Below, piece by piece: positions 1 to 64,000 of a stretch of 64,000 bases of DNA. Position 1 is the stretch's first letter; each line of letters opens with the position of its first letter. A program made the translations under genes and the position numbers. Source of the stretch: Bradyrhizobium sp. NP1 (lineage in GTDB: Bacteria; Pseudomonadota; Alphaproteobacteria; Rhizobiales; Xanthobacteraceae). The stretch spans positions 5,558,001 through 5,622,000 of the forward strand of contig NZ_CP127385.1 in NCBI RefSeq assembly GCF_030378205.1, in the 5' to 3' direction. The notes beneath the pieces were generated by a model. The model did not search any database, was not told the origin of the DNA, and saw only the letters and a program-made list of their open reading frames with translations.

Positions 1-475
1 GCAGAATGCTCGGAGTCACCAGGAAGCCGGCGCGGCCGCGCACGGTGCCGAACCAGTTGAGCCGCTGGGTCACCACCGACGTGATGTTGGTGCCGTCATC
101 GGCGCAGGCCAGACAGGTGAAGCCCAGCGATCCCCGCTCCCCGCTCGCCTGGATGTCGGCCTCAAGGCCCACCAGCCAGTTCGTGAGCTGCCAGTTGTAA
201 CCGATCTGCCCGCCGCCGATCGCACCGTTGACGTCGTTGCGCCCGGCCGCCGCGTTCAGCGGGAAGCCGGTCGCGAACCGCGAGATCAGCACTGAATCGT
301 CCGAACGACCCCAGCTGTAGCCGACATTGGCGCCGATGTGGAAGCCGGTCCAGTTGTAGACTTCGACGACGGCTGGCGGCGCCTTGGTGTACGGCCGCGC
401 CGCAAGATCGGCCGCGCCTGCACCCGTCGTAAACATTGAAACAAGCGTCGCAATTCCCACCAGTATGCGCTTCAT
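1..475 (-). CDS. Omp25/Omp31-like outer-membrane beta-barrel protein (5' part only)
   Basis: The frame starts at the ATG complementary to 473-475 and runs off the window edge, so only the first 158 codons are visible. Residues 1-21 (MKRILVGIATLV, then SMFTTGAGA) are a Sec signal peptide, followed by ADLAARPY. The mature part shows NWTGFHIGANVGYSWG and AIGGGQIGYNWQ, the aromatic and glycine-rich strand pattern of the small Omp25/Omp31/RopB porin-like barrels common in Rhizobiales. The expected place is the outer membrane. The C-terminal strands lie outside the window, so length and integrity cannot be judged. The next gene on this strand is 190 bp away, so it is probably a separate unit. Confidence 0.8.
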   Translation of the reverse strand, partial: MKRILVGIATLVSMFTTGAGAADLAARPYTKAPPAVVEVYNWTGFHIGANVGYSWGRSDDSVLISRFATGFPLNAAAGRNDVNGAIGGGQIGYNWQLTNWLVGLEADIQASGERGSLGFTCLACADDGTNITSVVTQRLNWFGTVRGRAGFLVTPSIL

Positions 476-665
476 GGCGCCAGTTCTCCAAAAATGATTC
501 AAGTCTGACTTCAAAGTACGCCCAAACAGGCACGGACGCTGTCGCGCGCAGGCAACAGGTTCCCGTATTCACAGACGGAGTTCAGACTTCACTAACGCCG
601 GAAGCCCTTCACGCAAGCCATTGAATATGCGGGATCTATTTGGCTCGTGTGGACCCCGGCGACAG

Positions 666-2183
666 CTAGCCGGCGGCACGCGCCGGCCTGAGCCAGCGCC
701 CCACTTCGCCGAACAGGCGGTCGATCACCGGCCAAAACAACAAGAGAATCGCAAGCGTCGTGATCGAGCCGACGAGGCCGTTGGACCAGAACACTTTCAT
801 GTCGCCACTGGCGCCGATCATCGACAGGCGGAAGGCGTCCTCGGCGCGGCTGCCGAGCACCAGCGCGAGCGTGAATGGCGCCAAGGGAATGCCGATCTTC
901 TTGAAGACATAGCCGACCACGCCGAAGCCCAGCATCAGCCAGATGTCGAACATCGCGTTCTGGATCGCATAGGCGCCGATCGCGCAGGACACCACGATCA
1001 TCGGCGCCACGGCTGCGAACGGCACGCGCAGGATGGAGGCAAAGATCGGCACGGTGGTGAGCACCAGCACGAGGCCAACGACATTGCCGAGATACATCGA
1101 GGCGATCAGGCCCCAGACGAAATCCTTGTGCTCGACGAACAAGAGCGGCCCCGGATTGAGCCCCCACACCATCAGCCCGCCGAGCAGGATCGCAGCCGTG
1201 CCGGAGCCGGGAATGCCGAGCGCCAGCATCGGCAGGAGCGCCGAGGTGCCGGAGGCGTGCGCCGCGGTCTCCGGCGCGAACACGCCTTCGATGCGCCCCT
1301 TGCCGAAACTGTCCGGATCCTTGGAAAAGCGCTTGGCGAGGTTGTAGCCCATGAAGGACGCCGCGATCGCTCCGCCCGGCGTGATGCCGAGCCAGCAGCC
1401 GATGAAGGAGGAGCGGAGCAGCGTCACCCAGTATTTCGGCAGGTCCCTCCACACGTTCAGCACCACGCGCAGGCTGATCGCCGCCGCATGCCCACGCAGC
1501 GCCAGCCGCTCTTCCATGGTGAGCAGGATCTCGCTGATGCCGAACAGGCCGATCACCGCGACCAGGAAATTGATGCCGCGGAGCAGCTCGGCCGAGCCGA
1601 AGGTCATGCGGAGCTGCCCGGAGACGGTATCCATGCCGACGCCGGCCAGCAGCAAGCCCAGCGCCATCGAGATGACTGTCTTGTGCTTGGCCTCGCGGCC
1701 GAGCCCGACGAAGGAGCAGAAGGTCAAGAGATACACCGCGAAGAATTCCGGCGGTCCGAACTTCAGCGCGAAGGAGGAGATCAGCGGCGCGAGGAAGGTG
1801 ATCAGGAGCACTGCGACCAGCGAGCCGATGAAGGAGGAGGTGAAAGCCGCGGTCAGCGCTTCCGCGGCCTGGCCCTGCTGCGCCATCGGATAGCCGTCGA
1901 AAGTGGTCGCCACCGACCAGGCTTCCCCCGGGATGTTGAACAGGATCGAGGTGATGGCGCCGCCGAACAGCGCGCCCCAGTAGATGCAGGACAGCATCAC
2001 GATCGCCGAGGTCGGGTCCATCGTGAAGGTGAGCGGCAACAGGATCGCAACGCCGTTCGGGCCGCCGAGCCCCGGCAAGACGCCGACGAAGATGCCGAGC
2101 ACGAGGCCCAGCATCATCAGCGCCAGCGTCTTCCAGGTCAGAAGAACGGCGAAACCGTGCAGCAAGAGGCCGAGCGCTTCCAT
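666..2183 (-). CDS. tctA: TctA, large membrane subunit of a tripartite tricarboxylate transporter
   Basis: 505 aa, the usual TctA length, with about 11-12 hydrophobic segments. Family hallmarks are visible: PGLGGPNG at residues 37-44, NIPGEAWS near 83-90, and a second similar turn (GIPGSGTAAI) in the C-terminal half, as expected from the internal duplication of the family. TctA is the main channel subunit of secondary carriers that take periplasmic carboxylates delivered by a TctC binding protein, driven by an ion gradient. It is last in the order tctC-tctB-tctA on the minus strand, 18 bp after tctB. The substrate cannot be read from sequence; citrate is only the founding example. Confidence 0.93.
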   Translation of the reverse strand: MEALGLLLHGFAVLLTWKTLALMMLGLVLGIFVGVLPGLGGPNGVAILLPLTFTMDPTSAIVMLSCIYWGALFGGAITSILFNIPGEAWSVATTFDGYPMAQQGQAAEALTAAFTSSFIGSLVAVLLITFLAPLISSFALKFGPPEFFAVYLLTFCSFVGLGREAKHKTVISMALGLLLAGVGMDTVSGQLRMTFGSAELLRGINFLVAVIGLFGISEILLTMEERLALRGHAAAISLRVVLNVWRDLPKYWVTLLRSSFIGCWLGITPGGAIAASFMGYNLAKRFSKDPDSFGKGRIEGVFAPETAAHASGTSALLPMLALGIPGSGTAAILLGGLMVWGLNPGPLLFVEHKDFVWGLIASMYLGNVVGLVLVLTTVPIFASILRVPFAAVAPMIVVSCAIGAYAIQNAMFDIWLMLGFGVVGYVFKKIGIPLAPFTLALVLGSRAEDAFRLSMIGASGDMKVFWSNGLVGSITTLAILLLFWPVIDRLFGEVGRWLRPARAAG

Positions 2184-2201
2184 GGTTCGCGGCCTGTCCT
2201 G

Positions 2202-2744
2202 CTAGTAGCCGAAGGCCGCTTCGAGCGGGCCCTTCGGCATGATGACGTCGAAGGCGATGTCGAAGGTCACGAACATCGCCGCGGTGAAGATGAAGGCGGT
2301 CAGGAGCGACTTCCACAGCGCGATCTTGCCGACCAGCCGCATGAAGCCCGCGATCAGGAGAAAGCTCGCCACGTAAAGCCCGAGGAACTGCGTCACCAGG
2401 CAGAACAGCAGCGTCGGGACGAACACCGCCATCACGCGGCGCGCCTGCGCCCGCGTCACGAAGGTCTCGGCCGCCTCCTTGCGCGAGAGAACGGTGGCAA
2501 CAAGACCATAAAGGCTCGCGAGCCCCAGGATCACCGCCAGGTAGAACGGGAAGTAGCCGGGCTCGGGCCCGGTCGAGTCCCAGCCGATGCCGGTGCGCCA
2601 GTTGTCGGCGCCGAGCAGCACCGCGAGCGCGAGCAACAGCAGCGACACCACGATTTCGACCGTGCGGTCGCTCGTCACCGCAGGCGAATTTTCCTCCGGC
2701 GCGGTCGGATCGTCGACGACGATTTCAAGATCGGTATCGGACAT
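2202..2744 (-). CDS. tctB: TctB, small membrane subunit of a tripartite tricarboxylate transporter
   Basis: 180 aa. A charged N-terminus of about 28 residues (rich in D and E) is followed by four hydrophobic segments, the TctB layout. The stretch DNWRTGIGWDSTGPEPGYFP between segments 1 and 2 is typical of the family, where a G-x-G-P-x-x-FP motif recurs. TctB is the small inner-membrane subunit that assembles with TctA. It sits 8 bp downstream of tctC and 18 bp upstream of tctA, so all three are surely co-transcribed. Confidence 0.9.
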   Translation of the reverse strand: MSDTDLEIVVDDPTAPEENSPAVTSDRTVEIVVSLLLLALAVLLGADNWRTGIGWDSTGPEPGYFPFYLAVILGLASLYGLVATVLSRKEAAETFVTRAQARRVMAVFVPTLLFCLVTQFLGLYVASFLLIAGFMRLVGKIALWKSLLTAFIFTAAMFVTFDIAFDVIMPKGPLEAAFGY

Positions 2745-2752
2745 CGCCTGAG

Positions 2753-3739
2753 CTATTTCGCGACAAAGCCCGCTTCCGTCATCAGCTGCTTGTTGAGCGC
2801 GTCATCCTCCTCGAGGAACTGCACCATGTCCTTGCCGGTGAGGAAGATCGGCTTCAGCGCCTGCTTCTCCATATAGTCCTTGTATTCCGGCGTCTGCGTC
2901 ACCTTCTGGAACAGATCGACGTAGAAGGCCTGCTGTTCCGGCGTCACCTTGCCGGGCAGGAACATCGCGCGCAGCATCAGATACTGCACGTCGAGCCCCT
3001 CTTCCCGACAGGTCGGGATGTCGTGCCAGGACTGTGCCTCCGTTACCTTGGCGGTGTAGGCGATCCGCTCCTTGTCGAACACGCAGAGCGGCCGCACCTG
3101 GCCCGCACGCCAGACCTCGAGATTTTCGGACGGGTTGTTGACGTTGGATTCGATGTGGCCGCCGACCAGCTGGGTCGCGGCCTCCCCGCCGGACTTGTAG
3201 GGCAGATAAGAGAATTTCGCGCCGGTCTTCTGCTCGACGAACACGGTCAGCACATGGTCTTCGCGCTTGGAGCCGGTGCCGCCCATCTTGAAGGGGCTGC
3301 TCGCGGCCTTGGCGGCGGCGATGAAATCCTTCACCGTCTTTGCCCCTGTCGTGTTGTCCCACAGCACGAACTGGTCGAGCGCGATCACCGACACCGGCGT
3401 CAGCTCGCGCCAGTTGAACGGGATCTTGGCCGACAGCGGCAGCATGTAGATCAGCGAATAGGCGATCAGCACCTTGTTGGCGTCGCCGTCGCTGGACTTC
3501 ATGTACATCAGCGCTTCCGCACCCGACGCGCCGCCCTTCAGCGACACCACCATCGGCTGCTTCATCAGATTGTTCTTCTGGATCGCGGCCTGCATCATGC
3601 GCGCCATCTGGTCGGAGGCGCCGCCGGCGCCGGCCGCGACCACGATCTCGACCGGCTTGGTCGGTTCCCAGCCGGCGAAGGCGGGCGCTGCAACGAGCAT
3701 CGCCGCGGCTGCGGCCGTGGCTGTCATCAAGTTCCGCAC
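2753..3739 (-). CDS. tctC: TctC/Bug-family periplasmic binding protein of the Tct transporter
   Basis: 328 aa from a GTG start. I chose GTG (complement of 3737-3739) over ATGs up to 30 codons upstream because an AGGGAAG ribosome-binding site lies just before it and the translated protein then begins directly with a signal peptide (VRNLMTATAAAAAMLV, cleavage after APAFA). The mature protein starts GWEPTKPVEIVVAAGAGGAS, the conserved first strand and ligand loop of Bug proteins. It captures a carboxylate in the periplasm and hands it to TctAB encoded directly downstream. Three further Bug proteins in the window have no adjacent TctAB, so this subunit pair may serve several of them. Confidence 0.92.
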   Translation of the reverse strand: MRNLMTATAAAAAMLVAAPAFAGWEPTKPVEIVVAAGAGGASDQMARMMQAAIQKNNLMKQPMVVSLKGGASGAEALMYMKSSDGDANKVLIAYSLIYMLPLSAKIPFNWRELTPVSVIALDQFVLWDNTTGAKTVKDFIAAAKAASSPFKMGGTGSKREDHVLTVFVEQKTGAKFSYLPYKSGGEAATQLVGGHIESNVNNPSENLEVWRAGQVRPLCVFDKERIAYTAKVTEAQSWHDIPTCREEGLDVQYLMLRAMFLPGKVTPEQQAFYVDLFQKVTQTPEYKDYMEKQALKPIFLTGKDMVQFLEEDDALNKQLMTEAGFVAK

Positions 3740-3880
3740 GCGTTTCTTCCCTGTGAGTTTTTTCCGAGCGCTGCCCATCTCGCGGATGGCCCCGCCGCGC
3801 ATTCTGCTGGCTCTGGTATACCAATGCAAGCGGGGCGCCGCACGCCGGCCTATGACTTTCGCATAAGCTCGCGCGGCTGC

Positions 3881-4678
3881 TTATTTGCCCTTCCAGTTGG
3901 GCGTGCGCTTGTTGAGGAAGGCGTCCATGCCCTCGCGGAAATCCTCGCTCATATAGGCCTTGAGGATCAGGTCCTCGCCCTCATCGCGCGACAGCGTGCG
4001 GCGGATGCGGCGCACCGCCTCCTTCGTCACCTCGAGCGTGATCGGGGCGTGGGAGGCAACGAGCTTCGCCGTCTCCTCGGCACGGCGCTGCAGCGTCGCG
4101 ACGTCGGGAACCACCTCGTTCAGAAGCCCGAGCGCCAGCGCCTCCGGCGCCTCGACGAGGCGCGCCTTGAAGATCAGGTCCTTGGTCCGTGCCGGGCCGA
4201 TCAAGGCGACGAGCCGCGAGATGTTGGACATCGACAGGCAGTTGCCGAGCGTGCGCGCGATCGGAAAGCCGATCCGGGTCGATTCGGTGCCGATGCGGAT
4301 ATCGCAGCACGCTGCGATCCCGGCGCCCCCGCCGGTGCAGGCGCCCGCGATCGCGGCGATGATCGGCACCCGGCACTGCTCCAGCGTGCCGAGCACGCGG
4401 TCGATCCGCGCCTCGTAGTCGAGCGCGTCCTGCGCGGTCTTGAAGGCGCGGAACTGCGAGATGTCGGTGCCGGAGGCGAACGCCTTGTCGCCGGCGCCGG
4501 TCATGATGATGGCCTTGATCGAATGGTCGGCGTTGGCGCGCTCGCAGATCGAGGCCATCTGCTCGTACATCGCGAAGGTCAGCGCATTGCGCGCCTGCGG
4601 CCGGTTGAAGGTGATGCGGGCGATGCCGTCCTCGACGGAATAGAGCAGGTCTTCGGTTGATGTGGCCGGGGCGTTCAT
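3881..4678 (-). CDS. Crotonase-fold (enoyl-CoA hydratase/isomerase family) protein with atypical active site
   Basis: 265 aa with the crotonase fold. The first oxyanion-hole segment is KAFASGTDISQF (residues 65-76) and the second AGACTGGGAGIAACCDIRIG (111-130). The two glutamates that activate water in classical enoyl-CoA hydratases (E144 and E164 of the rat enzyme) are not seen here: the positions fall in GGGAG and FPIARTLG. It probably binds an acyl-CoA but need not hydrate an enoyl-CoA; isomerase, hydrolase or lyase activity is possible. The ATG follows an AGGAA site. It lies 30 bp after the aminotransferase gene and 141 bp before tctC, on the same strand. Confidence 0.85.
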   Translation of the reverse strand: MNAPATSTEDLLYSVEDGIARITFNRPQARNALTFAMYEQMASICERANADHSIKAIIMTGAGDKAFASGTDISQFRAFKTAQDALDYEARIDRVLGTLEQCRVPIIAAIAGACTGGGAGIAACCDIRIGTESTRIGFPIARTLGNCLSMSNISRLVALIGPARTKDLIFKARLVEAPEALALGLLNEVVPDVATLQRRAEETAKLVASHAPITLEVTKEAVRRIRRTLSRDEGEDLILKAYMSEDFREGMDAFLNKRTPNWKGK

Positions 4679-4708
4679 CTTGTCTTTCCTTGCAGTGACG
4701 AAGCGACT

Positions 4709-5908
4709 TCAGGCGACGGCGGCTTTCGGCGCCATCGCGCCGTCGCGCTTCTTCAGCACGTCCATCGCCGCGTTCACGCCGCCGGCGCGATGCGGCACCT
4801 TGGCGAGGTCGAAGCCCATCTCGACGCCGGCGAGCGTGCCCATCAGCATCAGATCGTTGAAATGGCCGAGATGGCCGATCCGGAACATCTTGCCCTTGAC
4901 CTTGTTCAGCCCGGTTCCGAGCGACATGTCGAAGCTTTCCAGCACGACTTTGCGGAACTGGTCGGCGTCATGGCCTTCGGGCATCACGACGCCGGTGAGC
5001 GCCGGCGAATGCGCGCCCTGCTCCTGGCACTGCGTCTCCAGGCCCCAGGCCTTCAGCGCGGCGCGGGTCGCCGCGCTGTGGCGCTTGTGGCGGGCGAACA
5101 CGTTCTCGAGCCCCTCCTCCTCGAGCATCTTCACGGCTTCCTTCAGCCCCATCAAAAGATTGGTCGCGGGCGTATAGGGCCAGGTGCCGGCCTTGTTGAT
5201 GGCGATGACCTCGTGCCAGTCCCAGTAGGAGCGCATCGCGGGATTGGCCTTGGCGACCGCAAGCGCCTTTTCCGAGATCGCGTTGAAGCCGAGCCCCGGC
5301 GGCAGCATCAGCCCCTTCTGCGAGCCCGCCACCGAGACGTCAATGCCCCAGGCGTCGTGCTCATATTCCAGCGAGCCGAGGCCCGAAATCGTGTCGACCA
5401 TCAACAGCGCCGGATGCTTGACGTTGTCGAGGATCTTGCGCACTTCCTGCGGATAGGTGACGCAGCCGGTCGAGGTTTCGTTGTGCACGATCATGACCGC
5501 CTTGATCTTGTGCGCCTTGTCGGCGGAGAGCCGCGCCTCGACCTGCTCGAGGTCGGCGCCGTGGCGCCAGTCGCCGGGAATGAAGTCGACGTCGAGCTTG
5601 AACTTTTCGGCGATGCCGCGCCACAGCACGGCGAACTGGCCGGTCTCGCACATCAGCACCTTGTCGCCGGGCTGCAGCGTGTTGACGATGGCGGCCTCCC
5701 ACGCGCCGGTGCCGGACGAGGGATAGATGATGACAGGCTGTTTGGTGCGGTACACGCGCTGGATCGCCGCCATGACCTCAAAGCCGAGCACGGCGAACTC
5801 GGGACCGCGATGGTCCATGGTCGGCATGTCCATGGCGCGCAGCACCCGGTCCGGCACGTTGGTCGGTCCGGGAATCTGCAGGAAGTGCCTTCCAGTGTGC
5901 ACGGTCAT
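4709..5908 (-). CDS. Class V aminotransferase, serine-glyoxylate aminotransferase (SgaA/BhcA) type
   Basis: 399 aa, PLP-dependent fold type I. The PLP lysine is K198 in SVAGSQKGLML, and D172 in VDTISGLGS is positioned to bind the pyridine nitrogen. The N-terminus GRHFLQIPGPTNVPDRVLRA matches methylotroph serine-glyoxylate aminotransferases as I remember them; aspartate-glyoxylate aminotransferase BhcA is of the same family, so the donor is not certain. The start is the ATG at 5906-5908, preceded by GGAAGGAC; an extension to 6013 would add 35 unconserved residues. A paralogue lies at 7385-8584 with an MFS gene between them. The reaction would convert glyoxylate to glycine using serine, alanine or aspartate. 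Confidence 0.9.
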   Translation of the reverse strand: MTVHTGRHFLQIPGPTNVPDRVLRAMDMPTMDHRGPEFAVLGFEVMAAIQRVYRTKQPVIIYPSSGTGAWEAAIVNTLQPGDKVLMCETGQFAVLWRGIAEKFKLDVDFIPGDWRHGADLEQVEARLSADKAHKIKAVMIVHNETSTGCVTYPQEVRKILDNVKHPALLMVDTISGLGSLEYEHDAWGIDVSVAGSQKGLMLPPGLGFNAISEKALAVAKANPAMRSYWDWHEVIAINKAGTWPYTPATNLLMGLKEAVKMLEEEGLENVFARHKRHSAATRAALKAWGLETQCQEQGAHSPALTGVVMPEGHDADQFRKVVLESFDMSLGTGLNKVKGKMFRIGHLGHFNDLMLMGTLAGVEMGFDLAKVPHRAGGVNAAMDVLKKRDGAMAPKAAVA

Positions 5909-6025
5909 GGGCGTCCTTCCGGTCCTGGCCTGATGCGTTGCGAGCCGCTCGAATAGCACCATTCGGCGGACTTGTCCCCCGCCGTCAAGACACAAGAATG
6001 GAGGTTTTGCCAACGCGCATGACCG

Positions 6026-7309
6026 TCATCGTGCCGCGACCGTGTTTGCGGCCGAAAGTGCCGCCTCGCCTTCCTCGAAGGGTTGTTCGGGGCGCATCAG
6101 GAACGCCGAAAATCCGCCGAGCAGAAGCAGCCCCATCGACATCAGGAACGGCAGGTACCAGTTGCCCGTCGCGTCGATGACGAAACCCGCGACGAGCGGC
6201 GAGACGATCGCAGCGAGTGCCGAGCCGCTGTTCATGATGCCGGAAGCGGTGCCGGAATATTTCGGCGCGATATCCATCGGCACCGACCAGATCGGGCCGA
6301 TGACGAGCTCGGCGAAGAAGAACCCGGCCGACAGGCACAGCGCCACCACCGTGATGTCGTGGATGAACAGGATCGGGAAAAGCGAGGCCAGCGCGCCTGC
6401 AAATCCGGTCACAATGACGCTCAGCCGCGCAAAGCGGATGTTGCCGGTCCGCTTGAAGATGCGGTCGGAGAGAATGCCGCCGAGACTGTCGCCGACGACG
6501 CCCGCGAAAAACACGCCCGAGGCGAACAGCGCCGAACTCTTGATGTCGAGATTGTAACTGTTCTTGAAGAACAGCGGCAGCCAGTTGAGATAGAGCCACA
6601 GCGACCAGCCGTAGCAGAAATAGGTCAGCGTCACCGGCCACATCCGCCGCAACAGCGGAGACCAGGGCACTTGCGGCCGCGGCCCGGTCGGACGCGGCGG
6701 CAGCGTCGCAAGCTCGGCTTCCGTGATCGAGGCATGGTCCTTGGGCTCGTTCCGGAAGTACCAGGCCCACACGACGCCCCATACAAGGCTGACCAGTCCC
6801 AGCACGACGAAGGATCCGCGCCAGGTCAGCCATGCCATCAGAGCTGCGATCAGCGGCGGCGTCATGGCGTTGCCGAGGCGAGCGAAGGCGTGGGTCAGCC
6901 CTTGTGCAAAGCCGCGCCGGTCCGCTGGCGTCCAGTACTGCATCGCGCGCGTGGCGGTGGGAAAGGTCGCGCCCTCGCCGAAGCCGAGCGCCACACGCGC
7001 GATGAACAGGCTGACGATGCCGTTGACGAAGCCGGTCATGATCGTCGCGGCCGCCCAGATCATGCCGCACCAGAACAGCGTCTTGCGCGGCCCGAAACGG
7101 TCGCCGACCCAGCCGCCAATGATCTGGAACAACAGATAGGGATAGGCGAAGGCGGAAAACACCAGGCCGAGCTGCGTATGGGTGAGGCCGAGCTCCTTCT
7201 GGATTTCGCTCGCCGCCGTGCCGATGTTCACCCGGTCGACATAGGTGATGAAATACATCACGCACAGCATCGCCAGCACGACATGTGTAGCCTTGAATCG
7301 AAACCTCAA
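6026..7309 (-). CDS. MFS transporter, anion:cation symporter (ACS) family
   Basis: 427 aa with 12 predicted membrane spans. The loop after span 2 reads GGWVGDRFGPRKTLFWCG, the MFS motif, and YFITYVDRVNIGTA in span 1 with GFGEGATFPTATRAM in span 4 are typical of the ACS family (phthalate, hexuronate, tartrate, 4-hydroxyphenylacetate carriers). A proton-driven uptake of an organic anion across the inner membrane is likely; the substrate is unknown. The start is a TTG (complement of 7307-7309), supported by GGGAGG six bases upstream; no ATG is available near the first span. It lies between two paralogous aminotransferase genes on the same strand, suggesting a role in feeding that pathway. Confidence 0.9.
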   Translation of the reverse strand: MRFRFKATHVVLAMLCVMYFITYVDRVNIGTAASEIQKELGLTHTQLGLVFSAFAYPYLLFQIIGGWVGDRFGPRKTLFWCGMIWAAATIMTGFVNGIVSLFIARVALGFGEGATFPTATRAMQYWTPADRRGFAQGLTHAFARLGNAMTPPLIAALMAWLTWRGSFVVLGLVSLVWGVVWAWYFRNEPKDHASITEAELATLPPRPTGPRPQVPWSPLLRRMWPVTLTYFCYGWSLWLYLNWLPLFFKNSYNLDIKSSALFASGVFFAGVVGDSLGGILSDRIFKRTGNIRFARLSVIVTGFAGALASLFPILFIHDITVVALCLSAGFFFAELVIGPIWSVPMDIAPKYSGTASGIMNSGSALAAIVSPLVAGFVIDATGNWYLPFLMSMGLLLLGGFSAFLMRPEQPFEEGEAALSAANTVAAR

Positions 7310-7384
7310 GCTCGGCCTCCCGGAGTTTTTGAAGTTGCAGCGCCGCGCGCCCGCGACGCTGTGCTGGCCTGCGGCCGCGATTTG

Positions 7385-8584
7385 CTAGCTGACGATCTTG
7401 AGATGCGAAGCCGCGTTGTCCTGCGTGCGCTCTTCCAAAAGCTTCATCGCAGCCGCGACGCCGCCCGCGCGGTGCGGAATGCCGGCGACCGACAGGCCCA
7501 TCTCGACACCGGTCAGCGCACCGAGCAGGGTCAGCTCGTTGCATTCACCGAGATGCCCGATGCGGAACACCTTGCCTGCGACCTTCGACAGGCCGGACCC
7601 GAGCGACATGTTGTAGTTGTCGAGCACGACTTTGCGGAACTGATCCGCGTCATGGCCCGGCGGCATCAGCACGGCGGTGAGAACCGGCGAAAAGTCCTTC
7701 GGCTCCTGGCAAAGCACTTCGAGGCCCCAATGCGTGACGGCAGCCCGGGTCGCCGCGGCAAGCCGCCGATGACGGGCGAATACGTTGGCAAGCCCCTCCT
7801 CCAGGAGCATCGCGATCGCCTCGCGCAGGCCGTAAAGCAGGTTGGTCGCCGGCGTATAGGGGAAGAAGCCGTTCACGTTGGGCTTGAGCATCTCCTCCCA
7901 ATCCCAATAGGAACGCGGCATCTTGTTGGTCTTCGCGGCATCGCGCGCCTTTTGCGAGATCGCGTTGAAGCCGAGGCCCGGCGGCAGCATGAAACCCTTT
8001 TGCGAGCAGCTGACGCTGACGTCGACTTTCCACTCGTCGTGCCGGTAGTCGACCGACCCGAGCGAGGAAATCGTATCGACCATCAGAAGCGCGGGATGGC
8101 CGAGGCGATCCATGGCGGCGCGGATCTCGCTGATCCGGCTGGTCGCACCGGTCGAGGTTTCGTTGTGGACGACCATCACCGCCTTGATCGCGTGTGCCTT
8201 GTCCTCCGCGAGCTTCGCTTCGACCGCAGCCGGATCGGCGCCGCGGCGCCAGTCGCCGGGAAGAAAATCGACCTCGATGCCCCAGCGCGCGGCCATGTTG
8301 CGCCACAGGGTGGCGAAGTGGCCGGTCTCCACCATCAGCACCCTGTCGCCCGGCGAGAGCGTGTTGACGATCGCGGCTTCCCAGGCGCCCGTCCCGGACG
8401 ACGGGAAGATCATGACCGGCCCCTGGGTCTGGAAAATCTTCTGGCAGCCCGCCAGCACCGCGCGCCCAAGCTCGCCGAAGTCAGGGCTGCGGTGGTCGAT
8501 GACAGGCATATCCATGGCGCGGAGAACGCGGTCGGGGACCGGGCTCGGCCCCGGAATCTGCAGAAAATGGCGTCCTTGGCCCAT
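7385..8584 (-). CDS. Class V aminotransferase, serine-glyoxylate aminotransferase type (second paralogue)
   Basis: 399 aa, the same length as the neighbour at 4709-5908 and alignable without large gaps. The PLP lysine is K196 in SVSCSQKGFML and the aspartate lies in VDTISSLGS. Starts with MGQGRHFLQIPGPSPVPDRV from the ATG at 8582-8584 behind a strong GGAGG site. Differences from the first paralogue are spread through the chain (for example TSTGATSRISEIRA against TSTGCVTYPQEVRK), so this is an old duplication, not a recent one. It is the first gene of the minus-strand run and diverges from the GntR gene with 134 bp between starts, where two candidate operators sit. Confidence 0.9.
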   Translation of the reverse strand: MGQGRHFLQIPGPSPVPDRVLRAMDMPVIDHRSPDFGELGRAVLAGCQKIFQTQGPVMIFPSSGTGAWEAAIVNTLSPGDRVLMVETGHFATLWRNMAARWGIEVDFLPGDWRRGADPAAVEAKLAEDKAHAIKAVMVVHNETSTGATSRISEIRAAMDRLGHPALLMVDTISSLGSVDYRHDEWKVDVSVSCSQKGFMLPPGLGFNAISQKARDAAKTNKMPRSYWDWEEMLKPNVNGFFPYTPATNLLYGLREAIAMLLEEGLANVFARHRRLAAATRAAVTHWGLEVLCQEPKDFSPVLTAVLMPPGHDADQFRKVVLDNYNMSLGSGLSKVAGKVFRIGHLGECNELTLLGALTGVEMGLSVAGIPHRAGGVAAAMKLLEERTQDNAASHLKIVS

Positions 8585-8626
8585 GGTAACCTCCGAACGG
8601 TCGGCGCTGTGGATCAGTTGACGGAC

Positions 8627-8643
8627 ATTTTGCATTCATTTTA
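8627..8643. promoter_or_regulatory. Candidate GntR operator, copy 1
   Basis: ATTTTGCATTCATTTTA lies 43 bp upstream of the aminotransferase start and shares TTTTGnATTCA with two other copies around the GntR gene. No binding data; inferred from recurrence and position. Confidence 0.45.
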
Positions 8644-8660
8644 AAGCTTGGCAATCCTCT

Positions 8661-8677
8661 ATTTTGAATTCACAATG
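8661..8677. promoter_or_regulatory. Candidate GntR operator, copy 2
   Basis: ATTTTGAATTCACAATG lies 42 bp upstream of the GntR start in the divergent promoter. It shares 14 of 15 bases from TTTGnATTCACAATG with the copy at 9479-9493. Confidence 0.5.
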
Positions 8678-8718
8678 GAACATCGACCACCAGGGTTCCC
8701 CTTACTATTGTTGCCTTC

Positions 8719-9468
8719 ATGAAATCGACGATTCCCGAACAAGGCACGCCGATCGGCAAGCTGACTGACGCGGGCGCCGAGCGCGGCGAGGCTTCGCTCC
8801 ATGGCGAGATCCTCTCCCGGCTGCGCGACCACGTGGTCGAAGGCAACATTCCGGACGGGGCGCGCATCCCCGAGCGGCAGCTCTGCGAAATGTTCGGGAT
8901 TTCCCGCACGCCCTTGCGGGAGGCGCTCAAGGTGCTCGCCGCCGAGGGCCTGATCGAGCTGCTGCCCAATCGCGGCGCGCGGGTCCGTCAGCTCTCCCCG
9001 CGCGATCTCGAGGAACTGTTCGATGTGATGGCGGGGCTCGAAAGCCTTGCCGGACGGCTCGCCTGCGAAGCCATCACCGATGAGGAAATCGCCGAGATCG
9101 AGCGCCAGCACTACGAGATGTACGGCTATTACCTGCACCGCGACATGCACAATTATTTCCTGGCCAACCAGCGCATCCATGAGCGGATCGTGGCAGCCTC
9201 GCGCAACGAGGCGCTGCGCGCGGCCTATGCCAACTTCGCAGGGCGGATCCGCCGCGTACGCTATTCGGCCAATTTCGCCCGCAAGCGGCAGCGCTGGGCC
9301 GAGGCGATGCGCGAGCACGAGGCGATCCTGGACGCACTGCGCCGCCGCGCGGGAAGCGAGCTTGCCGACATCCTGTTCCAGCACCTGCGCAACAAGCGCG
9401 CCGCCGCGGTGGAGCATCTGGCCGAGGTGCGGGGTGGCGCAGCCCCGGCTGCGGCCGCCGAAGGCTAG
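8719..9468 (+). CDS. GntR-family transcriptional regulator (FadR subfamily, FCD domain)
   Basis: 249 aa. An N-terminal winged helix-turn-helix covers about residues 25-92, including IPERQLCEMFGISRTPLREA and the wing LLPNRGARVRQL. The C-terminal all-helical FCD effector domain follows (about 95-230) with histidines such as those in NQRIHERIV and REHEAIL that often bind a metal contacting a carboxylate effector. It is divergent from the aminotransferase/MFS/Tct run and 104 bp upstream of the FAD/Fe-S dehydrogenase gene, so both sides are likely targets. FCD regulators usually respond to small organic acids such as glycolate, lactate or malonate; the ligand here is unknown. Confidence 0.9.
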   Translation: MKSTIPEQGTPIGKLTDAGAERGEASLHGEILSRLRDHVVEGNIPDGARIPERQLCEMFGISRTPLREALKVLAAEGLIELLPNRGARVRQLSPRDLEELFDVMAGLESLAGRLACEAITDEEIAEIERQHYEMYGYYLHRDMHNYFLANQRIHERIVAASRNEALRAAYANFAGRIRRVRYSANFARKRQRWAEAMREHEAILDALRRRAGSELADILFQHLRNKRAAAVEHLAEVRGGAAPAAAAEG

Positions 9469-9476
9469 CCCCCGGC

Positions 9477-9496
9477 AAATTTGCATTCACAATGCG
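9477..9496. promoter_or_regulatory. Candidate GntR operator, copy 3 (perfect palindrome core)
   Basis: AAATTTGCATTCACAATGCG lies 77 bp upstream of the FAD/Fe-S dehydrogenase start. Its core GCATT-CAC-AATGC (9483-9495) is a perfect inverted repeat, the form expected for a dimeric regulator. Related copies flank the GntR gene on its other side. Confidence 0.55.
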
Positions 9497-9572
9497 CGCC
9501 CTTGGAAAGTAGATTGCATATCGTTTGCCGCGGGGTATCAAGGCCCCCTGCCCGATCACGTCTGGACCACCG

Positions 9573-12548
9573 ATGAAGAATGCATCAACGCTCGAGCGCC
9601 GCTTGCGATCGAACATCACGGGTGAGGTGCTGTTCGACGCCTTCAGCCGCGGCCGCTACGCGACCGATGCCTCGTTCTACCAGATCATGCCGGCAGGCGT
9701 GGTGGTTCCCCGCACCATGGACGAGGCGCTGCAGACGCTTGCAATCGCGCGCGACGAGCACCGGATCGTCACCCCGCGCGGCGGCGGCACCTCGCAATGC
9801 GGCCAGACCATCAATGACGGCATTGTCGTCGACTTCTCGAAACACCTGAACCGGCTGCTGTCGCTCGATGTCGAGAACCGGACTTGCGTGGTCGAGCCCG
9901 GCGTCGTGCTCGACGACCTCAACCGGCAGCTGAGGAAGCACGGCCTGTGGTTCCCGGTCGACGTCTCCACCGCCTCGCGCGCCACCATCGGCGGCATGGC
10001 CGGCAACAATTCCTGCGGCGGCCGCTCCTTGCGCTACGGCACGATGCGCGACAACACGATCTCGATGCAGGCGGCGCTGGCGGACGGCACGCTGCTCCGC
10101 TTCGGCGAGGTCCCGCGCGATCTCGCCGGCGTCGCGGCGCCGGAGAACGGACGGGCGCTGTTCCGTGACATGCTCGATCTCGGCGAGCGCGAGGCGGCCG
10201 AGATCGTCGAAAAGTTTCCCAAGGTGCAGCGCCGGGTCGGCGGCTACAACCTCGATGCGCTCACGCCCCGCAACACGCCGAACAACATGGCGCATCTTCT
10301 GGTCGGCTCGGAGGGCACGCTCGCCTTCACCACGCAGGTCGAGCTGAAACTATGGCCGATCATCCGCAACCGGGTGCTCGGCGTGTGCCATTTCGGCAGC
10401 TTCTACGAGGCGATGGATGCGACCCAGCATCTGGTGAAGCTGAAGCCGATCGCGGTCGAGCTGGTCGACCGCACCATGATCGCGCTCGGCCGCGACATCG
10501 CGATGTTCCAGCCGACCATCGCGGCTGCCGTCCGCGGCGATCCCGATGCGCTCCTGCTGGTGGAATTCGCAGAAGAAGACCAGGCCGAGAATCTTGGCCG
10601 CCTGAAGCAGCTCGCCGAGCTGATGAGCGATCTCGGCTTCTCCTGGAACAATCCGCCGCGCAAATGGGGCGGCGTGGTCGAGATCACGGACGCGCCCCTG
10701 CAGGCGGCGATTGCGGACTTCCGCGCCGCCGGCCTCAACGTGATGATGTCGATGAAGGACGATGGCAAGCCGGTCTCCTTCGTCGAGGACTGCGCGGTGC
10801 CGCTGCCGCACCTTGCCGACTACACCGAGCGGCTGAACGCGATCTTCGCCAGGCACGGCACCCGCGGCACCATGTATGCGCACGCCTCCGAAGGCTGCCT
10901 GCATGTGCGCCCGGTGCTGAACCTGAAGCTGGAGAAAGACGTCAAGGCGATGCGCGCCATCGCCGAAGAGGTGTTCGCGATGGTGCGCGACTACAAGGGC
11001 TCGCATTCCGGCGAGCATGGCGACGGCCTCGTGCGCTCGGAATTCCACGAGCCGATGTTCGGCAGCCGCATCATCGCCGATTTCCGCGAGGTGAAACATC
11101 ACTTCGATCCGGACAATACGCTGAACCCCGGCAAGATCGTCGATCCGCCCAAGATGGACGACCGCGCGCTGTTCCGCTACGCGCCCACCTATCGCGTTGG
11201 CGAACTCAAGACCGTGCTCGACTGGTCGGCCTATCCGGGCGCCGGCGGCGGCTTCCAGGGCGCGGTCGAGATGTGCAACAACAACGGCACCTGCCGCAAG
11301 CTCGAGGGCGGCGTGATGTGCCCGTCTTTCCGCGCCACCCGCGACGAGAAGGACGTCACACGCGGCCGGGCCAACACGCTGCGGCTGGCGATCTCCGGCC
11401 AGCTCGGGCCCGACGCGCTCACCTCGGACGCGACGATGGAGACGCTGAAGCTCTGCGTGTCCTGCAAGGCCTGCCGGCACGAATGTCCCGTCGGCGTCGA
11501 CATGGCCAAAATGAAGATCGAGGTGCTGGCGGCGCGCGCCGCAAGCCATGGGCTCTCCTTGAGAGATCGCCTGGTCGGCTATTTGCCGCGCTATGCGGAT
11601 TTGGCCGCGCGCTTCGCCTTCATTGCCAATCTGCGCAACAACAGCCCCGTGCTCCGCCGCCTGTTCGAGCGCTTCGCCGGCATCAGCGCCAAGCGCGCGC
11701 TGCCCGCGTTCCGGCGCGACACCTTCCGCACCCGGGCCGACGTCTTCGGCAAGCCCGACGGCCGCGAGGTCGTGCTGTTCGCCGACACCTTCAATCGCAT
11801 CTATGAGCGTGAAAACCTCGATGCGGCGCTGCGCGTGCTGGTCGAGGGCGGCTATCGCGTGCACATGCCGAAACCGGTCGATGGCGGACCGCGCCCACTC
11901 TGCTGCGGACGCACCTTCTTCTCGGCGGGGCTGGTCGACGAGGCGCGCGCCGAGCTCGACCGGCTGGTTGGAACTTACGCGCCCTTTGCCGCGCGCGGCG
12001 TGCCGATCGTTGGCCTTGAGCCGAGCTGCCTCTTGACGCTGCGCGACGAACTCTTGTCGCTGCGATCGGACAACACCGCGAAGACGATCAGCGCGCATGC
12101 GCTCACCTTCGAGGAATTCCTGGTGCGCGAGGCGGAGGCCGGACGGTTGAAGCTGCCGCTCGGAGCGCTCAAGGCGAAGGCGCTGGTTCACGGCCATTGC
12201 CACCAGAAGTCCTTCGGCGCGTTCAAGCCGGTCGAAAAGGCGCTGCGGCTGGTGCCGGAGCTTGCAGTCGAGACCATCGAATCGAGCTGCTGCGGCATGG
12301 CGGGCGCCTTCGGCTATGGCGCCGACACCTTTGAGGCCTCGATCGAGATGGCCGAACTCTCCCTGCTCCCTGCGGTGCGCCGTGCCGACGGCGAAACGCT
12401 TGTGGTCGCCGACGGCACCTCCTGCCGGCACCAGATCAAGGACGGCGCGGCGCGTGAGGCGCTCCACGTCGCGCGCGTGCTGGCGATGAGCCTCGACCGC
12501 GCAAAATCCACATCCTCTCCCCTTGCAAAGGAAACCATCCATGGCTGA
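9573..12548 (+). CDS. FAD-linked oxidase fused to a 4Fe-4S/CCG module (YdiJ-like D-2-hydroxyacid dehydrogenase)
   Basis: 991 aa, close to the approximately 1000 aa of E. coli YdiJ. Order of parts: FAD-binding PCMH domain (about 40-270, with TPRGGGTSQCGQ and GNNSCGGRSLRYGT), FAD-oxidase C-terminal domain (about 290-545, with GSHSGEHGDGLVRSE), a ferredoxin-like region with cysteines in CNNNGTC (about 566) and CVSCKACRHECP (about 628), then two CCG domains (PLCCG about 776, SSCCG about 905). The family oxidises D-2-hydroxyacids such as D-lactate, glycolate or D-2-hydroxyglutarate to 2-oxoacids and passes electrons through the iron-sulfur clusters to the membrane quinone pool. The ATG at 9573 is chosen; longer frames add 16 unconserved residues. 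It overlaps the next gene by 8 bp. Confidence 0.92.
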   Translation: MKNASTLERRLRSNITGEVLFDAFSRGRYATDASFYQIMPAGVVVPRTMDEALQTLAIARDEHRIVTPRGGGTSQCGQTINDGIVVDFSKHLNRLLSLDVENRTCVVEPGVVLDDLNRQLRKHGLWFPVDVSTASRATIGGMAGNNSCGGRSLRYGTMRDNTISMQAALADGTLLRFGEVPRDLAGVAAPENGRALFRDMLDLGEREAAEIVEKFPKVQRRVGGYNLDALTPRNTPNNMAHLLVGSEGTLAFTTQVELKLWPIIRNRVLGVCHFGSFYEAMDATQHLVKLKPIAVELVDRTMIALGRDIAMFQPTIAAAVRGDPDALLLVEFAEEDQAENLGRLKQLAELMSDLGFSWNNPPRKWGGVVEITDAPLQAAIADFRAAGLNVMMSMKDDGKPVSFVEDCAVPLPHLADYTERLNAIFARHGTRGTMYAHASEGCLHVRPVLNLKLEKDVKAMRAIAEEVFAMVRDYKGSHSGEHGDGLVRSEFHEPMFGSRIIADFREVKHHFDPDNTLNPGKIVDPPKMDDRALFRYAPTYRVGELKTVLDWSAYPGAGGGFQGAVEMCNNNGTCRKLEGGVMCPSFRATRDEKDVTRGRANTLRLAISGQLGPDALTSDATMETLKLCVSCKACRHECPVGVDMAKMKIEVLAARAASHGLSLRDRLVGYLPRYADLAARFAFIANLRNNSPVLRRLFERFAGISAKRALPAFRRDTFRTRADVFGKPDGREVVLFADTFNRIYERENLDAALRVLVEGGYRVHMPKPVDGGPRPLCCGRTFFSAGLVDEARAELDRLVGTYAPFAARGVPIVGLEPSCLLTLRDELLSLRSDNTAKTISAHALTFEEFLVREAEAGRLKLPLGALKAKALVHGHCHQKSFGAFKPVEKALRLVPELAVETIESSCCGMAGAFGYGADTFEASIEMAELSLLPAVRRADGETLVVADGTSCRHQIKDGAAREALHVARVLAMSLDRAKSTSSPLAKETIHG

Positions 12549-12969
12549 ACTCACCCTCGACGCCGCCCGCAAGATCCTCGATGCCGCGCTTGCGAAGAGC
12601 GCCGACAAGAAGCTGAAGCCGCTTTGCGTCGTCGTTCTCGATGCGCGCGGCTGCGTGAAAGCTGCCGCGGCGCAGGACGGCACCAGCCTGATGCGGTTCG
12701 ACATCGCCAACGGCAAGGCCTATGGCGCGCTCGCCATGGGCATGGGCTCCCGCGCCCTGTTCCAGCGCGCGCAGGAGCAGGCCTATTTCGTGAGCGCCGC
12801 AAACGAGCTCGCCCAGGGTCGCCTGGTGCCGGTACCCGGCGGCGTGCTGATCATGGACGGCACGACGCTGTTGGGCGCGGTCGGCATCTCCGGCGACACC
12901 TCCGACAATGACGAGGCCTGCGCGATCGCCGGCATCGAGGCCGCCGGCCTGAAGGCCAACCCGGGATAG
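12541..12969 (+). CDS. GlcG/HbpS-like protein (haem-degrading family fold)
   Basis: 142 aa, nearly the whole length being the GlcG/HbpS domain: LTLDAARKILDAALAKSADK at the N-terminus, LCVVVLDARGCVKAAAAQDG in the first strands, and VPVPGGVLIM with VGISGDTSDND in the second half. In E. coli glcG belongs to the glycolate oxidase operon; HbpS of Streptomyces binds haem; the function of most members is not known. It overlaps the upstream FAD/Fe-S dehydrogenase by 8 bp (ATGGCTGA), so the two are translationally coupled and probably act together. The glc-type pairing supports a 2-hydroxyacid role for the operon. No signal peptide is seen. Confidence 0.88.
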   Translation: MAELTLDAARKILDAALAKSADKKLKPLCVVVLDARGCVKAAAAQDGTSLMRFDIANGKAYGALAMGMGSRALFQRAQEQAYFVSAANELAQGRLVPVPGGVLIMDGTTLLGAVGISGDTSDNDEACAIAGIEAAGLKANPG

Positions 12970-13114
12970 GGGCGGCGCGAGGGTCCGCCCGCGCGCCACC
13001 CATCATTGGCGAAACGCAGCCGAGTTGTGCTAGCATCCGCGCGAGGCGCAAGCGTCCGCGCGCCCAACGACACGATCTTGAGAATTCTCGATCCGGTCTC
13101 GAGGGGTTCTCGCC

Positions 13115-13789
13115 ATGCTCAAGGTTGCAGAAGGCCATCTTCAAGAGCTGAACCCGGCGGAGCTGGGTGCGATCGCCCACCTCTATCGCGGCGAGATCTA
13201 TCGCAGCACGATCTGGCGCACCCGCCTCGACAACACGACCAACTGGTCGATCGTGACCATGGGCATCGCGCTGTCCTCGACGTTCTCCTCGCCGGAGGCG
13301 TCGGCGTTGCCGCTCATCCTGATCGGCATGCTGCTTGCGGTCTTTCTCGGACTCGAGGCGCGCCGCTACCGCTACTTCAACGTCTGGCGGGCGCGGGCGC
13401 GCTTCATGGAAACGCATTTCTACGCGCAGATGCTGAATGGCCAGCGGGACGACGATACCGGCTGGCGAACGATTCTCGCGGACGACTACCTGCATCCGCG
13501 GCACCATATCAGCTTCGTTCGCGCCGCCGGACGCCGTGTCCGGCGCACCTATATCTGGGTCATCGCGATTCAAACGACCGCCTATTTCGGCAAGCTTGCG
13601 ATCCATCCGCATGTCGCAAACCATTTTGGCGAATACGTCGAGCGCGCCGCGATCGGACCGATTCCTGGTTGGGTCGTGCTGGCTTGCGGCCTCCTCTACA
13701 ATCTCTGCTGGATCGCCCTTGCGATCGGCACCTATTGGGCCGATCGGCGTGCACACGTCCATCGGACGGGTGCAAGCGCGATGGGCTGA
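13115..13789 (+). CDS. DUF2270 predicted integral membrane protein
   Basis: 224 aa. The N-terminal part LNPAELGAIAHLYRGEIYRS followed by TIWRTRLDNTTNWSIV is the signature of DUF2270. Four hydrophobic segments are visible, at about 46-62, 64-80, 147-165 and 184-207, with a basic, soluble loop between pairs. No enzymatic motif is recognised and the function of the family is unknown. The ATG follows GAGGGG at suitable spacing. It stands 145 bp from the GlcG-like gene and appears to be its own unit, possibly with the VOC gene 43 bp downstream. Confidence 0.85.
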   Translation: MLKVAEGHLQELNPAELGAIAHLYRGEIYRSTIWRTRLDNTTNWSIVTMGIALSSTFSSPEASALPLILIGMLLAVFLGLEARRYRYFNVWRARARFMETHFYAQMLNGQRDDDTGWRTILADDYLHPRHHISFVRAAGRRVRRTYIWVIAIQTTAYFGKLAIHPHVANHFGEYVERAAIGPIPGWVVLACGLLYNLCWIALAIGTYWADRRAHVHRTGASAMG

Positions 13790-13832
13790 TCGTCAGCCGG
13801 CGGTGCGTGGCGCAGACATTCGAGGTTGCGGA

Positions 13833-14186
13833 ATGATCGAAAGCATCAGCGCCGTGACGCTCGCCACCCACGACATGCAGCGCGCGGTGCGCTTTTACGT
13901 CTCGCTCGGGTTCGAGATGCTGCACGGCGGCGAACGCTCCTCCTTCACCAGCTTTCGCGCAGGTCCCGGCTATCTCAACCTGATCGCGCAAGGCGACGAC
14001 AAGCGCTGGTCGTGGTGGGGGCGTACCATCTTCTACGTCAGCGATGTCGATGCGCTCTACCAGACGGCGCTCAAGGCCGGGCACAAGCCCTCGACCGTGC
14101 CGCGCGACGCAGAATGGGGCGAGCGCTACTTTCATTTGACCGATCCCGATGGCCACGAGCTCAGTTTTGCACGGCCGTTGCAGTGA
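13833..14186 (+). CDS. VOC-family (glyoxalase/bleomycin-resistance fold) protein
   Basis: 117 aa, one VOC module of two beta-alpha-beta-beta-beta repeats. The start ISAVTLATHDMQRAVRFYVS is the first strand and helix, TIFYVSDVDALYQTALKAGH begins the second half, and LTDPDGHELSFARP ends the fold with the usual metal-ligand glutamate. VOC proteins bind divalent metal and act as isomerases, dioxygenases or binding proteins; nothing points to one substrate. The ATG at 13833 was chosen because upstream extensions overlap the DUF2270 gene and add unrelated residues. Confidence 0.85.
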   Translation: MIESISAVTLATHDMQRAVRFYVSLGFEMLHGGERSSFTSFRAGPGYLNLIAQGDDKRWSWWGRTIFYVSDVDALYQTALKAGHKPSTVPRDAEWGERYFHLTDPDGHELSFARPLQ

Positions 14187-14760
14187 AACTGATTTGCCCG
14201 ACAGGCAAATCAGCTACGGTTTGCCGGCTTCTCGTGGCTCGCGAGTGGCTGAACGCGCGAAAACCGCCTGCGCGTAAAAGTCAGATTCTTCCGCAGATTC
14301 AACGTGATTTGGGTCGTCCAGTCCTCTCGCCAAAAATATTCCGCTTGTTGCGTCGGGCAAATCAGTGGCTTCAATCGGCGCGTTCCGCACCCACCAGAGG
14401 GGCGCTTCGCGATCGTCACGAAACGTTGGGCGCGGGATGCGATGGACGCTTTGGCATCAACTGACGAGTGATGCTGACGCGTACGGCGAAGTCGTGTGGT
14501 CCTGGCGCCGCGACGCTGGCGCTAAGTTGGTGGATGATGATCTGCCGACGACGGTGGCAAGAAAGCCCGCTCACCGGGGAGAGCACGAAGGAACCCGTTC
14601 AAACCATTCGCGCGGGGAAAGCCGGCGTTGATCTGGCTGAACCTGTGGTGACTAACTCGTATGCTTTTCTCACTTCGCATACGAGGCTGCGGGTGCAGTC
14701 GGCACCCGGCTTTCCCTGCGCCCTCTCGCTTCCGAGGGACATGATTTTCGCAAGACCCGG
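14187..14760. repeat. Non-coding stretch resembling a degenerate dispersed Bradyrhizobium repeat
   Basis: No gene with recognisable protein similarity is seen between the VOC and crotonase genes (14187-15134). The first 570 bp contain phrases that I remember as a long, often-repeated intergenic sequence of Bradyrhizobium and Rhodopseudomonas: CGGGCAAATCAGTGGCTT near 14353, GTGTGGTCCTGGCGCCGCGA near 14495, and a GCGGGTGCAGTCGGCACCCG hairpin near 14688-14707. It looks internally deleted and mutated. Small open frames here have no support. Confidence 0.5.
14190..14212. terminator. Perfect 9-bp stem-loop just after the VOC gene
   Basis: TGATTTGCC and GGCAAATCA pair perfectly around a CGACA loop, starting 4 bp after the VOC stop. 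There is no T-tract, so termination is uncertain; part of the stem (CGGGCAAATCA) recurs near 14353, so it may instead be the end of the repeat element. Confidence 0.45.
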
Positions 14761-14801
14761 GCAAGAAACGCGCCGCGGGAATGCAGAGGCGTGCCTCACG
14801 A

Positions 14802-14924
14802 CGTCATTGCGAGCCAACGGGTCGCGCGAATGCGCCCCCCCCATGACAAGCTCCGCGAAGCAATCCAGAAAGCAACGCTCGCGACATCATGGATTGCTTC
14901 GTCGCTATCGCTCCTCGCAGTGAT
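14802..14924. repeat. Hairpin-forming dispersed repeat (CGTCATTGCGAG family)
   Basis: Outer arms CGTCATTGCGAG (14802-14813) and CTCGCAGTGAT (14914-14924) pair with one mismatch; inner arms CGAAGCAATCCA (14856-14867) and TGGATTGCTTCG (14890-14901) pair perfectly. Elements of this form are, as I recall, scattered in hundreds of intergenic sites in Bradyrhizobium and relatives. Confidence 0.7.
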
Positions 14925-14970
14925 AGCCGCGCTGTTTGAAAACTGAATCGGGAGCGACACACTTCTCTTC

Positions 14971-15114
14971 ACCCTCCCCTGGAGGGGGAGGGTCGGCGAA
15001 GCATCGAGCGAAGCGAGATGCGAGCCGGGGTGGGGTGAACCTGGCGCGCGAAAGATCACCCCACCCCGATCGCTCATTGCATTCGCGATCGACCCTCCCC
15101 CTCCAGGGGAGGGT
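14971..15114. repeat. 144-bp palindromic repeat with perfect 25-bp arms
   Basis: The 25-bp arm at 14971-14995 (begins ACCCTCCCCTGG) is exactly the reverse complement of 15090-15114. Inside, GGGGTGGGGTG (15027-15037) pairs with CACCCCACCCC (15057-15067). The RNA would form a very stable cruciform-like hairpin ending 20 bp from the crotonase stop codon at 15135. Such GGGAGGGT-armed elements are dispersed repeats in Bradyrhizobium as I remember. It may end the minus-strand crotonase transcript. Confidence 0.8.
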
Positions 15115-15134
15115 ATTAGCCGCGGCGAGCGCCG

Positions 15135-15911
15135 CTACTTCCCCGGCCAGACCGGCTTGCGCTTCTCGGCAAAGGCCTTCAGCCCCTCCTTGGCGTCCTC
15201 GGTCATGGCCATGATCGCGATCTGGCTTTCGGTGTAGGCGATGCTCTCATCGAACGACATCGCGGCGATCGCGCGCATGGCGTATTTGCCGCGCCGGATC
15301 GCGGTCGGCGACTTGTCGACGATGCGGCCGATCAGCCAGTCGATTTTGGCGTCGAGCTCGGCTGCCGGCACGACGTAATTGAGCAGCCCGGCGGCGAGCG
15401 CCGCCTTGGCGTCGAACGGCTCGCCGGTCAGCGCCCACTCGTTGATGAGCCGCGGCGGCGCGATCCGCTGCAACAGGCTCAGGACCTGCATCGGGAACAC
15501 GCCGACCTTCACCTCGGGCAGGCCGAAGATCACGTTCTCGGCCGCGACCGCCATGTCGGTCATGCAGAGAAGCCCCATGCCGCCGGCCATGCAGACGCCG
15601 CCGACCCGCGCGATCGCGGGTTTTGTGGCGCTCTGCGACAGCCGCAACAGATCGGCGTAGTCGGCGTTCGGCTTCGACAGGTCCATCGCGAAGGCGGCGC
15701 CGGAATTCTGCAGGTCGGCGCCGGCGCAGAACGCCTTGTCGCCCGCGCCGGTCAGCACGATGACGCGGACCTCCTTGTCGTCATGGGCCTCGCGATAGCC
15801 GCGCGCGATGCCCGCGATGACCTCGCCGTTGAGCGCGTTGCGCTTGTCCGGCCGGTTGATGGTGATCCAGAACGCCTGCCCGCGCTTTTCGCGTATCACG
15901 CTGTCGGTCAT
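15135..15911 (-). CDS. Enoyl-CoA hydratase/isomerase (crotonase) family protein
   Basis: 258 aa. Oxyanion-hole segments are KAFCAGADLQ (59-68) and VGGVCMAGGMGLLCMTDM (103-120). Of the two catalytic glutamates of classical hydratases, the second is present (E133 in GLPEVKVG) while the first is replaced in AGGMGLL. That pattern fits isomerases or other crotonases acting on acyl-CoA as well as hydratases with shifted chemistry. It is the last gene of a minus-strand group (solute-binding protein, SDR, molybdopterin oxidoreductase), 73 bp after the oxidoreductase. Confidence 0.88.
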   Translation of the reverse strand: MTDSVIREKRGQAFWITINRPDKRNALNGEVIAGIARGYREAHDDKEVRVIVLTGAGDKAFCAGADLQNSGAAFAMDLSKPNADYADLLRLSQSATKPAIARVGGVCMAGGMGLLCMTDMAVAAENVIFGLPEVKVGVFPMQVLSLLQRIAPPRLINEWALTGEPFDAKAALAAGLLNYVVPAAELDAKIDWLIGRIVDKSPTAIRRGKYAMRAIAAMSFDESIAYTESQIAIMAMTEDAKEGLKAFAEKRKPVWPGK

Positions 15912-15984
15912 GGCCGTGCTCGCCTCTCAGCAATGCTTCCTGGAAAGCATTTGCGACGGGATCGCCAGGAAGCGCAAGCAGGAT

Positions 15985-18081
15985 TTAGACGGGGAGCGGC
16001 GCGGCCTTCTTCACCCAGACCTTGTTGTCGTGGAACGCGGCGCCGCCGATCGGCGCCACGGCTTCGGCGCCGGTCAGCATGTTGATACCCCGGCCGCCGA
16101 TATGGTCCTTGTTCGGGTGGATCGATTCCGCGATCAGCACGCCGCGCCGCACGCCATCGAACAGGGTCGCGATCAGCGTGGTCTCGCCGCGCGTGTTGCC
16201 CAGCGTGACGGCGTCGCCCTCGGCAATGCCAAGCGCGGCGGCATCGAGCGGGTGAATCATCACGGACGCCCTGCCCTCACGCGCCTGCGACGACGGCGTC
16301 TCGTTGAAGGTGGTGTTGAGAAAGCTGCGCGAGGGACTGGTGGCGAGGCGGAACGGATGCGTCGCGTCGGCCTGCTCGATGACAGCCCAGTGGTCGGGCA
16401 GCGCGGGCATCTTGTCGACATCGCCCATCATGAGGCCGAACGGCGGATGCGCCCAGTCCGCCTTGAAATGGAACTTCCTGTCGGCATGCGCAAAGCCGTC
16501 GAGATAATGCGAGGTCCGGAAATCCGGCTGCAGGTCGCGCCACAGATCGGCTTCGAGCTTTTCGATGTCGCCATGGCCGGAAAGCTTGAGCGTGGCGTCG
16601 ATCAATTCGCGCGGCGTCATGTCGAAGCCGCGATGGTCAGCGCCGACGCGGCGCGCAATTTCCTGCAGCACCTCGTGATTGGAGCGGCATTCGCCGGGCG
16701 CGTCGATCAGCTTGGCACCCACCGAGATGTGCTGATGGCCGCCGCCGTAATAGAGGTCGTCGTGCTCCATGAACATGGTTGCCGGCAGCACGATGTCGGC
16801 CATTTGCGCGGTCTCGGTCATGAACTGCTCATGTACGACCATGAACAGGTCCTCTCGCGCGAATCCCTGCCGCACCAGCCCCTGCTCGGGCGCTACCGTC
16901 ATCGGATTGGTGTTCTGGATCAGCATCGCCTTGACCGGGCCGCCGCCGCGCAGGGCTTCGGCATCGCCGGTGAGGATGCGGCCGATCTTGGATTGATCCA
17001 TCACGCGGGTCGTGCGGTCGATCGCGTCGTGACCCTCGATGATGGACTCGTTGAAATGCCAGAGCGCGTAATTGTTGAAGAAGGCGCCGCCGCCTTCATA
17101 CTGCCAGGCGCCGGTCACGGCGGGGATGCAGAGCGCGGCGTGCATCTGCGCAGCGCCGTTGCGGCTGCGGGTGAAACCGTAGCCGAGCCGGAAGAAGGTG
17201 CGCCTGGTCTCGCCGACCGCGCGGGCAAAGGCCTCGATCTCGGCGACCGGCACGCCGCAGATGTTCGATGCCCATTCCGGCGTCCGCGACTTCAGGTGCG
17301 CCTCGAGCTCGCCGGGACAGTCGGTGTACTTGTCCATGTAGGCGCGGTCGGCATAGCCGTCGCGGAACAGCACATGCATCACGCCGCAGGCGAATGCGCC
17401 GTCGGTGCCCGGCCGCAGGATGATCTTGATGTCAGCCTGCTTCATGGTCTCGTTGTTGTAGACGTCGACCGCCGCGATCCTGGCGCCGCGCTCCTTGCGC
17501 GCCCGCGAGGCATGCGTCATCACATTGACCTGGGTGTTGACGGGGTTGGTGCCCCAGATCACCACGAGGTCGGAGACGCCCATCTCGCGCGGGTCGGCGC
17601 CGGCGATCTTGCCGGTGCCGATGGCAAAGCCGATGCGGGCGACGTTGGCGCAGATGGTCGAATAGAAGCGCGAGTACTTCTTGACATGGGCAAGGCGGTT
17701 GATGCCGTCGCGCATCACGATGCCCATCGTGCCGGCGTAATAATAGGGCCACACCGACTCCGCGCCGAACTCGCGCTCGGCCTGGTTGAAGCGCTCGCCG
17801 ATCTCGTCCAGCGCCTCGTCCCACGAGATCCGCGCAAACTGCCCGGAGCCCTTCGGCCCGATGCGGCGCAGCGGATGGATCACACGATCCGGATGGTGGA
17901 TGCGCTCGGCATAGCGCGCGACCTTGGCGCAGACGACGCCCGCCGTGTAGGTCTGCTGCTTGGAGCCGCGCACGCGGCCGATGCTTTGGCCGCCGATCAC
18001 CTCGACATCGAGTGCGCAGGCCGACGGACAGTCGTGCGGACAGGTGGAGTGGCGGATCTCGACCTTGGCGTGCTGGTTCAT
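15985..18081 (-). CDS. Molybdopterin oxidoreductase, DMSO-reductase superfamily, cytoplasmic type
   Basis: 698 aa. The N-terminal Fe4S4 domain has cysteines C14, C18, C22 and C51 (STCPHDCPSACALD, then GVVCAK). The bis-molybdopterin-guanine-dinucleotide catalytic domains follow, with WGTNPVNTQV near 195 and a C-terminal dinucleotide-binding domain from about 575 (SPSRSFLNTTFNETPSSQA onward). C143 in STICANVAR lies where a molybdenum ligand is expected and is a candidate. There is no Tat or Sec signal, so it should act in the cytoplasm. No dedicated electron-transfer or membrane subunit is adjacent; partners are unknown. Upstream SDR gene 75 bp away, same strand. Confidence 0.88.
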   Translation of the reverse strand: MNQHAKVEIRHSTCPHDCPSACALDVEVIGGQSIGRVRGSKQQTYTAGVVCAKVARYAERIHHPDRVIHPLRRIGPKGSGQFARISWDEALDEIGERFNQAEREFGAESVWPYYYAGTMGIVMRDGINRLAHVKKYSRFYSTICANVARIGFAIGTGKIAGADPREMGVSDLVVIWGTNPVNTQVNVMTHASRARKERGARIAAVDVYNNETMKQADIKIILRPGTDGAFACGVMHVLFRDGYADRAYMDKYTDCPGELEAHLKSRTPEWASNICGVPVAEIEAFARAVGETRRTFFRLGYGFTRSRNGAAQMHAALCIPAVTGAWQYEGGGAFFNNYALWHFNESIIEGHDAIDRTTRVMDQSKIGRILTGDAEALRGGGPVKAMLIQNTNPMTVAPEQGLVRQGFAREDLFMVVHEQFMTETAQMADIVLPATMFMEHDDLYYGGGHQHISVGAKLIDAPGECRSNHEVLQEIARRVGADHRGFDMTPRELIDATLKLSGHGDIEKLEADLWRDLQPDFRTSHYLDGFAHADRKFHFKADWAHPPFGLMMGDVDKMPALPDHWAVIEQADATHPFRLATSPSRSFLNTTFNETPSSQAREGRASVMIHPLDAAALGIAEGDAVTLGNTRGETTLIATLFDGVRRGVLIAESIHPNKDHIGGRGINMLTGAEAVAPIGGAAFHDNKVWVKKAAPLPV

Positions 18082-18156
18082 GGCGAGATTGGTAGCATCA
18101 AAAACCGGATGCGCCGAGCGCCTTTATCCGTCCATTCATGCGAAATTGACGCAATA

Positions 18157-18909
18157 CTATGCGCCGAAATAAGCCCCGCCATTGCTGTGGATCGCCTGCC
18201 CCGTGATGTAGCGCGCGGCGGGCCCCGCCAGGAATCGCACGACGGCGGCGATGTCCTCGGGCCGGCCGCGCTCGCCGGTGAGCGTCCGATGGGTGGCGTG
18301 ATGCGCCGGTTCCGGCTGGCCCTTCGGGCGTGGCGTGCCGATCAGGCCGGGAACAACGCAATTGACCGTGATGCCGTCAGAGGCGAGGTCATTGGCGAGC
18401 GCGCGGGTGAAGCCGACGAGGCCCGCCTTGGCAGTGACGACATGGGCGCGGTCTTTGGCGCCGGTATGGGCGCTGAGGCCCCCGATATTGATGATCGTGC
18501 CGGCGCCGGATTCGCGCAACGCAGCAAGGCAGGCCTTGGCACAGTGGAAGGCGCCATCAAGGGTTACGTCGAGGATTTCCCTCCACTCGACATGATCCAT
18601 CTCGGCAAAGGGCTTCTCGCGCCGCAGCGCCGCGTTGTTGACGAGGATGTCAATCCGGCCGAAAGCCTGCAACGCCGCGTCCGCCATCAGCTGCACGGCC
18701 TTGGAATCGGCGACGTCGCCGATATGGACCACCGCCCTGCCGCCCGCAGCGGTGATCTCGCGGGCGGCGCTGTCAGCCTCGCTGCGGTTGCTGCGCGCAT
18801 TGATGAGCACCGCCGCGCCGCCTTCGGCCAGCGCAAGCGCGATGGCACGGCCGATATTGCGCCCCGCGCCAGTGACGATGGCGGCCTTTCCCTCGAGTTC
18901 CCTGGTCAT
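18157..18909 (-). CDS. Short-chain dehydrogenase/reductase family protein lacking the usual Ser and Tyr
   Basis: 250 aa Rossmann-fold SDR. The cofactor motif TGAGRNIG (13-20) and the NNAA motif (91-94) are intact, and the C-terminus TGQAIHSNGGAYF is standard for FabG-like members. The active site is not: before K161 the tyrosine position of YxxxK holds V157 (HVVTAKAG), and the position of the catalytic serine is glycine (NIGG, 141-144), with S146 two residues off. It may be a non-catalytic binding protein or use other residues. It has a GGGAG site before its ATG and lies 33 bp after the solute-binding protein gene and 75 bp before the oxidoreductase. Confidence 0.87.
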   Translation of the reverse strand: MTRELEGKAAIVTGAGRNIGRAIALALAEGGAAVLINARSNRSEADSAAREITAAGGRAVVHIGDVADSKAVQLMADAALQAFGRIDILVNNAALRREKPFAEMDHVEWREILDVTLDGAFHCAKACLAALRESGAGTIINIGGLSAHTGAKDRAHVVTAKAGLVGFTRALANDLASDGITVNCVVPGLIGTPRPKGQPEPAHHATHRTLTGERGRPEDIAAVVRFLAGPAARYITGQAIHSNGGAYFGA

Positions 18910-18942
18910 GCGCTCCCTTCCACGTCACGCCCGGTGCACCGA

Positions 18943-20022
18943 TCAGACGTGAAAGATCTTGGAATAGCGCGTCTTGATCGCCTCGCCTTCCCGCTCCACC
19001 GCGGCCGGATCGTCCTTCATGGTCTTGATCTCCTTCAGCGGCTTGCGACCGGCCCTCTCCTGGGTTTGCGCATGCACCGAGCGCAGCCCGCCGACATCGA
19101 TGATGAGCTGCTGGGCCTCGCGGCCGAGACAGAACGCCTGGAACAGTTTTGCCGCGTTGGGGTTGGGCGCGGCCTTGAAGATGCCGTTGGGGCCGACGAT
19201 CAGCGGCGAGCCCTCGGTCGCGTAGACCGGCTCGACCGACCGGCCGGCCTCCTTCATCTGGAAGATGTTGTACTCGTTGCCGTCGGCCATCACGGCGCGC
19301 TCGCCAAGATCGAGCTTCTTCGGCGGATCGGTCGAGGACTGCACCTGCATCACATTCTGCTTCGCAAGCTGCTCGAAAAAGCTCCAGCCGAGATCGCGCT
19401 GCATCTGATAGGTCGCGGTCATGATGGTGCCGCTGTAGCCGGGGTGCCCCTTGACGATCTTGCCCTTCCATCTGGGATCGAGCAGGTCGGCGAAGCTCTT
19501 TGGCGCCTCCTCCGCCTTCACCAGGCTGGTGTTGTAGGCGATGATCGACAGGAACACGCGGAAGCTCGCGAACTGGCCGTCCGCGTCGCGATGCTCGGCC
19601 GGATAGAATTGGGCGACCTCCTCGGGGACATAAGGCGCGAGGATGCCGTCGCGCTTCCAGACCACGAAATGCGCGGCATCCGACGAGTTCACGACGTCGA
19701 CGGCATGGATGTTGGAGGCATATTCCTGGCCGATGCGCTGGAACACGCGCTCGGCCCCGGTGCGCTCGACCCGGACCGCTATGTCCGGATATTTCGCCTC
19801 GAAGGCCTTGGCCATCTTCTCGGCGACCGGCAGATCGGTCGAGGTGTAGTAGATGACCTTGCCTTCCTTCTTCGCCGCCGCGATCAGATCAGGCGTCACC
19901 GCCTCCGCCGGCGGCGCCGCGGCCATCACGCGGGTCGAGAGCGCGGAGCCTGCGAGCAGCACGCCAGCGCCTTTAAGGACGTGGCGACGCGAGAGGTTGC
20001 GGTGTTTCATCGGCTGGTCCAT
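18943..20022 (-). CDS. Periplasmic solute-binding protein, Fe3+/AfuA type, Tat-exported
   Basis: 359 aa. The N-terminus carries a Tat signal (NLSRRHVLKGAGVLLAG, then ALSTRVMAA). The mature part EGKVIYYTSTDLPVAEKMAK is the first strand of type 2 ABC binding proteins of the iron/thiamine/phosphonate cluster, and LDPRWKGKIVKGHPGYSG and IFQAFCLGREAQQLI-like segments fit (here LFQAFCLGREAQQLI). No permease or ATPase gene is adjacent, so it is an orphan binding protein. The start is uncertain between 20022 and 20010 (MKHRN); neither has a clear ribosome-binding site. It heads the minus-strand group and diverges from the Tct binding protein gene at 20148. Confidence 0.85.
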   Translation of the reverse strand: MDQPMKHRNLSRRHVLKGAGVLLAGSALSTRVMAAAPPAEAVTPDLIAAAKKEGKVIYYTSTDLPVAEKMAKAFEAKYPDIAVRVERTGAERVFQRIGQEYASNIHAVDVVNSSDAAHFVVWKRDGILAPYVPEEVAQFYPAEHRDADGQFASFRVFLSIIAYNTSLVKAEEAPKSFADLLDPRWKGKIVKGHPGYSGTIMTATYQMQRDLGWSFFEQLAKQNVMQVQSSTDPPKKLDLGERAVMADGNEYNIFQMKEAGRSVEPVYATEGSPLIVGPNGIFKAAPNPNAAKLFQAFCLGREAQQLIIDVGGLRSVHAQTQERAGRKPLKEIKTMKDDPAAVEREGEAIKTRYSKIFHV

Positions 20023-20147
20023 TGCGATCAGAGATACACCAAAGGCTATCCCGTATTCCGGCCCCGCGCATCTAGTCTTACGTCGACAGGCCCTGCCGCA
20101 CGCCGCTAGATTGCCGCGCAACACGAACGACATTTGAGGGAGCGGCC

Positions 20148-21116
20148 ATGGCAGGCTGGAAGGGTGCGGTAGCGCTGGCGGGGATCGTCGCCGCAATGTT
20201 CGCGGGCTCGCCTTTGCATGCTGACGACTATCCGGCGCGGCCGGTGCGCATCGTCGTTCCCTTCGGCGCCGGGGGGCCCGCCGACGTCACGGCGCGGCTG
20301 ATCGGCAACATCCTGCAGGAAAAGTTCGGCCAGCCCTTCGTCATCGAGAACCGTACCGGCGCCGGCGGCGTGATCGGAACGCTGGAGGCCGCCAAGTCGC
20401 CGCCGGACGGCTATACGCTCCTGATGATGTCGAACACCCAGACGGCGAACGAATCGCTGGTGCCGCAGCGCAAGTATGAATTGATGCGCGACCTCGCGCC
20501 GATCGCCCCGGTGAACTATTCCGACCTCGTCATCGTCGTGAACCCGCAGGTGCCGGCGAAGACCCTGGCCGAATTCATCGCGCTCGCCAAGGCGCAGCCC
20601 GGAAAGCTCAACTACGCCTCCTCCGGCCAGGGCACGCCCTACCACATGGCGGGCGAGCTGTTCAAAACCATGGCCGGCATCGACGTCGTGCACGTGCCCT
20701 ATCGCAACAGTGGCGAGGCGCGCTCCGGCGTGATCGGCGGCCAGGTCCAGATGATGATCGATGCCGTCACCACGATGGCGCCGAACATCGGCGAGAAGCA
20801 GGTGCGCGCGCTCGCCACGACGGGCAAGGAACGCTCGAGCGTGCTGCCGGATGTACCCACCGCGACCGAGGCCGGCGTCGCGGGCTATGAGGCCACCATC
20901 TGGCTCGGCCTGATGGCGCCCGCGGGCACACCGAAGCCCATCATCGACAAGCTCAACGCCGCCGTGAGCGAGGCGGTGAAGCGACCCGACATCGTCAAGC
21001 TGTGGACCGACCAGGGTGCCGTTGCGATGTCGATGTCGCCCGAGGAGTTCGACAAGTTCCTGCGTGCAGATATCGTGAAATGGGCCAATGTCGTGAAGAA
21101 GTTCGAGAAGCCGTAA
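20148..21116 (+). CDS. TctC/Bug-family periplasmic binding protein (orphan)
   Basis: 322 aa. Sec signal peptide MAGWKGAVALAGIVAAMFAG ending SPLHA, then DDYPARPVRIVVPFGAGGPA, the Bug ligand loop. KLNYASSGQGTPYHMAGELF (about 155-175) and GLMAPAGTPKPIIDKLNAA in the C-terminal third are also typical. The ATG follows GAGGGAG. It is the first gene of a plus-strand group with the NicAB-like hydroxylase, 16 bp upstream of the 2Fe-2S subunit, so it may deliver the hydroxylase substrate (an N-heteroaromatic acid would fit, but this is inference). There are no tctAB genes beside it. Confidence 0.92.
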   Translation: MAGWKGAVALAGIVAAMFAGSPLHADDYPARPVRIVVPFGAGGPADVTARLIGNILQEKFGQPFVIENRTGAGGVIGTLEAAKSPPDGYTLLMMSNTQTANESLVPQRKYELMRDLAPIAPVNYSDLVIVVNPQVPAKTLAEFIALAKAQPGKLNYASSGQGTPYHMAGELFKTMAGIDVVHVPYRNSGEARSGVIGGQVQMMIDAVTTMAPNIGEKQVRALATTGKERSSVLPDVPTATEAGVAGYEATIWLGLMAPAGTPKPIIDKLNAAVSEAVKRPDIVKLWTDQGAVAMSMSPEEFDKFLRADIVKWANVVKKFEKP

Positions 21117-21132
21117 AGGTTCGGGGATCGCA

Positions 21133-21603
21133 ATGCCCGGCATTCGCTTCCGCCTCAATGGCAAGGAGACCGAGATCGAGGCCGATCCGGATTCCCTGCT
21201 GCTCGACATCTTGCGCGGGCGGCTCGGCCTGGTTGGGCCGCGTTTCGGCTGCGGCTCCGGCGAGTGCGGCGCCTGCCATGTGCTGGTTGGCGATCGGGCG
21301 GTGACCTCCTGCGACCTGCCGCTATGGGCGGTGGCGGGCAAGGCCGTCACCACGCTCGAGGGACTCGGCAATTCCGAGCGGCCGCATCCGTTGCAGCGCG
21401 CCTTCATTGCGGAGCAGGCGATGCAATGCGGCTATTGCATCGCGGGCATATTGATGAGCGCCGCGGCGCTTTTGAAGCAAACCCCCGCGCCCACCGACGC
21501 CGAGGTGCGCGCCGCGCTCGACCGCAACCTCTGCCGCTGCGGCGCACATAATCGGATCGTTCGCGCGGTGCTGCGCGCCGCCGCGGAGATGGCAACGCCA
21601 TGA
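21133..21603 (+). CDS. 2Fe-2S subunit of a molybdenum hydroxylase (NicA/IorA-like)
   Basis: 156 aa, the length of NicA and IorA. Two [2Fe-2S] clusters are predicted: plant-ferredoxin type with C40, C45, C48, C60 (FGCGSGECGACHV) and the C-terminal type with C99, C102, C134, C136 (QCGYC and CRCG). It moves electrons out of the molybdenum subunit encoded next; the genes overlap by ATGA. Two-subunit enzymes of this kind without an FAD subunit include nicotinate dehydrogenase NicAB and isoquinoline oxidoreductase IorAB. It is cytoplasmic by sequence. Confidence 0.92.
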   Translation: MPGIRFRLNGKETEIEADPDSLLLDILRGRLGLVGPRFGCGSGECGACHVLVGDRAVTSCDLPLWAVAGKAVTTLEGLGNSERPHPLQRAFIAEQAMQCGYCIAGILMSAAALLKQTPAPTDAEVRAALDRNLCRCGAHNRIVRAVLRAAAEMATP

Positions 21604-23726
21604 GCGACGCCGCGCCAAAATTGCCGGTGAGCCTCGCCGCCAATCCAAGGCTGTCGTCGTGGCTGAGATTCTCTACCGAGGGCGAGGTGACGCTGTCGCC
21701 CGGCAAGGTCGAGATCGGCCAGGGCATCGTCACGGCGCTGGCGCAGATCGCGGCCGACGAGCTCGACGTCGATCTCGCGCGCATACGGCTGGTCCGCGCC
21801 TCGACCGCGGGCAGTCCGAATGAGGGCGTCACCTCCGGCAGCCTGTCGATCCAGCAGTCGGGTCGTGCGATCCGGCAGGCCTGCGCCGAGGTGCGCCGCC
21901 TCTTCGTCAACGCGGCCGCCGAACGGCTCGGCGTCCCGCCCGACGCCCTCGACGTCAAGGACGGCACGATCTCCGGTCCCGGCAATGTACAGACCAGCTA
22001 TTGGGAGCTCGCTGACGCCGTTTCGCTCGATCGCGACGCGTCCATGCAAGCGCGACCGAAGGCGGCAGCGCGGCGCAACGTGGCGGGACAGTCGATCCCG
22101 CGCCTCGACATTCCCGACAAGGTGTTTGCGAAGCCGCGCTTCATCCATGATGTCACCTTGCCCGGCCTGCTGCACGGCCGGGTGCTGCGGCCGGAGCACT
22201 CGCGCGCAAAACTCGCCGAGCTGCACGACGCCCGCGCGCGTGCGACGGAGGGGTTCGTCGCGATCGTGCGCGACGGCAGCTTTGCCGGCGTCATCTCTGA
22301 GACGGAAGCTGCCGCCGACGCAGCGCTGAAGGCGCTTCATGCCGGCGCCAGCTGGACCGATGGCGAAGCGCTTCCGGATGAGAATGATCTGGCGGCGTTC
22401 CTCAAAGCCCAGCCGGTGCAGTCGAGCGTGATCGATGCGAGGACGCCCACAAGGCCGGGCGAGAAACGGCGAACCATCCGCCGGCAATATACCCGGCCCT
22501 ACCTCGCGCACGGCTCGGTCGCCCCGTCCTGCGCGATTGCGCAATGGGACGGCGATCACGTCCATGTCTGGACCCACAGCCAGGGCGTCTATTTCCTCCG
22601 CGCCGACCTCGCGCTGGTCCTCAAGATTGCTCTCGAGTGCATCACGGTCGAGCACGTGGAAGGCGCCGGCTGCTACGGCCACAACGGCGCCGACGATGTC
22701 GCGCTCGACGCCGTGCTGCTGGCAAGAGCTGCGAACGGACGCCCGGTGCGCGTGCAATGGTCGCGCGCCGACGAGATGACGCACGCGCCATTCGGCGCGG
22801 CCATGGCGATCGAGATCGAGGCCGATCTCGATGCGCGAGGCGAGATCGTCGACTGGCGGCATGCGATCTGGAGCAACGGCCATACCGCCCGTCCCGGACG
22901 CGCGAGCCAGCCCGCGCTGCTTGCCGCCTTCGAGCTGGAAAATCCGTTCCCGCGGATGATCTCGTCCAATCCGCCGCAGGCCAATGGCGGCGGCGCCGAT
23001 CGCAACGCGATCCCGCTCTATGACTTTCCATCGTGGACGATCGAATGTCACCGCCTCACCACCATGCCAGTGCGCACTTCGGCGCTGCGCACGCTGGGCG
23101 CGCAAGGAAACGTGTTCGCGATCGAATCCTTCATCGATGAGATCGCGGCTGAACGCGGCGAGGACCCGATCGCGTTCCGCCTGCGACACCTGTCGGATGC
23201 GCGCGCCCGCGACGTGATCCGCGCCGCCGCGACGCGCGCGCAATGGAAGCCTTCGAGGCGGCCGAATGTCGGCCACGGCATCGGCTTCGCCCGTTACAAA
23301 AACACCGGCGCCTATTGCGCCGCGATTGCCGAGGTCGAAGGCGACGAAGAGATCCGCGTCCGGCGGCTGTGGATTGCCACCGACGTCGGTGAAGCCGTCA
23401 ATCCCGATGGCGTCGCCAACCAGATCGAAGGCGGCGCGATCCAGGCGGTGAGCTGGGTCTTGAAGGAGCGCGTGCGGTTCGATCGCGCCCACATCACCAG
23501 CCGGTCCTGGACGGACTATCCCATCCTGCGCTTCAGCGAGGTCCCGGACGTTGTGGTCGAGGTGATCCAGCGTCCGGAGATCGAGCCGGTCGGCGCCGGC
23601 GAAGCGGCGCATGGTCCGGTCACCGCGGCAATAGCGAACGCCGTGTTCGATTGCCTTGGCCTGCGCGTCCGCAGCCTGCCGATCACCCGCGACAATCTGA
23701 TCGCGGCCATGGAGCTTGCCTCATGA
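21600..23726 (+). CDS. Molybdopterin-binding large subunit of a hydroxylase (NicB/IorB-like)
   Basis: 708 aa, xanthine-dehydrogenase superfamily. The chain starts in the NicB order: GKVEIGQGIVTALAQIAADE and NEGVTSGSLSIQQSG near 40-90. The catalytic glutamate is in GAGEAAHGPVTAAI near residue 667. It is much shorter than P. putida NicB, which carries C-terminal cytochrome c domains; no CxxCH motif is present here, so the electron acceptor must differ. The likely reaction is hydroxylation of an N-heterocycle or similar ring carbon with water as oxygen source. Start and stop overlap both neighbours by ATGA, giving a tightly coupled operon. Confidence 0.9.
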   Translation: MSDAAPKLPVSLAANPRLSSWLRFSTEGEVTLSPGKVEIGQGIVTALAQIAADELDVDLARIRLVRASTAGSPNEGVTSGSLSIQQSGRAIRQACAEVRRLFVNAAAERLGVPPDALDVKDGTISGPGNVQTSYWELADAVSLDRDASMQARPKAAARRNVAGQSIPRLDIPDKVFAKPRFIHDVTLPGLLHGRVLRPEHSRAKLAELHDARARATEGFVAIVRDGSFAGVISETEAAADAALKALHAGASWTDGEALPDENDLAAFLKAQPVQSSVIDARTPTRPGEKRRTIRRQYTRPYLAHGSVAPSCAIAQWDGDHVHVWTHSQGVYFLRADLALVLKIALECITVEHVEGAGCYGHNGADDVALDAVLLARAANGRPVRVQWSRADEMTHAPFGAAMAIEIEADLDARGEIVDWRHAIWSNGHTARPGRASQPALLAAFELENPFPRMISSNPPQANGGGADRNAIPLYDFPSWTIECHRLTTMPVRTSALRTLGAQGNVFAIESFIDEIAAERGEDPIAFRLRHLSDARARDVIRAAATRAQWKPSRRPNVGHGIGFARYKNTGAYCAAIAEVEGDEEIRVRRLWIATDVGEAVNPDGVANQIEGGAIQAVSWVLKERVRFDRAHITSRSWTDYPILRFSEVPDVVVEVIQRPEIEPVGAGEAAHGPVTAAIANAVFDCLGLRVRSLPITRDNLIAAMELAS

Positions 23727-24439
23727 CATCCCTGAACATCCTGAGCGGCGGTGCGGCGCAGGGCCTCGTCACCGGCCTTGCGCCGCAGTTCAAGACGAAA
23801 AACGGCTTCACCATCGCCGGCGAATTCGGCGCGGTCGGCGCAATGGCCGACAAGCTGCGAAAGGGCACGCCGACCGATCTCGTCATTTTGACGGAGCCGC
23901 TGGTGACGCGGCTTGCCGAAGAAGGGCTGGTCGCTGCCGCGTCCATTGCGGATGTCGGCGTGGTCGAGACCGCGATTGCGGTGCGCGCGCGCGACCCGAA
24001 GGTGCGGATCACGAGCGCCCCCGAGCTTCGCGAAGCGCTGCTCGCTTCAGATGCGATCTACGTACCCGACACCGAGGCGTCGACCGCTGGAATTCACGTC
24101 GCAAAGGTGCTGGCGCGGCTCGGCATTGCCGATGCGGTGGCCTCGCGCCTGAAAATCCATCCGAACGGTGCGACCGCGATGCGCGCGCTGGCCTCCTCCG
24201 ACGCGAAGCACCCCATTGGCTGCACGCAGGCAACCGAGATCATCGCAACGGAAGGCGTTACGCTCTCGGGTTCGCTGCCCCCGGGATGCGAGCTCAGGAC
24301 GATCTACACCGCCGGCATCACGGCGAACGCAGCGCATCCGCGCGAGGCGCAGGCCCTGATTTCGCTCCTGACCAGCGCTGAAGCACGCGAGGCTCGCGCC
24401 CGCGCCGGCTTCATCGATGCGGAAGGCCGACGGCCTTAA
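23723..24439 (+). CDS. ModA-like substrate-binding-fold protein without signal peptide
   Basis: 238 aa. MTSLNILSGGAAQGLVTGLA and FKTKNGFTIAGEFGAVGAMA match the start of molybdate-type (ModA, type 2) binding proteins, and PTDLVILTEPLVTRLAEEG is their hinge region. Unlike ModA it begins directly with the first strand: there is no signal peptide, so the protein should stay in the cytoplasm. An upstream in-frame extension to 23651 overlaps the hydroxylase gene and is also not a signal peptide. It overlaps the molybdenum-subunit gene by ATGA, which argues for a role tied to that enzyme (molybdate or cofactor handling, or ligand sensing). Function unknown. Confidence 0.82.
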   Translation: MTSLNILSGGAAQGLVTGLAPQFKTKNGFTIAGEFGAVGAMADKLRKGTPTDLVILTEPLVTRLAEEGLVAAASIADVGVVETAIAVRARDPKVRITSAPELREALLASDAIYVPDTEASTAGIHVAKVLARLGIADAVASRLKIHPNGATAMRALASSDAKHPIGCTQATEIIATEGVTLSGSLPPGCELRTIYTAGITANAAHPREAQALISLLTSAEAREARARAGFIDAEGRRP

Positions 24440-24505
24440 GAGCGGCTCAGTTGCGTCAGGCCGGTGGGCGGGCGCCAAGCCTTGTTTGCCATCAGCGCCG
24501 AATTC

Positions 24506-24519
24506 ATATACTAATATAT
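24506..24519. promoter_or_regulatory. AT-rich palindrome upstream of GntR gene
   Basis: ATATA-CTAA-TATAT is a perfect 5-bp inverted repeat 17 bp before the GntR ATG in an otherwise GC-rich region. It could be the autoregulatory site or overlap the -10 region. Only one copy was noticed. Confidence 0.35.
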
Positions 24520-24536
24520 TACTTGAGAGAGCAAGC

Positions 24537-25277
24537 ATGCCCGCACGCCCGAGCAAAAAGATCGAGGCCGCGCCCCGCGACGCAGCGCGCATCCGCCGCA
24601 ACGGCCGCCCGCGTGGGGCGACCGCAGCGTCCCGGATCTATGCCGAGCTGCGCGGCGAACTGGTAACGCTGCGGCGACGCCCGGGCGAAGCCATTTCGGA
24701 GGCCGAGATCGCGCTCGCCTATGGCGTCAGCCGCACGCCGGTGCGCGAGGCGATCCTGAAGCTCGCCGATGAAGGCCTGGTCGAGATCTTTCCGCAATCG
24801 GGCATCTTCGTCTCGCGCATCCCGCTCGCCGCGCTTCCCGAAGCCATCATCATCCGCAAGGCGCTGGAGGAAACCACGTCCCGTCTCGCGGCCGAGCGCG
24901 CCACCGCAAGCCAGATCCTGAACCTGCACTCGATCCTGGAACGTCAGCGCGAAGCCGATGCCGCGCGCGACCGTGACGCCTTTCACCAGGCGGACGAGAC
25001 ATTTCACGCCACCATCGCCGAGGTCGGCGGCTATCCGGGGATCTGGACCCTGATCCAACAGGTGAAGGTCCATGTCGATCGCTATCGCCAGCTCACGCTG
25101 CCCCTGATCGGCCGGATGTCGCAGGTCATCGTCGAGCACAAGGCGGTCCTGGACGCCATCGAGGCGCACGACCCCGCCGCTGCAGTCCATGCGATGGCGA
25201 GCCACCTGGAGCGGCTGCTCCAGGACATTTCCGCGACCCAGCACACCAATCCGGAGTTTTTCGACAAGCCAGGCTGA
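24537..25277 (+). CDS. GntR-family transcriptional regulator (FCD domain)
   Basis: 246 aa. A basic N-terminal tail (about 30 residues, PSKKIEAAPRDAARIRRNGR) precedes the winged helix (about 32-95: EAEIALAYGVSRTPVREAIL, wing FPQSGIFVSRI), then an FCD effector domain with HQADETFHATIAEVGG and MASHLERLLQDI. The ATG follows GAGAGAG. It lies between the ModA-like gene and a TRAP transporter on the same strand, and most likely controls the TRAP/cyclase genes (118 bp downstream); a role for the hydroxylase genes is possible. Ligand unknown. Confidence 0.88.
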   Translation: MPARPSKKIEAAPRDAARIRRNGRPRGATAASRIYAELRGELVTLRRRPGEAISEAEIALAYGVSRTPVREAILKLADEGLVEIFPQSGIFVSRIPLAALPEAIIIRKALEETTSRLAAERATASQILNLHSILERQREADAARDRDAFHQADETFHATIAEVGGYPGIWTLIQQVKVHVDRYRQLTLPLIGRMSQVIVEHKAVLDAIEAHDPAAAVHAMASHLERLLQDISATQHTNPEFFDKPG

Positions 25278-25395
25278 CAGGTGAAGACGCGGCAGCGAGC
25301 CGCGAGATCGTCGAGAAGTCGCGCAAGTCCTGATTGCTCGCCGCGGAATGTCTTGAAACAATGCAACTACAAAATGAATGGCCGGGAGGATGTCC

Positions 25396-26385
25396 ATGAA
25401 ACGCCGTGATTTCATCAAGCTTGGCGCGTTCGGCGCCGCAGCGGCGACCCTGCCGCAGCCGGCTTTCGCGCAGGCCAAGGCCATCTTCAAGGCTTCCGAC
25501 GTGCAGCCCGCCGGCTATCCGACCGTGGTCGCGACCGAAAACCTCGGCAAGAAGCTCGAGGCCGCGACCGGCGGGCGGCTCTCGGTGCAGATGTATCCCT
25601 CGATGCAGCTTGGCGGCGAAAAGGAAACCATCGAGCAGACCCAGATCGGCGCCATCCAGATCCTGCGCGTCAGCGCAGGCTCGCTCGGACCGATCGTCGA
25701 CGACATCAACGTCGTCAACATGCCCTTCCTGTTCAAGAGCATGGCGCAGGCCGAAAAGATGATGGACGGCCCGATCGGTGAGGAGCTCCTCGACAAGATC
25801 ACCGCCAACGCCAATGCCAATCTCGTTGCGCTGTGCTGGATGGATGCCGGCGCACGCAGCCTCTACAACACCAAGAAGCCGGTGAAGTCGATCGACGACA
25901 TCAAGGGACTGAAATTCCGCGTGATCGGCAATCCGATCTTCATCGACATGATGAACGCGCTCGGCGGCAACGGCGTGGCGATGGGCTACGACCAGGTGTT
26001 CAGCGCGCTGCAGACCGGCGTGATCGACGGCGCCGAGAACAACCCGCCGAGCTATGTGTTCAGCAACCACTACACGGCGGCGAAATATTTCTCGCTGACC
26101 GAGCACCTCGTCATTCCCGAAGTCCTGGTGTTCTCGAAACGCGCGTGGGCTTCGCTGTCGCCCGACGACCAGAACCTGATCAGGAAGTTCGCCCGCGAGG
26201 CGCAGATGGAGGAGCGCGAGCTCTGGAAGAAGTACGAGCAGCAGGCGATGGAGAAAGCCAAGGCAGCCGGCTGCGAGATCACCGAGATCGCCGACAAGGC
26301 ACCGTTCCAGAACGCGGTGAAGCCGGTGTGGGACAAATACGGACCGAAATACAAGGACATGATCACGCGCATCCAGGCGATCTGA
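25396..26385 (+). CDS. TRAP transporter periplasmic binding protein (DctP family)
   Basis: 329 aa. The N-terminus MKRRDFIKLGAFGAAAATLP with QPAFA is a Tat signal. KASDVQPAGYPTVVATENLG follows and the DctP hallmark region is IDDIKGLKFRVIGNPIF with MNALGGNGVAMGYDQVFSAL about residues 170-205; R178 in LKFRV would hold the substrate carboxylate, as in DctP proteins. It captures an organic acid for the DctQ-DctM pair encoded next. Start chosen at 25396 because GGGAGGA lies at the best distance; ATG 25390 is also possible. Confidence 0.93.
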   Translation: MKRRDFIKLGAFGAAAATLPQPAFAQAKAIFKASDVQPAGYPTVVATENLGKKLEAATGGRLSVQMYPSMQLGGEKETIEQTQIGAIQILRVSAGSLGPIVDDINVVNMPFLFKSMAQAEKMMDGPIGEELLDKITANANANLVALCWMDAGARSLYNTKKPVKSIDDIKGLKFRVIGNPIFIDMMNALGGNGVAMGYDQVFSALQTGVIDGAENNPPSYVFSNHYTAAKYFSLTEHLVIPEVLVFSKRAWASLSPDDQNLIRKFAREAQMEERELWKKYEQQAMEKAKAAGCEITEIADKAPFQNAVKPVWDKYGPKYKDMITRIQAI

Positions 26386-26419
26386 GCGGACGTCTCCAAG
26401 GCAAGTAGGAATCCGAGCA

Positions 26420-26935
26420 ATGGCCGCCCTGTTCCGCCGGATGATGGATGCGCTCTATCTCGCCTGCGTGGTGGTTGGAGTCGCAGCCTTTGTCCTGATC
26501 TCCGCGATCATCCCCTGGGCGGTCTTCACCCGCTATGTGCTCAACAGCGCCGCTTCCTGGCCCGAGCCGCTCGCCGTGCTGCTCACGATCGTGCTGACCT
26601 TCATCGGAGCGGCGGCCGCCTACCGGCTCAACCTGCACATGAACATCTCCTATTTCGCCGACAAGCTGCCCAAGCCGTGGCGGGCGCTGCTCGATCTCGT
26701 GGTCCAGCTCCTGATGGCGCTGATCGCGACCTTCATGATCGTCTGGGGCGAGCGGCTGGTCGAGGTGACATGGCACAATACCATCGCCGATTTTCCGTTC
26801 CTGTCGGTCGGCGTCACCTATTTGCCGATCCCGATCGGCGGCGTCTGCCTGCTGCTGTTCGTCATCGAGCGCGTGCTGCTTGGCCTTCCACCGGATCCGA
26901 TCGCGCACCGGCAGGAAGCCGCGCCATTCGAATGA
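26420..26935 (+). CDS. TRAP transporter small membrane subunit (DctQ family)
   Basis: 171 aa with four predicted membrane helices: about 11-33, 48-66, 90-112 and 131-155. WAVFTRYVLNSAASWPEPLA after helix 1 is the DctQ signature (R-Y-x-x-x with a nearby W-x-E-x). It links the binding protein to the large DctM channel. Located 34 bp after the DctP gene and 17 bp before DctM. Confidence 0.92.
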   Translation: MAALFRRMMDALYLACVVVGVAAFVLISAIIPWAVFTRYVLNSAASWPEPLAVLLTIVLTFIGAAAAYRLNLHMNISYFADKLPKPWRALLDLVVQLLMALIATFMIVWGERLVEVTWHNTIADFPFLSVGVTYLPIPIGGVCLLLFVIERVLLGLPPDPIAHRQEAAPFE

Positions 26936-26952
26936 GGAATTAAGAGGCGGAT

Positions 26953-28242
26953 ATGGATATCCTCGTCCTGCTCGGCACCATGCTGGTCTGCTTCCTGATC
27001 GGCATGCCGATCGCCTATTCGCTGGCGATGGCCGCGATCGCCGGCGCGCTTTCGATCGGCATTCCGCTCGAAGCCTTGATGCTGAAAATTTCCGACGGCG
27101 TCAGCAAGGTCGCGATGCTCACGATCCCGTTCTTCGTGCTCGCGGGCGCGATCATGGCGGAGGGCGGCATGGCGCGGCGGCTGGTGGCTTTCGCCGACGT
27201 GCTGGTCGGCTTCACCCGCCTGCGCGGCGGGCTTTCCATCGTCAATGTGCTGGCGACGACGTTCTTGAGCGGCATTTCCGGCTCCGCGGTGGCCGATACC
27301 TCCGCGATCGGCTCGGTGATGATCCCGCAGATGGAGCGGACCGGCTATCCGCGGGTGTTCGCGACCAACCTGACCATCACCTCCTCGGTGCAGGCGCTGC
27401 TGGTGCCGCCGAGCCACAATGCGGTGCTCTATTCGCTCGCGACCGGCGGCACGATCTCGATCAGCGCGCTGTTCATGGCTGGCGTGTTTCCCGGCCTGCT
27501 GCTCGGGCTCTCGCTGATCATTCTCTGCCTCGTCGTCGCCTACCGCGAGAGCCACCCGCGCGGCCAGAGCGTGCCGATGAAGGATGCGGTCCGGATCACC
27601 ATCGATGCCGCCTGGGGGCTGATCACGCTCGTCATCATCCTCGGCGGCATTCTGGGCGGCATTTTCACCGCAATCGAAGCCGGCGCCGTGGCGTGCGTGT
27701 GGGCATTCTTCGTCACGATGTTCATCTACCGCGACTATCGCTGGCGCGACCTGCCGGTGCTGCTGCATCGCACGCTGCGCACGGTCGCGATGGTGATGAC
27801 GCTGATCGCATGCGCCTCCAGCGTCGGCTACATCATGGCGCTGACGCAGATGCCGGCGAAGATGACGGCCTTCTTCCTGTCGATCTCCAGCAACAAATAC
27901 GTCATCCTGTTCCTGATCAACATCCTGCTGCTGGTGCTCGGCACGCTGGTCGACATGGCGCCCTCGATCCTGATCGCGACGCCGATCCTGCTTCCTGTCA
28001 TGCAAAATTTCGGCGTCAACCCGGTTCATTTCGGCATGATCATGCTGCTCAACCTCGGCATCGGGCTGTGCCATCCGCCGGTCGGCGCGATCCTGTTCGT
28101 GGGCTGCGCCGTCGGCAAGGTCACCATCGAGCAGGTGATGCGGAAAATCTGGCCGTTCTATGCGGTGATGTTCCTGGTGCTGATGGCGGTCACCTACCTG
28201 CCCGAGATCTCGCTCTGGCTGCCGCAGCACATCCTGCGCTGA
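26953..28242 (+). CDS. TRAP transporter large membrane subunit (DctM family)
   Basis: 429 aa, the usual DctM length, with about 12 membrane segments. FFVLAGAIMAEGGMARRLVA and FLSGISGSAVADTSAIGSVM are conserved DctM stretches that line the sodium and substrate sites, and GLCHPPVGAILFVGCAVG is the matching element in the second half. It imports the dicarboxylate-like ligand of the DctP protein with sodium. RBS AAGAGGCGG precedes the ATG. Confidence 0.94.
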   Translation: MDILVLLGTMLVCFLIGMPIAYSLAMAAIAGALSIGIPLEALMLKISDGVSKVAMLTIPFFVLAGAIMAEGGMARRLVAFADVLVGFTRLRGGLSIVNVLATTFLSGISGSAVADTSAIGSVMIPQMERTGYPRVFATNLTITSSVQALLVPPSHNAVLYSLATGGTISISALFMAGVFPGLLLGLSLIILCLVVAYRESHPRGQSVPMKDAVRITIDAAWGLITLVIILGGILGGIFTAIEAGAVACVWAFFVTMFIYRDYRWRDLPVLLHRTLRTVAMVMTLIACASSVGYIMALTQMPAKMTAFFLSISSNKYVILFLINILLLVLGTLVDMAPSILIATPILLPVMQNFGVNPVHFGMIMLLNLGIGLCHPPVGAILFVGCAVGKVTIEQVMRKIWPFYAVMFLVLMAVTYLPEISLWLPQHILR

Positions 28243-28354
28243 GGTGCGATTGCGGCTGCTTGAACAAGGCGGCAAAACGCGCCAGCATGGGTCCGGGAAA
28301 CGTCCCTCGCCGATCGCCCGTCCAGAAGGCGCTCAACAAGGTGAAAATAACCAC

Positions 28355-29038
28355 GTGAAAATCGTCGACCTGAGCCGCGAGCTCTATCACCGCACGCCGA
28401 GCTATCCCGGCCATCCGCCGATTATCCACGGGATGTGGAAGAGCCACGAGGAGGCGCTCGCCGAATCCAGGGTCTGGGGCCTGGCATCGATGTTCCTCTC
28501 GATGGCCGACCATGGCGGCACGCATATCGATGCGCCCCGGCATTTCGGCCCGCGCGGCATTCCGATCAACGAATATCCGCTGGAAAAATGCATCGTGCCG
28601 GGCATCTGCCTCGACCTGCGGCATATCCCGCCGCGCGCGGAAATTGCGCCCGCGGATATCGAGGCCGCCGTGGCGAAAGCCGGCGTCGCGGTGCCGAAGG
28701 GCGGCACCGTGCTGCTATGCACCGGCCATCACGCGCGCACCTTTCCGCGCAAGGAATATGCGACCGACAATTCCGGCGTGAACGTCGCGGCGACCGAATG
28801 GCTCGCGGGACAAGGCATCGTGCATTTCGGCATCGACTCGATGCGGCCCGGCCCCGAAGGCGACGTCAACCTGCTGGTCCACAAGGCCTGCCTCGACCTC
28901 GACATCACCCATATCGAGAGCCTGTGCAATCTCGAGGCCCTGCTCGGCCAGGGCTCCTTCACCTTCATCGGCCTGCCCCTGAAATGGCGGGAGGGCACGG
29001 CTTCGCCGATCCGCGCCGTCGCCGTATTCGGCCTGTAA
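28355..29038 (+). CDS. Cyclase-family metal-dependent hydrolase (kynurenine-formamidase-like fold)
   Basis: 227 aa from a GTG start; in-frame extensions upstream to 28244 are unconserved. The metal-binding motif of the family is seen as H53-GGT-H57-I-D59-APR-H63-F (DHGGTHIDAPRHF), typical of PF04199 enzymes: bacterial kynurenine formamidase KynB, isatin hydrolase and related amidohydrolases with zinc or manganese. The N-terminus VKIVDLSRELYHRTPSYPGH is standard. It follows the TRAP genes by 112 bp and precedes a Bug protein by 10 bp, so it probably hydrolyses the imported compound or its cyclic amide or lactone. Which substrate cannot be said. Confidence 0.88.
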   Translation: MKIVDLSRELYHRTPSYPGHPPIIHGMWKSHEEALAESRVWGLASMFLSMADHGGTHIDAPRHFGPRGIPINEYPLEKCIVPGICLDLRHIPPRAEIAPADIEAAVAKAGVAVPKGGTVLLCTGHHARTFPRKEYATDNSGVNVAATEWLAGQGIVHFGIDSMRPGPEGDVNLLVHKACLDLDITHIESLCNLEALLGQGSFTFIGLPLKWREGTASPIRAVAVFGL

Positions 29039-29048
29039 GGAGAACCAC

Positions 29049-30065
29049 TTGGTTCGGCAAAACAACGAACAGCCCATGCGATCGCGTCGCGCCTTCCTGC
29101 GCAGGGCCGGCCTCGTCTTGGGTGCAACCGCCGTCTGCGGCCTCGGCATGAGAGGCGCAAAAGCGGCAGGCTATCCGGAGCGGCCGATCAGGATCATCGT
29201 GCCGTTTGCGCCTGCCGGCCCGACCGACATCATGGCGCGGGTGCTCGCCACCCATCTCGGTGAAGCGCTGCCCGGCACCGTCGTTGTCGAGAACCGCCCC
29301 GGCGCAGGCGGCAATATCGGCATTGGCATAGCCGCGCATGCGGACGCCGACGGCCACACGCTCCTGATCACCTCCTCGGCCTATGTCGTCAATCCCGGCC
29401 TCTATTCGAAAATTCCGTACGACCCCTACAAGGACTTTGCGCCGGTCGCCGAGCTCGGCACCTCGCCCAACGTGATCCTGGTCGATCCCGGCTTGCGAAT
29501 AAATTCGATCGCTGATCTGATCGCCCGCGCGAAAGCCAACCCGAACGAGCTGAACTATGCGAGCCCCGGCATCGGCACCACGCCGCATCTGTCCGGCGAG
29601 CTGTTCAAGCTGGTCTGCGGGGTCAACCTCACTCATGTGCCGTTTTCCGGCGCAGGGCCTGCGATCCAGGCGATCCTGAGCCACACCACCCAGGTGGCGT
29701 TCGCCGCACTGCCGCCGGCGCATCCGCATATCGAGGCCGGCGCGCTCAAGGCGCTCGCGGTCACGGGTCCGCACCGCTGGTTCGACCTGCCCGACGTTCC
29801 GACCATGGTCGAGCTCGGTTATAAGGATTTCCTCTCCGACACATTCCAGGGCTTTCTGGCGCCAGCCAGGACACCCCCTGCCATCATCGAGGTGCTCGCG
29901 GACAAGTCGATCCAGATCCTCAAGACGCCGAAGATTTCGGAACAGCTCCGCAATGACGGCTTCGAGGTGCTCGCCAACGGCCCTGCCGGGATGAAGAAGC
30001 GTATTGAGGATGAAGTGCCGAAATGGCGCGACATCATCGCAAAAGCCGGGATCCAGCCGGTCTGA
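29049..30065 (+). CDS. TctC/Bug-family periplasmic binding protein (orphan, Tat-like signal)
   Basis: 338 aa. A TTG start at 29049 is chosen because AAGGAGA stands seven bases before it and only 10 bp separate it from the cyclase stop; the next ATG (29076) has no ribosome-binding site. The signal has a twin arginine (RSRRAFLRRAGLVLGATAVC). Mature sequence GYPERPIRIIVPFAPAGPTD is the Bug ligand loop, and NELNYASPGIGTTPHLSGEL and GFLAPARTPPAIIEVLADKS follow. It belongs to the TRAP-cyclase operon although no tctAB is near, so it may serve a distant TctAB. Confidence 0.9.
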   Translation: MVRQNNEQPMRSRRAFLRRAGLVLGATAVCGLGMRGAKAAGYPERPIRIIVPFAPAGPTDIMARVLATHLGEALPGTVVVENRPGAGGNIGIGIAAHADADGHTLLITSSAYVVNPGLYSKIPYDPYKDFAPVAELGTSPNVILVDPGLRINSIADLIARAKANPNELNYASPGIGTTPHLSGELFKLVCGVNLTHVPFSGAGPAIQAILSHTTQVAFAALPPAHPHIEAGALKALAVTGPHRWFDLPDVPTMVELGYKDFLSDTFQGFLAPARTPPAIIEVLADKSIQILKTPKISEQLRNDGFEVLANGPAGMKKRIEDEVPKWRDIIAKAGIQPV

Positions 30066-30287
30066 ACCGCGCCGGGCGCTAACCCTCTCGCACGCCCAGC
30101 TGTCGTGCGGCTGTCGTGCGCGCCGCCTCCCGGAGGAACAGGCATTAACACCGGTCCGGCCGGAATCTTCCCGTGCGCTCCCTCCATAGACGCGCGGCAA
30201 AAGCCCGCTTAAACTCCCCGACAACCGACGCCGGAGCAACCGGCGCGCCGGGCGGCACTGCCGCCGAAAGATCAAGGGGAGGAAACC

Positions 30288-31595
30288 ATGGATCACATCC
30301 GGCGGATCCGGCGCGCTGCGCTCGTTGCGGCAACCATCGTTGTTCCTGTCGCGCTGACCGCACCCGCCTCGGCGGAAGATACTTTCAAGCTGGGCGTCGT
30401 AACGTTCCTGTCCGGGCCGGCGGCCGAGAGCTTTGGCGTGCCGGCGCGCAACGGCGGCCAGTTCGTGGTCGAGGAATTGAACAAGGGCGCGGCGCCCACC
30501 CCCTACGACAAGGTCGGGTTCGGCGGCATGAAGATCGAACCTGTCGTCATCGACGAGAACGGCGGCGCGACCAAGCAGGTGCAGGAACTGCGCAACCTCT
30601 ACGAACGCGACAAGGTTGACGTCGTGCTCGGCTATATCGGTTCCGGCGACTGCCTCGCGGTGGCGCCGATCGCCGAAGAGCTGAAGAAGATGCTGATCCT
30701 GATGGATTGCGGCACGCCGCGCATCTTCGAGGAAGCGAAGTACAACTACGTGTTCCGGACCGCCGCGCATGCCACGATGGATAATGTCGGCCTCATCCGT
30801 TACATGAAGGCGAAGGGCGTCAAGATGACGACGCTTTCCGCCATCAACCAGGATTACGCCTGGGGCCAGGACAGCCGGGCCGACTTCCTCGCCGCCGCCG
30901 GACAGCTTTACCCCGACGCCAAGCTGCAAGCCGACCTGTTCCCGAAATTTGGCGCCGGCCAGTACGGCACCGAGATCTCGGCCTTGGTCAGCGCGGGATC
31001 CGACGTCGTCTATTCGAGCCTGTGGGGCGGCGACCTGCAGGCCTTCATCCTGCAGGCGACCCCGCGCGGCCTGCCCAAGCGCAGCCAGCTCGTGCTGAGC
31101 GCCGCCGACCATGTGCTGCCGCCGCTCAGCGACAAGATGCCCGACGGCACCATCATCGGTGCGCGTGGGGCCTATGGCCTGATGTCGCAGAAATCGCCGA
31201 TCAACGACTGGTTCTTCAAGGGCTACCAGAACGCCAACGGCATCTACCCCGTCCAGGCCGCCTATCGCATCGCGCAGTCGATCCTCGGACTGAAGACGGC
31301 GGTGGAAAAGGCGATGGCCAAGAACGGCGGCAAGAAGCCGTCGACCGACGAGCTGATCGCGGCAATGACCGGGCTCGAATGGCAATCGCCGGGCGGCCTG
31401 ATCCAGATGAAGCTCGCCGACGGCCACCAGGCGATCCAACCGATCGCCTTCAGCCGCACCAAGTACAATCCGGACCTGAAGCGGGTCGACCTCGTCGACA
31501 TCCAGTATTTCCCGGCCGAATGCGTCAACCCGCCGGCTGGTGTGAAGTCGATCGACTGGATCAAGGGCGGCATGCAAGGAGCCAAATGCAACTGA
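30288..31595 (+). CDS. ABC transporter solute-binding protein, branched-chain amino acid (LivK) type
   Basis: 435 aa. Signal peptide to about residue 29 (VPVALTAPASA), then EDTFKLGVVTFLSGPAAESF. The periplasmic type 1 fold is visible: ENGGATKQVQELRNLYERDK (substrate-loop helix), VDVVLGYIGSGDC and SAINQDYAWGQDSRADFL near 185. It sits behind a strong AGGGGAGG site. The operon continues with two permeases and two ATPases. In Bradyrhizobium such systems often carry aromatic acids, amides or amino acids; specificity is unknown. RBS-proximal leader 30066-30287 holds a perfect 11-bp tandem repeat (30099-30120) and no other clear signal. Confidence 0.92.
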   Translation: MDHIRRIRRAALVAATIVVPVALTAPASAEDTFKLGVVTFLSGPAAESFGVPARNGGQFVVEELNKGAAPTPYDKVGFGGMKIEPVVIDENGGATKQVQELRNLYERDKVDVVLGYIGSGDCLAVAPIAEELKKMLILMDCGTPRIFEEAKYNYVFRTAAHATMDNVGLIRYMKAKGVKMTTLSAINQDYAWGQDSRADFLAAAGQLYPDAKLQADLFPKFGAGQYGTEISALVSAGSDVVYSSLWGGDLQAFILQATPRGLPKRSQLVLSAADHVLPPLSDKMPDGTIIGARGAYGLMSQKSPINDWFFKGYQNANGIYPVQAAYRIAQSILGLKTAVEKAMAKNGGKKPSTDELIAAMTGLEWQSPGGLIQMKLADGHQAIQPIAFSRTKYNPDLKRVDLVDIQYFPAECVNPPAGVKSIDWIKGGMQGAKCN

Positions 31596-31633
31596 CGCGC
31601 GATTGACGTGCAACTGAGCGGCGCCTGGTTCTC

Positions 31634-31732
31634 ATGGACGGCAGAAGCGGCGTGAGCGAGGTGCTTGCGCCGCTTTCTCCTGCGGAGGACCAGGCCTTCA
31701 CTTCGAAGCGACCGGCGATGAAGGCAGCATGA
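31634..31732 (+). CDS. Possible 32-codon leader peptide coupled to the permease gene
   Basis: An ATG at 31634 opens a frame of 32 codons (MDGRSGVSEVLAPLSPAEDQ, ending KRPAMKAA) whose TGA overlaps the permease ATG (ATGA at 31729-31732). It spans the hairpin at 31645-31675. It could couple translation into livH, or be chance. No clear ribosome-binding site and no known similarity. Confidence 0.25.
   Translation: MDGRSGVSEVLAPLSPAEDQAFTSKRPAMKAA
31645..31675 (+). terminator. Stem-loop between binding-protein and permease genes
   Basis: AAGCGGCG (31645-31652) pairs with CGCCGCTT (31668-31675) across a 15-nt loop, followed by TCTCC. Hairpins here commonly lower expression of the membrane genes relative to the binding protein by partial termination or mRNA processing. 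Confidence 0.45.
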
Positions 31733-32625
31733 ATTTCTTCCTGACCATCATCCTCGACGGCCTGATAGAGGCCTCATGGCTGTTCGTGGTCGCGCTTGGG
31801 CTAACGCTGGTGTTCGGCGTGCTGAAGATCCTCAACATTGCCCACGGCAGCTTCTACGCGCTCGGCGCCTATGTCGCGGCCACCACCGTCACGCTGGCCG
31901 CCGCGCACAGCCTGCCGCCGGCCTTCGGCTTTGTCGCGATGCTGATCACGGTCGCACTGATCGCCTCCATCGTCGGGTTCCTGCTCGAGCGTGGCCTTTT
32001 CAAGCTGTTCTATGGTCGCGACGAGGTCGTGCTGCTGCTCGTGACCTATGCCGTCTTCCTGATCCTGGAGGACACCACCAAGCTGATCTGGGGCGTGAAC
32101 CCGATCTACGCCACGCAACCTTACGAGCTGTTCGGCAATGTCGAGTTCGCCGGACTCTATTATGTCGGCTACGACTTGCTGCTGATCCCGGCCGCGGCCG
32201 CGATCGGGTTTGCGGTCTGGTTCGGTCTCAATCGCACCGTGATGGGCAAGATCGTGCTCGCGGTGATCCATAACGAGGAAATGAGCGTCAGCATGGGGGT
32301 GCGGGTCAACCGCGTGTATGCGGCGGCCTTTGCCTTCGGCGTGCTGCTGGCGGCGCTCGCCGGCGCGCTGACGGCGCCCAAGATCTCGATGCAGCCGGGC
32401 CTCTCCTCCGATGTGATCATCCTGAGCTTCGCCATCGTGGTGATCGGCGGACTCGGCAGCGTCGAAGGCGCGGCCGTCGGCGCCCTTCTGGTTGGGCTGG
32501 CGCGATCGGCCTCGGTGCACCTGATGCCGCAGATCGAGCTGTTCATGATCTATGTGATCATGGCGGCGGTGCTGCTGTTCCGCCCGGAAGGGCTGTTCAA
32601 GCGCGAGACCGCGAGGCGGATCTGA
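31729..32625 (+). CDS. livH: ABC permease, LivH type
   Basis: 298 aa, about 8 membrane spans. GLIEASWLFVVALGLTLVFG, NIAHGSFYALGAYVAA and IGGLGSVEGAAVGALLVGLA are the conserved LivH stretches. Its last base is shared with the first base of the LivM gene (TGATG), so the two permeases are coupled and form the heterodimeric channel. Confidence 0.92.
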   Translation: MNFFLTIILDGLIEASWLFVVALGLTLVFGVLKILNIAHGSFYALGAYVAATTVTLAAAHSLPPAFGFVAMLITVALIASIVGFLLERGLFKLFYGRDEVVLLLVTYAVFLILEDTTKLIWGVNPIYATQPYELFGNVEFAGLYYVGYDLLLIPAAAAIGFAVWFGLNRTVMGKIVLAVIHNEEMSVSMGVRVNRVYAAAFAFGVLLAALAGALTAPKISMQPGLSSDVIILSFAIVVIGGLGSVEGAAVGALLVGLARSASVHLMPQIELFMIYVIMAAVLLFRPEGLFKRETARRI

Positions 32626-33614
32626 TGGGACGTCACCACCCCCTCGCCCTGCTCGTTCCGGTGATCGCGGTCACGCTGCTCGGCCGGCTGCTGCCGACCT
32701 GGACCCTGTCGCTGGCGACGATCGCCGCCGCCAACGCGCTGGTCGCTCTCGGCATCGTGATCGTCGCGCGCACCGGCAACGTGTCGTTCGGGCAAGGATT
32801 GTTCTTTGCCTCGGGCGGCTATGGCGTGGCGCTGGTCGCCAACCATTGGGGCATCACCGATGCGGTCGCGCAATTGCTGATCGGCGCCATCTGCGGCGGC
32901 CTGCTCGGCCTCCTGATCGGTCCGCTGATTGCCCGCTATAGCGGAATCTTCTTCGGCATGCTGACGCTTGCGCTGTCGATGGTGTTTTACGGCGTGCTGG
33001 TCAAGACCACCGTGCTCGGCGGTTCCGACGGCTTCAACGTCGGCCGCCCGAGCCTGTTCGGCGTGACGTTCACCGACACGCGCGAGGCCGACTTCATGCT
33101 CTATGCCGTCGCGGTCGTCACCACCGGGTTTGCCGCCATCGCGGCGACGATCCTGTTCCGTTCCGAATTCGGGCTGGCCAGTCTCGCGGTACGCGAGAAC
33201 AATCTTCGGGTCGAATATCTCGGCCTGTCGGCGAGCCGGGTCATCACGGTCAACTTCGCGGTTGCTGCGGCTTGCGCGGGAACCAGCGGCGCGTTTGCGC
33301 TGATGGCGCAACGGCATATCGATCCGCAATTCGCCTACTGGACCACGTCCGGCGAGTTCGTCTTCATCGCGGTGCTCGCCGGATATCAAAGCGTGGTCGC
33401 GGTGTTCGTGGCTTCGCTCGCGCTCGAACTCGTGCGCTCCTTCTCGAACCTGTATTTGCCCAACACCTGGCAGCTCGTGCTCGGCTTCTTCCTGCTCGCC
33501 GTCATCCTGTTCCTGCCTCGCGGCGTCGGCTCGCTCTGGATTCGCGAGGGCCGCAGGAAGCCCGAGGCGCCGGCGGCAACCGCCACCGCCACCGAGGAAA
33601 GGACCGCGTCGTGA
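32625..33614 (+). CDS. livM: ABC permease, LivM type
   Basis: 329 aa. LATIAAANALVALGIVIVAR with TGNVSFGQGLFFASGGYGVA is the LivM signature, and ALSMVFYGVLVKTTVLGGSD with AVRENNLRVEYLGLSASRVI (the coupling-helix region contacting the ATPases) follow. The C-terminus is a soluble Ala/Thr/Glu-rich tail. It overlaps the ATPase gene by GTGA. Confidence 0.91.
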   Translation: MGRHHPLALLVPVIAVTLLGRLLPTWTLSLATIAAANALVALGIVIVARTGNVSFGQGLFFASGGYGVALVANHWGITDAVAQLLIGAICGGLLGLLIGPLIARYSGIFFGMLTLALSMVFYGVLVKTTVLGGSDGFNVGRPSLFGVTFTDTREADFMLYAVAVVTTGFAAIAATILFRSEFGLASLAVRENNLRVEYLGLSASRVITVNFAVAAACAGTSGAFALMAQRHIDPQFAYWTTSGEFVFIAVLAGYQSVVAVFVASLALELVRSFSNLYLPNTWQLVLGFFLLAVILFLPRGVGSLWIREGRRKPEAPAATATATEERTAS

Positions 33615-34360
33615 GCACGCTGCTGTCCGTGCGCGCGGTCAACAAGCGATTTGGCGCAGTGACCGCTGCCGAAGCGCTCTCGATCGACATCGCCGCAGGC
33701 CAGAAGGTGAGCCTGATCGGCGCCAACGGCGCCGGCAAGACCACCTTCGTCAACATCGTGACCGGCTACCTTGCACCTGACAGCGGCTCTATCGCACTTG
33801 ACGGCGTCGACATCGTCGGCCGGCCGCCGCGGCGCGTCGCGCAGCTCGGCATCTCCCGCTCGTTCCAGATCCCGCAACTCTTCATCGAGCTGACGGCCGC
33901 GGAAAACCTGACGGTCGCGGTTTCGGGCGCGGGGGGGCGCGCGTTGTCAATGCATTCGCCCGCCGAAGCAGGCGAGCGCCGCGAACGCGCGCTCGAGCTC
34001 CTGCAGCGCTTCGGCCTTGCCGGACATGCGGACCGTCCGGTGTCGGAGCTTGCCGGCGGCGTCCGCAAGCTCGTCGATATCGCGATGGCGCTGGCGCGCC
34101 GCCCCAGGCTCCTGCTGCTCGACGAGCCGACCTCGGGCGTATCGGCGGAAGAGAAATTCACGACCATGGATCGCGTGATCCATGCGGTGGCACCTGATGC
34201 CGCCACCATCGTGTTCGTCGAGCACGACATGGACATCGTGAGCCGCTATGCCGACCGCGTGGTCGCGTTCTATTCCGGCCGCATCCTCGCCGACGGCGAG
34301 CCGCATCATGTGCTGGATGATCCCGAAGTGCGGCGCTACGTCACCGGGAGCGCAAGATGA
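33611..34360 (+). CDS. livG: ABC ATPase, LivG type, with altered signature motif
   Basis: 249 aa from a GTG that overlaps the LivM stop (GTGA), behind AAAGGA. Walker A is GANGAGKTT (about 36-44), Walker B LLLLDEPTS, and the switch histidine lies in VFVEHDMDIV. The signature that normally reads LSxGQ in this family is LAGGVRKL, without the glutamine. The family-specific ERALELLQRFGLAGHADRPV insert is seen. It energises LivHM together with the LivF-type ATPase that follows with an ATGA overlap. Confidence 0.9.
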   Translation: MSTLLSVRAVNKRFGAVTAAEALSIDIAAGQKVSLIGANGAGKTTFVNIVTGYLAPDSGSIALDGVDIVGRPPRRVAQLGISRSFQIPQLFIELTAAENLTVAVSGAGGRALSMHSPAEAGERRERALELLQRFGLAGHADRPVSELAGGVRKLVDIAMALARRPRLLLLDEPTSGVSAEEKFTTMDRVIHAVAPDAATIVFVEHDMDIVSRYADRVVAFYSGRILADGEPHHVLDDPEVRRYVTGSAR

Positions 34361-35028
34361 ACGCACCCCTGATCGAGATCGAGGACCTCGTCGTCGACAT
34401 CCGCTCGATGACGGCGCTGCGCGGTTTTTCCATGCAGGTCGACAAGGGCGCGATGGTGAGCCTGGTCGGGCGCAACGGCGCCGGCAAGACCACCCTGATG
34501 CGCTCGATCATGGGGCATCTGAAGCCGGTGCGCGGTCGCCTGCGCTTCGAGGGGCAGGACCTCTCGGCGCGGCCGCGCCACGCCCGCGCCGCGCTCGGCA
34601 TCGGCTACATGCCGGAAGACCGCTGCCTGGTGCCGCAACTGACAGTGGAGGAAAACATCCTGCTGCCATTGTGGGTGGGCAGGCACATCGAACGCAAGGC
34701 AAGACTCGACTTCGTCTATGAGGTGATCGCCGAGCTTGCCGAGATGCGCGACCGCAAGGCGCTGCTGTTGAGCGGTGGCCAGCAGAAACTCGTCGCGCTC
34801 GGCCGCGCGCTTGCGATCGGGACGAAGTGCCTGCTGCTCGACGAGCCGTTCGAAGGCATCGCGCCGGCCCTGTCGGAACGCCTTGCCGAGGTGCTGGCTT
34901 CGCTCCGTGGCAAGGCGCTCACCATGCTGATGGCGCAATCGGACATGAACCATTCCCGCGAGCTGGTCGATCGCGAGTTCAGGATCGAACGCGGCGCGAA
35001 CGTAACTCCCGTCCGGGCCGCAGTCTGA
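34357..35028 (+). CDS. livF: ABC ATPase, LivF type
   Basis: 223 aa, slightly shorter than typical LivF (about 235). Walker A GRNGAGKTTL (38-47), signature LLSGGQQKLVALGRALAIGT and Walker B LLLDEPFEGIAP are intact. The region after Walker B is altered: the usual VEQN of LivF reads MAQSDMNH. It overlaps livG by ATGA and closes the first Liv-type operon (30288-35028). Confidence 0.9.
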   Translation: MNAPLIEIEDLVVDIRSMTALRGFSMQVDKGAMVSLVGRNGAGKTTLMRSIMGHLKPVRGRLRFEGQDLSARPRHARAALGIGYMPEDRCLVPQLTVEENILLPLWVGRHIERKARLDFVYEVIAELAEMRDRKALLLSGGQQKLVALGRALAIGTKCLLLDEPFEGIAPALSERLAEVLASLRGKALTMLMAQSDMNHSRELVDREFRIERGANVTPVRAAV

Positions 35029-35199
35029 GATGGCCATGCGAGGCACGCCTATTCCCGGTTCGACCATCGACTTTAGTTCTGCCACGGCACCGACCCGTGG
35101 CGCGCGGTTTCGCTTGCTGCGCGCGGAACGCTGGGTACAATGTTGCCAACAACTGCCAACGAAGCCGAATAGCTCAATAACAAGAAGGAGAGGAACAAC

Positions 35200-36459
35200 A
35201 TGAAAACAACATCCCAACCGCCTGTTTTTTGGTCAGTGCAAGGCCTGCTTGGCGCGACCGCGCTGGGCCTTTTGACCACGTTTCCGGGCCAGGCGCTGGC
35301 CGCAGATCCGATCAAGATCGGCGTGATCGCGGAAGCCCAGGCCATCGCGGGCGCCTCGATCCCACAGGCCGCCCAGATGGCAGCCGACGAGATCAACGCC
35401 AAAGGCGGCATCGACGGCCGCAAGATCGAGATCATCACCTATGACAATCACTCCTCGTCGGCCGATTCCGTGCGCGCCTTTCAACGCGCCGTGAACGAGG
35501 ACAAGGTCAACGTGGTGATCGCCAGCTACATCAGCGAGGTGGTGTTGGCGCTCGAGCCGTGGGCATCGCGGCTGAAGACGCCGTTCATCACGCCGGGCGC
35601 GGCCTCGAACGAGATCAGCAAGAGCGTCCATGCCGACTATGAGAAGAACAAATACACCTTCCATGGCTACCTGACCTCGGCTGCGCTGGCCCTGTCGGTC
35701 TGCGACGCCGCCAAGGAGCTGCTGGTCGACCAGAAGCACATGAAGACCGCCGTCATCGTCAGCGAGGACGCCGCCTGGACTAAGCCGCTCGACGTCGGAT
35801 ACGAGGAGTGCCTGCCCAAGGTCGGACTGAAAGTGCTGGATCACATCCGCTTCTCGCCCGACACCACCGACTTCACGCCGATCTTCAACAAGATCGAGGC
35901 CGTCAAGCCCGACGTCATGATCACGGGCATTTCGCATGTCGGCGTGCAGCCGACCGTGCAGTGGAAGAACCAGCAGGTGCCGATACCGATGTTCGGTATC
36001 TCTTCGCAGGCCACCAACTCCACCTTCGGCAAGGACACCAACGACGCCGCCAATGGCGTGCTGTACCAGGGCGTGTCCGGGCCGGGCGTTGCGGTGACCC
36101 CGAAGTCGATCCCGTTCGCAGACGGATTCAAGACGAAGTACGGCAACTTCCCCTCCTATGCCGGCTACACCGCCTATGACGAGGTCTATTTCATCGCCGA
36201 CGCCGTAAAGCGCGCCGGTTCGACCGACGCCGACAAGCTCGTCGACGCGCTGGAAAAGACCGACTGGGAAGGCACCATCGGTCGCGTGCAGTTCTATGGC
36301 AAGGACGACCCGTTCACCCACTCGATCAAATACGGCAAAGGGCTGATCACGGGCTTGATGCTGCAATGGCAGGATGGCCAGCAGGTCGCGGTCTGGCCCA
36401 AGGAAGTTGCCAAGACCGAGATCAAGTTCCCAAGCTTCATCAAGGTCACCGCCAATTAA
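35200..36459 (+). CDS. ABC transporter solute-binding protein, LivK type (second system)
   Basis: 419 aa. A rather polar N-terminus (MKTTSQPPVFWSVQG) precedes the hydrophobic core LLGATALGLLTTFPGQALA of the signal peptide; mature ADPIKIGVIAEAQAIAGASI. The substrate-binding type 1 fold shows QMAADEINAKGGIDGRKIEI and VNEDKVNVVIASYISEVVLA. RBS GGAGAGGAACA. It opens a second, complete Liv-type operon only 171 bp after the first ends; the two binding proteins are clearly different, so the systems are not a recent duplication. Confidence 0.92.
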   Translation: MKTTSQPPVFWSVQGLLGATALGLLTTFPGQALAADPIKIGVIAEAQAIAGASIPQAAQMAADEINAKGGIDGRKIEIITYDNHSSSADSVRAFQRAVNEDKVNVVIASYISEVVLALEPWASRLKTPFITPGAASNEISKSVHADYEKNKYTFHGYLTSAALALSVCDAAKELLVDQKHMKTAVIVSEDAAWTKPLDVGYEECLPKVGLKVLDHIRFSPDTTDFTPIFNKIEAVKPDVMITGISHVGVQPTVQWKNQQVPIPMFGISSQATNSTFGKDTNDAANGVLYQGVSGPGVAVTPKSIPFADGFKTKYGNFPSYAGYTAYDEVYFIADAVKRAGSTDADKLVDALEKTDWEGTIGRVQFYGKDDPFTHSIKYGKGLITGLMLQWQDGQQVAVWPKEVAKTEIKFPSFIKVTAN

Positions 36460-36469
36460 AACAGGGATT

Positions 36470-36495
36470 GCGCTCCCGGGCTCGCCCGGGAGCGC
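36470..36495 (+). terminator. Strong 11-bp stem-loop after the second binding-protein gene
   Basis: GCGCTCCCGGG and CCCGGGAGCGC pair perfectly around a CTCG loop, 10 bp after the stop codon and followed by CTTTGCC. It is likely a partial terminator or mRNA-stabilising hairpin between binding protein and permease genes. Confidence 0.7.
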
Positions 36496-36526
36496 CTTTG
36501 CCAGTTGTCGCTATCAAAGGAGTTGA

Positions 36527-36544
36527 GGCGGCGGTGCTGCCGCC
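36527..36544 (+). promoter_or_regulatory. Small hairpin between ribosome-binding site and permease start
   Basis: GGCGGC and GCCGCC can pair around GGTGCT. The only good ribosome-binding site, AAAGGAG (36516-36522), is 31 bases from the ATG at 36554; folding the hairpin would shorten the effective gap to about 13 bases. No closer start is possible because an in-frame TGA precedes the ATG. Confidence 0.4.
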
Positions 36545-36553
36545 CCCAATCCG

Positions 36554-37429
36554 ATGCTTGCTTTCCAGATATTGATCGACGGCTTTGCCGTCAGCGCCCT
36601 GTACGCGCTCGGCGCAACCGGCTTCACCCTGATCTTCGGCGTCTCCGGCGTGCTCAACCTCGCGCATGGCGCGATCATGGTCGCGGCCGCCGTGGCGGCC
36701 TGGGCGGCGGCCAGCTTGCTGCATACCGACACCTACTCCGGTGCGCTGATTGGAGTCGCGGTGGCCCTCATCGCGGCCCACGCCACCTATTTCGCGGTGG
36801 TGCAGCCGATCCAGCGATCGACGCGGATCGCCAATGAGGAAAAGGAGATCTTCGTCCTCACCGGCACGCTCCTGTGGGGCATCATGATCCAGGAGCTGAT
36901 CGCCTATTTCTTCACCAACAACGCCAAGACCGTGCTGCCGATCGTCGAAGGCGTCGTCGACATCCTGGGCGTGCGCACGCCCAGGAACGAGATCTTCACC
37001 GCGGTCGTCTGTTGTCTCGTGATCGCGCTGTTGTGGCTGCTCGTGAACCGTACCCGCACCGGCAAGGCGGTGCTGGCCGCCTCGATGAACCCGCGCGGGG
37101 TCACCCTGCTCGGGCTCGAGCTCACCAACATCTACATTGTGGTCTGGACGATCTACGGCATCCTTGCCGGCATCGCCGGCGTCCTGCTCGGCATGTTCCT
37201 GGGCGTCAGCTCCTACAGCGTCGGGCCGCTGACGGCGAGCGCGTTCTCGATCGTCGTGCTGGGCGGGCTCGGCAGCGTGTCGGGTTCGCTGATTGCGGCC
37301 TTCGTGGTCGGCTATCTCGAGACCATCACCGCCTACCTGATCTCGCCGGCCTACCGCACCATTCCTGCGCTCCTGTTGCTCGTCGCAGTCATGTATGTCC
37401 GGCCGCAGGGCCTGCTTGGGAGGCGCTGA
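36554..37429 (+). CDS. livH: ABC permease, LivH type (second system)
   Basis: 291 aa with about 8 spans. ALGATGFTLIFGVSGVLNLA and HGAIMVAAAVAAWAAA match the LivH N-terminal pattern; LGGLGSVSGSLIAAFVVGYL near 236-255 is the second conserved block. The unusual ribosome-binding-site spacing is described under the hairpin at 36527. One base separates it from the LivM gene. Confidence 0.92.
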   Translation: MLAFQILIDGFAVSALYALGATGFTLIFGVSGVLNLAHGAIMVAAAVAAWAAASLLHTDTYSGALIGVAVALIAAHATYFAVVQPIQRSTRIANEEKEIFVLTGTLLWGIMIQELIAYFFTNNAKTVLPIVEGVVDILGVRTPRNEIFTAVVCCLVIALLWLLVNRTRTGKAVLAASMNPRGVTLLGLELTNIYIVVWTIYGILAGIAGVLLGMFLGVSSYSVGPLTASAFSIVVLGGLGSVSGSLIAAFVVGYLETITAYLISPAYRTIPALLLLVAVMYVRPQGLLGRR

Positions 37430-37430
37430 G

Positions 37431-38357
37431 ATGGCCGGCTTCTTCACATCGCGCCTGTTCGTGATTTCGCTCGTTACGGTGGTTGTTGCAGCCACACTGC
37501 CGCTCTACGTCTCGGGCTACGTGCTGGGCCTGCTCACCGTCGCCTATTATTTCGGCGTGTTCGCGATGGCCTGGGACCTCCTGTTCGGCTTCGCCGGCGA
37601 AGTGAATTTCGGCCCGACCTTCCTGATCGGCGTCGGCGCCTATACCGCCGGCATTCTCAATAACCAGTATGGCTGGTCGGTCTATGTCTGCATCCTGCTC
37701 GGCGCGCTGGCGTCCGTGATTGCCGGGCTCGTGCTGGCGCTGCCGGCGTTGCGGGTTCGCGGCCCCTATTTCGGGCTGACGACCCTGGTTGCGGTGCTGA
37801 TGCTGCAAAATTTCGTCGTGGTGTTTGCCGATCTCACCGGCGGCGAGATCGGACTCACCATTCCCGACGTCATCACCATCAACGCCAACGCCAATTACTG
37901 GATCGCACTGGGCTTCATGACGATCAGCGCCGCGATCCTCTACGGTCTCTCGCAGTCGCCGATCGGCCTCGTGCTGCAGGCAAGCGGACAGGATCCGGTG
38001 CAGGCCGGCGCGCTCGGCTTCAATATCGTCAAGCACAAGCTCGCCGCCTTCGTCGTCAGCGCCTTCTTTTCGGGATTGTCGGGCGCGCTGCTGGTGTTCT
38101 ATTTCGGCACGGCTTCGGTGGGCACCGTGGTCGACATCGCCGTCGGCGTGAACGTCATCGTCGCCGCCGTGCTCGGCGGCCGGCGCACTGTGCTGGGCGC
38201 CGCCCTCGGCTCCATCTTCCTGATCGTGCTCGGGGAATTCCTGCGGCCGACGGGAGAGCTTGCGACCTTCATCGTATCGTTCATCGCGCTGCTGGTCGTG
38301 CTGTTCTTCCCCGGCGGCTTCCTCGGCGCAGCCCTCTCGCGCGAGGCCCGCTCGTGA
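37431..38357 (+). CDS. livM: ABC permease, LivM type (second system)
   Basis: 308 aa. FAMAWDLLFGFAGEVNFGPT and FLIGVGAYTAGIL are LivM-type; LPALRVRGPYFGLTTLVAVL and GQDPVQAGALGFNIVKHKLA contain the coupling-helix region. ATG behind GGGAGG that lies in the end of the LivH gene. Ends with a GTGA overlap onto the fused ATPase gene. Confidence 0.92.
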   Translation: MAGFFTSRLFVISLVTVVVAATLPLYVSGYVLGLLTVAYYFGVFAMAWDLLFGFAGEVNFGPTFLIGVGAYTAGILNNQYGWSVYVCILLGALASVIAGLVLALPALRVRGPYFGLTTLVAVLMLQNFVVVFADLTGGEIGLTIPDVITINANANYWIALGFMTISAAILYGLSQSPIGLVLQASGQDPVQAGALGFNIVKHKLAAFVVSAFFSGLSGALLVFYFGTASVGTVVDIAVGVNVIVAAVLGGRRTVLGAALGSIFLIVLGEFLRPTGELATFIVSFIALLVVLFFPGGFLGAALSREARS

Positions 38358-39850
38358 CGAATGCCAGCATGAACGCCACCGACAGCACGGCACCGATCCT
38401 TCAGGTGCGCGGCCTGACCAAGCGCTTCGGCGGCCTCACCGCGGTAAAGAATCTCGCTCTCGAGCTGCGCCCCGGCGAAATCTTTGGGCTGATCGGTCCG
38501 AACGGTTCCGGCAAATCCACTGCGATGAAGGCGATCATGGGGATCGAGCGCCCGACCGCCGGACAAGTGATCTTCCAGGGTGAAGACGTCGCGGGCCTGC
38601 CGGCGCACAAGATCGCGCGCAAAGGCTTTGGCATGGTGTTTCAGCACTCGCGGCCGCTGAACCGGCAGACGGTGCTGGAAAACATCATGGTCGCGCTGTT
38701 GCCCGACAGCCTGTTCATGCTGTTTCCCGATGCGGCGCTGACTGAACGCGCCAAATGGATCGCCAACCGCGTTGGCCTCGGCAAGGTCATGGACCGCCGC
38801 CCGCCGACCCTGCCCTTTGCCGATCTGCGCCGACTGGAGCTTGCGAAAGCGATCGCCCGCGACCCCAAGGTCGTGCTGGTCGACGAACCCTTTGCCGGAC
38901 TGACGCTTGCCGAAGTCGCCGTGTTTTCCGAGCTGATCCGAAGCTTCCGCGACGAAGGCCGCGCGGTGCTCCTGGTCGATCACAACGTCAAGAGCGTGGC
39001 CGCGTTGGTCGACCGCGTACTTGCGATGTATCTCGGCGAGGAAATCATCACCGGCCGCGCCGACGAGGTGATGCGCAATGAGACCGTGCGGCGGGTCTAC
39101 CTCGGCGGTGCGATCGAGACGCACGCCCGACCCGAGACCAGCTTCAAGGACAAGGTGCCTGCGCTGCAAGTCGAGAATCTGAGCGTGTACTACGGCAAGG
39201 CGCAGGCGCTGCAAAACGTCTCGATCCACATCCACCACGGCGAATTCGTCTCCGTCGTCGGCTTGAACGGTGCCGGCAAGACCACGCTGTTCAACGCGAT
39301 CTCTGGTTTTTTGCCCTATACCGGCGACATCATTCGCGACGGCGAGAAACTGCGCGGCATCAGCCCGGCCCGCATCGCCCGCAGCGGCATCGTGCAGTGT
39401 CCGGAATCGCGCGAGCTGTTCGGTGAAATGACGGTGCGGGAGAATCTGGACCTTGGCGGGCAGCACCTCTCGGAGGAAGAAAGGGCCAGGCAACTGGCTT
39501 GGCTGTTCGAGCTGTTTCCGATTCTGAAAGAACGGCAGGGCCAGTTGGCGCAGACCCTGTCAGGCGGCGAGCAACAGATGCTCGCGATCGGTCGCGCGCT
39601 GATGATGCAGCCGAAAATCCTGATCCTGGACGAGCCGACGCTGGGTCTTGCGCCGGTCATTCTCGAGCAATTGTCGAAAGCGCTGGAGAAGCTGCGGCAG
39701 ACCACCTCGATCACGGTGCTGCTGGGCGAGCAGAACGTCACCTTCGCCCTGCCGCATGCCGACCGTGTCTACGTGCTCGAGCACGCCCGGATCGTATGGG
39801 AAGGCGATCCCGGCCGCTTCGCCGTGGAGGCCGGCGAAGGCTATCTCTGA
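38354..39850 (+). CDS. Fused LivG-LivF tandem ABC ATPase
   Basis: 498 aa, two ATPases in one chain. The N-terminal LivG-type half (about 1-245) has Walker A GPNGSGKST and Walker B VVLVDEPFAGL, but its signature reads LPFADLRRLELAKA in place of LSxGxQRRLEIA, losing the serine, glycine and glutamine. The C-terminal LivF-type half (about 260-498) is canonical: GLNGAGKTTL, LSGGEQQMLAIGRALM, LILDEPTLGLAP and LGEQN. A short linker (about 245-262, ARPETSFKDKVPALQVEN) joins them. Together they replace separate LivG and LivF subunits for the permeases upstream. GTG start overlapping livM; ATG 38369 is an alternative. Confidence 0.9.
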   Translation: MTNASMNATDSTAPILQVRGLTKRFGGLTAVKNLALELRPGEIFGLIGPNGSGKSTAMKAIMGIERPTAGQVIFQGEDVAGLPAHKIARKGFGMVFQHSRPLNRQTVLENIMVALLPDSLFMLFPDAALTERAKWIANRVGLGKVMDRRPPTLPFADLRRLELAKAIARDPKVVLVDEPFAGLTLAEVAVFSELIRSFRDEGRAVLLVDHNVKSVAALVDRVLAMYLGEEIITGRADEVMRNETVRRVYLGGAIETHARPETSFKDKVPALQVENLSVYYGKAQALQNVSIHIHHGEFVSVVGLNGAGKTTLFNAISGFLPYTGDIIRDGEKLRGISPARIARSGIVQCPESRELFGEMTVRENLDLGGQHLSEEERARQLAWLFELFPILKERQGQLAQTLSGGEQQMLAIGRALMMQPKILILDEPTLGLAPVILEQLSKALEKLRQTTSITVLLGEQNVTFALPHADRVYVLEHARIVWEGDPGRFAVEAGEGYL

Positions 39851-40131
39851 GCGCTGGCCTCGAGCTGCCCTGCGGTCTTTATCTCGCGGCGCGGTTGCGC
39901 GACTTGCGTCGGTTCGCTCACGGACGGAACGTTGACGAGATATTCGGCTTGCACCGCTTCCGAGATCCGGTCCGATGCAGCGGGATAGCCGGTCGCTATC
40001 GCGATCAGCACCAGAACAAGGCCGCCATGGATGGCGAGGACGGCCGCCGTCCAGTTGGTGAGAAAGCGGCGATCGGATGGACTCAATTCGTCGAAATTTC
40101 GCTGCACGGGTGCCTCCGGGATTGCACCCAT
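39841..40131 (-). CDS. Small single-span membrane protein, unknown function
   Basis: 96 aa. A soluble N-terminus (MGAIPEAPVQRNFDELSPSD) precedes one hydrophobic segment (about 30-50, TAAVLAIHGGLVLVLIAIAT) and a proline/glutamine-rich periplasmic or cytoplasmic tail. I do not recognise a family. Its last 10 bases overlap the 3' end of the fused ATPase gene on the other strand. There is no strong ribosome-binding site; the amino-acid pattern looks like a real protein, but it could be a chance frame. Confidence 0.5.
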   Translation of the reverse strand: MGAIPEAPVQRNFDELSPSDRRFLTNWTAAVLAIHGGLVLVLIAIATGYPAASDRISEAVQAEYLVNVPSVSEPTQVAQPRREIKTAGQLEASAQR

Positions 40132-40257
40132 GCAAATACCGACGGATCGAGCGCGCACATGCAATCTCGATCACATTTGCCGGATTTTTTCGGCTGCGAT
40201 GCTGATATGAGACACCGCTCGCCAGGACGTGGCGCGCGGGCGATATTGCCGCCTGGT

Positions 40258-41022
40258 CTACTTCTCGTCGACCGCCCCCGCCTCGACCAGATCGCGAAGC
40301 GAATCGGCATCCAGCACGACGATCGCGCCATGCTCAAGCCGGACCCAGTTGCGTGCAGCCCAGGCGCGCAACTGCTTGTTGATGCTTTCGCGCGTCATGC
40401 CGACCATCTCGCTGATTTCCTGCTGCGTGATGGCGATCGTCTGGCTTGCCGGTTCGAGCCCGCGCTTTTCGGTCAAGCCGATCAGCGCGCTCGCCAGCCG
40501 GCCCGGCAGGTTCTGCAGGATGATCTGCTCGACCTGCTCGCTGGTCCAGCGCAGCCGGGCACACAACAATTCGATGAATCGCATCGAGAGCGCCGGCTGG
40601 CTTCGCACGAAGGGCAGGAATTCGCGCCGGTCGATGACAAAGAGTTCGCAATTGGCATTGGCGGTGGCGTCGGCGCTGCGCGGCGCACCGTCGAGGATCG
40701 CGATCTCGCCGAAAATCTCGCCGGCGCCGATCAGGTTCAGGATCGCATTGCGACCATCGGGCGAGGAAATGCTGATCTTCACGGTGCCCGAAACCACCGC
40801 AAACAGGCTGTTGCCCGGATCGCCCTTGGAAAAGATCGAAGCGCCCCGCTTCAGCGTCACGTATTTGGCGTAGCGGCAGAGCTGGTCGAGAGCATCGGGC
40901 TCGAGATGGGAAAAGATCGGGTGCCGACGCAGCACGGACAATTTGCTGCTCACGGTTCGCGGCGCCTCGCCGGCTTTCCCGCCGCCGGACAGAGCTTCAG
41001 CCATGGGCCTTTCCGGAGCCAT
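40258..41022 (-). CDS. Crp/Fnr-family transcriptional regulator
   Basis: 254 aa. The cyclic-nucleotide-binding domain spans about 35-150: LKRGASIFSKGDPGNSLFAV and GAGEIFGEIAILDGAPRSAD, resembling the phosphate-binding cassette of cAMP-binding CRP proteins (GE followed by RSA). A Crp-type helix-turn-helix follows about 195-225 (ITQQEISEMVGMTRESINKQ). No FNR-type N-terminal cysteine cluster is present. The start may be 41022 or 41004; the latter has GGAAAGG. It stands alone and its targets cannot be inferred from this window. Confidence 0.88.
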   Translation of the reverse strand: MAPERPMAEALSGGGKAGEAPRTVSSKLSVLRRHPIFSHLEPDALDQLCRYAKYVTLKRGASIFSKGDPGNSLFAVVSGTVKISISSPDGRNAILNLIGAGEIFGEIAILDGAPRSADATANANCELFVIDRREFLPFVRSQPALSMRFIELLCARLRWTSEQVEQIILQNLPGRLASALIGLTEKRGLEPASQTIAITQQEISEMVGMTRESINKQLRAWAARNWVRLEHGAIVVLDADSLRDLVEAGAVDEK

Positions 41023-41266
41023 TCACCGATCGCCTTTTTCGCCAGGAAGCATGCAACTGCCAGCGGTGGAGGCCTATGGAGATGGGGACTGCCGCCCTCC
41101 AGAATGACCAAAATCGCGACCACCTTCACTGGACAATAGCAAGCCCGGCCCGCCCCACCAAGTGATACAGTTCACTCTCCGCCAACGCTTTTTTGACGCT
41201 GGGAGCAGCCGACGGAAATCTTGACAATCGTGCAAAAAATTACTTTAGGTAGTTAACAAATACATA

Positions 41267-41283
41267 AACACGTCTGGCGTGTT
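41267..41283 (-). terminator. Stem-loop beyond the Tct binding-protein gene
   Basis: On the minus strand, AACACG-CCAGA-CGTGTT is followed by TATGTATTTG, 17 bp after the stop of the gene at 41301. The stem is only 6 bp and the T-run is broken, so termination is plausible but weak. Confidence 0.4.
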
Positions 41284-41300
41284 CGGGTATAATCTCCGCA

Positions 41301-42269
41301 TCACTCGTTGACGATGCCCATTTCCCTGATGACGCGGGCATATTTGGCGAGCTGCTCGCGTGTCATGGCCCCCAGCTCGTCCGGCGAGCTGCCGCGGATC
41401 GCAAAGCCGAGCTCCTCCAGCTTGCGGCGCACGTCGGGGTCGCTGATCGCCTTCAGTGCCTCGGCATTCAGCCGGGCAATGATCGCCTTCGGCGTGCCGG
41501 CCGGCGCCAGCATCGCAAACCAGGAGTTGAAGGTGAAACCAGGCAGGCCCGACTCCGAGACCGTCGGCACATCGGGGAATTGCGGCAGCCGCTTTTCCGT
41601 CGTCACTCCGATCAGCCGGACCTGTCCCCCGCGCACCAGCGCAGCAACCGTGCCGAGTCCCTGGAAACCGACCGGAATCTGGCCCGCCGCGACGTCGGTG
41701 GCGGCCTGCGTCGCGCCTTTATAGGGCACGTGGGTCAACGCAATGCCGGCGCTGGAAGCAAACATCGCCATGGCGAGATGCTGCGGGCTGCCGGGGCCGC
41801 CCGAGCTATAGTCGATCTTCCCCGGCGCCGCTTTCGCCGCGGCGATGAGATCGGCCGCAGTCTTGTAGGTCGTCTGGTTGCCGGCAATCAGGCCCCATTC
41901 CACGGTGGCAACGAGCGATATCGGCTCGAAATCCTTCAGGATGTCCCAGCGCATGTTCGACTGCAGGTTCGGCACCATGGTCATGATGCTGTCGTTGAAG
42001 CCGCCAATCGTGTAGCCATCCGGCTCCGCCCGCGCGACCTGCTCGGCCCCGATCAGGCCGGACGCGCCCGGCAGGTTCAGGATCACGAACTGCTGGCCCA
42101 TGTTGTCGGCCATCTTCTGCGTGACGATGCGGGCGGCAACGTCGACCGCGCTGGCCGCGGCCAGCGGCACGATCATCTTGATTGGCCGATCGGGGTAATT
42201 CGCCTGCGCCTGCGCGGGGGCGCTTCCGGCTAGGCCAAGCAGTAGAACCAGCAAGCGAAACAGGCGCAT
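41301..42269 (-). CDS. TctC/Bug-family periplasmic binding protein (orphan)
   Basis: 322 aa from the ATG at 42267-42269 behind AAGGGGGG. Signal peptide MRLFRLLVLLLGLAGSAPAQ with AQA, then NYPDRPIKMIVPLAAASAVD; the usual F-G/A-x-G-G ligand loop is changed to LAAASAVD, so ligand contacts may differ. KIDYSSGGPGSPQHLAMAMF and AMLAPAGTPKAIIARLNAEA are typical. No transporter membrane genes adjoin. Fourth Bug protein of the window. Confidence 0.9.
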   Translation of the reverse strand: MRLFRLLVLLLGLAGSAPAQAQANYPDRPIKMIVPLAAASAVDVAARIVTQKMADNMGQQFVILNLPGASGLIGAEQVARAEPDGYTIGGFNDSIMTMVPNLQSNMRWDILKDFEPISLVATVEWGLIAGNQTTYKTAADLIAAAKAAPGKIDYSSGGPGSPQHLAMAMFASSAGIALTHVPYKGATQAATDVAAGQIPVGFQGLGTVAALVRGGQVRLIGVTTEKRLPQFPDVPTVSESGLPGFTFNSWFAMLAPAGTPKAIIARLNAEALKAISDPDVRRKLEELGFAIRGSSPDELGAMTREQLAKYARVIREMGIVNE

Positions 42270-42445
42270 ACACCCCCCTTTGTGCCGGCGGCCCCTCGGA
42301 GCTACCGCTTTTTTGAAAGATTGCGCTGTCCGCCCACGGCTTGCAAGCCGCGCCACCCTGGCCGCCTTCGGTTCGCGAGGTTGCCGCAGGTGGCGGGACC
42401 TATAATATCGCGGCCATGGGCCCAAGCCCCTCACCGCGAACGACC

Positions 42446-43384
42446 ATGCCGCCGCGCCAGAAATCCGCAGGTACCGCTTCTTCCTCGCGCAAAAGAGCCG
42501 CGGGAGAACGGAAATACCCCGCAGCGCGATTAAATGGCGCGATGGCGTGCGACACCGCCTTCCGCATCGTGGCGCGGCGGCATCTCGACAGCCTGAACGC
42601 CCACAGCGAGGCCGCCGCCAAGGGCGATCCGAACGCACTGCACCAAATGCGCGTCGCCTTGACGCATCTGCGCTCCGCGATCCTGTTCTTCTCGCCCATG
42701 GTCGAGGACAGCCTTCGCGACGAAATCAGGGACGAGCTGAAATGGCTGAACGGCGAGCTCGGCGCGGTCCGCGACCTCGACGTCGCCATCGAACGGATCA
42801 AGGCCATTAATGGCAAGCGCAAGCCGGCAGTAGCGGCGGCCCTGCAGTCCTGGAAGGCCAGAAACGCGCAAGCCCACCAGCATCTGACGCGCATGCTCAG
42901 CTCCGTGCGATACCGTTGGCTGATCGATCAGGTTTCGGCCTGGATCGAGAACGGTCCCTGGTCGACAAAAAAGGGCAAGCAGGCGGCGAAAGCGCGCGCC
43001 TTGCCGGTGGCAGATTATAGCGCGGACAAATTGGCGGAGTGGGAGTCCAGACTCCTCAAGAAGAGCCGCAAGCTTCGCGAGATGGGAACGGAGAAACGGC
43101 ACCGCCTGAGGCTGCTGAACAAGAAGCTCACCTATTCGATCGATTCCCTCGAGGACCTCTTTACAAGCAAGGCCTTTTCAAAGCAGAAGGCTGCGCTCAA
43201 GCATCTGCGCAAGGCGCAGAGATCGCTGGGCGAGCTGAACGACGCGGCGCGGGGCGACGCGCTCGCTGGCGAGATCACGCAGAACGGCGCGCCGACCTCG
43301 CTGGAATTCCTCACACCGAAGCGCAAGAAACGGCTCTTGAAGAAGGCCGCCAAGGCCTATCGCAAGCTCGATTCCACTATCTAG
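42446..43384 (+). CDS. CHAD-domain protein
   Basis: 312 aa. After a basic tail (PPRQKSAGTASSSRKRAAGE) the CHAD domain runs from about residue 35 to the end: DPNALHQMRVALTHLRSAIL is the conserved histidine/arginine helix, GELGAVRDLDVAIERI the second, and KALKHLRKAQRSLGELNDAA-like helices follow (AALKHLRKAQRSLGELNDAA). CHAD domains bind inorganic polyphosphate through basic helices and are often found at polyphosphate granules. There is no attached CYTH domain. Start is uncertain: ATG 42416 is also in frame, and a TATAAT at 42401-42406 may be its -10 element. Confidence 0.85.
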   Translation: MPPRQKSAGTASSSRKRAAGERKYPAARLNGAMACDTAFRIVARRHLDSLNAHSEAAAKGDPNALHQMRVALTHLRSAILFFSPMVEDSLRDEIRDELKWLNGELGAVRDLDVAIERIKAINGKRKPAVAAALQSWKARNAQAHQHLTRMLSSVRYRWLIDQVSAWIENGPWSTKKGKQAAKARALPVADYSADKLAEWESRLLKKSRKLREMGTEKRHRLRLLNKKLTYSIDSLEDLFTSKAFSKQKAALKHLRKAQRSLGELNDAARGDALAGEITQNGAPTSLEFLTPKRKKRLLKKAAKAYRKLDSTI

Positions 43385-43446
43385 TGGTCTAACATTCGCA
43401 TCCCATCGCGGCAGGCGCGTAGCGAACGTCAAATCCGCTCCACTAG
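43381..43446. repeat. Imperfect inverted repeat between convergent genes
   Basis: CTAGTGG (43381-43387) and CCACTAG (43440-43446) frame inner arms ACATTCGC and GCGAACGT (one mismatch). It lies between the CHAD gene and the convergent phosphodiesterase gene and may act as a bidirectional terminator or be a small dispersed repeat; I recall similar GTGGAGCGGATTTGACGTTC sequences in Bradyrhizobium. Confidence 0.5.
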
Positions 43447-43468
43447 CGTGACGGCGCCTAGCCGGCCC

Positions 43469-44308
43469 TTAGAGCAGCTCGCCGTCCGGTCCGAAGAACG
43501 GATGCGGTCCGTCGAATTCTCCGATCGGCACCTGGTGGGTCACCATGTCGCCGAAGCCCGCACCGGGAAACCAGGCATGAAGGTGAAAGGCCGGCGGCTC
43601 CACCTTGAACGACGGCTCGCGCAGTTCGGCAAGATCGAGATCGACGGCGTGGTTGGGCGCCGGACAGATCGTGCAGGGCACGCCGGCAAACATCGTGAAC
43701 GTTGCGCGGTGAACGTGGCCGGTGGCGATCAGCCGAACCCGCGGGTGGCGCTGGACGATCGCTGCAAGGTCACCGGCATTGGCGAGATTCTGGCGGTCCA
43801 TGTGCCAGATGCCGGCGATGAACGGCGGATGATGCAGGAACAGCAGCGCCGGCCGGTCGGCGGTCGTTACCAGCGCAGCATCCAGCCAGCTCAAGGTTGA
43901 CGGATCGAGTTCGCCATGCGGCTTTCCCGGCACGCTGGAATCAAGCAGCAGCAGGTCGAGACCTCCCACGGCGATCTTCTGGTTGAGTGGGCCGGAAACC
44001 GAGGCATAAGGCGCGTTCGGGAACGCTGCGCGCATCATCTCGCGCGAATCGTGATTGCCGGGAATCGCGGCAAACGGCAGCTTCAGCGGCGCCAGCAGGC
44101 GCGCCAGATACTCATATTCCTCAGAAGCAGGGGTGTCAGCAAGATCACCGGAAATGACGACGAAGTCCGGGGCCGGGACGAATGCGTTGAGCGCGGCAAC
44201 GCAGCGCTCCAGCGCCTTCGCGGTGTCGACGCGACCATAGGCAAGCGCACCCGGCGATTTGACGTGGAGGTCGGAAACTTGCGCGATACGAACGGGCCTG
44301 GACGACAT
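43469..44308 (-). CDS. GpdQ-like metallophosphoesterase (cyclic-nucleotide/glycerophosphodiester phosphodiesterase)
   Basis: 279 aa. All two-metal ligands of GpdQ from Enterobacter (274 aa; D8, H10, D50, N80, H156, H195, H197) have counterparts: D13 and H15 (VSDLH), D55 (SGDLAD), N85 and H86 (GNHD), H160 (LHHPPF), H198 and H200 (GHVH). GpdQ hydrolyses glycerophosphodiesters and other phosphodiesters. It is the last gene, 9 bp after the ATPase, of a five-gene minus-strand ABC operon, so imported organophosphates are the likely substrates. No signal peptide: a cytoplasmic enzyme. Confidence 0.9.
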   Translation of the reverse strand: MSSRPVRIAQVSDLHVKSPGALAYGRVDTAKALERCVAALNAFVPAPDFVVISGDLADTPASEEYEYLARLLAPLKLPFAAIPGNHDSREMMRAAFPNAPYASVSGPLNQKIAVGGLDLLLLDSSVPGKPHGELDPSTLSWLDAALVTTADRPALLFLHHPPFIAGIWHMDRQNLANAGDLAAIVQRHPRVRLIATGHVHRATFTMFAGVPCTICPAPNHAVDLDLAELREPSFKVEPPAFHLHAWFPGAGFGDMVTHQVPIGEFDGPHPFFGPDGELL

Positions 44309-44317
44309 CGATCCCTC

Positions 44318-45379
44318 TCATCCCTCGGCTGGCAACAGTCGAACGGCCTCCGGCGCGATCGAAAGTCCGACCCGCTGGCCGGCCTTCAGCTCAATGGTGT
44401 TCGGCGCGTCGACCGTCAATGGCTTGTGCGACGCGCCGCCGACGACAACCCGCTGCCGGTCTCCCGTGAAGCTGACGCTCTCGACTGTCCCGGACAGCGG
44501 CGCGTTGCCGGAATCGACGATCCCGATGGTCTCTGGCCTGATCATGGCGATCGCAGCGGCAAGGCTCGCTGCGCCGCCGATCGGCTGGCGGCCTCCCGGC
44601 AGCATCAGATGTCCGTTATCGACCGGCGCCTCGACGATGTTGGCAGCACCGATGAACTCGGCGACGAAGCGGCTGTTCGGCGTGAAATAGATGTCGCGCG
44701 GCGACCCGATCTGCGCGATCGCGCCTTTGCGCATGACCACGATGCGGTCGCCGAGCTCCATTGCCTCGGCCTGGTCATGCGTCACGTAGATCGCGGTGAT
44801 GCCGAGCGCGCGGAGCAGGCGATTGAGCTCCCCGCGCAGGCGATCGCGCAACGCCGCGTCGAGCGCGGTCAGGGGCTCGTCGAGCAGCAAGATGCCGGGA
44901 CGGATCGCGACTGCGCGCGCCAGCGCCACACGCTGGCGCTGGCCGCCGGAGAGCTGGTCGATCCGGCGGTTCTCCAGCCCCGTGATGTTGGTGAGCTCGA
45001 CGAGCTCGGCGATGCGCGCGGCGCGGGCCTCTCTCGGCACACGGCGGATTTTCAGCCCGTAGCCGATATTGTCGGCGACGCTCATATTGGGAAACAGCGC
45101 GTAGGACTGGAACACCATCCCGACATTGCGCCGCTCGATCGCGACCCCGGTCACGTCCTTGCCGTCAAACAGCACCCTGCCGCCGGTATCGGGCGTCTCG
45201 ATGCCTGCGATGATGCGCAGCATCGTGGTCTTGCCACAGCCGGAGGGTCCGAGCAGCACCAGCGTCTCGCCACGCGCGATGTCGAGTGTCGCGGGCTCCA
45301 GCGCGCGCGTGCCGTCGGCAAACGTCTTGCCGCAATTCTCGATCCGCACCGCGGCGCCATGGCCGGCGTCGACGCTCAT
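44318..45379 (-). CDS. ABC ATPase, PotA/FbpC/UgpC-like, with TOBE domain
   Basis: 353 aa. Walker A GPSGCGKTT, Q-loop MVFQSYALFPNMSVADN, signature LSGGQRQRVALARAVA, Walker B ILLLDEPLTALD and switch VTHDQAEAME are all intact. A C-terminal TOBE domain covers about 270-350 (AMIRPETIGI onward). It powers the two permeases encoded upstream; its ATG overlaps the permease stop by ATGA. Belongs to the family importing polyamines, iron, 2-aminoethylphosphonate and sugars phosphates. Confidence 0.93.
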   Translation of the reverse strand: MSVDAGHGAAVRIENCGKTFADGTRALEPATLDIARGETLVLLGPSGCGKTTMLRIIAGIETPDTGGRVLFDGKDVTGVAIERRNVGMVFQSYALFPNMSVADNIGYGLKIRRVPREARAARIAELVELTNITGLENRRIDQLSGGQRQRVALARAVAIRPGILLLDEPLTALDAALRDRLRGELNRLLRALGITAIYVTHDQAEAMELGDRIVVMRKGAIAQIGSPRDIYFTPNSRFVAEFIGAANIVEAPVDNGHLMLPGGRQPIGGAASLAAAIAMIRPETIGIVDSGNAPLSGTVESVSFTGDRQRVVVGGASHKPLTVDAPNTIELKAGQRVGLSIAPEAVRLLPAEG

Positions 45380-46164
45380 TTCGCGTGCTCCCTGTCGGCA
45401 AACATCTGCATCGCGACCAGGAGCGGGATGATCATGACGAAGAAGATCAGCGTGTAGGCGGACGCCACTTCGAGCCGCATCGAGGCATAGCTGTCGGCAA
45501 GGCCGATCGGCAGCGTCTTGGTGAGCGGCGTATGCAGCATCCAGGTGACGTTGAATTCGCCGAGCGACAGCGTCACCACCATGAGCGATCCCGCCAGTAT
45601 TCCCGGCACCGCATTGGGCACGATCACGCCAAGAAAGCGCCGCCAGGGCGAGGCGCCGAGCGAAGCCGCGCCCTCGTCCAGCGTCCTGATGTCGACGGTC
45701 GCGAATACCGCCATTACCGATCGCACCATGAATGGCATGGTGAAGATGACGTGCCCGGTGAGGATGAAGAGCCAGGAACGGCGAAAGTCGCTGAACCCGC
45801 CGTAGGACAGCAGCAGGGCGAGCGCGATGGCAAGGCCGGGGATTGCCAGCGGCAGCGTGATGATCTCTTCAACGAACCGCGACAGCCGCCCTGCCCGCAC
45901 ATGCAGGGCGTAAGCAGCAGGAACGCCCACGAGCAGCGTCACCGCAAGTGTCGCGAAGGCAATCAGGAAGGACAAACCGATAGTGCCGGCATAGAGATCG
46001 AAGACCTGCGCCACCCATTGCAGGGTGAGGCCCGACTGGATACCGCGAAAATAGTTCACGGTGACGCCGGCCATGATCGAGAGCACCGCCGGCACGACCA
46101 GGAAGGCGGCGACGAGTAGCGTGAACAGGAGCTGGCTGGTGAAGATCAGGCGATCGCGCATCAA
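45376..46164 (-). CDS. ABC permease (PotC/ThiP/PhnV type)
   Basis: 262 aa, six spans. The coupling motif EGAASLGASPWRRFLGVIVP near 168-187 is the EAA loop. It starts one base before the stop of the preceding permease ends (46164/46165 directly abut) and overlaps the ATPase gene by 4 bp, so all are coupled. Confidence 0.92.
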   Translation of the reverse strand: MMRDRLIFTSQLLFTLLVAAFLVVPAVLSIMAGVTVNYFRGIQSGLTLQWVAQVFDLYAGTIGLSFLIAFATLAVTLLVGVPAAYALHVRAGRLSRFVEEIITLPLAIPGLAIALALLLSYGGFSDFRRSWLFILTGHVIFTMPFMVRSVMAVFATVDIRTLDEGAASLGASPWRRFLGVIVPNAVPGILAGSLMVVTLSLGEFNVTWMLHTPLTKTLPIGLADSYASMRLEVASAYTLIFFVMIIPLLVAMQMFADREHAK

Positions 46165-46980
46165 CTATCCCGCCGCCGCGACCGCGCTGCCCGAGAACGA
46201 GCGGGCGAGCGCCAGGATAAGCCAGGTGATGATGCCAAGCCCCACCGACAGCGCAGCCGACGTGGCAAAATTCGCGGCCAGCGTGAACTCGGTGTAGATC
46301 AGCATCGGCAGCACGTCGATATTGGTGGCAAGCGTGAACGCCGTGCCGAAGGCGCCCATCGCGGTAGCGAAGGCGATGGCGCCAGAGGCGACAAAGGCCG
46401 GCGCCAGCGCCGGCAGCACCACGTCGCGCTGCACCGCCCAGGGACTGGCGCCCAGCGAGCGCGCCGCCTCCTCCAGGCCGACGTCGAGCTTCTGCACCGC
46501 CGCCATCACGGTGAGGATCACGCGCGGGATCGAGAAGTAGAGATAACCGAGAAAGAGGCCGTAGATCGAATAGGCGAACACGATCTTCTCGCCGGACAAC
46601 CGGCTCGCGATATCGCCGAGCAGGCCCTGGCGGCCCGCCAGCAGGATGATCATGAAGCCGACCACGACGCCGGGAAACGCCAGCGGAAAGGTCAACATCG
46701 CGATCAGCACGGCACGGCCCGGGAAGCGATGGCGCTGCAGGAACATGCCGGCAATCGTCGCCACGATCAGTGTCACGGCGGTGGTGGCCGCGGCAAGCAC
46801 GACCGTGTTGATCAACGTCGCGCGATAGCGGGGCTCGGTCAGGATCGCGAGATAGCCCGAGAGCCCCTGCGGCCCCTCGGCGCCGATGACAACCAGGCGC
46901 GCCATCGGCAGCAGGAAGAATGCCGTCGTGACGACGCAAAGCGGCAGCAGGCAGAGCCAGACAAAGGAATTACGCGACAT
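46165..46980 (-). CDS. ABC permease (PotB/PhnU type)
   Basis: 271 aa from the ATG at 46978-46980; longer frames run into the binding-protein gene. Six spans, starting with VWLCLLPLCVVTTAFFLLPM. EAA loop EEAARSLGASPWAVQRDVVL near 178-197. Forms the channel with the permease encoded directly downstream. It lies 40 bp after the binding-protein gene. Confidence 0.92.
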   Translation of the reverse strand: MSRNSFVWLCLLPLCVVTTAFFLLPMARLVVIGAEGPQGLSGYLAILTEPRYRATLINTVVLAAATTAVTLIVATIAGMFLQRHRFPGRAVLIAMLTFPLAFPGVVVGFMIILLAGRQGLLGDIASRLSGEKIVFAYSIYGLFLGYLYFSIPRVILTVMAAVQKLDVGLEEAARSLGASPWAVQRDVVLPALAPAFVASGAIAFATAMGAFGTAFTLATNIDVLPMLIYTEFTLAANFATSAALSVGLGIITWLILALARSFSGSAVAAAG

Positions 46981-47020
46981 CGAGCGAATGGTGCCCCTGG
47001 GAAGGAGGCACCATATTGCC

Positions 47021-48028
47021 TCAGCGCACCTCGGCGAGATAGCGGTCGACAAAGCCTTTTTGCACGTTTTCCATCTCGCCCCAGTCCACGCTCTTGGCGC
47101 GGGCGTAGTCGCTGTCGGGCAGGAATTTGCTCTTGACGGCCTCCGGCAGCTCGATCGGGCGCGCCGGACGCAGATAAGCATTGGTCCAGATCGCCTGCCC
47201 CTTGTCGGAGAGCAGGTAGTCGATGACCTTCTTGGCCTTCTCCTTGTCGGGCGCATTCTTCACGAGGCCGACGACGTAGGGAAACACCACCGATCCCTCG
47301 CAGGGGATGACGAAGGCGAAGTTGCCCTTCTCGGAATATTTGGCGCGGTAGGCGTTGAAGTCGTAGTCGAGCAGGATCGGCATCTCGCCGGAGACGACGC
47401 GGGCGTAGGATGTCTGCTTGGGCACGATCGGATCGTTCTTGCGCAGCTCCTTGAAGAAGTTGATGGCCGGATCGAAATTCGAGGCAGAGCCGCCGAGCGC
47501 GAGGTTGATCGCGACCGCACCGACATAGCCAACCGCCGCCGAGGACGGATCGAGATAGCCCACCATGCCTTTGTAGTCCGGCTTCAGCAGGTCTTTCCAG
47601 CAGGCCGGCACGGGCTTGCCGCCGAGCGCATCCTTGTTCACGAACAGGCCGAGCGTGCCGGAATGGATCGTGGTCCAGTAGCCGTCGGGATCCTTCAATC
47701 CGGCTGGGACCTCGTCCCAATGGGCAGGCTTGTATGGCTCGAGCGCATCCTGCGCCTTCGCCTTCATGCCGAAGGTAACGCCGAAATAACCGATATCGCC
47801 GACCGGATTGTTCTTCTCGGCCAGGATCTGCGCGAGCGCCTGGCCGGAATTCTTGTTGTCATGGGGAATGTCATAGTTGAGGTCGGCCTTGATGGCCTTG
47901 AGCATGGACGCCCAGTCCGCCCATTCCGGCGGGCAGTTGTAGCAGATGACGTCCGCGGCCTCGGCGGATTGCCATGGCGCGAACAGGGTCAGCGCGAGCA
48001 ACGTCAGGACAAGGCGGACGGTCTTCAT
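47021..48028 (-). CDS. ABC solute-binding protein, spermidine/iron/phosphonate type
   Basis: 335 aa. Signal peptide MKTVRLVLTLLALTLFAPWQ with SAEA, then ADVICYNCPPEWADWASMLK. DIGYFGVTFGMKAKAQ and LKPDYKGMVGYLDPSSAAVG are type 2 binding-protein segments; DYDFNAYRAKYSEKG follows. Two closely spaced cysteines (CYNC) at the start of the mature protein might form a disulfide. First gene of the operon binding protein-permease-permease-ATPase-GpdQ. The downstream phosphodiesterase suggests a phosphodiester or phosphonate ligand. Confidence 0.91.
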   Translation of the reverse strand: MKTVRLVLTLLALTLFAPWQSAEAADVICYNCPPEWADWASMLKAIKADLNYDIPHDNKNSGQALAQILAEKNNPVGDIGYFGVTFGMKAKAQDALEPYKPAHWDEVPAGLKDPDGYWTTIHSGTLGLFVNKDALGGKPVPACWKDLLKPDYKGMVGYLDPSSAAVGYVGAVAINLALGGSASNFDPAINFFKELRKNDPIVPKQTSYARVVSGEMPILLDYDFNAYRAKYSEKGNFAFVIPCEGSVVFPYVVGLVKNAPDKEKAKKVIDYLLSDKGQAIWTNAYLRPARPIELPEAVKSKFLPDSDYARAKSVDWGEMENVQKGFVDRYLAEVR

Positions 48029-48171
48029 ACAAAGGCTCCGGGCAAGGGAAAAGCGCAAGCAGGACGCAAGATCAGCATCAACAGCGGACCAAGTATAGGC
48101 CGCGGATGAAGGATTTGCGACGGCGGCTTTTTGCTCCGCAGCAAAGTAGGCGGGGACACTCGCCGGCCGGA

Positions 48172-48627
48172 CTAGCGCGGCACCACGGCGGTGGCCTCGA
48201 TTTCAAGGCGGGCCGCCTTTTCGACCAGCCGGACGACCTGGACCAGCGCCATGGCCGGATAGTGCGCGCCAAGGATTTCGCGATAGATCGCGCCGAGTTC
48301 TTTCAGGTTCGCCAGATATTCATCCATATCGACGACATACCAGGTGAGCCGAACCAGGTGCTGTGACCCTGCGCCACCCTCGGCGAGAATGGCCACGATG
48401 TTGGACAGCGCCTGACGGGCCTGCGCCAGAAAGCCGGAGGCCAGGCGCTCCTGCGCGTCCCAGCCGATGACGCCGCCGGTCACCACGATGCGGCCGTCCG
48501 CCGCCATGCCATTGGCATAGCCTTTCGGTGCCGGCCAGCCGCTCGGCTGCAGGACTCGCGGTGCGTCGTTTTCGGCCGCCCGCACGGCGAGCCCGGACGC
48601 GTCAGCGCTATTCACTGAATACTCCAT
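48172..48627 (-). CDS. RidA/YjgF-family protein without the catalytic arginine
   Basis: 151 aa with an N-terminal extension of about 25 residues before the RidA core: VTGGVIGWDAQERLASGFLA, LVRLTWYVVDMDEYLANLKE, and YPAMALVQVVRLVEKAARLE. In imine-hydrolysing RidA, the PARS segment gives the essential arginine; here it reads PAMA, so 2-iminoacid hydrolysis is unlikely. RidA-like proteins recur in 2-aminobenzoate and other aryl-CoA clusters. It starts directly after the CoA-ligase stop (48627/48628), in one operon with it. Confidence 0.88.
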   Translation of the reverse strand: MEYSVNSADASGLAVRAAENDAPRVLQPSGWPAPKGYANGMAADGRIVVTGGVIGWDAQERLASGFLAQARQALSNIVAILAEGGAGSQHLVRLTWYVVDMDEYLANLKELGAIYREILGAHYPAMALVQVVRLVEKAARLEIEATAVVPR

Positions 48628-50307
48628 TCATTCGGCGGCGACGCCGGTCGAGGCCGAGCCCGCCTGTGCCATCTGCCGCAAGGCGTACCGCTTCAGCTTG
48701 CCGGTCTCGGTCTTGGGGAGTTGCGCGACGAACTCCATCGCGCGTGGATATTTATAAGGTGCGATCGTCTGCTTGACATGATCCTGCAACGCCAGGACCG
48801 TTGCGGCATCACCCGTCACGCCGGCAGCCAGCACCACATAGGCCTTGACGACCATGCCGCGCGCCTCGTCCGGCGCGCCGACGACACCGCATTCGGCCAC
48901 GGCGGGATGCGACAGCAGCGCAGCCTCGACTTCGGGGCCGGCGATGTTGTAGCCGGAGGAGATGATCATGTCGTCGGAGCGCGCGACAAAGGAGAAGCGG
49001 CCGTCTTCATCCTGCACGAACGTATCGCCAGTCAGATTCCAGCCATCGCGAGCATAGTTGGTCTGCCTGCCGTCCGCCAGATAACGGCATCCGGTCGGCC
49101 CGCGTACCGCGAGCTTGCCAGGCGCGCCGGCCGGCAGTTCCTTCATCCCGTCATCGACGATCCTGGCCTCATAGCCCGTGACTGGATATCCCGTCTTTCC
49201 ACCGACGGCATTGCCCTGCCGATTGCTGATGAAGATATGCAGCAGTTCGGTGCTGCCGATGCCGTCCAGGATCGGTTTGCCGGTCTTGGCTGTCCAGCTT
49301 TCGAACACCGGCGCAGGAAGTGTTTCGCCGGCCGATACCGCAAGGCGCAGCGACGATAGATCGGCGCCGTTGTCCATCGCCGCCATCATCGCCCGATAGG
49401 CCGTGGGCGAGGTGAAGCAGACCGTCGCCTTGTAGGTCTCGATGATCTTGACCATCTCGCTCGGAGCAGCGTTCTCGAGCAACGTCGCCGTGGCGCCGAA
49501 GCGCAACGGAAAGATCGCCAGGCCCCCGAGCCCGAACGTGAACGCCAGCGGCGGAGAGCCGACGAAGACGTCGTCGGGGATGACCTTGAGCACCTCTTTC
49601 GCATAACCGTCCGCGATGATCAGCAGATCGCGATGGAAATGCATCGTCGCCTTCGGCTCGCCCGTGGTCCCTGACGTGAAACCCAGCAGGGCCACATCGT
49701 CGCGGCCGGTCTTCACCGCATCGAACCGGACCGGCTTGTTGAGCGCGACCCGATCGAGCTCCGCGTCATGGTTCGACGTTCCGTCGAAATTCACGACCTG
49801 CTTGAGGAAGCGGCTGGTCTTGGCGCAAGCGACCAGTTCATCGGCGATCCGGCTGTCGGTCAGCGCCAGCGCAATCTCGGCCTTGTCGACGATTCTGGTC
49901 AGTTCGCCGGCGCGCAGCATCGGCATGGTGTTGACGACGACAGCACCGGCCTTGGTTGCCGCAAGCCAGGCTGCGACGAGCGCGGGGTTGTTGCCGGAGC
50001 GGATCAGGACGCGATTGCCGGGCTTGACCCCGTAATTCTCGACCAGAGCATGCGCAAGACGGCTGGACCAGTCCGCGAGTTCCTTGTAGGTGCGCTGGCG
50101 GCCGTTACCGATCAGCGCGGTGCGGTCGCCAAATCCCTTCTCCACCAGCCGGTCGGTCAGCTCGACCGCAACGTTGAGATATTCGGGGTATTGAAACTCC
50201 GGCCGATCAAGCAGCAAGTCCGGCCACTGTTCGAACGGCGGAAGATTTCGCCGCGTGAAATCGTCAACATGGCCTGACGGGCCGAGGTTCGGATTTCTTC
50301 CTGACAT
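48628..50307 (-). CDS. Benzoate-CoA ligase family enzyme, probably 2-aminobenzoate-CoA ligase
   Basis: 559 aa. ANL adenylation motifs: LLGFTSGTTGEPKATMHFHR (P-loop, about 200-219), GIGSTELLHIF, DDMIISSGYNIAGPEVEAAL hinge and C-domain, and catalytic lysine in PKTETGKLKRYAL. The N-terminus SGHVDDFTRRNLPPFEQWPD and PEYLNVAVELTDR are those of Bradyrhizobium 2-aminobenzoate-CoA ligases as I remember; benzoate-CoA ligase is the close alternative. It would activate anthranilate with ATP and CoA. The start at 50307 has GAGGGG upstream; the 47-residue longer frame contains the operator region. A candidate MarR site lies 77 bp before the start. Confidence 0.9.
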   Translation of the reverse strand: MSGRNPNLGPSGHVDDFTRRNLPPFEQWPDLLLDRPEFQYPEYLNVAVELTDRLVEKGFGDRTALIGNGRQRTYKELADWSSRLAHALVENYGVKPGNRVLIRSGNNPALVAAWLAATKAGAVVVNTMPMLRAGELTRIVDKAEIALALTDSRIADELVACAKTSRFLKQVVNFDGTSNHDAELDRVALNKPVRFDAVKTGRDDVALLGFTSGTTGEPKATMHFHRDLLIIADGYAKEVLKVIPDDVFVGSPPLAFTFGLGGLAIFPLRFGATATLLENAAPSEMVKIIETYKATVCFTSPTAYRAMMAAMDNGADLSSLRLAVSAGETLPAPVFESWTAKTGKPILDGIGSTELLHIFISNRQGNAVGGKTGYPVTGYEARIVDDGMKELPAGAPGKLAVRGPTGCRYLADGRQTNYARDGWNLTGDTFVQDEDGRFSFVARSDDMIISSGYNIAGPEVEAALLSHPAVAECGVVGAPDEARGMVVKAYVVLAAGVTGDAATVLALQDHVKQTIAPYKYPRAMEFVAQLPKTETGKLKRYALRQMAQAGSASTGVAAE

Positions 50308-50383
50308 TTCTGTTCGCCCCTCGCTTTCCGATGAAAGGCTCAAGACCAATATCGAGGACGCCTGGCGGCGCTTCATTCCTAAA

Positions 50384-50401
50384 CATTTTATACTTAAAAT
50401 A
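50384..50401 (-). promoter_or_regulatory. Candidate MarR operator A
   Basis: Minus-strand TATTTTAAGTATAAAATG, an imperfect palindrome, the reference copy for six related sites. It precedes the CoA-ligase gene. Confidence 0.65.
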
Positions 50402-50453
50402 TCTGGACGCAAGAGCCCCGAATCCGGGTGATCTCGTGCTTTTTTCAAAACGC

Positions 50454-51278
50454 CTAGCGTCCGGCGAGTTGCTTCAGCCGCGCCACCATGGGCGACGCAG
50501 GGTCGGCCAAGGGGGCGATCGCGGTGAAATGGTTCGCATCGGCGATGGTGTCGAACCGGGTGGCAATGTCAGCCACGCCCCATTGCTCGACGATGGCACG
50601 GCTCTGGCGGAAATATTCGGCGCTTTCGTTACCGCCCACGAGCGCATCGAGGCTGCCATGCTCAGGCGGGTGCCAGAACAACGGGCTTGCAGCCCTCGCC
50701 GAATCCGGATCAAGCCGCAAGGCGTTGTTCAGCGAAGTCTCGATCAGCGGCGCCAGATCGAACAAGCCGGAGATCGTATACGCAGCCACAACGAGGTCGT
50801 TCGGCAAGGATGGATCGAGCGCCCGCCAATCCGTCGCAAGCAGGCAGGCGGCAAGGTGGCCGCCGGCGGAGTGACCACTCGCCACCAGCGGACGACCGAA
50901 CCGCGCCAGCGCGCGGGCCGCGGTACCCATCTCGCCGACGATCTCAGCGACCGTCACCCGGGGACACAGATCATAGGTCGGGACTGCGACGTCGATGCCA
51001 TGGGCGTTCAGCCCGCGCGCGCAGTGGCTGAAGGACGAGCCATCCAGCGCCTGCCAGTAGCCACCGTGAATGAAAACGACGATCGGCCCATCGCCGTCGC
51101 CGGCAAAGAGATCGATCGTTTGGCGTTGGCCCGCGCCGTAGGCGATCGATTGCGGCGGACGTTGCATGCGGTAGGCCGCCGCGTCGCGCGCCCAACCCGC
51201 CATCAGGGCCGGATGTTCCGGCACCCGCGCCCGGTTGTTGTACTCGACCTCGTAGTCGATGCCGGGCACGGCGATCAC
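50454..51278 (-). CDS. Alpha/beta-hydrolase, arylformamidase (kynurenine formamidase) type
   Basis: 274 aa from a GTG that overlaps the MarR stop (GTGA). HGGYW at 71-75 is the oxyanion motif of arylformamidases, the nucleophile S137 is in GHSAG, and D/H of the triad are probable in DIATRFDTIADANHFTAI. Arylformamidases turn N-formylkynurenine into kynurenine, a precursor of anthranilate, which fits the neighbouring 2-aminobenzoate-CoA ligase; carbamate or ester hydrolases of the same fold are alternatives. Co-transcribed with the MarR regulator. Confidence 0.85.
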   Translation of the reverse strand: MIAVPGIDYEVEYNNRARVPEHPALMAGWARDAAAYRMQRPPQSIAYGAGQRQTIDLFAGDGDGPIVVFIHGGYWQALDGSSFSHCARGLNAHGIDVAVPTYDLCPRVTVAEIVGEMGTAARALARFGRPLVASGHSAGGHLAACLLATDWRALDPSLPNDLVVAAYTISGLFDLAPLIETSLNNALRLDPDSARAASPLFWHPPEHGSLDALVGGNESAEYFRQSRAIVEQWGVADIATRFDTIADANHFTAIAPLADPASPMVARLKQLAGR

Positions 51279-51769
51279 GTCGCCCGCCGGCCGGCAGCCT
51301 TCTGTGCCGATCCCTTGGCCTTGGCCAGAAGCCGCATCAAGTCGCGCACGTCTTTCGGCGTCAACTCGGCGAAAATATCGGCAATCCAGGTCTCGTGCTC
51401 GGCCGCCATCTTTCGAAATTCGGACCGGCCCGCCTTGGTCAGGCGGATGACCTGGACCCGACGATCGGAGTCCGAAGTTCGGCGGTCGAGATGGCCGGAT
51501 TCGACAAGTCGCTCCACCAATCCTGTCACGTTGCCGTTGGAAACCATCATCCGCTTGGAAACGTCCGACAGCGTCATGCCGTCGGGTGCCCGATCGAGCT
51601 GCGCCATCAGGTCGAAGCGCGGCAGCGTGACATCGAACCGCTCGCGCAGCCGGCTGCGGACAGTTCCCTCGATCAGCGTCGTGCAGGTGAGAAGGCGCAG
51701 CCACAGGCGCAGCTCGTTGCCATGGTCTTCCGGAAGCTCGACGGCCTTGGTCTCGGAATCAAGCATCAT
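51275..51769 (-). CDS. MarR-family transcriptional regulator
   Basis: 164 aa. The winged helix covers about 45-115: FDLMAQLDRAPDGMTLSDVS, RMMVSNGNVTGLVERLVESG (recognition helix), then wing RRTSDSDRRVQVIRLTKAG. The dimerising helices flank it. The start at ATG 51767-51769 is preferred (GGA at seven bases); a TTG at 51781 would add four residues. MarR proteins of aromatic-acid clusters often release DNA when an aryl-CoA thioester binds. It has a candidate operator 53 bp upstream, and five similar sites lie at other promoters of the island, so it probably regulates the whole set and itself. Confidence 0.9.
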   Translation of the reverse strand: MMLDSETKAVELPEDHGNELRLWLRLLTCTTLIEGTVRSRLRERFDVTLPRFDLMAQLDRAPDGMTLSDVSKRMMVSNGNVTGLVERLVESGHLDRRTSDSDRRVQVIRLTKAGRSEFRKMAAEHETWIADIFAELTPKDVRDLMRLLAKAKGSAQKAAGRRAT

Positions 51770-51821
51770 GGTGCAATCCAACCCGCCAGCCTCGCCGCTC
51801 GCAAGCCTCGCGTCGGCTCAT

Positions 51822-51839
51822 CATTTTGACCTTCAAATA
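51822..51839 (-). promoter_or_regulatory. Candidate MarR operator B
   Basis: Minus-strand TATTTGAAGGTCAAAATG, with the perfect core TTTGA-CCT-TCAAA (plus strand 51825-51837). It lies before the marR-hydrolase operon. Confidence 0.65.
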
Positions 51840-51898
51840 ATTCGGGCGGCACTGCAAGTCAAAGTAGAAGACATCGTGATGCCCGCGGTTTTCGGATT

Positions 51899-51916
51899 TT
51901 CTTTAAGCTTCAAGTA
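51899..51916 (+). promoter_or_regulatory. Candidate MarR operator C
   Basis: TTCTTTAAGCTTCAAGTA, 136 bp before the solute-binding protein start, in the divergent region with site B. Matches site A at 12 of 18 positions. Confidence 0.5.
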
Positions 51917-52051
51917 ATTGGCGCGCCGCTTGCATGGCAAGGGTCGCGGCGAACACGGCGGACCATCGGTTCGCTTGCAGCACTGGTCTGCATCAGCATA
52001 AGCTTGAACCCACGGCATGGCGGCGGCGCGCGGCCGATCGAGGGAAACGAG

Positions 52052-53227
52052 ATGAAGCAGAAGTGGTGTTGGGCTGGGCTGGCGGCTTTGTTGGGCATGA
52101 CCATCCACCCCGCGGTCGCGCAGGAAAAAATCAAGATCGGAGTGATCCTGACGCTGTCGGGCCCGGCGGCCGTGCTGGGACAGCAGGCACGCGACGGTTT
52201 CGCGCTCGCGGTCAAGGATCTTGGCGGCAAGCTAGGCGGACGGGATGTCGAAGTCGTCGTGGCTGACGACGAGCTGAAGCCTGATGCCGCCGTGACCAAG
52301 GTCAGGGGGTTACTCGAGCGCGACAAGGTGGATTTCGTGGTCGGCCCGATCTTTTCCAACATCCTGCTGGCGATACACAAGCCCGTCACCGACACCAAGA
52401 CGTTCCTGATCAGCCCGAACGCCGGCCCGTCAAGCTATGCCGGCAAGGAATGCAACCCGTTCTTCTACGTGACGTCCTACCAAAACGACCAGGTGCACGA
52501 GATCCTTGGCAAGGTGGCGCAGGAGCGCGGCTACAAGCGCGTCTATGTGCTGGTGCCGAACTATCAGGCTGGACGGGACTCGGTTGCAGGCTTCAAGCTC
52601 GACTACAATGGCGAGATCGTCGAGGAATCCTACATGCCGCTGAACACGCTGGACTTCCAGCCGGAGCTCTCGAAAATCGCCTCGCTCAATCCGGACGCCG
52701 TCTTCACCTTCATGCCGGGCGGCATGGGCGTCAACCTGGTCAAGCAGTACAAGCAGGCGGGGCTCGCCGAGCGGATTCCCTTCCTGTCGGCCTTCACCGT
52801 CGATGAATCGACACTGCCGGCGCAGCAGGACGCGGCGGTTGGCATGTTTGGCGGCGCCGACTGGGCCCCCGATCTCGACAACCCGCCGAGCCGAAAATTC
52901 GTCGCAGCCTATGAAGCGGCTTACAACAGCGTGCCCGGCACCTATGCCATGCAGGCGTACGACGCCGCCCTCCTGATCGACAGCGCGGTGAAAGCCGTGA
53001 AAGGCGATCTCGGCAACAAGACGGCCGTGGCGGCCGCATTGAAGAAGGCCGACTTCACGTCGTTGCGTGGGAAGTTCAGGATCAACACCAATGGCTACCC
53101 GATTCAGGATTTCTACCTGACAAAAGTCGCCAAGCGGCCGGACGGCAAATTCCAGACCGAGATCGTGCAGAAGGTATTCGAGAACTATGGCGATCGCTAC
53201 GCCAAGGATTGCGCGCCGGCCAACTGA
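52052..53227 (+). CDS. ABC solute-binding protein, LivK type (aromatic-acid-like)
   Basis: 391 aa from the ATG at 52052 behind GAGGGAAACGAG. Signal peptide MKQKWCWAGLAALLGMTIHP with AVA, then QEKIKIGVILTLSGPAAVLG. Type 1 fold with DELKPDAAVTKVRGLLERDK and ISPNAGPSSYAGKECNPFFY, as in proteins of aromatic-compound systems (4-hydroxybenzoate, anthranilate) of Bradyrhizobium and Rhodopseudomonas. No membrane or ATPase genes are beside it; it may use one of the two Liv-type systems at 30-40 kb or others. Divergent from marR; followed by the cupin gene at 36 bp. Confidence 0.9.
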   Translation: MKQKWCWAGLAALLGMTIHPAVAQEKIKIGVILTLSGPAAVLGQQARDGFALAVKDLGGKLGGRDVEVVVADDELKPDAAVTKVRGLLERDKVDFVVGPIFSNILLAIHKPVTDTKTFLISPNAGPSSYAGKECNPFFYVTSYQNDQVHEILGKVAQERGYKRVYVLVPNYQAGRDSVAGFKLDYNGEIVEESYMPLNTLDFQPELSKIASLNPDAVFTFMPGGMGVNLVKQYKQAGLAERIPFLSAFTVDESTLPAQQDAAVGMFGGADWAPDLDNPPSRKFVAAYEAAYNSVPGTYAMQAYDAALLIDSAVKAVKGDLGNKTAVAAALKKADFTSLRGKFRINTNGYPIQDFYLTKVAKRPDGKFQTEIVQKVFENYGDRYAKDCAPAN

Positions 53228-53263
53228 GCGCCGGCCAACTCAATGCAGGGAGGAAACGAAGCC

Positions 53264-53716
53264 ATGAAAGCAGAGGTCGCTGGCATTACGCGCGCCAATG
53301 AAGGCATCCAGGGTATTACCTGGAACATTCTCGGCCAGACCTACGTGCCGAAGAGTAGAACCGAACATTCCTTTTCCTGGCACGCGACGTTTCCGCCCGG
53401 CACCTTCGTGCCGCCGCACATCCATCCCGACCAGGACGAATATCTCTACATCCTCGAGGGTCGGCTCGACTTCATGCTCGACGGCGCCGACGAGTTCGCG
53501 ACCGCCGGCGACACGGTGCGGCTGCCGATGGGCAAGCCGCACGGCATCTTCAACAAATCCCAGCAGAACGCCAAGACATTGTTCTGGGTGTCGCCGACGC
53601 GCAGGCTCTACGACCTGTTCTGGGCCATTCACAATATGAAACAGCAAAACCCGGACGACGTGGTCAAGCTCGCTGCCGAGCACAACATCCACTTCCTGCC
53701 GCCACCGCCCGCCTAG
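53264..53716 (+). CDS. Cupin-domain protein
   Basis: 150 aa from ATG 53264 (GGGAGGA before it; ATG 53243 would add seven residues). One conserved beta-barrel: TFPPGTFVPPHIHPDQDEYL holds the first motif with H, H and E metal ligands, and MGKPHGIFNKSQQ the second histidine. Single-domain cupins bind Fe or Mn and act as dioxygenases, isomerases or binding proteins; the substrate here is likely an intermediate of the aryl-CoA island, but this is only from context. Confidence 0.87.
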   Translation: MKAEVAGITRANEGIQGITWNILGQTYVPKSRTEHSFSWHATFPPGTFVPPHIHPDQDEYLYILEGRLDFMLDGADEFATAGDTVRLPMGKPHGIFNKSQQNAKTLFWVSPTRRLYDLFWAIHNMKQQNPDDVVKLAAEHNIHFLPPPPA

Positions 53717-53726
53717 CAGCCGTTGA

Positions 53727-54971
53727 TCAGGATTGCCGCGCCACCACGCGGGCGGCAAAGCCGGCCTTGGCGGCATAGCCACGCACGATTGCCTCGCGCG
53801 CCTCGTAGCTCAGGATGGTGTCGATATCGGTGAATCCCTGCGGCGCAAGCTGCTCGACTGCGTCGATCACGCCCTCGGGGCCGCCGCGGCGGTTCGATGC
53901 GACGATATCGGCGGTCATTGGCAGGCGCTGGCGCTCATAGGCCTGCAACGACTGGCGCGGATGCTCCGAGCGCGCCAGCGCGTCGGCGAGGCATCGGGCA
54001 TCAAGGATCGCCTGTGACGCGCCATTAGAGCCCACCGGGTACATCGGATGCGCAGCGTCACCAAGCAGCGTGACGCGGCCACTCGACCAATAGGGCAGCG
54101 GATCGCGGTCGCAGCACGGATATTCCCAGAACTCGGGGGTGGCCCGGATCAGGCTCGCGAAATCGACCTGCGGGATCGAGAAGCCCGCGACGTGCGGCAT
54201 CAGTTCTTCCGGCTTGCCAAGCCTCGACCAATCCTCGCGCCGCGGCGGCGGGGTTGAGCCATCGCCAATCCGGACCAGCACCGCCCAATTGGTCAGGCGG
54301 CTTGCCGGGCTCGAACCCTCCGCGATCGGATAGACCACCGCCTTGGCATTCAGGCCGCCCGCGATGATCATCGAACGGCCGGTGAGGAATGCCGGCCAGT
54401 CCGCCGCACCACGCCACAGCATCAAGCCGTTCCAGCACGGCGGTCCCTCCTCCGGAAACAGTGCCTGCCGCACCTTGGAGTGGATGCCGTCGGCGCCGAT
54501 CAGAATGTCGCCGCGCGCGGTATGCGTGTGCGCGCCGCTGCGGTCGAAGAAATAGGCGGTGACGCCACCCTCGTCCTGGCTGAACGCCCCTAACCGGCAA
54601 CCGGTATGAATGGCGTCCGCCCCGAGCTGCGCGACTACCGCTTCGTGAATGATGCCCTGCAGGCGGCCGCGATGGATGGAGAATTGTGGCACCTCGTGCC
54701 CAGCATCAAGACCGCGCTTTTCGTGCCAAACCTGCTGGCCGTGCCGCGTCAGATAAAACAGCTCGCCGGTGCGGATCGCGACCTCGTCGAGCCGATCCAG
54801 GAGGCCGAGGCCGGCAAGCTCGCGGATCGCGTGCGGAAGCGTGTTGATGCCGACACCAAGTTCGCGGATCGTATCCGCCTGTTCGTACAGCTCGCAATCG
54901 ATGCGGCGCGCACGCAACATCAGCGCAGTGGTCAGGCCACCGACGCCGCCGCCGACGATTATCGCCTTCAT
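53727..54971 (-). CDS. FAD-dependent aromatic monooxygenase (group A hydroxylase)
   Basis: 414 aa. GGGVGGLTTALMLRARRI (7-24) binds ADP of FAD, GADGIHSKVRQALFPE holds the DG motif, and GRVTLLGDAAHPMYPVGSNG the GD motif, as in 3-hydroxybenzoate, salicylate or 6-hydroxynicotinate hydroxylases. It would insert oxygen using NAD(P)H. Its stop is 10 bp from the convergent cupin gene. Upstream (54972-55190) lies the strongest palindrome of the MarR set, so it is a single-gene unit under that control. The exact ring substrate cannot be deduced. Confidence 0.9.
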   Translation of the reverse strand: MKAIIVGGGVGGLTTALMLRARRIDCELYEQADTIRELGVGINTLPHAIRELAGLGLLDRLDEVAIRTGELFYLTRHGQQVWHEKRGLDAGHEVPQFSIHRGRLQGIIHEAVVAQLGADAIHTGCRLGAFSQDEGGVTAYFFDRSGAHTHTARGDILIGADGIHSKVRQALFPEEGPPCWNGLMLWRGAADWPAFLTGRSMIIAGGLNAKAVVYPIAEGSSPASRLTNWAVLVRIGDGSTPPPRREDWSRLGKPEELMPHVAGFSIPQVDFASLIRATPEFWEYPCCDRDPLPYWSSGRVTLLGDAAHPMYPVGSNGASQAILDARCLADALARSEHPRQSLQAYERQRLPMTADIVASNRRGGPEGVIDAVEQLAPQGFTDIDTILSYEAREAIVRGYAAKAGFAARVVARQS

Positions 54972-55135
54972 CGCCCTCTACTCCGCAAACGCAACGCTAC
55001 CGCCCAGCGTCGCATGAGCCGTCGCTCCGCGGCAAGCGGCTTCGTCGCTTCAACCTTGAGCTGGGTGCGGGTTTTCTCCACCTGTCCATATGAAGCCTCC
55101 ACCGACACGCTTCTTCCGGCGATCGGAGCAGCAGA

Positions 55136-55153
55136 TACTTTAAATCTAAAATA
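55136..55153 (-). promoter_or_regulatory. Candidate MarR operator D (in a 28-bp palindrome)
   Basis: Minus-strand TATTTTAGATTTAAAGTA, inside the larger inverted repeat with arms GCAGATA (55131-55137) and TATCTGC (55152-55158). CAGATATTTTA is shared exactly with site A. It precedes the FAD monooxygenase gene. Confidence 0.65.
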
Positions 55154-55190
55154 TCTGCTGACAAGTCTCCGCCGAACGGGGACCGGCGGC

Positions 55191-56026
55191 TCAATTGCCC
55201 TGGAAGGACGGCTTCACCTTGTTGGAGAAGGCGATAAAGGCACGCTCGAAATCGGCCGTTGTCATGCAGAGCGCCTGCGCCACGGCTTCGGCCTCGATCG
55301 CCTCTTCCACCGACATCGCCCATTCCATCGCCAGCATGCGCTTGGTCATCGTGTTGGCGAAATTCGGTCCTTCTGCCACCTGCCGCGCCAGGCCCTGGGC
55401 CTGCGTCAACACATGCTCGGGCGTCACGATCCGGCTGAAGAAGCCCCAGCGCTCGCCCTCCTCCGCGGTCATGAAGCGCCCGGTATAGAGCAACTCCGAC
55501 GCCCGCGATTGCCCAATGATGCGTGGCAGGATCGCGCAGGCACCCATGTCGCAGCCCGCCAGTCCCACCTTGTTGAACAGGAAGGCGACCTTGGCGCCGG
55601 TCGCTGCCAGACGCATGTCCGACGCCATCGCGACGATGGCGCCAGCGCCGGCGCAAATCCCTTCGACGGCCGCGACGATCGGCTGCGGGCACGCCCGCAT
55701 CGCCTTGACGAGATCGCCGGTCATGCGCGTGAAGCCGTCAGCCCCTTGGTGTCCATCTTCACGAGCGGACCGATGATCTCAAACACGTCTCCACCAGAGG
55801 AAAAATTGCCGCCTGCGCCGGTCACCACGATGGCCTTGACTTCGTCGTCGAACGCACAGGCACGGAAGAGGTCGGTCAGTTCGCGGTAGCTATCGAAGGT
55901 GAGCGGATTCTTGCGCTCGGGGCGATTGAGCGTCACGGTTGCCACGCCCTCAGTCACCGCCAGCAGGAAGTGCTCGGGCGAATAGTCCGCTAGCGGCAAG
56001 GTCACGGGATTGGCTGGTCTGCTCAT
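55191..56026 (-). pseudogene. Crotonase gene split in two by a 1-bp frameshift
   Basis: Two halves of one enoyl-CoA hydratase family protein in different frames. Part 1 (55721-56026, 101 codons) runs MSRPANPVTLPLADYSPEHF to [20 protein letters not shown] and then [13 protein letters not shown]. Part 2 (55191-55724, 177 codons) begins [20 protein letters not shown] and contains [19 protein letters not shown] and [19 protein letters not shown]. One missing base near 55731 would restore ...[12 protein letters not shown]. The stop of part 1 and the ATG of part 2 overlap as ATGA, so both halves might still be made and could assemble. A sequencing error is the other explanation. RBS AGGAAA stands before part 1. 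Confidence 0.85.
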
Positions 56027-56070
56027 CTCACTTTTCCTCGCACAATTGTCGTGATCGCGTTGCGATGCCT

Positions 56071-56208
56071 TCAAACCTCGCCGCCGGCAACCGCGACGGC
56101 CTGGCCGGTGATCGCCCCTGCATTCTCTCCACATAGCCACGGCACGGCGTCGGCCACCTCGGCTGGCGTCACGGACCTCCCCAGTGGCTTCATCGGCGTC
56201 GGCCCGGA
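56071..56208 (-). pseudogene. 3' remnant of a short-chain dehydrogenase gene
   Basis: Too short to be an independent gene, this minus-strand frame reads [20 protein letters not shown], then [20 protein letters not shown] and GGEV-stop, which is the standard C-terminal 45 residues of FabG-like SDRs. The rest of the gene is absent: upstream the frame meets a TAA at 56215-56217 and then operator E and the divergent hydrolase gene. It points to a deletion or rearrangement that removed the 5' part. It lies 44 bp upstream of the split crotonase, where an intact SDR would be expected in an aryl-CoA operon. Confidence 0.8.
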
Positions 56209-56210
56209 TA

Positions 56211-56228
56211 TATTTTATACTTGAAGCT
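56211..56228 (-). promoter_or_regulatory. Candidate MarR operator E
   Basis: Minus-strand AGCTTCAAGTATAAAATA; shares AAGTATAAAAT exactly with site A. Confidence 0.6.
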
Positions 56229-56291
56229 CTTGCAAGAAATGCGCGACGACCGCATTGCACGGCAAGGGAGGAGACGAAAACCCGGCCGAAT

Positions 56292-56309
56292 TGCTTTAAA
56301 CATAAAGTT
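56292..56309 (+). promoter_or_regulatory. Candidate MarR operator F
   Basis: TGCTTTAAACATAAAGTT with the perfect inverted repeat CTTTA-AACA-TAAAG (56294-56307), 50 bp before the hydrolase start. Confidence 0.55.
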
Positions 56310-56358
56310 TCCGCTTCCCATCCTCGGCGGGCCTGTTAGCATCGATGAGTTGGTCGTG

Positions 56359-57189
56359 ATGGGAGACATTTGCGTGCCTGCTTCGACGCCGAAGAAGACC
56401 GGAAACGGACGCTTCGCCTACGAGGCCGCGGGCGATCCCGGCAAACGGACGTTGGTCTTTCTTCACGGCATTGGCGGAGCAGCCCGGGCGTGGCGCGGCC
56501 AACTGGACGCTTTCGGCGATCGCTACCATACCGTTGCCTGGGATATGCCGGGTTATGGCGGCTCAGCGCCGCTCGCGCGCGTGAGCATCATGACGCTCGC
56601 CGACGCACTGCAGGATTTTCTGCGGCAGATCGGATCTACGAAGCCAATCCTGGTCGGGCACTCGATCGGCGGCATGATCGTGCAGCAATGGCTGACGCAG
56701 AATCCGCAGGGCTCCGCGGCTGTCGTCCTGGCTCAGACAAGTCCCGCCTTCGGCCGGGCTGACGGCGAATGGCAGAAGCAGTTCATCGACGCTCGGCTGG
56801 GCCCGCTCGATCGCGGCGAGTCGCTGGCTTCGCTGGCGCCGAAGCTGGTCGCCGAACTGATCGGCGATGACGCGGAAGCCGCCGGCCTTGCGGTTGCCCG
56901 CGACTGCATGGCGAACGTTCCCGAAGCAAGCTATCGCGCGTCCATGCTGGCCCTGCTTGGGTTTGATCTGCGGCACGCGCTGAAGGACATTCGGGTGCCG
57001 ACCCTGCTGCTGTCGGGCTCGAGAGACAAGAACGCGCCCGCCCCCATGATGGCCAAGATGGCGACCTACATCCCTTCCGCAGAATATGTCGAGCTTGACG
57101 GCGTCGGCCATCTCGTCAATCTCGAGCGGCCCCGAGCGTTCAATACGGCGATCGACCAATTCCTGAAGACCATCGCGGTGACAGCGTAG
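56359..57189 (+). CDS. Alpha/beta-hydrolase, first gene of a five-gene acyl-CoA operon
   Basis: 276 aa from ATG 56359; upstream in-frame starts to 56221 overlap the operators and are unlikely. HGIGGAARAWRGQLDAFGDR carries the oxyanion histidine-glycine, the nucleophile is in GHSIGGMIVQQWL, the acid in LLSGSRDKNAP and the histidine in ELDGVGHLVNLERP. It resembles ring-opening or ester hydrolases such as 3-oxoadipate enol-lactonase and N-formylmaleamate deformylase; substrate unknown. Its stop directly abuts the acyl-CoA dehydrogenase ATG. Confidence 0.88.
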   Translation: MGDICVPASTPKKTGNGRFAYEAAGDPGKRTLVFLHGIGGAARAWRGQLDAFGDRYHTVAWDMPGYGGSAPLARVSIMTLADALQDFLRQIGSTKPILVGHSIGGMIVQQWLTQNPQGSAAVVLAQTSPAFGRADGEWQKQFIDARLGPLDRGESLASLAPKLVAELIGDDAEAAGLAVARDCMANVPEASYRASMLALLGFDLRHALKDIRVPTLLLSGSRDKNAPAPMMAKMATYIPSAEYVELDGVGHLVNLERPRAFNTAIDQFLKTIAVTA

Positions 57190-58479
57190 ATGACGGCGCA
57201 GATCAAAAGCACCATGACCGCGGCAGGCAACACCGCGCTGGACGCACCGATCTTCGATCCCGAAGCTTTTCGCCTCAACGCCGAGCAGGCAGCAATCATT
57301 GCGCGCGCCCGGGAGCTTGGCCAAACCATATTTGCGGGCCGCGCAGCGGCCTACGACCGCGACGCCACGTTTCCTACCGAGAACTACAGGGATCTCCACC
57401 GCGCAGGTCTGCTCGGTATTTCGATCCCATCCAAGCATGGCGGTCTCGGCGCCAACTATCAGACCTATTCGCTGGCGGCCGCCGAGATCGGCCGTTACTG
57501 CGGTGCCACCGCGCTGACCTGGAACATGCACGTCTGTTCCACTCTGTGGTCCGGCCCGCTCGCCGACGATCTCGACATGGACGTGACGACCCGCGCCGAG
57601 CATGAGCGGCGCCGGGCGGTCCACTACAAACGCATCGTTGATGACGGCGCCATCTACTCGCAACCGTTTTCGGAAGGTGGCGCGGCCGCCGCCGGCGGCG
57701 TCGCCTTCGGGACCGAGGCGAAGCCTGTCGCCGGCGGCTGGATCGTCAACGGCAAGAAGATATTTGCATCGCTCTCGGGGCATGCCGACTATTACGGTGT
57801 GCTCTGTACCGAAATCGTCGAAGGCGAGAAAGTCTCTCGGCGCAACACGCTCTATCTTGCGATGCCCGCAAAAGCCGACGGTGTCTCCGTGGTCGGCGAT
57901 TGGGATCCTCTGGGCATGCGTGGGACTGTGTCCCGGACGCTGCTGTTCAAGGATGTGTTTGTAGCGGAGGATGCGGCGCTCATGCCGCGCGGGGTCTATT
58001 TCCAGGCCGCGCAGCGCTGGCCGCATATGTTCCTGACGCTGTCGCCGACTTATATGGGCCTTGCCCAGGCGGCCTATGACTTCACAGTGCGGTATCTGCG
58101 TGGTGAAATTCCCGGCACGCCGCCAGCGAAGCGGCGGATGTATCCCACCAAGCAGATCGCGGTCGCCCAGATGCAGATCAAGCTCGAGCAGATCAAGGCG
58201 ATCTGGTTTCAGGCGGTCTCCGAGGCGCGCGCCAATCCCACCAAGGAGCAGGTGCTGCGGGCCTATGCGGCGCAATACTCCGTCATGGAAGGCGCCAACG
58301 AACTTGCGGCGCTCGCGATACGAACCTGCGGCGGACAGGCGATGTTGAAATCGCTGCCGCTGGAAAGGATCTATCGCGACAGCCGCTGCGGCTCGCTGAT
58401 GCTGCCGTGGACAGCCGAGCTCTGTCTCGACCGCATCGGTCGCGAGGCACTGTATGAGCCCGGTGAAACGGATGACTGA
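57190..58479 (+). CDS. Acyl-CoA dehydrogenase family protein
   Basis: 429 aa. N-terminal helical domain (about 25-140, GLLGISIPSKHGGLGANYQT and IGRYCGATALTWNMHVCSTL), beta domain (about 155-270, QPFSEGGAAAAGGVAFGTEA, VNGKKIFASLSGHADYYGVL, WDPLGMRGTVSRTLLFKDVF) and C-terminal helices with YSVMEGANELAALAIRTCGG and RCGSLMLPWTAELCLDRIGR. The usual YEGT-type segment that provides the catalytic glutamate is not clear, so oxidase or monooxygenase-like flavin chemistry on a CoA thioester or other substrate cannot be excluded. Second gene of the operon. Confidence 0.88.
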   Translation: MTAQIKSTMTAAGNTALDAPIFDPEAFRLNAEQAAIIARARELGQTIFAGRAAAYDRDATFPTENYRDLHRAGLLGISIPSKHGGLGANYQTYSLAAAEIGRYCGATALTWNMHVCSTLWSGPLADDLDMDVTTRAEHERRRAVHYKRIVDDGAIYSQPFSEGGAAAAGGVAFGTEAKPVAGGWIVNGKKIFASLSGHADYYGVLCTEIVEGEKVSRRNTLYLAMPAKADGVSVVGDWDPLGMRGTVSRTLLFKDVFVAEDAALMPRGVYFQAAQRWPHMFLTLSPTYMGLAQAAYDFTVRYLRGEIPGTPPAKRRMYPTKQIAVAQMQIKLEQIKAIWFQAVSEARANPTKEQVLRAYAAQYSVMEGANELAALAIRTCGGQAMLKSLPLERIYRDSRCGSLMLPWTAELCLDRIGREALYEPGETDD

Positions 58480-58481
58480 CG

Positions 58482-60017
58482 GTGGACCTCTCCAGTCTGA
58501 TCGCGCGCAATGCCGCCTTTGCCCCGAATAAGCCTGCCCTTCGTTTTGAAGGCACCACGCTGAGCTATGCTGCGTTTGCAGCGCGCATCGAGCAAACCGC
58601 GCGGGCGTTGCAATATGAACTTGGCGTCGGCCGTGGCGATCGCGTCGCAATCCTGAGTCTCAATCGGCCCGACTATCTGACGCTGCTCTACGCATGCGCG
58701 CGACTGGGCGCCATTCTGGTGCCGTTGAACTGGCGTCTTGCCGTCACTGAGCAGTCCTTCATCCTGTCCGATGCCGCCATCAAGGTGCTTGTACTCGAGC
58801 GGGCCTTCGCTGCGGTCGTTCCCGTCCTGGAGCAGAGCCTGCCGAACACAGCCATTGTGGGCCTTGATTTCTCGCCCGGGAAAGGCGTCGCATTCGAACG
58901 GCTGCTCGAAGAAGGCTCCGGTGGCCTCGGCACTGCCCGTGCAGATCTCTCCTGCCCTCTTCTGATCGTCTACACATCTGGCACGACCGGGCGACCGAAG
59001 GGCGCGGTACTTCTGCAGGAAGCCCTGTTGTGGAATGGCGTGATGAGCCAGCACATGCACGGCCTGACCTCCGACGACCACATATTGACCGTGCTGCCCT
59101 TCTTCCATGTCGGCGGACTGAATATTCAGACCACGCCGGCACTGCATCATGGGGCGACCGTCACCATTCATTCGCGGTTCACGCCTGAGGCGACACTTGC
59201 CGCGATCGCGCGGGACCGGCCCACCCTGACCGTCCTCGTTCCCGCGACCATTCAGGCGATCACGGAGCATCCCGAATGGCTAACGAGCGACCTGTCATCG
59301 CTGCGAGCGGTCGCAACCGGCTCGACCATCGTTCCGCAACCCCTGATCGATCGCATCACGACGCGCGGCGTGCCCGTGCTGCAGGTCTACGGCTCGACCG
59401 AGACCTGCCCAATCGCAGTCTACACGCGCATTGGTGGGGACCCGGAGCGAGAAGGATCGACCGGTCTGCCCGGCCTGTGCTGCGAAGCGGCCGTTGTCGA
59501 CGACGCCGGCAACGAGGTGCCGTCGGGCACGGTCGGTGAGATCGTGGTGCGCGGTCCCAACGTCTTCGTCCAGTATTGGAGAAATGAGGGCGCGACGCGC
59601 GAAGCATTGCAGGACGGTTGGTACAGGACGGGCGATATCGCCGTGCGGGATATCGACGGCTTTTTCTGGGTGCGCGACCGCAAGAAGAACCTGGTCATCT
59701 CCGGTGGCGAGAACATCTATCCGGCCGAGGTCGAGCGCGTGTTGCAGGAGCATCCGGATGTTGCCGAATGCGCCGTCATCGGCCGCGACGATCCGCGTTG
59801 GCAAGAGGTCCCGGTCGCCTACGTGATCCGCAGGAACGGCCACCATCAGGCCGAGGCTGATGACCTGAAAGCTCACGTGCAGGCACAACTCGCGCGCTTC
59901 AAGGTGCCACGCGAGATCATCTTCGTTGCAGACCTGCCGCGAACCGCGCTCGGCAAGGTCCAGCACTTCAAGCTGAAGCAACTCGACGCTGAAATGGTTC
60001 GGGGAGGCAATTCGTGA
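58482..60017 (+). CDS. AMP-forming acyl-CoA ligase (ANL family)
   Basis: 511 aa from a GTG start (GGATG upstream, 2 bp after the dehydrogenase stop). Motifs: VYTSGTTGRPKGAVLLQEA (P-loop), VYGSTETCPI, DGWYRTGDIAVRDIDGFFWV, RDRKKNLVISGGENIYPAEV and catalytic lysine in PRTALGKVQHFKL. It resembles medium/long-chain and substituted-acid ligases more than the benzoate-CoA type at 48628. It should activate the acid that the neighbouring dehydrogenases oxidise. Overlaps the next gene by GTGA. Confidence 0.9.
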   Translation: MDLSSLIARNAAFAPNKPALRFEGTTLSYAAFAARIEQTARALQYELGVGRGDRVAILSLNRPDYLTLLYACARLGAILVPLNWRLAVTEQSFILSDAAIKVLVLERAFAAVVPVLEQSLPNTAIVGLDFSPGKGVAFERLLEEGSGGLGTARADLSCPLLIVYTSGTTGRPKGAVLLQEALLWNGVMSQHMHGLTSDDHILTVLPFFHVGGLNIQTTPALHHGATVTIHSRFTPEATLAAIARDRPTLTVLVPATIQAITEHPEWLTSDLSSLRAVATGSTIVPQPLIDRITTRGVPVLQVYGSTETCPIAVYTRIGGDPEREGSTGLPGLCCEAAVVDDAGNEVPSGTVGEIVVRGPNVFVQYWRNEGATREALQDGWYRTGDIAVRDIDGFFWVRDRKKNLVISGGENIYPAEVERVLQEHPDVAECAVIGRDDPRWQEVPVAYVIRRNGHHQAEADDLKAHVQAQLARFKVPREIIFVADLPRTALGKVQHFKLKQLDAEMVRGGNS

Positions 60018-61108
60018 AGATAGCGGTTCTCGGAGGCGGTAACGGTTCTTTCGCGGCCGTCGGCGATTTCGCGCTTCAAGGTCACGACGTGCGGCTTTGG
60101 CGGCGAGACCGCGATGCCGTCGCTGCGCACCGTGCCGGGGGATCGCACGTCACCGTCAAGGACGTCAACGGGCGGCATGACGTGCGGCTCACGCTCGTCA
60201 CAAACGATATTGCGGAGGCGATCGGCGGTGCCGAACTAATCCTCTGCCCCGCCCCTGCCTTTGCTCAGCACGATATCGCCGGCGCACTTGCGCCGCATCT
60301 GGCCGACGGCCAGGTGGTTTTTTTGCCGCCAGGCACGCTCGGCTCGATGATCTTTGCGTCCGCCGCACGTGCCGTCGGCAATCGCGCCAAAGCCAGCTTT
60401 GCCGAAACCGGAACCCTGCCCTGGCTTGCCCGCAAGCATGGTCCGTTCGAGGTCGCGATCACAGTGCGCGCCAAACGATTGCCGGTCGGCGTGTTCCCAT
60501 CGAGGGAGGCTGCCCGCACGCTGGCCGTGATCGAGAAGGCTTTTCCCGGCGTGATCGAACCGTGTGGCGATGTGCTGTCCGGCGCCCTGATGAACGCCGG
60601 GCCGATCATCCACCCGCCTCTGATCGTCATGAATGCCGGCCCTATCGAGCATTTCGAACGCTGGGACATCCACAAGGAGGGCACTCAGACAGCGATCAGA
60701 CGGGTTACCGACGCGCTCGACGCCGAACGCATCGCCGTGCGCGAGGCGCTCGGCTACGGCGCCCCTCACTTTCCACTGGCCCATCACTACGCGAACGATG
60801 GCGAGATCTGGATGTACGGCCGCGGTTCGCATGATCGCCTGACTGATTCCGGCGATTGGCGCGAACCACTCATCCTGACGGAGCATCGCTACATGCGCGA
60901 GGATCTGCGGCTGGGCCTGTCATTTCTGATTTCGGTTGCAGAGGTGGCCGGCGTCGCAACACCGTTGGCGAGATCGTTTCTTGCAATTGGCAGCGCAATC
61001 TGCGCCGAAGACTTTGCGGCCGGCGGCCGCACGCTTGCAAGCCTGGGGTTCGGTGGGTTCGATCGCAGCCGGCTGCAGCGGTTGCTGCGCGAGGGTTTCG
61101 ACGAATGA
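60014..61108 (+). CDS. Opine (octopine/nopaline) dehydrogenase family protein
   Basis: 364 aa from a GTG behind GGGGAGG. Rossmann motif LGGGNGSFAAVGDFALQGHD at 6-25; the C-terminal all-helical octopine-dehydrogenase domain starts around 190 (SGALMNAGPIIHPPLIVMNA) with the catalytic histidine probably H198 or H213. Family members reductively join an amino acid and a 2-oxoacid, or in bacteria split such compounds; pantoate-like folds are related. Its place between a CoA ligase and a hydroxyacyl-CoA dehydrogenase is unusual. Overlaps the neighbours by GTGA and ATGA. Confidence 0.85.
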   Translation: MKIAVLGGGNGSFAAVGDFALQGHDVRLWRRDRDAVAAHRAGGSHVTVKDVNGRHDVRLTLVTNDIAEAIGGAELILCPAPAFAQHDIAGALAPHLADGQVVFLPPGTLGSMIFASAARAVGNRAKASFAETGTLPWLARKHGPFEVAITVRAKRLPVGVFPSREAARTLAVIEKAFPGVIEPCGDVLSGALMNAGPIIHPPLIVMNAGPIEHFERWDIHKEGTQTAIRRVTDALDAERIAVREALGYGAPHFPLAHHYANDGEIWMYGRGSHDRLTDSGDWREPLILTEHRYMREDLRLGLSFLISVAEVAGVATPLARSFLAIGSAICAEDFAAGGRTLASLGFGGFDRSRLQRLLREGFDE

Positions 61109-62103
61109 CGGCTCAACGTATGTCGATCGCCTGCCTCGGCGCCGGCCGCATGGGCCGCGGCATTGCCGTGGCATTCGCTTATGCCGGCCATCCCGTTACC
61201 CTGATCGATGTCAAGGACGGACGTTCTGGCGAACAATTCGAAGAACTGAAAGCCGAGACGCTTGGCGAGGTCAAATCGACGCTCGCGAGCCTCGCCCGGT
61301 TCGGGCTGATGCAGGGTAGCGATGCCGATGCCGTGATGGCCAAGGTGAAAGTCGTGTCTTCCGGGCAAAGCGCTGAAGCGCTCGCAACCGCCGGGCTGGT
61401 ATTCGAAGGCGTGCCCGAAGTCGTCGAACTGAAACGCGCGGTGCTGCGGGCCGCTTCAAGGCAGGTCGCGCCCGGCGTGGTCATCGCCTCCACCACTTCA
61501 ACGATCCTTGTCGACGATCTCTCCGGAGCTATCGCGCATCCCCAACGCTTTCTCAACGTGCACTGGCTGAACCCGGCCTACCTGATACCGCTGGTCGAAG
61601 TTTCGCCGGGAGCCGCAACCGATCCAGCGGTCGTCGCAAGGGTAAAAGCACTGCTCGAAGACATCGGCAAAGTGCCAGTCATCTGTGCAGCGACGCCCGG
61701 CTTCATCGTGCCGCGTATCCAAGCGCTTGCCATGAACGAGGCTGCCAGGATGGTCGAGGAGGGCGTCGCCAGTGCCGAGGACATCGACAAGGCCATCCGA
61801 TACGGCTTCGGCTTCCGCTACGCCGTGCTGGGACTTCTGGAGTTCATCGATTGGGGCGGCGGAGATATTCTTTACTACGCAAGCCGCTATCTCGAAGGCG
61901 CCTTGGGCAGCGAGCGCTACCGCGCGCCCGAGGTGATCTTGCGCAACATGCGGGAGGGTCGGATCGGCCTGCGCACTGGCGCTGGCTTCCTCGACTATTC
62001 CGACCTTGATATCGAAGCCTATCGCGAGCGGCGCCTTGCGGCCATGGTCGACATGCTCAGGCACTTCGCCCTGGCGCGGCCGCCGGTGCTCGACAAGGAC
62101 TAA
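61105..62103 (+). CDS. 3-hydroxyacyl-CoA dehydrogenase family protein
   Basis: 332 aa from the ATG overlapping the previous stop (ATGA). NAD motif CLGAGRMGRGIAVAFAYAGH; FEGVPEVVELKRAVLRAASR and STTSTILVDDLSGAIAHPQR contain the catalytic serine region; the catalytic histidine is in NVHWLNPAYLIPLVEVSPGA, and the C-terminal dimer domain follows (GFIVPRIQALAMNEAARMVE). It oxidises a 3-hydroxyacyl-CoA with NAD, or a close analogue such as L-gulonate/carnitine-like hydroxyacids of this family. Its TAA directly abuts the stop of the convergent gene at 62104. Confidence 0.9.
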   Translation: MTAQRMSIACLGAGRMGRGIAVAFAYAGHPVTLIDVKDGRSGEQFEELKAETLGEVKSTLASLARFGLMQGSDADAVMAKVKVVSSGQSAEALATAGLVFEGVPEVVELKRAVLRAASRQVAPGVVIASTTSTILVDDLSGAIAHPQRFLNVHWLNPAYLIPLVEVSPGAATDPAVVARVKALLEDIGKVPVICAATPGFIVPRIQALAMNEAARMVEEGVASAEDIDKAIRYGFGFRYAVLGLLEFIDWGGGDILYYASRYLEGALGSERYRAPEVILRNMREGRIGLRTGAGFLDYSDLDIEAYRERRLAAMVDMLRHFALARPPVLDKD

Positions 62104-63150
62104 CTAGCCAAAGACGTCCTGCAGAACGCCGTCGCGCACCACAGGGGTGCCGTCAACCTCGATCGTCGTGCCCATGACCGGCAGATCGAAATGTCCGGCG
62201 GTATAGCGTCCCGCAAATTCGTTGGCGCCGGTGGAAAACAGAAAATTCCCGGCCACCGCGCGCAGCTCCGTGCCATTGGTATCGCGCTGGTCATACATCG
62301 ACAGCGCCTCGTAGCGTGCCCGCGGGTTCATGCCGAAACCGACATGGGACACGGCATAGGCTTCGCGGTCGCCCCAGGCCGCAAGATACGCGCGCATCAT
62401 CGCGGCATCGGTCCCCTCTCCGGCGAGATCAACGACGTAGTCGTCCTTCAGCGTCAGCCTGACCGGTGAGGTCAGGTAGCGCTTGAAGGTGAGATTGATG
62501 TCGCCCGCGGCCATCACCAGGGTTCCGTTGACCGTTCCGCTTTTGGGAAAGCTGACGACAATGCCTCCCGGCCAGTGCGCCAGCGTGCCCGGCTTGTCGG
62601 TCCAGCCCCAGACTCCGACCGTCGATGCGCCCGTCATGTCGATATCGAGATCGGTACCCACCTTCGAGGTCACGCGCATGCGCTTCGCACTACGCAGCAT
62701 CCTTGCCGCCGCCCTCACCTGCTTCTCCAGCGCCGGGTCAGGAACCATGCGCTCCAAGGCTTCCGGGTGTTCGTTGGAGACCACGAGGATGCGCGCCCCA
62801 GCCTTGAGGATTTCCGGAGTCTCCACCGCGTGCATCAATCCCTCGATCGTGCAGTCCACCACGAAGCCGGCCTGCTGCAACGCCGAGACGACGGGGGCCA
62901 GTCGCTGGATCGCCTCGCTAGCGCCGGTTGAACGAATCGGAACCACCTGCCGGTTGCGGGGCGTTGGAACGATGAGGTGAAAAGGCTTTGCTCCCATGCG
63001 CAACAGTGCGAGCTCGGCAAGGTGGACATTGAGGGCCCGCGACTGGGTTTCCGACAGGATCGCCGCCGTATCGCCCGGTTTCACGGCGCAACGGTCGAAG
63101 ATCTCACAGAAAGCGTCGATCCACTTTGCTTCGATGCGATCCGCCAGCAT
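62104..63150 (-). CDS. NicX-like (2,5-dihydroxypyridine 5,6-dioxygenase) / M29-like metalloprotein
   Basis: 348 aa. General annotation may call it leucyl aminopeptidase (M29), but the chain resembles NicX of Pseudomonas putida (about 350 aa) over most of its length: GTLAHWPGGIVVSFPKSGTV, YAVSHVGFGMNPRARYEALS, NFLFSTGANEFAG and GHFDLPVMGTTIEVDG. The iron ligands that I recall for NicX (H265, H318, D320) have counterparts H269, H320 and D322. NicX-type enzymes open a dihydroxylated pyridine ring with O2 and Fe(II). Substrate remains unproven. It is 24 bp downstream of an ABC permease on the same strand and converges without spacer on the 3-hydroxyacyl-CoA dehydrogenase gene. Confidence 0.8.
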   Translation of the reverse strand: MLADRIEAKWIDAFCEIFDRCAVKPGDTAAILSETQSRALNVHLAELALLRMGAKPFHLIVPTPRNRQVVPIRSTGASEAIQRLAPVVSALQQAGFVVDCTIEGLMHAVETPEILKAGARILVVSNEHPEALERMVPDPALEKQVRAAARMLRSAKRMRVTSKVGTDLDIDMTGASTVGVWGWTDKPGTLAHWPGGIVVSFPKSGTVNGTLVMAAGDINLTFKRYLTSPVRLTLKDDYVVDLAGEGTDAAMMRAYLAAWGDREAYAVSHVGFGMNPRARYEALSMYDQRDTNGTELRAVAGNFLFSTGANEFAGRYTAGHFDLPVMGTTIEVDGTPVVRDGVLQDVFG

Positions 63151-63174
63151 TCTGTCTTCCTTCTCTCACCAGCA

Positions 63175-63942
63175 TCAAACGTCCGGAAACCCACGCAACA
63201 AATAAGCCCGCAGCGCCTCCAGGGCGCCGTTGAGGATCAGGCCCAGCAGCGAGATCGTGATCAGCGGCACGAACATGTCGACAGCCTGAAAGGTGCGGGC
63301 TGCGGTTACCAGAACATGACCGAGGCCATCGGTCGAGGTGATCATCTCCGCGAGAAACACCACAATGCAGGAAATCACGAGTCCGATGCGGCAACCCGTG
63401 AGAATCGAAGGCATAGCCGCCGGCAGCACCACCTTGAACAAGATCTCCCGCGGCGGCGTGCCGGCCGCCATAGCCGACCAGACCAGCTTCTGTTCCACTG
63501 TGGAAGCGCCGTAGTAGGTGGATAGCAGGATCGGAAACAAGGCGTCGGCAGCAACGAGGGTAATCTTCGACTCGTGACCGAATCCAAGCAACAGCAGCAA
63601 CGCGGGATAAAGTGCCACTTTCGGGAGAGGAGCCAGCACCCGCACGATCGGCCGCACGACCGCGTTCACCGCCGGACTTGCCGACGCCGCTAGGCCGATC
63701 GATACGCCAAGGACGACGGCAATCGCAAATCCGGCAAAAAGCCGAAACAGCGTGGCTGCGATCTCCTGCTCGAAGGTGACGGTCGTCAACTGTTCGAGCA
63801 GACGCACGAACACTAGTCCCGGCGGCGGAAGCAGGGTCGCTGGCGCATAGCCGAACGACACCAACCCTTGCCAGACCGCAATCAACAATGCGATCGGCAC
63901 CAGCCCAATAAGGATGTCGTTTGTGACGACTCGCGCGTTCAT
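63175..63942 (-). CDS. ABC permease, TauC/SsuC/nitrate type
   Basis: 255 aa from ATG 63942; a GTG at 63981 would add 13 residues and start just after a TAG of a gene outside the window. Six spans, the first LIGLVPIALLIAVWQGLVSF. The EAA-like loop reads AMAAGTPPREILFKVVLPAA near 165-184, the signature of sulfonate/aliphatic-sulfonate, taurine and aromatic-acid (phthalate, thiamine-precursor) permeases. Its ATPase and binding protein must be beyond the right edge. Being upstream of the NicX-like gene, it probably imports that substrate or a precursor. Confidence 0.87.
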   Translation of the reverse strand: MNARVVTNDILIGLVPIALLIAVWQGLVSFGYAPATLLPPPGLVFVRLLEQLTTVTFEQEIAATLFRLFAGFAIAVVLGVSIGLAASASPAVNAVVRPIVRVLAPLPKVALYPALLLLLGFGHESKITLVAADALFPILLSTYYGASTVEQKLVWSAMAAGTPPREILFKVVLPAAMPSILTGCRIGLVISCIVVFLAEMITSTDGLGHVLVTAARTFQAVDMFVPLITISLLGLILNGALEALRAYLLRGFPDV

Positions 63943-64000
63943 GAAAAACTCAACGGCAGATCGAATTGCGGCTCCGACCACCGCACTAGGCGTGCTCGCA

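Follow-up and report, generated by a model that had tools for sequence, protein, structure and literature searches.

Six palindromes as predicted operators of a MarR-type regulator in a partly decayed aryl-CoA gene island of Bradyrhizobium sp. NP1

Six AT-rich palindromes lie within 6 kb of the Bradyrhizobium sp. NP1 genome, among genes that appear to serve the breakdown of aromatic acids, and a single gene for a MarR-family regulator lies in their midst. Which protein reads these sites, and what would it do there? As judged from a stretch of 64,000 nucleotides (the window) and from related loci, the palindromes are very probably docking sites of the neighboring MarR-type repressor over aromatic-acid breakdown genes. 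Related bacteria retain the same predicted switch, even though NP1 has lost part of the pathway to decay.

The palindromes and the genes around them

All six 18-mers that the first-pass annotation had aligned, A to F, are present, starting at positions 50384, 51822, 51899, 55136, 56211 and 56292. As it had reported, sites A and D share CAGATATTTTA, sites A and E share AAGTATAAAAT, and sites B and F contain perfect inverted repeats (TTTGA-N3-TCAAA, centered half a base off the center of the 18-mer, and CTTTA-N4-TAAAG, respectively). The consensus of the 18-bp palindrome is TATTTTAAGCTTAAAATA, with the half-site TATTTTAAG. Scored with a palindromic matrix built from the six, A to F take ranks 1 to 6 among all positions of the window (21.7 to 30.2 bits). 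With leave-one-out matrices each still scores above every non-member, the margin being narrow for site C (21.0 versus 19.6) and site E (20.1 versus 19.1). The best outsider in every such run is position 8660; it scores 17.9 bits with the full six-site matrix and 10.1 bits with a matrix built from relatives. Position 8660 reads as a gap between aminotransferase-like and GntR-like genes. The window has 6 positions of at least 20 bits and 7 of at least 15 bits; 100 first-order Markov copies of it have none of at least 20 bits and 12 in total of at least 15 bits. AT content alone yields 29 sites of at least 20 bits per 6.4 Mb of random DNA with 50% GC, a density that does not explain six sites in 6 kb. 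Since the six were originally picked for their likeness, the independent test lies in the loci of relatives.

Site A (50384..50401, minus strand; 29.9 bits), which has a counterpart in relatives, is the predicted operator of the CoA-ligase/RidA operon. This operon encodes a benzoate/anthranilate-type CoA ligase (48628..50307, minus strand; TIGR02262 368.7 bits, slightly below the cut-off of 375.25), whose best solved relative is an anthranilate-CoA ligase, 4wv3, and a RidA-family protein (48172..48627, minus strand; PF01042). Sites B (51822..51839, minus strand; 21.7 bits; counterpart in part of the relatives) and C (51899..51916, no strand assigned; 25.9 bits) are the predicted marR-proximal and binding-protein-proximal operators of the divergent gap between those two genes. 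The marR gene (51275..51769, minus strand) is overlapped at its end by a gene for an alpha/beta hydrolase that is distantly kynurenine-formamidase-like (50454..51302, minus strand). The gene for the ABC substrate-binding protein (SBP; 52052..53227, plus strand; PF13458) is followed directly by a cupin gene (53264..53716, plus strand; PF07883), an order also present in the same-genus loci L041-L052; in locus L053, permease and ATPase genes lie between the two.

Site D (55136..55153, minus strand; 30.2 bits) had been assigned to the promoter of the flavin monooxygenase, a PRK07538-like FAD enzyme (53727..54971, minus strand; NF005720 564.5 bits versus a cut-off of 400). In relatives, however, the gene that follows site D is that of the ring monooxygenase (ABMR), and the flavin monooxygenase comes after it on the same strand. 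Site D adjoins the flavin monooxygenase here because the ring-monooxygenase gene has been lost; a scar of its C-terminus is left (55025..55075, minus strand, coordinates hand-counted), in a frame resembling the C-terminus of the protein in the related locus L042. Site E (56211..56228, minus strand; 23.4 bits), the predicted operator of the SDR/crotonase operon, had been placed in the divergent crotonase/hydrolase region; it adjoins an SDR gene of which only the 3' part is left (56074..56190, minus strand; 77% identity to the L042 SDR); the crotonase gene itself (55191..56026, minus strand) carries a one-base frameshift. Site F (56292..56309, plus strand; 26.2 bits) is predicted to be the operator facing a run of three plus-strand genes, which encode an alpha/beta hydrolase (56359..57189, start codon read from the sequence), an acyl-CoA dehydrogenase family protein (57190..58479) and a second acyl-CoA ligase (58482..60017).

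Conservation in the loci of relatives

The matrix trained on the window's six sites finds 138 sites in relatives' loci, with sites in 38 of 38 (L041-L078; the paralogue locus L079, with 3 sites of at least 15 bits, and the distant locus L080, with 1, were left out). None of the 138 lies deep inside annotated genes, where about 39% of the bases lie. When genes less than 320 bases from a locus end are excluded, an upstream site is present for ABMR in 32 of 32 cases, for SBP in 23 of 24 and for the hydrolase in 11 of 11; the SDR 5' end has one in 26 of 28 relatives (15 of 28 with a narrower window). Operon-internal genes have no upstream site: FMO (0/21), RidA (0/22), dehydrogenase (0/11), second ligase (0/11) and Hyd1 (0/10). 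The two crotonase pieces have one in 0 of 35 and 1 of 34 cases. Thus, promoter placement is kept in relatives, and the presence of sites at promoter-facing genes, with none at five operon-internal genes, supports the earlier reading of a probable MarR regulon. A nearby site is missing for marR in 12 of 38 loci and for the ligase in 14 of 35.

The conservation in related clusters that the first-pass annotation had called for also appears among 80 named loci, a set partly overlapping the 38, of which 79 have sites (298 of at least 20 bits). More distant loci (at most 3.5 kb each) have sites in 11 of 19 cases and no site of at least 15 bits in the other 8; L208 and L214 have none of at least 15 bits before the monooxygenase. 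Identity is 84-92% in the site columns, a figure inflated by choosing sites by score, versus 43-55% at more than 15 bp from the site in both directions. In rearranged clusters, the sites travel with their genes. These counts are not independent events: many of the relatives are closely related to one another, and some genomes are represented again among the named loci.

The protein at the sites and the direction of control

The regulator encoded in the window belongs to the MarR family by PF12802 (45.3 bits versus a cut-off of 27) and PF01047, also above its cut-off. Its structural model (mean pLDDT 77.5, pTM 0.63) contains a helix at residues 78-90 and wing strands, as in a winged helix, and MarR proteins, several of them with DNA, are numerous among its best 50 Foldseek matches. 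A palindrome of 16-20 bp near the regulator's own gene and its targets, as in the MarR family, is present and conserved as the predicted operator. We consider it very likely that the six sites are operators of this protein, which would repress its targets and be released by a compound of the pathway.

A second MarR protein in the same genome (1,869,255-1,869,713), 50% identical to the first, is a rival candidate as binder. An exact match to the core AYTTTANNNNTNAART is found only four times in 7.7 Mb: at sites A and D, and twice beside the paralogous MarR cluster. With one mismatch allowed, 49 rows are found versus 44 for the reversed control, so that strong matches alone are informative; a genome scan with an 18-position model misses sites B, E and F and the paralogue's sites at E 10. 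Strong matches are rare across the genome, but similar sites do exist beyond the island. The sites beside the paralogous gene reach 23-24 bits, and its recognition-helix region is similar. Elsewhere, six of nine hand-picked paralogue loci carry sites of 29-32.6 bits, two of which differ from site A at a single base; three paralogue-like loci (L288-L290) have no site. It is possible, if doubtful, that A to F serve the paralogue or both MarR proteins in one network over two catabolic clusters. Against this, the motif accompanies the window-type MarR in different genera, as counted regardless of a paralogue in the same genomes.

The direction of control is suggested by the promoters. The right half of site A overlaps a -10-like TAAAAT located 16 bases behind TTGCGT (spacing read by eye), boxes too weak for the promoter scan, whose matches do not include the site A promoter. 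Site D overlaps TTGTCA-16-TAAAGT, a promoter-like match at 55164-55137 (the scan of the region found 2 versus 1.1 expected). At the ligase and monooxygenase promoters the site coincides with the -10-like box and follows a conserved TTGC, a placement that makes blocking of RNA polymerase likely. A MarR dimer bound to the 18-bp palindrome would cover the -35/-10 spacer and the -10-like box and turn transcription off, and through sites B and C it would govern marR itself as well as the gene for the binding protein. The position of site C away from any obvious -10 box, and the entry of BadR as R/A in a review table (PMC10458429), would suit an activator or dual regulator instead. That is quite unlikely, given that the -35/-10-like boxes have sites A and D, or the counterparts of these, over and between them, where bound protein should block polymerase.

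Release would most likely be effected by the ligase-made aryl-CoA (2-aminobenzoyl-CoA, or salicylyl-CoA or a relative), a guess by likeness to BadR and CouR. BadR of Rhodopseudomonas palustris and Aromatoleum sp. CIB is likewise a MarR protein that represses a cluster for CoA-thioester catabolism from operators at promoters and is released when an acyl-CoA of the pathway is present (PMC9795900), but it serves another pathway (cyclohexane carboxylate); its operator, CAAN4TTG (PMC9795900), occurs in none of the six 18-mers and, with 8-bp flanks, in one (site C). CouR of Rhodococcus jostii RHA1, a MarR repressor with p-coumaroyl-CoA as effector, binds inverted repeats over promoter boxes (cATTGA-N5-TCAATg, overlapping the -35 box; PMC4737184); it belongs to another pathway and phylum, and ATTGA-N5-TCAAT is absent from all six sites with 8-bp flanks. 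Among the matches listed in open-licence PubMed Central, no paper on a MarR operator for a salicylyl/2-aminobenzoyl-CoA cluster was found: PMC10005059 contains 'marr' only in 'marrow', plus enzyme names, and the regulon survey PMC5343134 mentions neither anthranilate nor benzoate.

Of the relatives found in characterized types of locus, the closest is IadR2 (MarR_50 / MarR_Bj2) of the auxin (iad) loci, which has the same best PDB sequence match (3boq); PMC9613470 gives neither a ligand nor a DNA site for it. Since iad pathways end in anthranilate (PMC9613470), the window MarR might be IadR2 itself and the cluster one of IAA catabolism. This is very improbable, and the comparison does not support it. 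In two Bradyrhizobium iad loci, recognized by a strong full-length match to the solved IadR 7kym and by Pfam domains, the MarR beside iadR, named IadR2 by position and not by label, is distinct from the window MarR (39% identity over 112 aa, L275). Its gene adjoins iadR and iorAB-like genes, whereas the window MarR occupies a separate locus; the motif reaches 11.9 and -0.7 bits at best there, and a search at E 1e-15, run without a positive control, found no IadR in the NP1 genome. Two other candidate iad loci were also rejected: the G542 locus (MarR, formamidase-like hydrolase and binding protein) and L261 have no Rieske or IorAB-like domain among 10 and 8 proteins scanned, respectively. The G737 Rieske locus (L273, L274) has no MarR of the window clade.

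That the palindromes are unspecific, general AT-rich promoter or IHF-like elements, as their AT-richness and overlap with -10-like boxes might suggest, is largely refuted by the absence of sites of at least 15 bits from 211 kb of control loci and of at least 20 bits from 100 resampled windows, and by the four places of the exact core.

A predicted switch retained over a partly decayed pathway

The genes of the cluster point to aerobic 2-aminobenzoyl-/salicylyl-CoA catabolism, the substrate probably being an aromatic acid, anthranilate or a relative. The L042 cluster has the bifunctional monooxygenase/reductase (NF006101 1138 bits versus a cut-off of 1078), CoA ligase, SDR and crotonase of this pathway, and the window has an aryl-CoA ligase, as assigned by its nearest solved relative. 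However, in the window copy the monooxygenase is gone, most of the SDR is missing and the crotonase gene carries a frameshift; tblastn with the L042 protein gives no match in the window's cluster, where there is a scar only. The nucleotide alignment of the scars is too gappy to bound the deletions. Thus, three core genes have decayed in the window copy while the predicted operators persist, which had gone unremarked, as had similar sites at a second, intact cluster (L079), where the paralogous MarR is accompanied by an NF006101 monooxygenase/reductase.

Also new is the strongest site found in the genome, which lies at an unlinked ABC transporter at 801 kb. No counterpart of at least 12 bits is found in 29 permease loci of other same-genus genomes (30 were returned, including its own, for 59 matched genomes), and in three of the 29 the same binding protein, or its tail, adjoins the permease; this site is thus either a gain specific to the strain or lineage, or a chance match. 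A bolder proposal, which we regard as rather unlikely, is that both paralogous MarR proteins use the same operator and that the loci at 5.61, 1.87 and 0.80 Mb form one regulon. The paralogous module would supply the ring-cleavage core in trans, and the local core would have decayed for that reason, with operators kept and a new one gained at the unlinked importer, and the clade, IadR2 included, would sense anthraniloyl-type CoA thioesters. If true, this would account for the lack of an identified IadR2 ligand.

The analysis thus provides a predicted operator and regulon for a MarR clade whose homologues, counting paralogues, occur in 147 of 296 sampled family genomes (E <= 1e-20), and it links the clade, in soil and root-associated bacteria, to the aerobic breakdown of aryl-CoA. 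It offers a guess on the ligand class of IadR2, the second MarR of the auxin loci, and an example of predicted operators outliving the enzymes that they preceded.

Palindromic sites in the window and the genome

The six 18-mers that had been proposed as copies of one palindromic element, sites A to F (window positions 50384, 51822, 51899, 55136, 56211 and 56292), are all present in the sequence as described, and a palindromic weight matrix built from them ranks them first to sixth across the window, which is 64% G+C. When each is left out in turn, every one of the six still outscores all non-members, E by a margin of just one bit. The first-pass annotation had noticed no other copy in the window; all outsiders do score below A to F, but there is a weaker look-alike at 8660 (17.9 bits, the top-scoring outsider). 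It sits between aminotransferase-like and GntR-like genes and may belong to the GntR protein. None of 100 resampled windows has a position that reaches 20 bits.

Within the genome (7.71 Mb, a single contig), the exact core, AYTTTANNNNTNAART, is found just four times: at A, at D and twice next to the gene of a paralogous MarR at 1.869 Mb. A search allowing one mismatch returns 49 rows vs 44 for a reversed control; because these counts are so similar, weak genomic matches carry no signal, and the genome-wide scan is informative for strong matches only. When stretches around pattern matches are scored with a matrix built on 78 sites of relatives (which had been selected with the window-trained matrix), nine sites reach 20 bits: A to F, two at the paralogue and one at 801,106; the next best scores 14.1 bits. 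A sequence-only model of the 78 sites finds four places in the genome at E <= 10 (801,105, C, D and A); this threshold is not reached by B, E, F or the sites at the paralogue. Of the operator-like sites found across the genome, that at 801,105 (position 2106 of locus L116) is the strongest. It lies at an unlinked ABC importer of the branched-chain type, between the permease genes and the gene of a binding protein 45% identical to the window's, and is missing from 29 permease loci of other genomes.

Conservation in related clusters

Homologues of the window's MarR (51275..51769, minus strand), including paralogues, are present in 147 of 296 family genomes (E <= 1e-20). Loci of about 15 kb around MarR, shorter at contig ends, were taken from 39 other genomes hand-picked from the hit list, and 38 of these (L041-L078, with L080 excluded) were tallied. 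Using the matrix trained on the window's six sites and a threshold of at least 15 bits, 138 sites are found, and every one of the 38 loci has at least one. None lies deep inside annotated genes, versus ~39% of bases. A site is present within 320 bp upstream of the ring monooxygenase (ABMR) gene in 32/32 cases, the ABC substrate-binding protein in 23/24, the hydrolase in 11/11, MarR in 26/38, the ligase in 21/35, the cupin in 5/25 and the SDR in 15/28 (26/28 when overlap with the annotated 5' end is allowed). By the same measure, a site precedes the first crotonase piece in 1/34 cases and is absent upstream of the flavin monooxygenase (0/21), RidA (0/22), Hyd1 (0/10), acyl-CoA dehydrogenase (0/11), second ligase (0/11) and second crotonase piece (0/35).

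Of the best 80 (out of 579) named loci in a single scan of the genome collection, which overlap in part with the genomes of the 38-locus set, 79 contain a site of at least 20 bits. The other, L226, has no such site, and its MarR starts 171 bases from the locus end. Among these 80 are loci of Microvirga, Caulobacter and other Alphaproteobacteria whose clusters are rearranged and in which the sites mostly still precede binding-protein, SDR and monooxygenase genes; the monooxygenase-preceding site is absent from L208 and L214. Among 19 distant loci of at most 3.5 kb each, from a phylum-wide sample with a match in 72/398 genomes, 11 have a site of at least 15 bits and eight have none.

Column identity within the site is 0.92 for the ligase class (17 distinct stretches), 0.89 for the monooxygenase class (17) and 0.84 for the SDR class (15), values that are somewhat inflated because sites were chosen by score. 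It is 0.68-0.77 in the 15 bases upstream, where a TTGC block falls, 0.51-0.54 in the 15 bases downstream and 0.43-0.55 farther out.

Promoter context and known MarR systems

Reading toward the gene, site A presents TTGCGT, 16 bases and TAAAAT, and site D presents TTGTCA, 16 bases and TAAAGT, with the operator spanning the spacer and the -10-like box. A promoter scan passes only D (2 sites found vs 1.1 expected); thus, the conserved TTGC block at this distance is the better support. The putative -10 assignment is uncertain at the SDR and binding-protein promoters. For A and D, exclusion of polymerase is the simplest reading.

According to the published accounts, BadR (PMC9795900) and CouR (PMC4737184), MarR repressors with CoA-thioester effectors, have a mode of action like that proposed here but different operators. 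None of the six 18-mers contains the BadR operator, CAAN4TTG; when flanks are included, it touches site C only. Site C runs into CAAN4TTG at window 51899-51926, as do 11 of the 23 nearest binding-protein sites in relatives, perhaps by chance. Among proteins from characterised types of locus, the closest relative found is a MarR adjoining iadR in two Bradyrhizobium auxin (iad) loci, L275 and L276, called IadR2 from its position; the L275 protein shares 39% identity with the window's MarR across 112 residues. The neighbouring proteins match the solved IadR (7kym) across 160 residues, scoring 333 and 343 bits. Both loci contain TPP-enzyme and POR-domain (IorAB-like) genes, and L275 also has Rieske alpha and beta, ligase, SDR and binding-protein genes. 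The motif is not in either locus (best scores, 11.9 and -0.7 bits). By pathway and analogy, the candidate effector of choice for the window's MarR would be 2-aminobenzoyl-CoA or salicylyl-CoA.

Gene decay and the paralogous cluster

The best solved relative of the window's ligase is anthranilate-CoA ligase. In the related locus L042, a bifunctional salicylyl-CoA 5-hydroxylase/oxidoreductase (NF006101, over cut-off) heads the run behind the counterpart of site D and is followed by the flavin monooxygenase; the counterpart of site E precedes SDR and crotonase. In the window, only a C-terminal scar of the ABMR-type monooxygenase gene is left (~55025-55075), the SDR is a remnant (56074-56190) and a one-base frameshift is found in the crotonase gene. 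Across 55025-56190, these three core pathway genes are damaged, and the adjoining reading frames and operators are retained. Elsewhere, the cluster of Bradyrhizobium sp. OK095 (L202) has neither a monooxygenase match nor a site at that position, perhaps an independent loss.

The paralogous cluster at 1.87 Mb (L079, genome 1,859,255-1,879,000) looks intact, with ligase, MarR, monooxygenase, SDR, crotonase, two dehydrogenase and RidA genes, and carries sites of the same type as A to F. In L051, paralogue-like monooxygenase, SDR, crotonase and RidA genes (52-61% to references) lie inside a window-type cluster under a 32.6-bit site; therefore, the module can be exchanged. We infer that the module at 1.87 Mb may serve the window's cluster.

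We conclude with high confidence that A to F are a real and conserved set of predicted operators with its predicted regulon. The system is ordinary in kind; its unusual side is that the operators have outlasted the decayed core enzymes.
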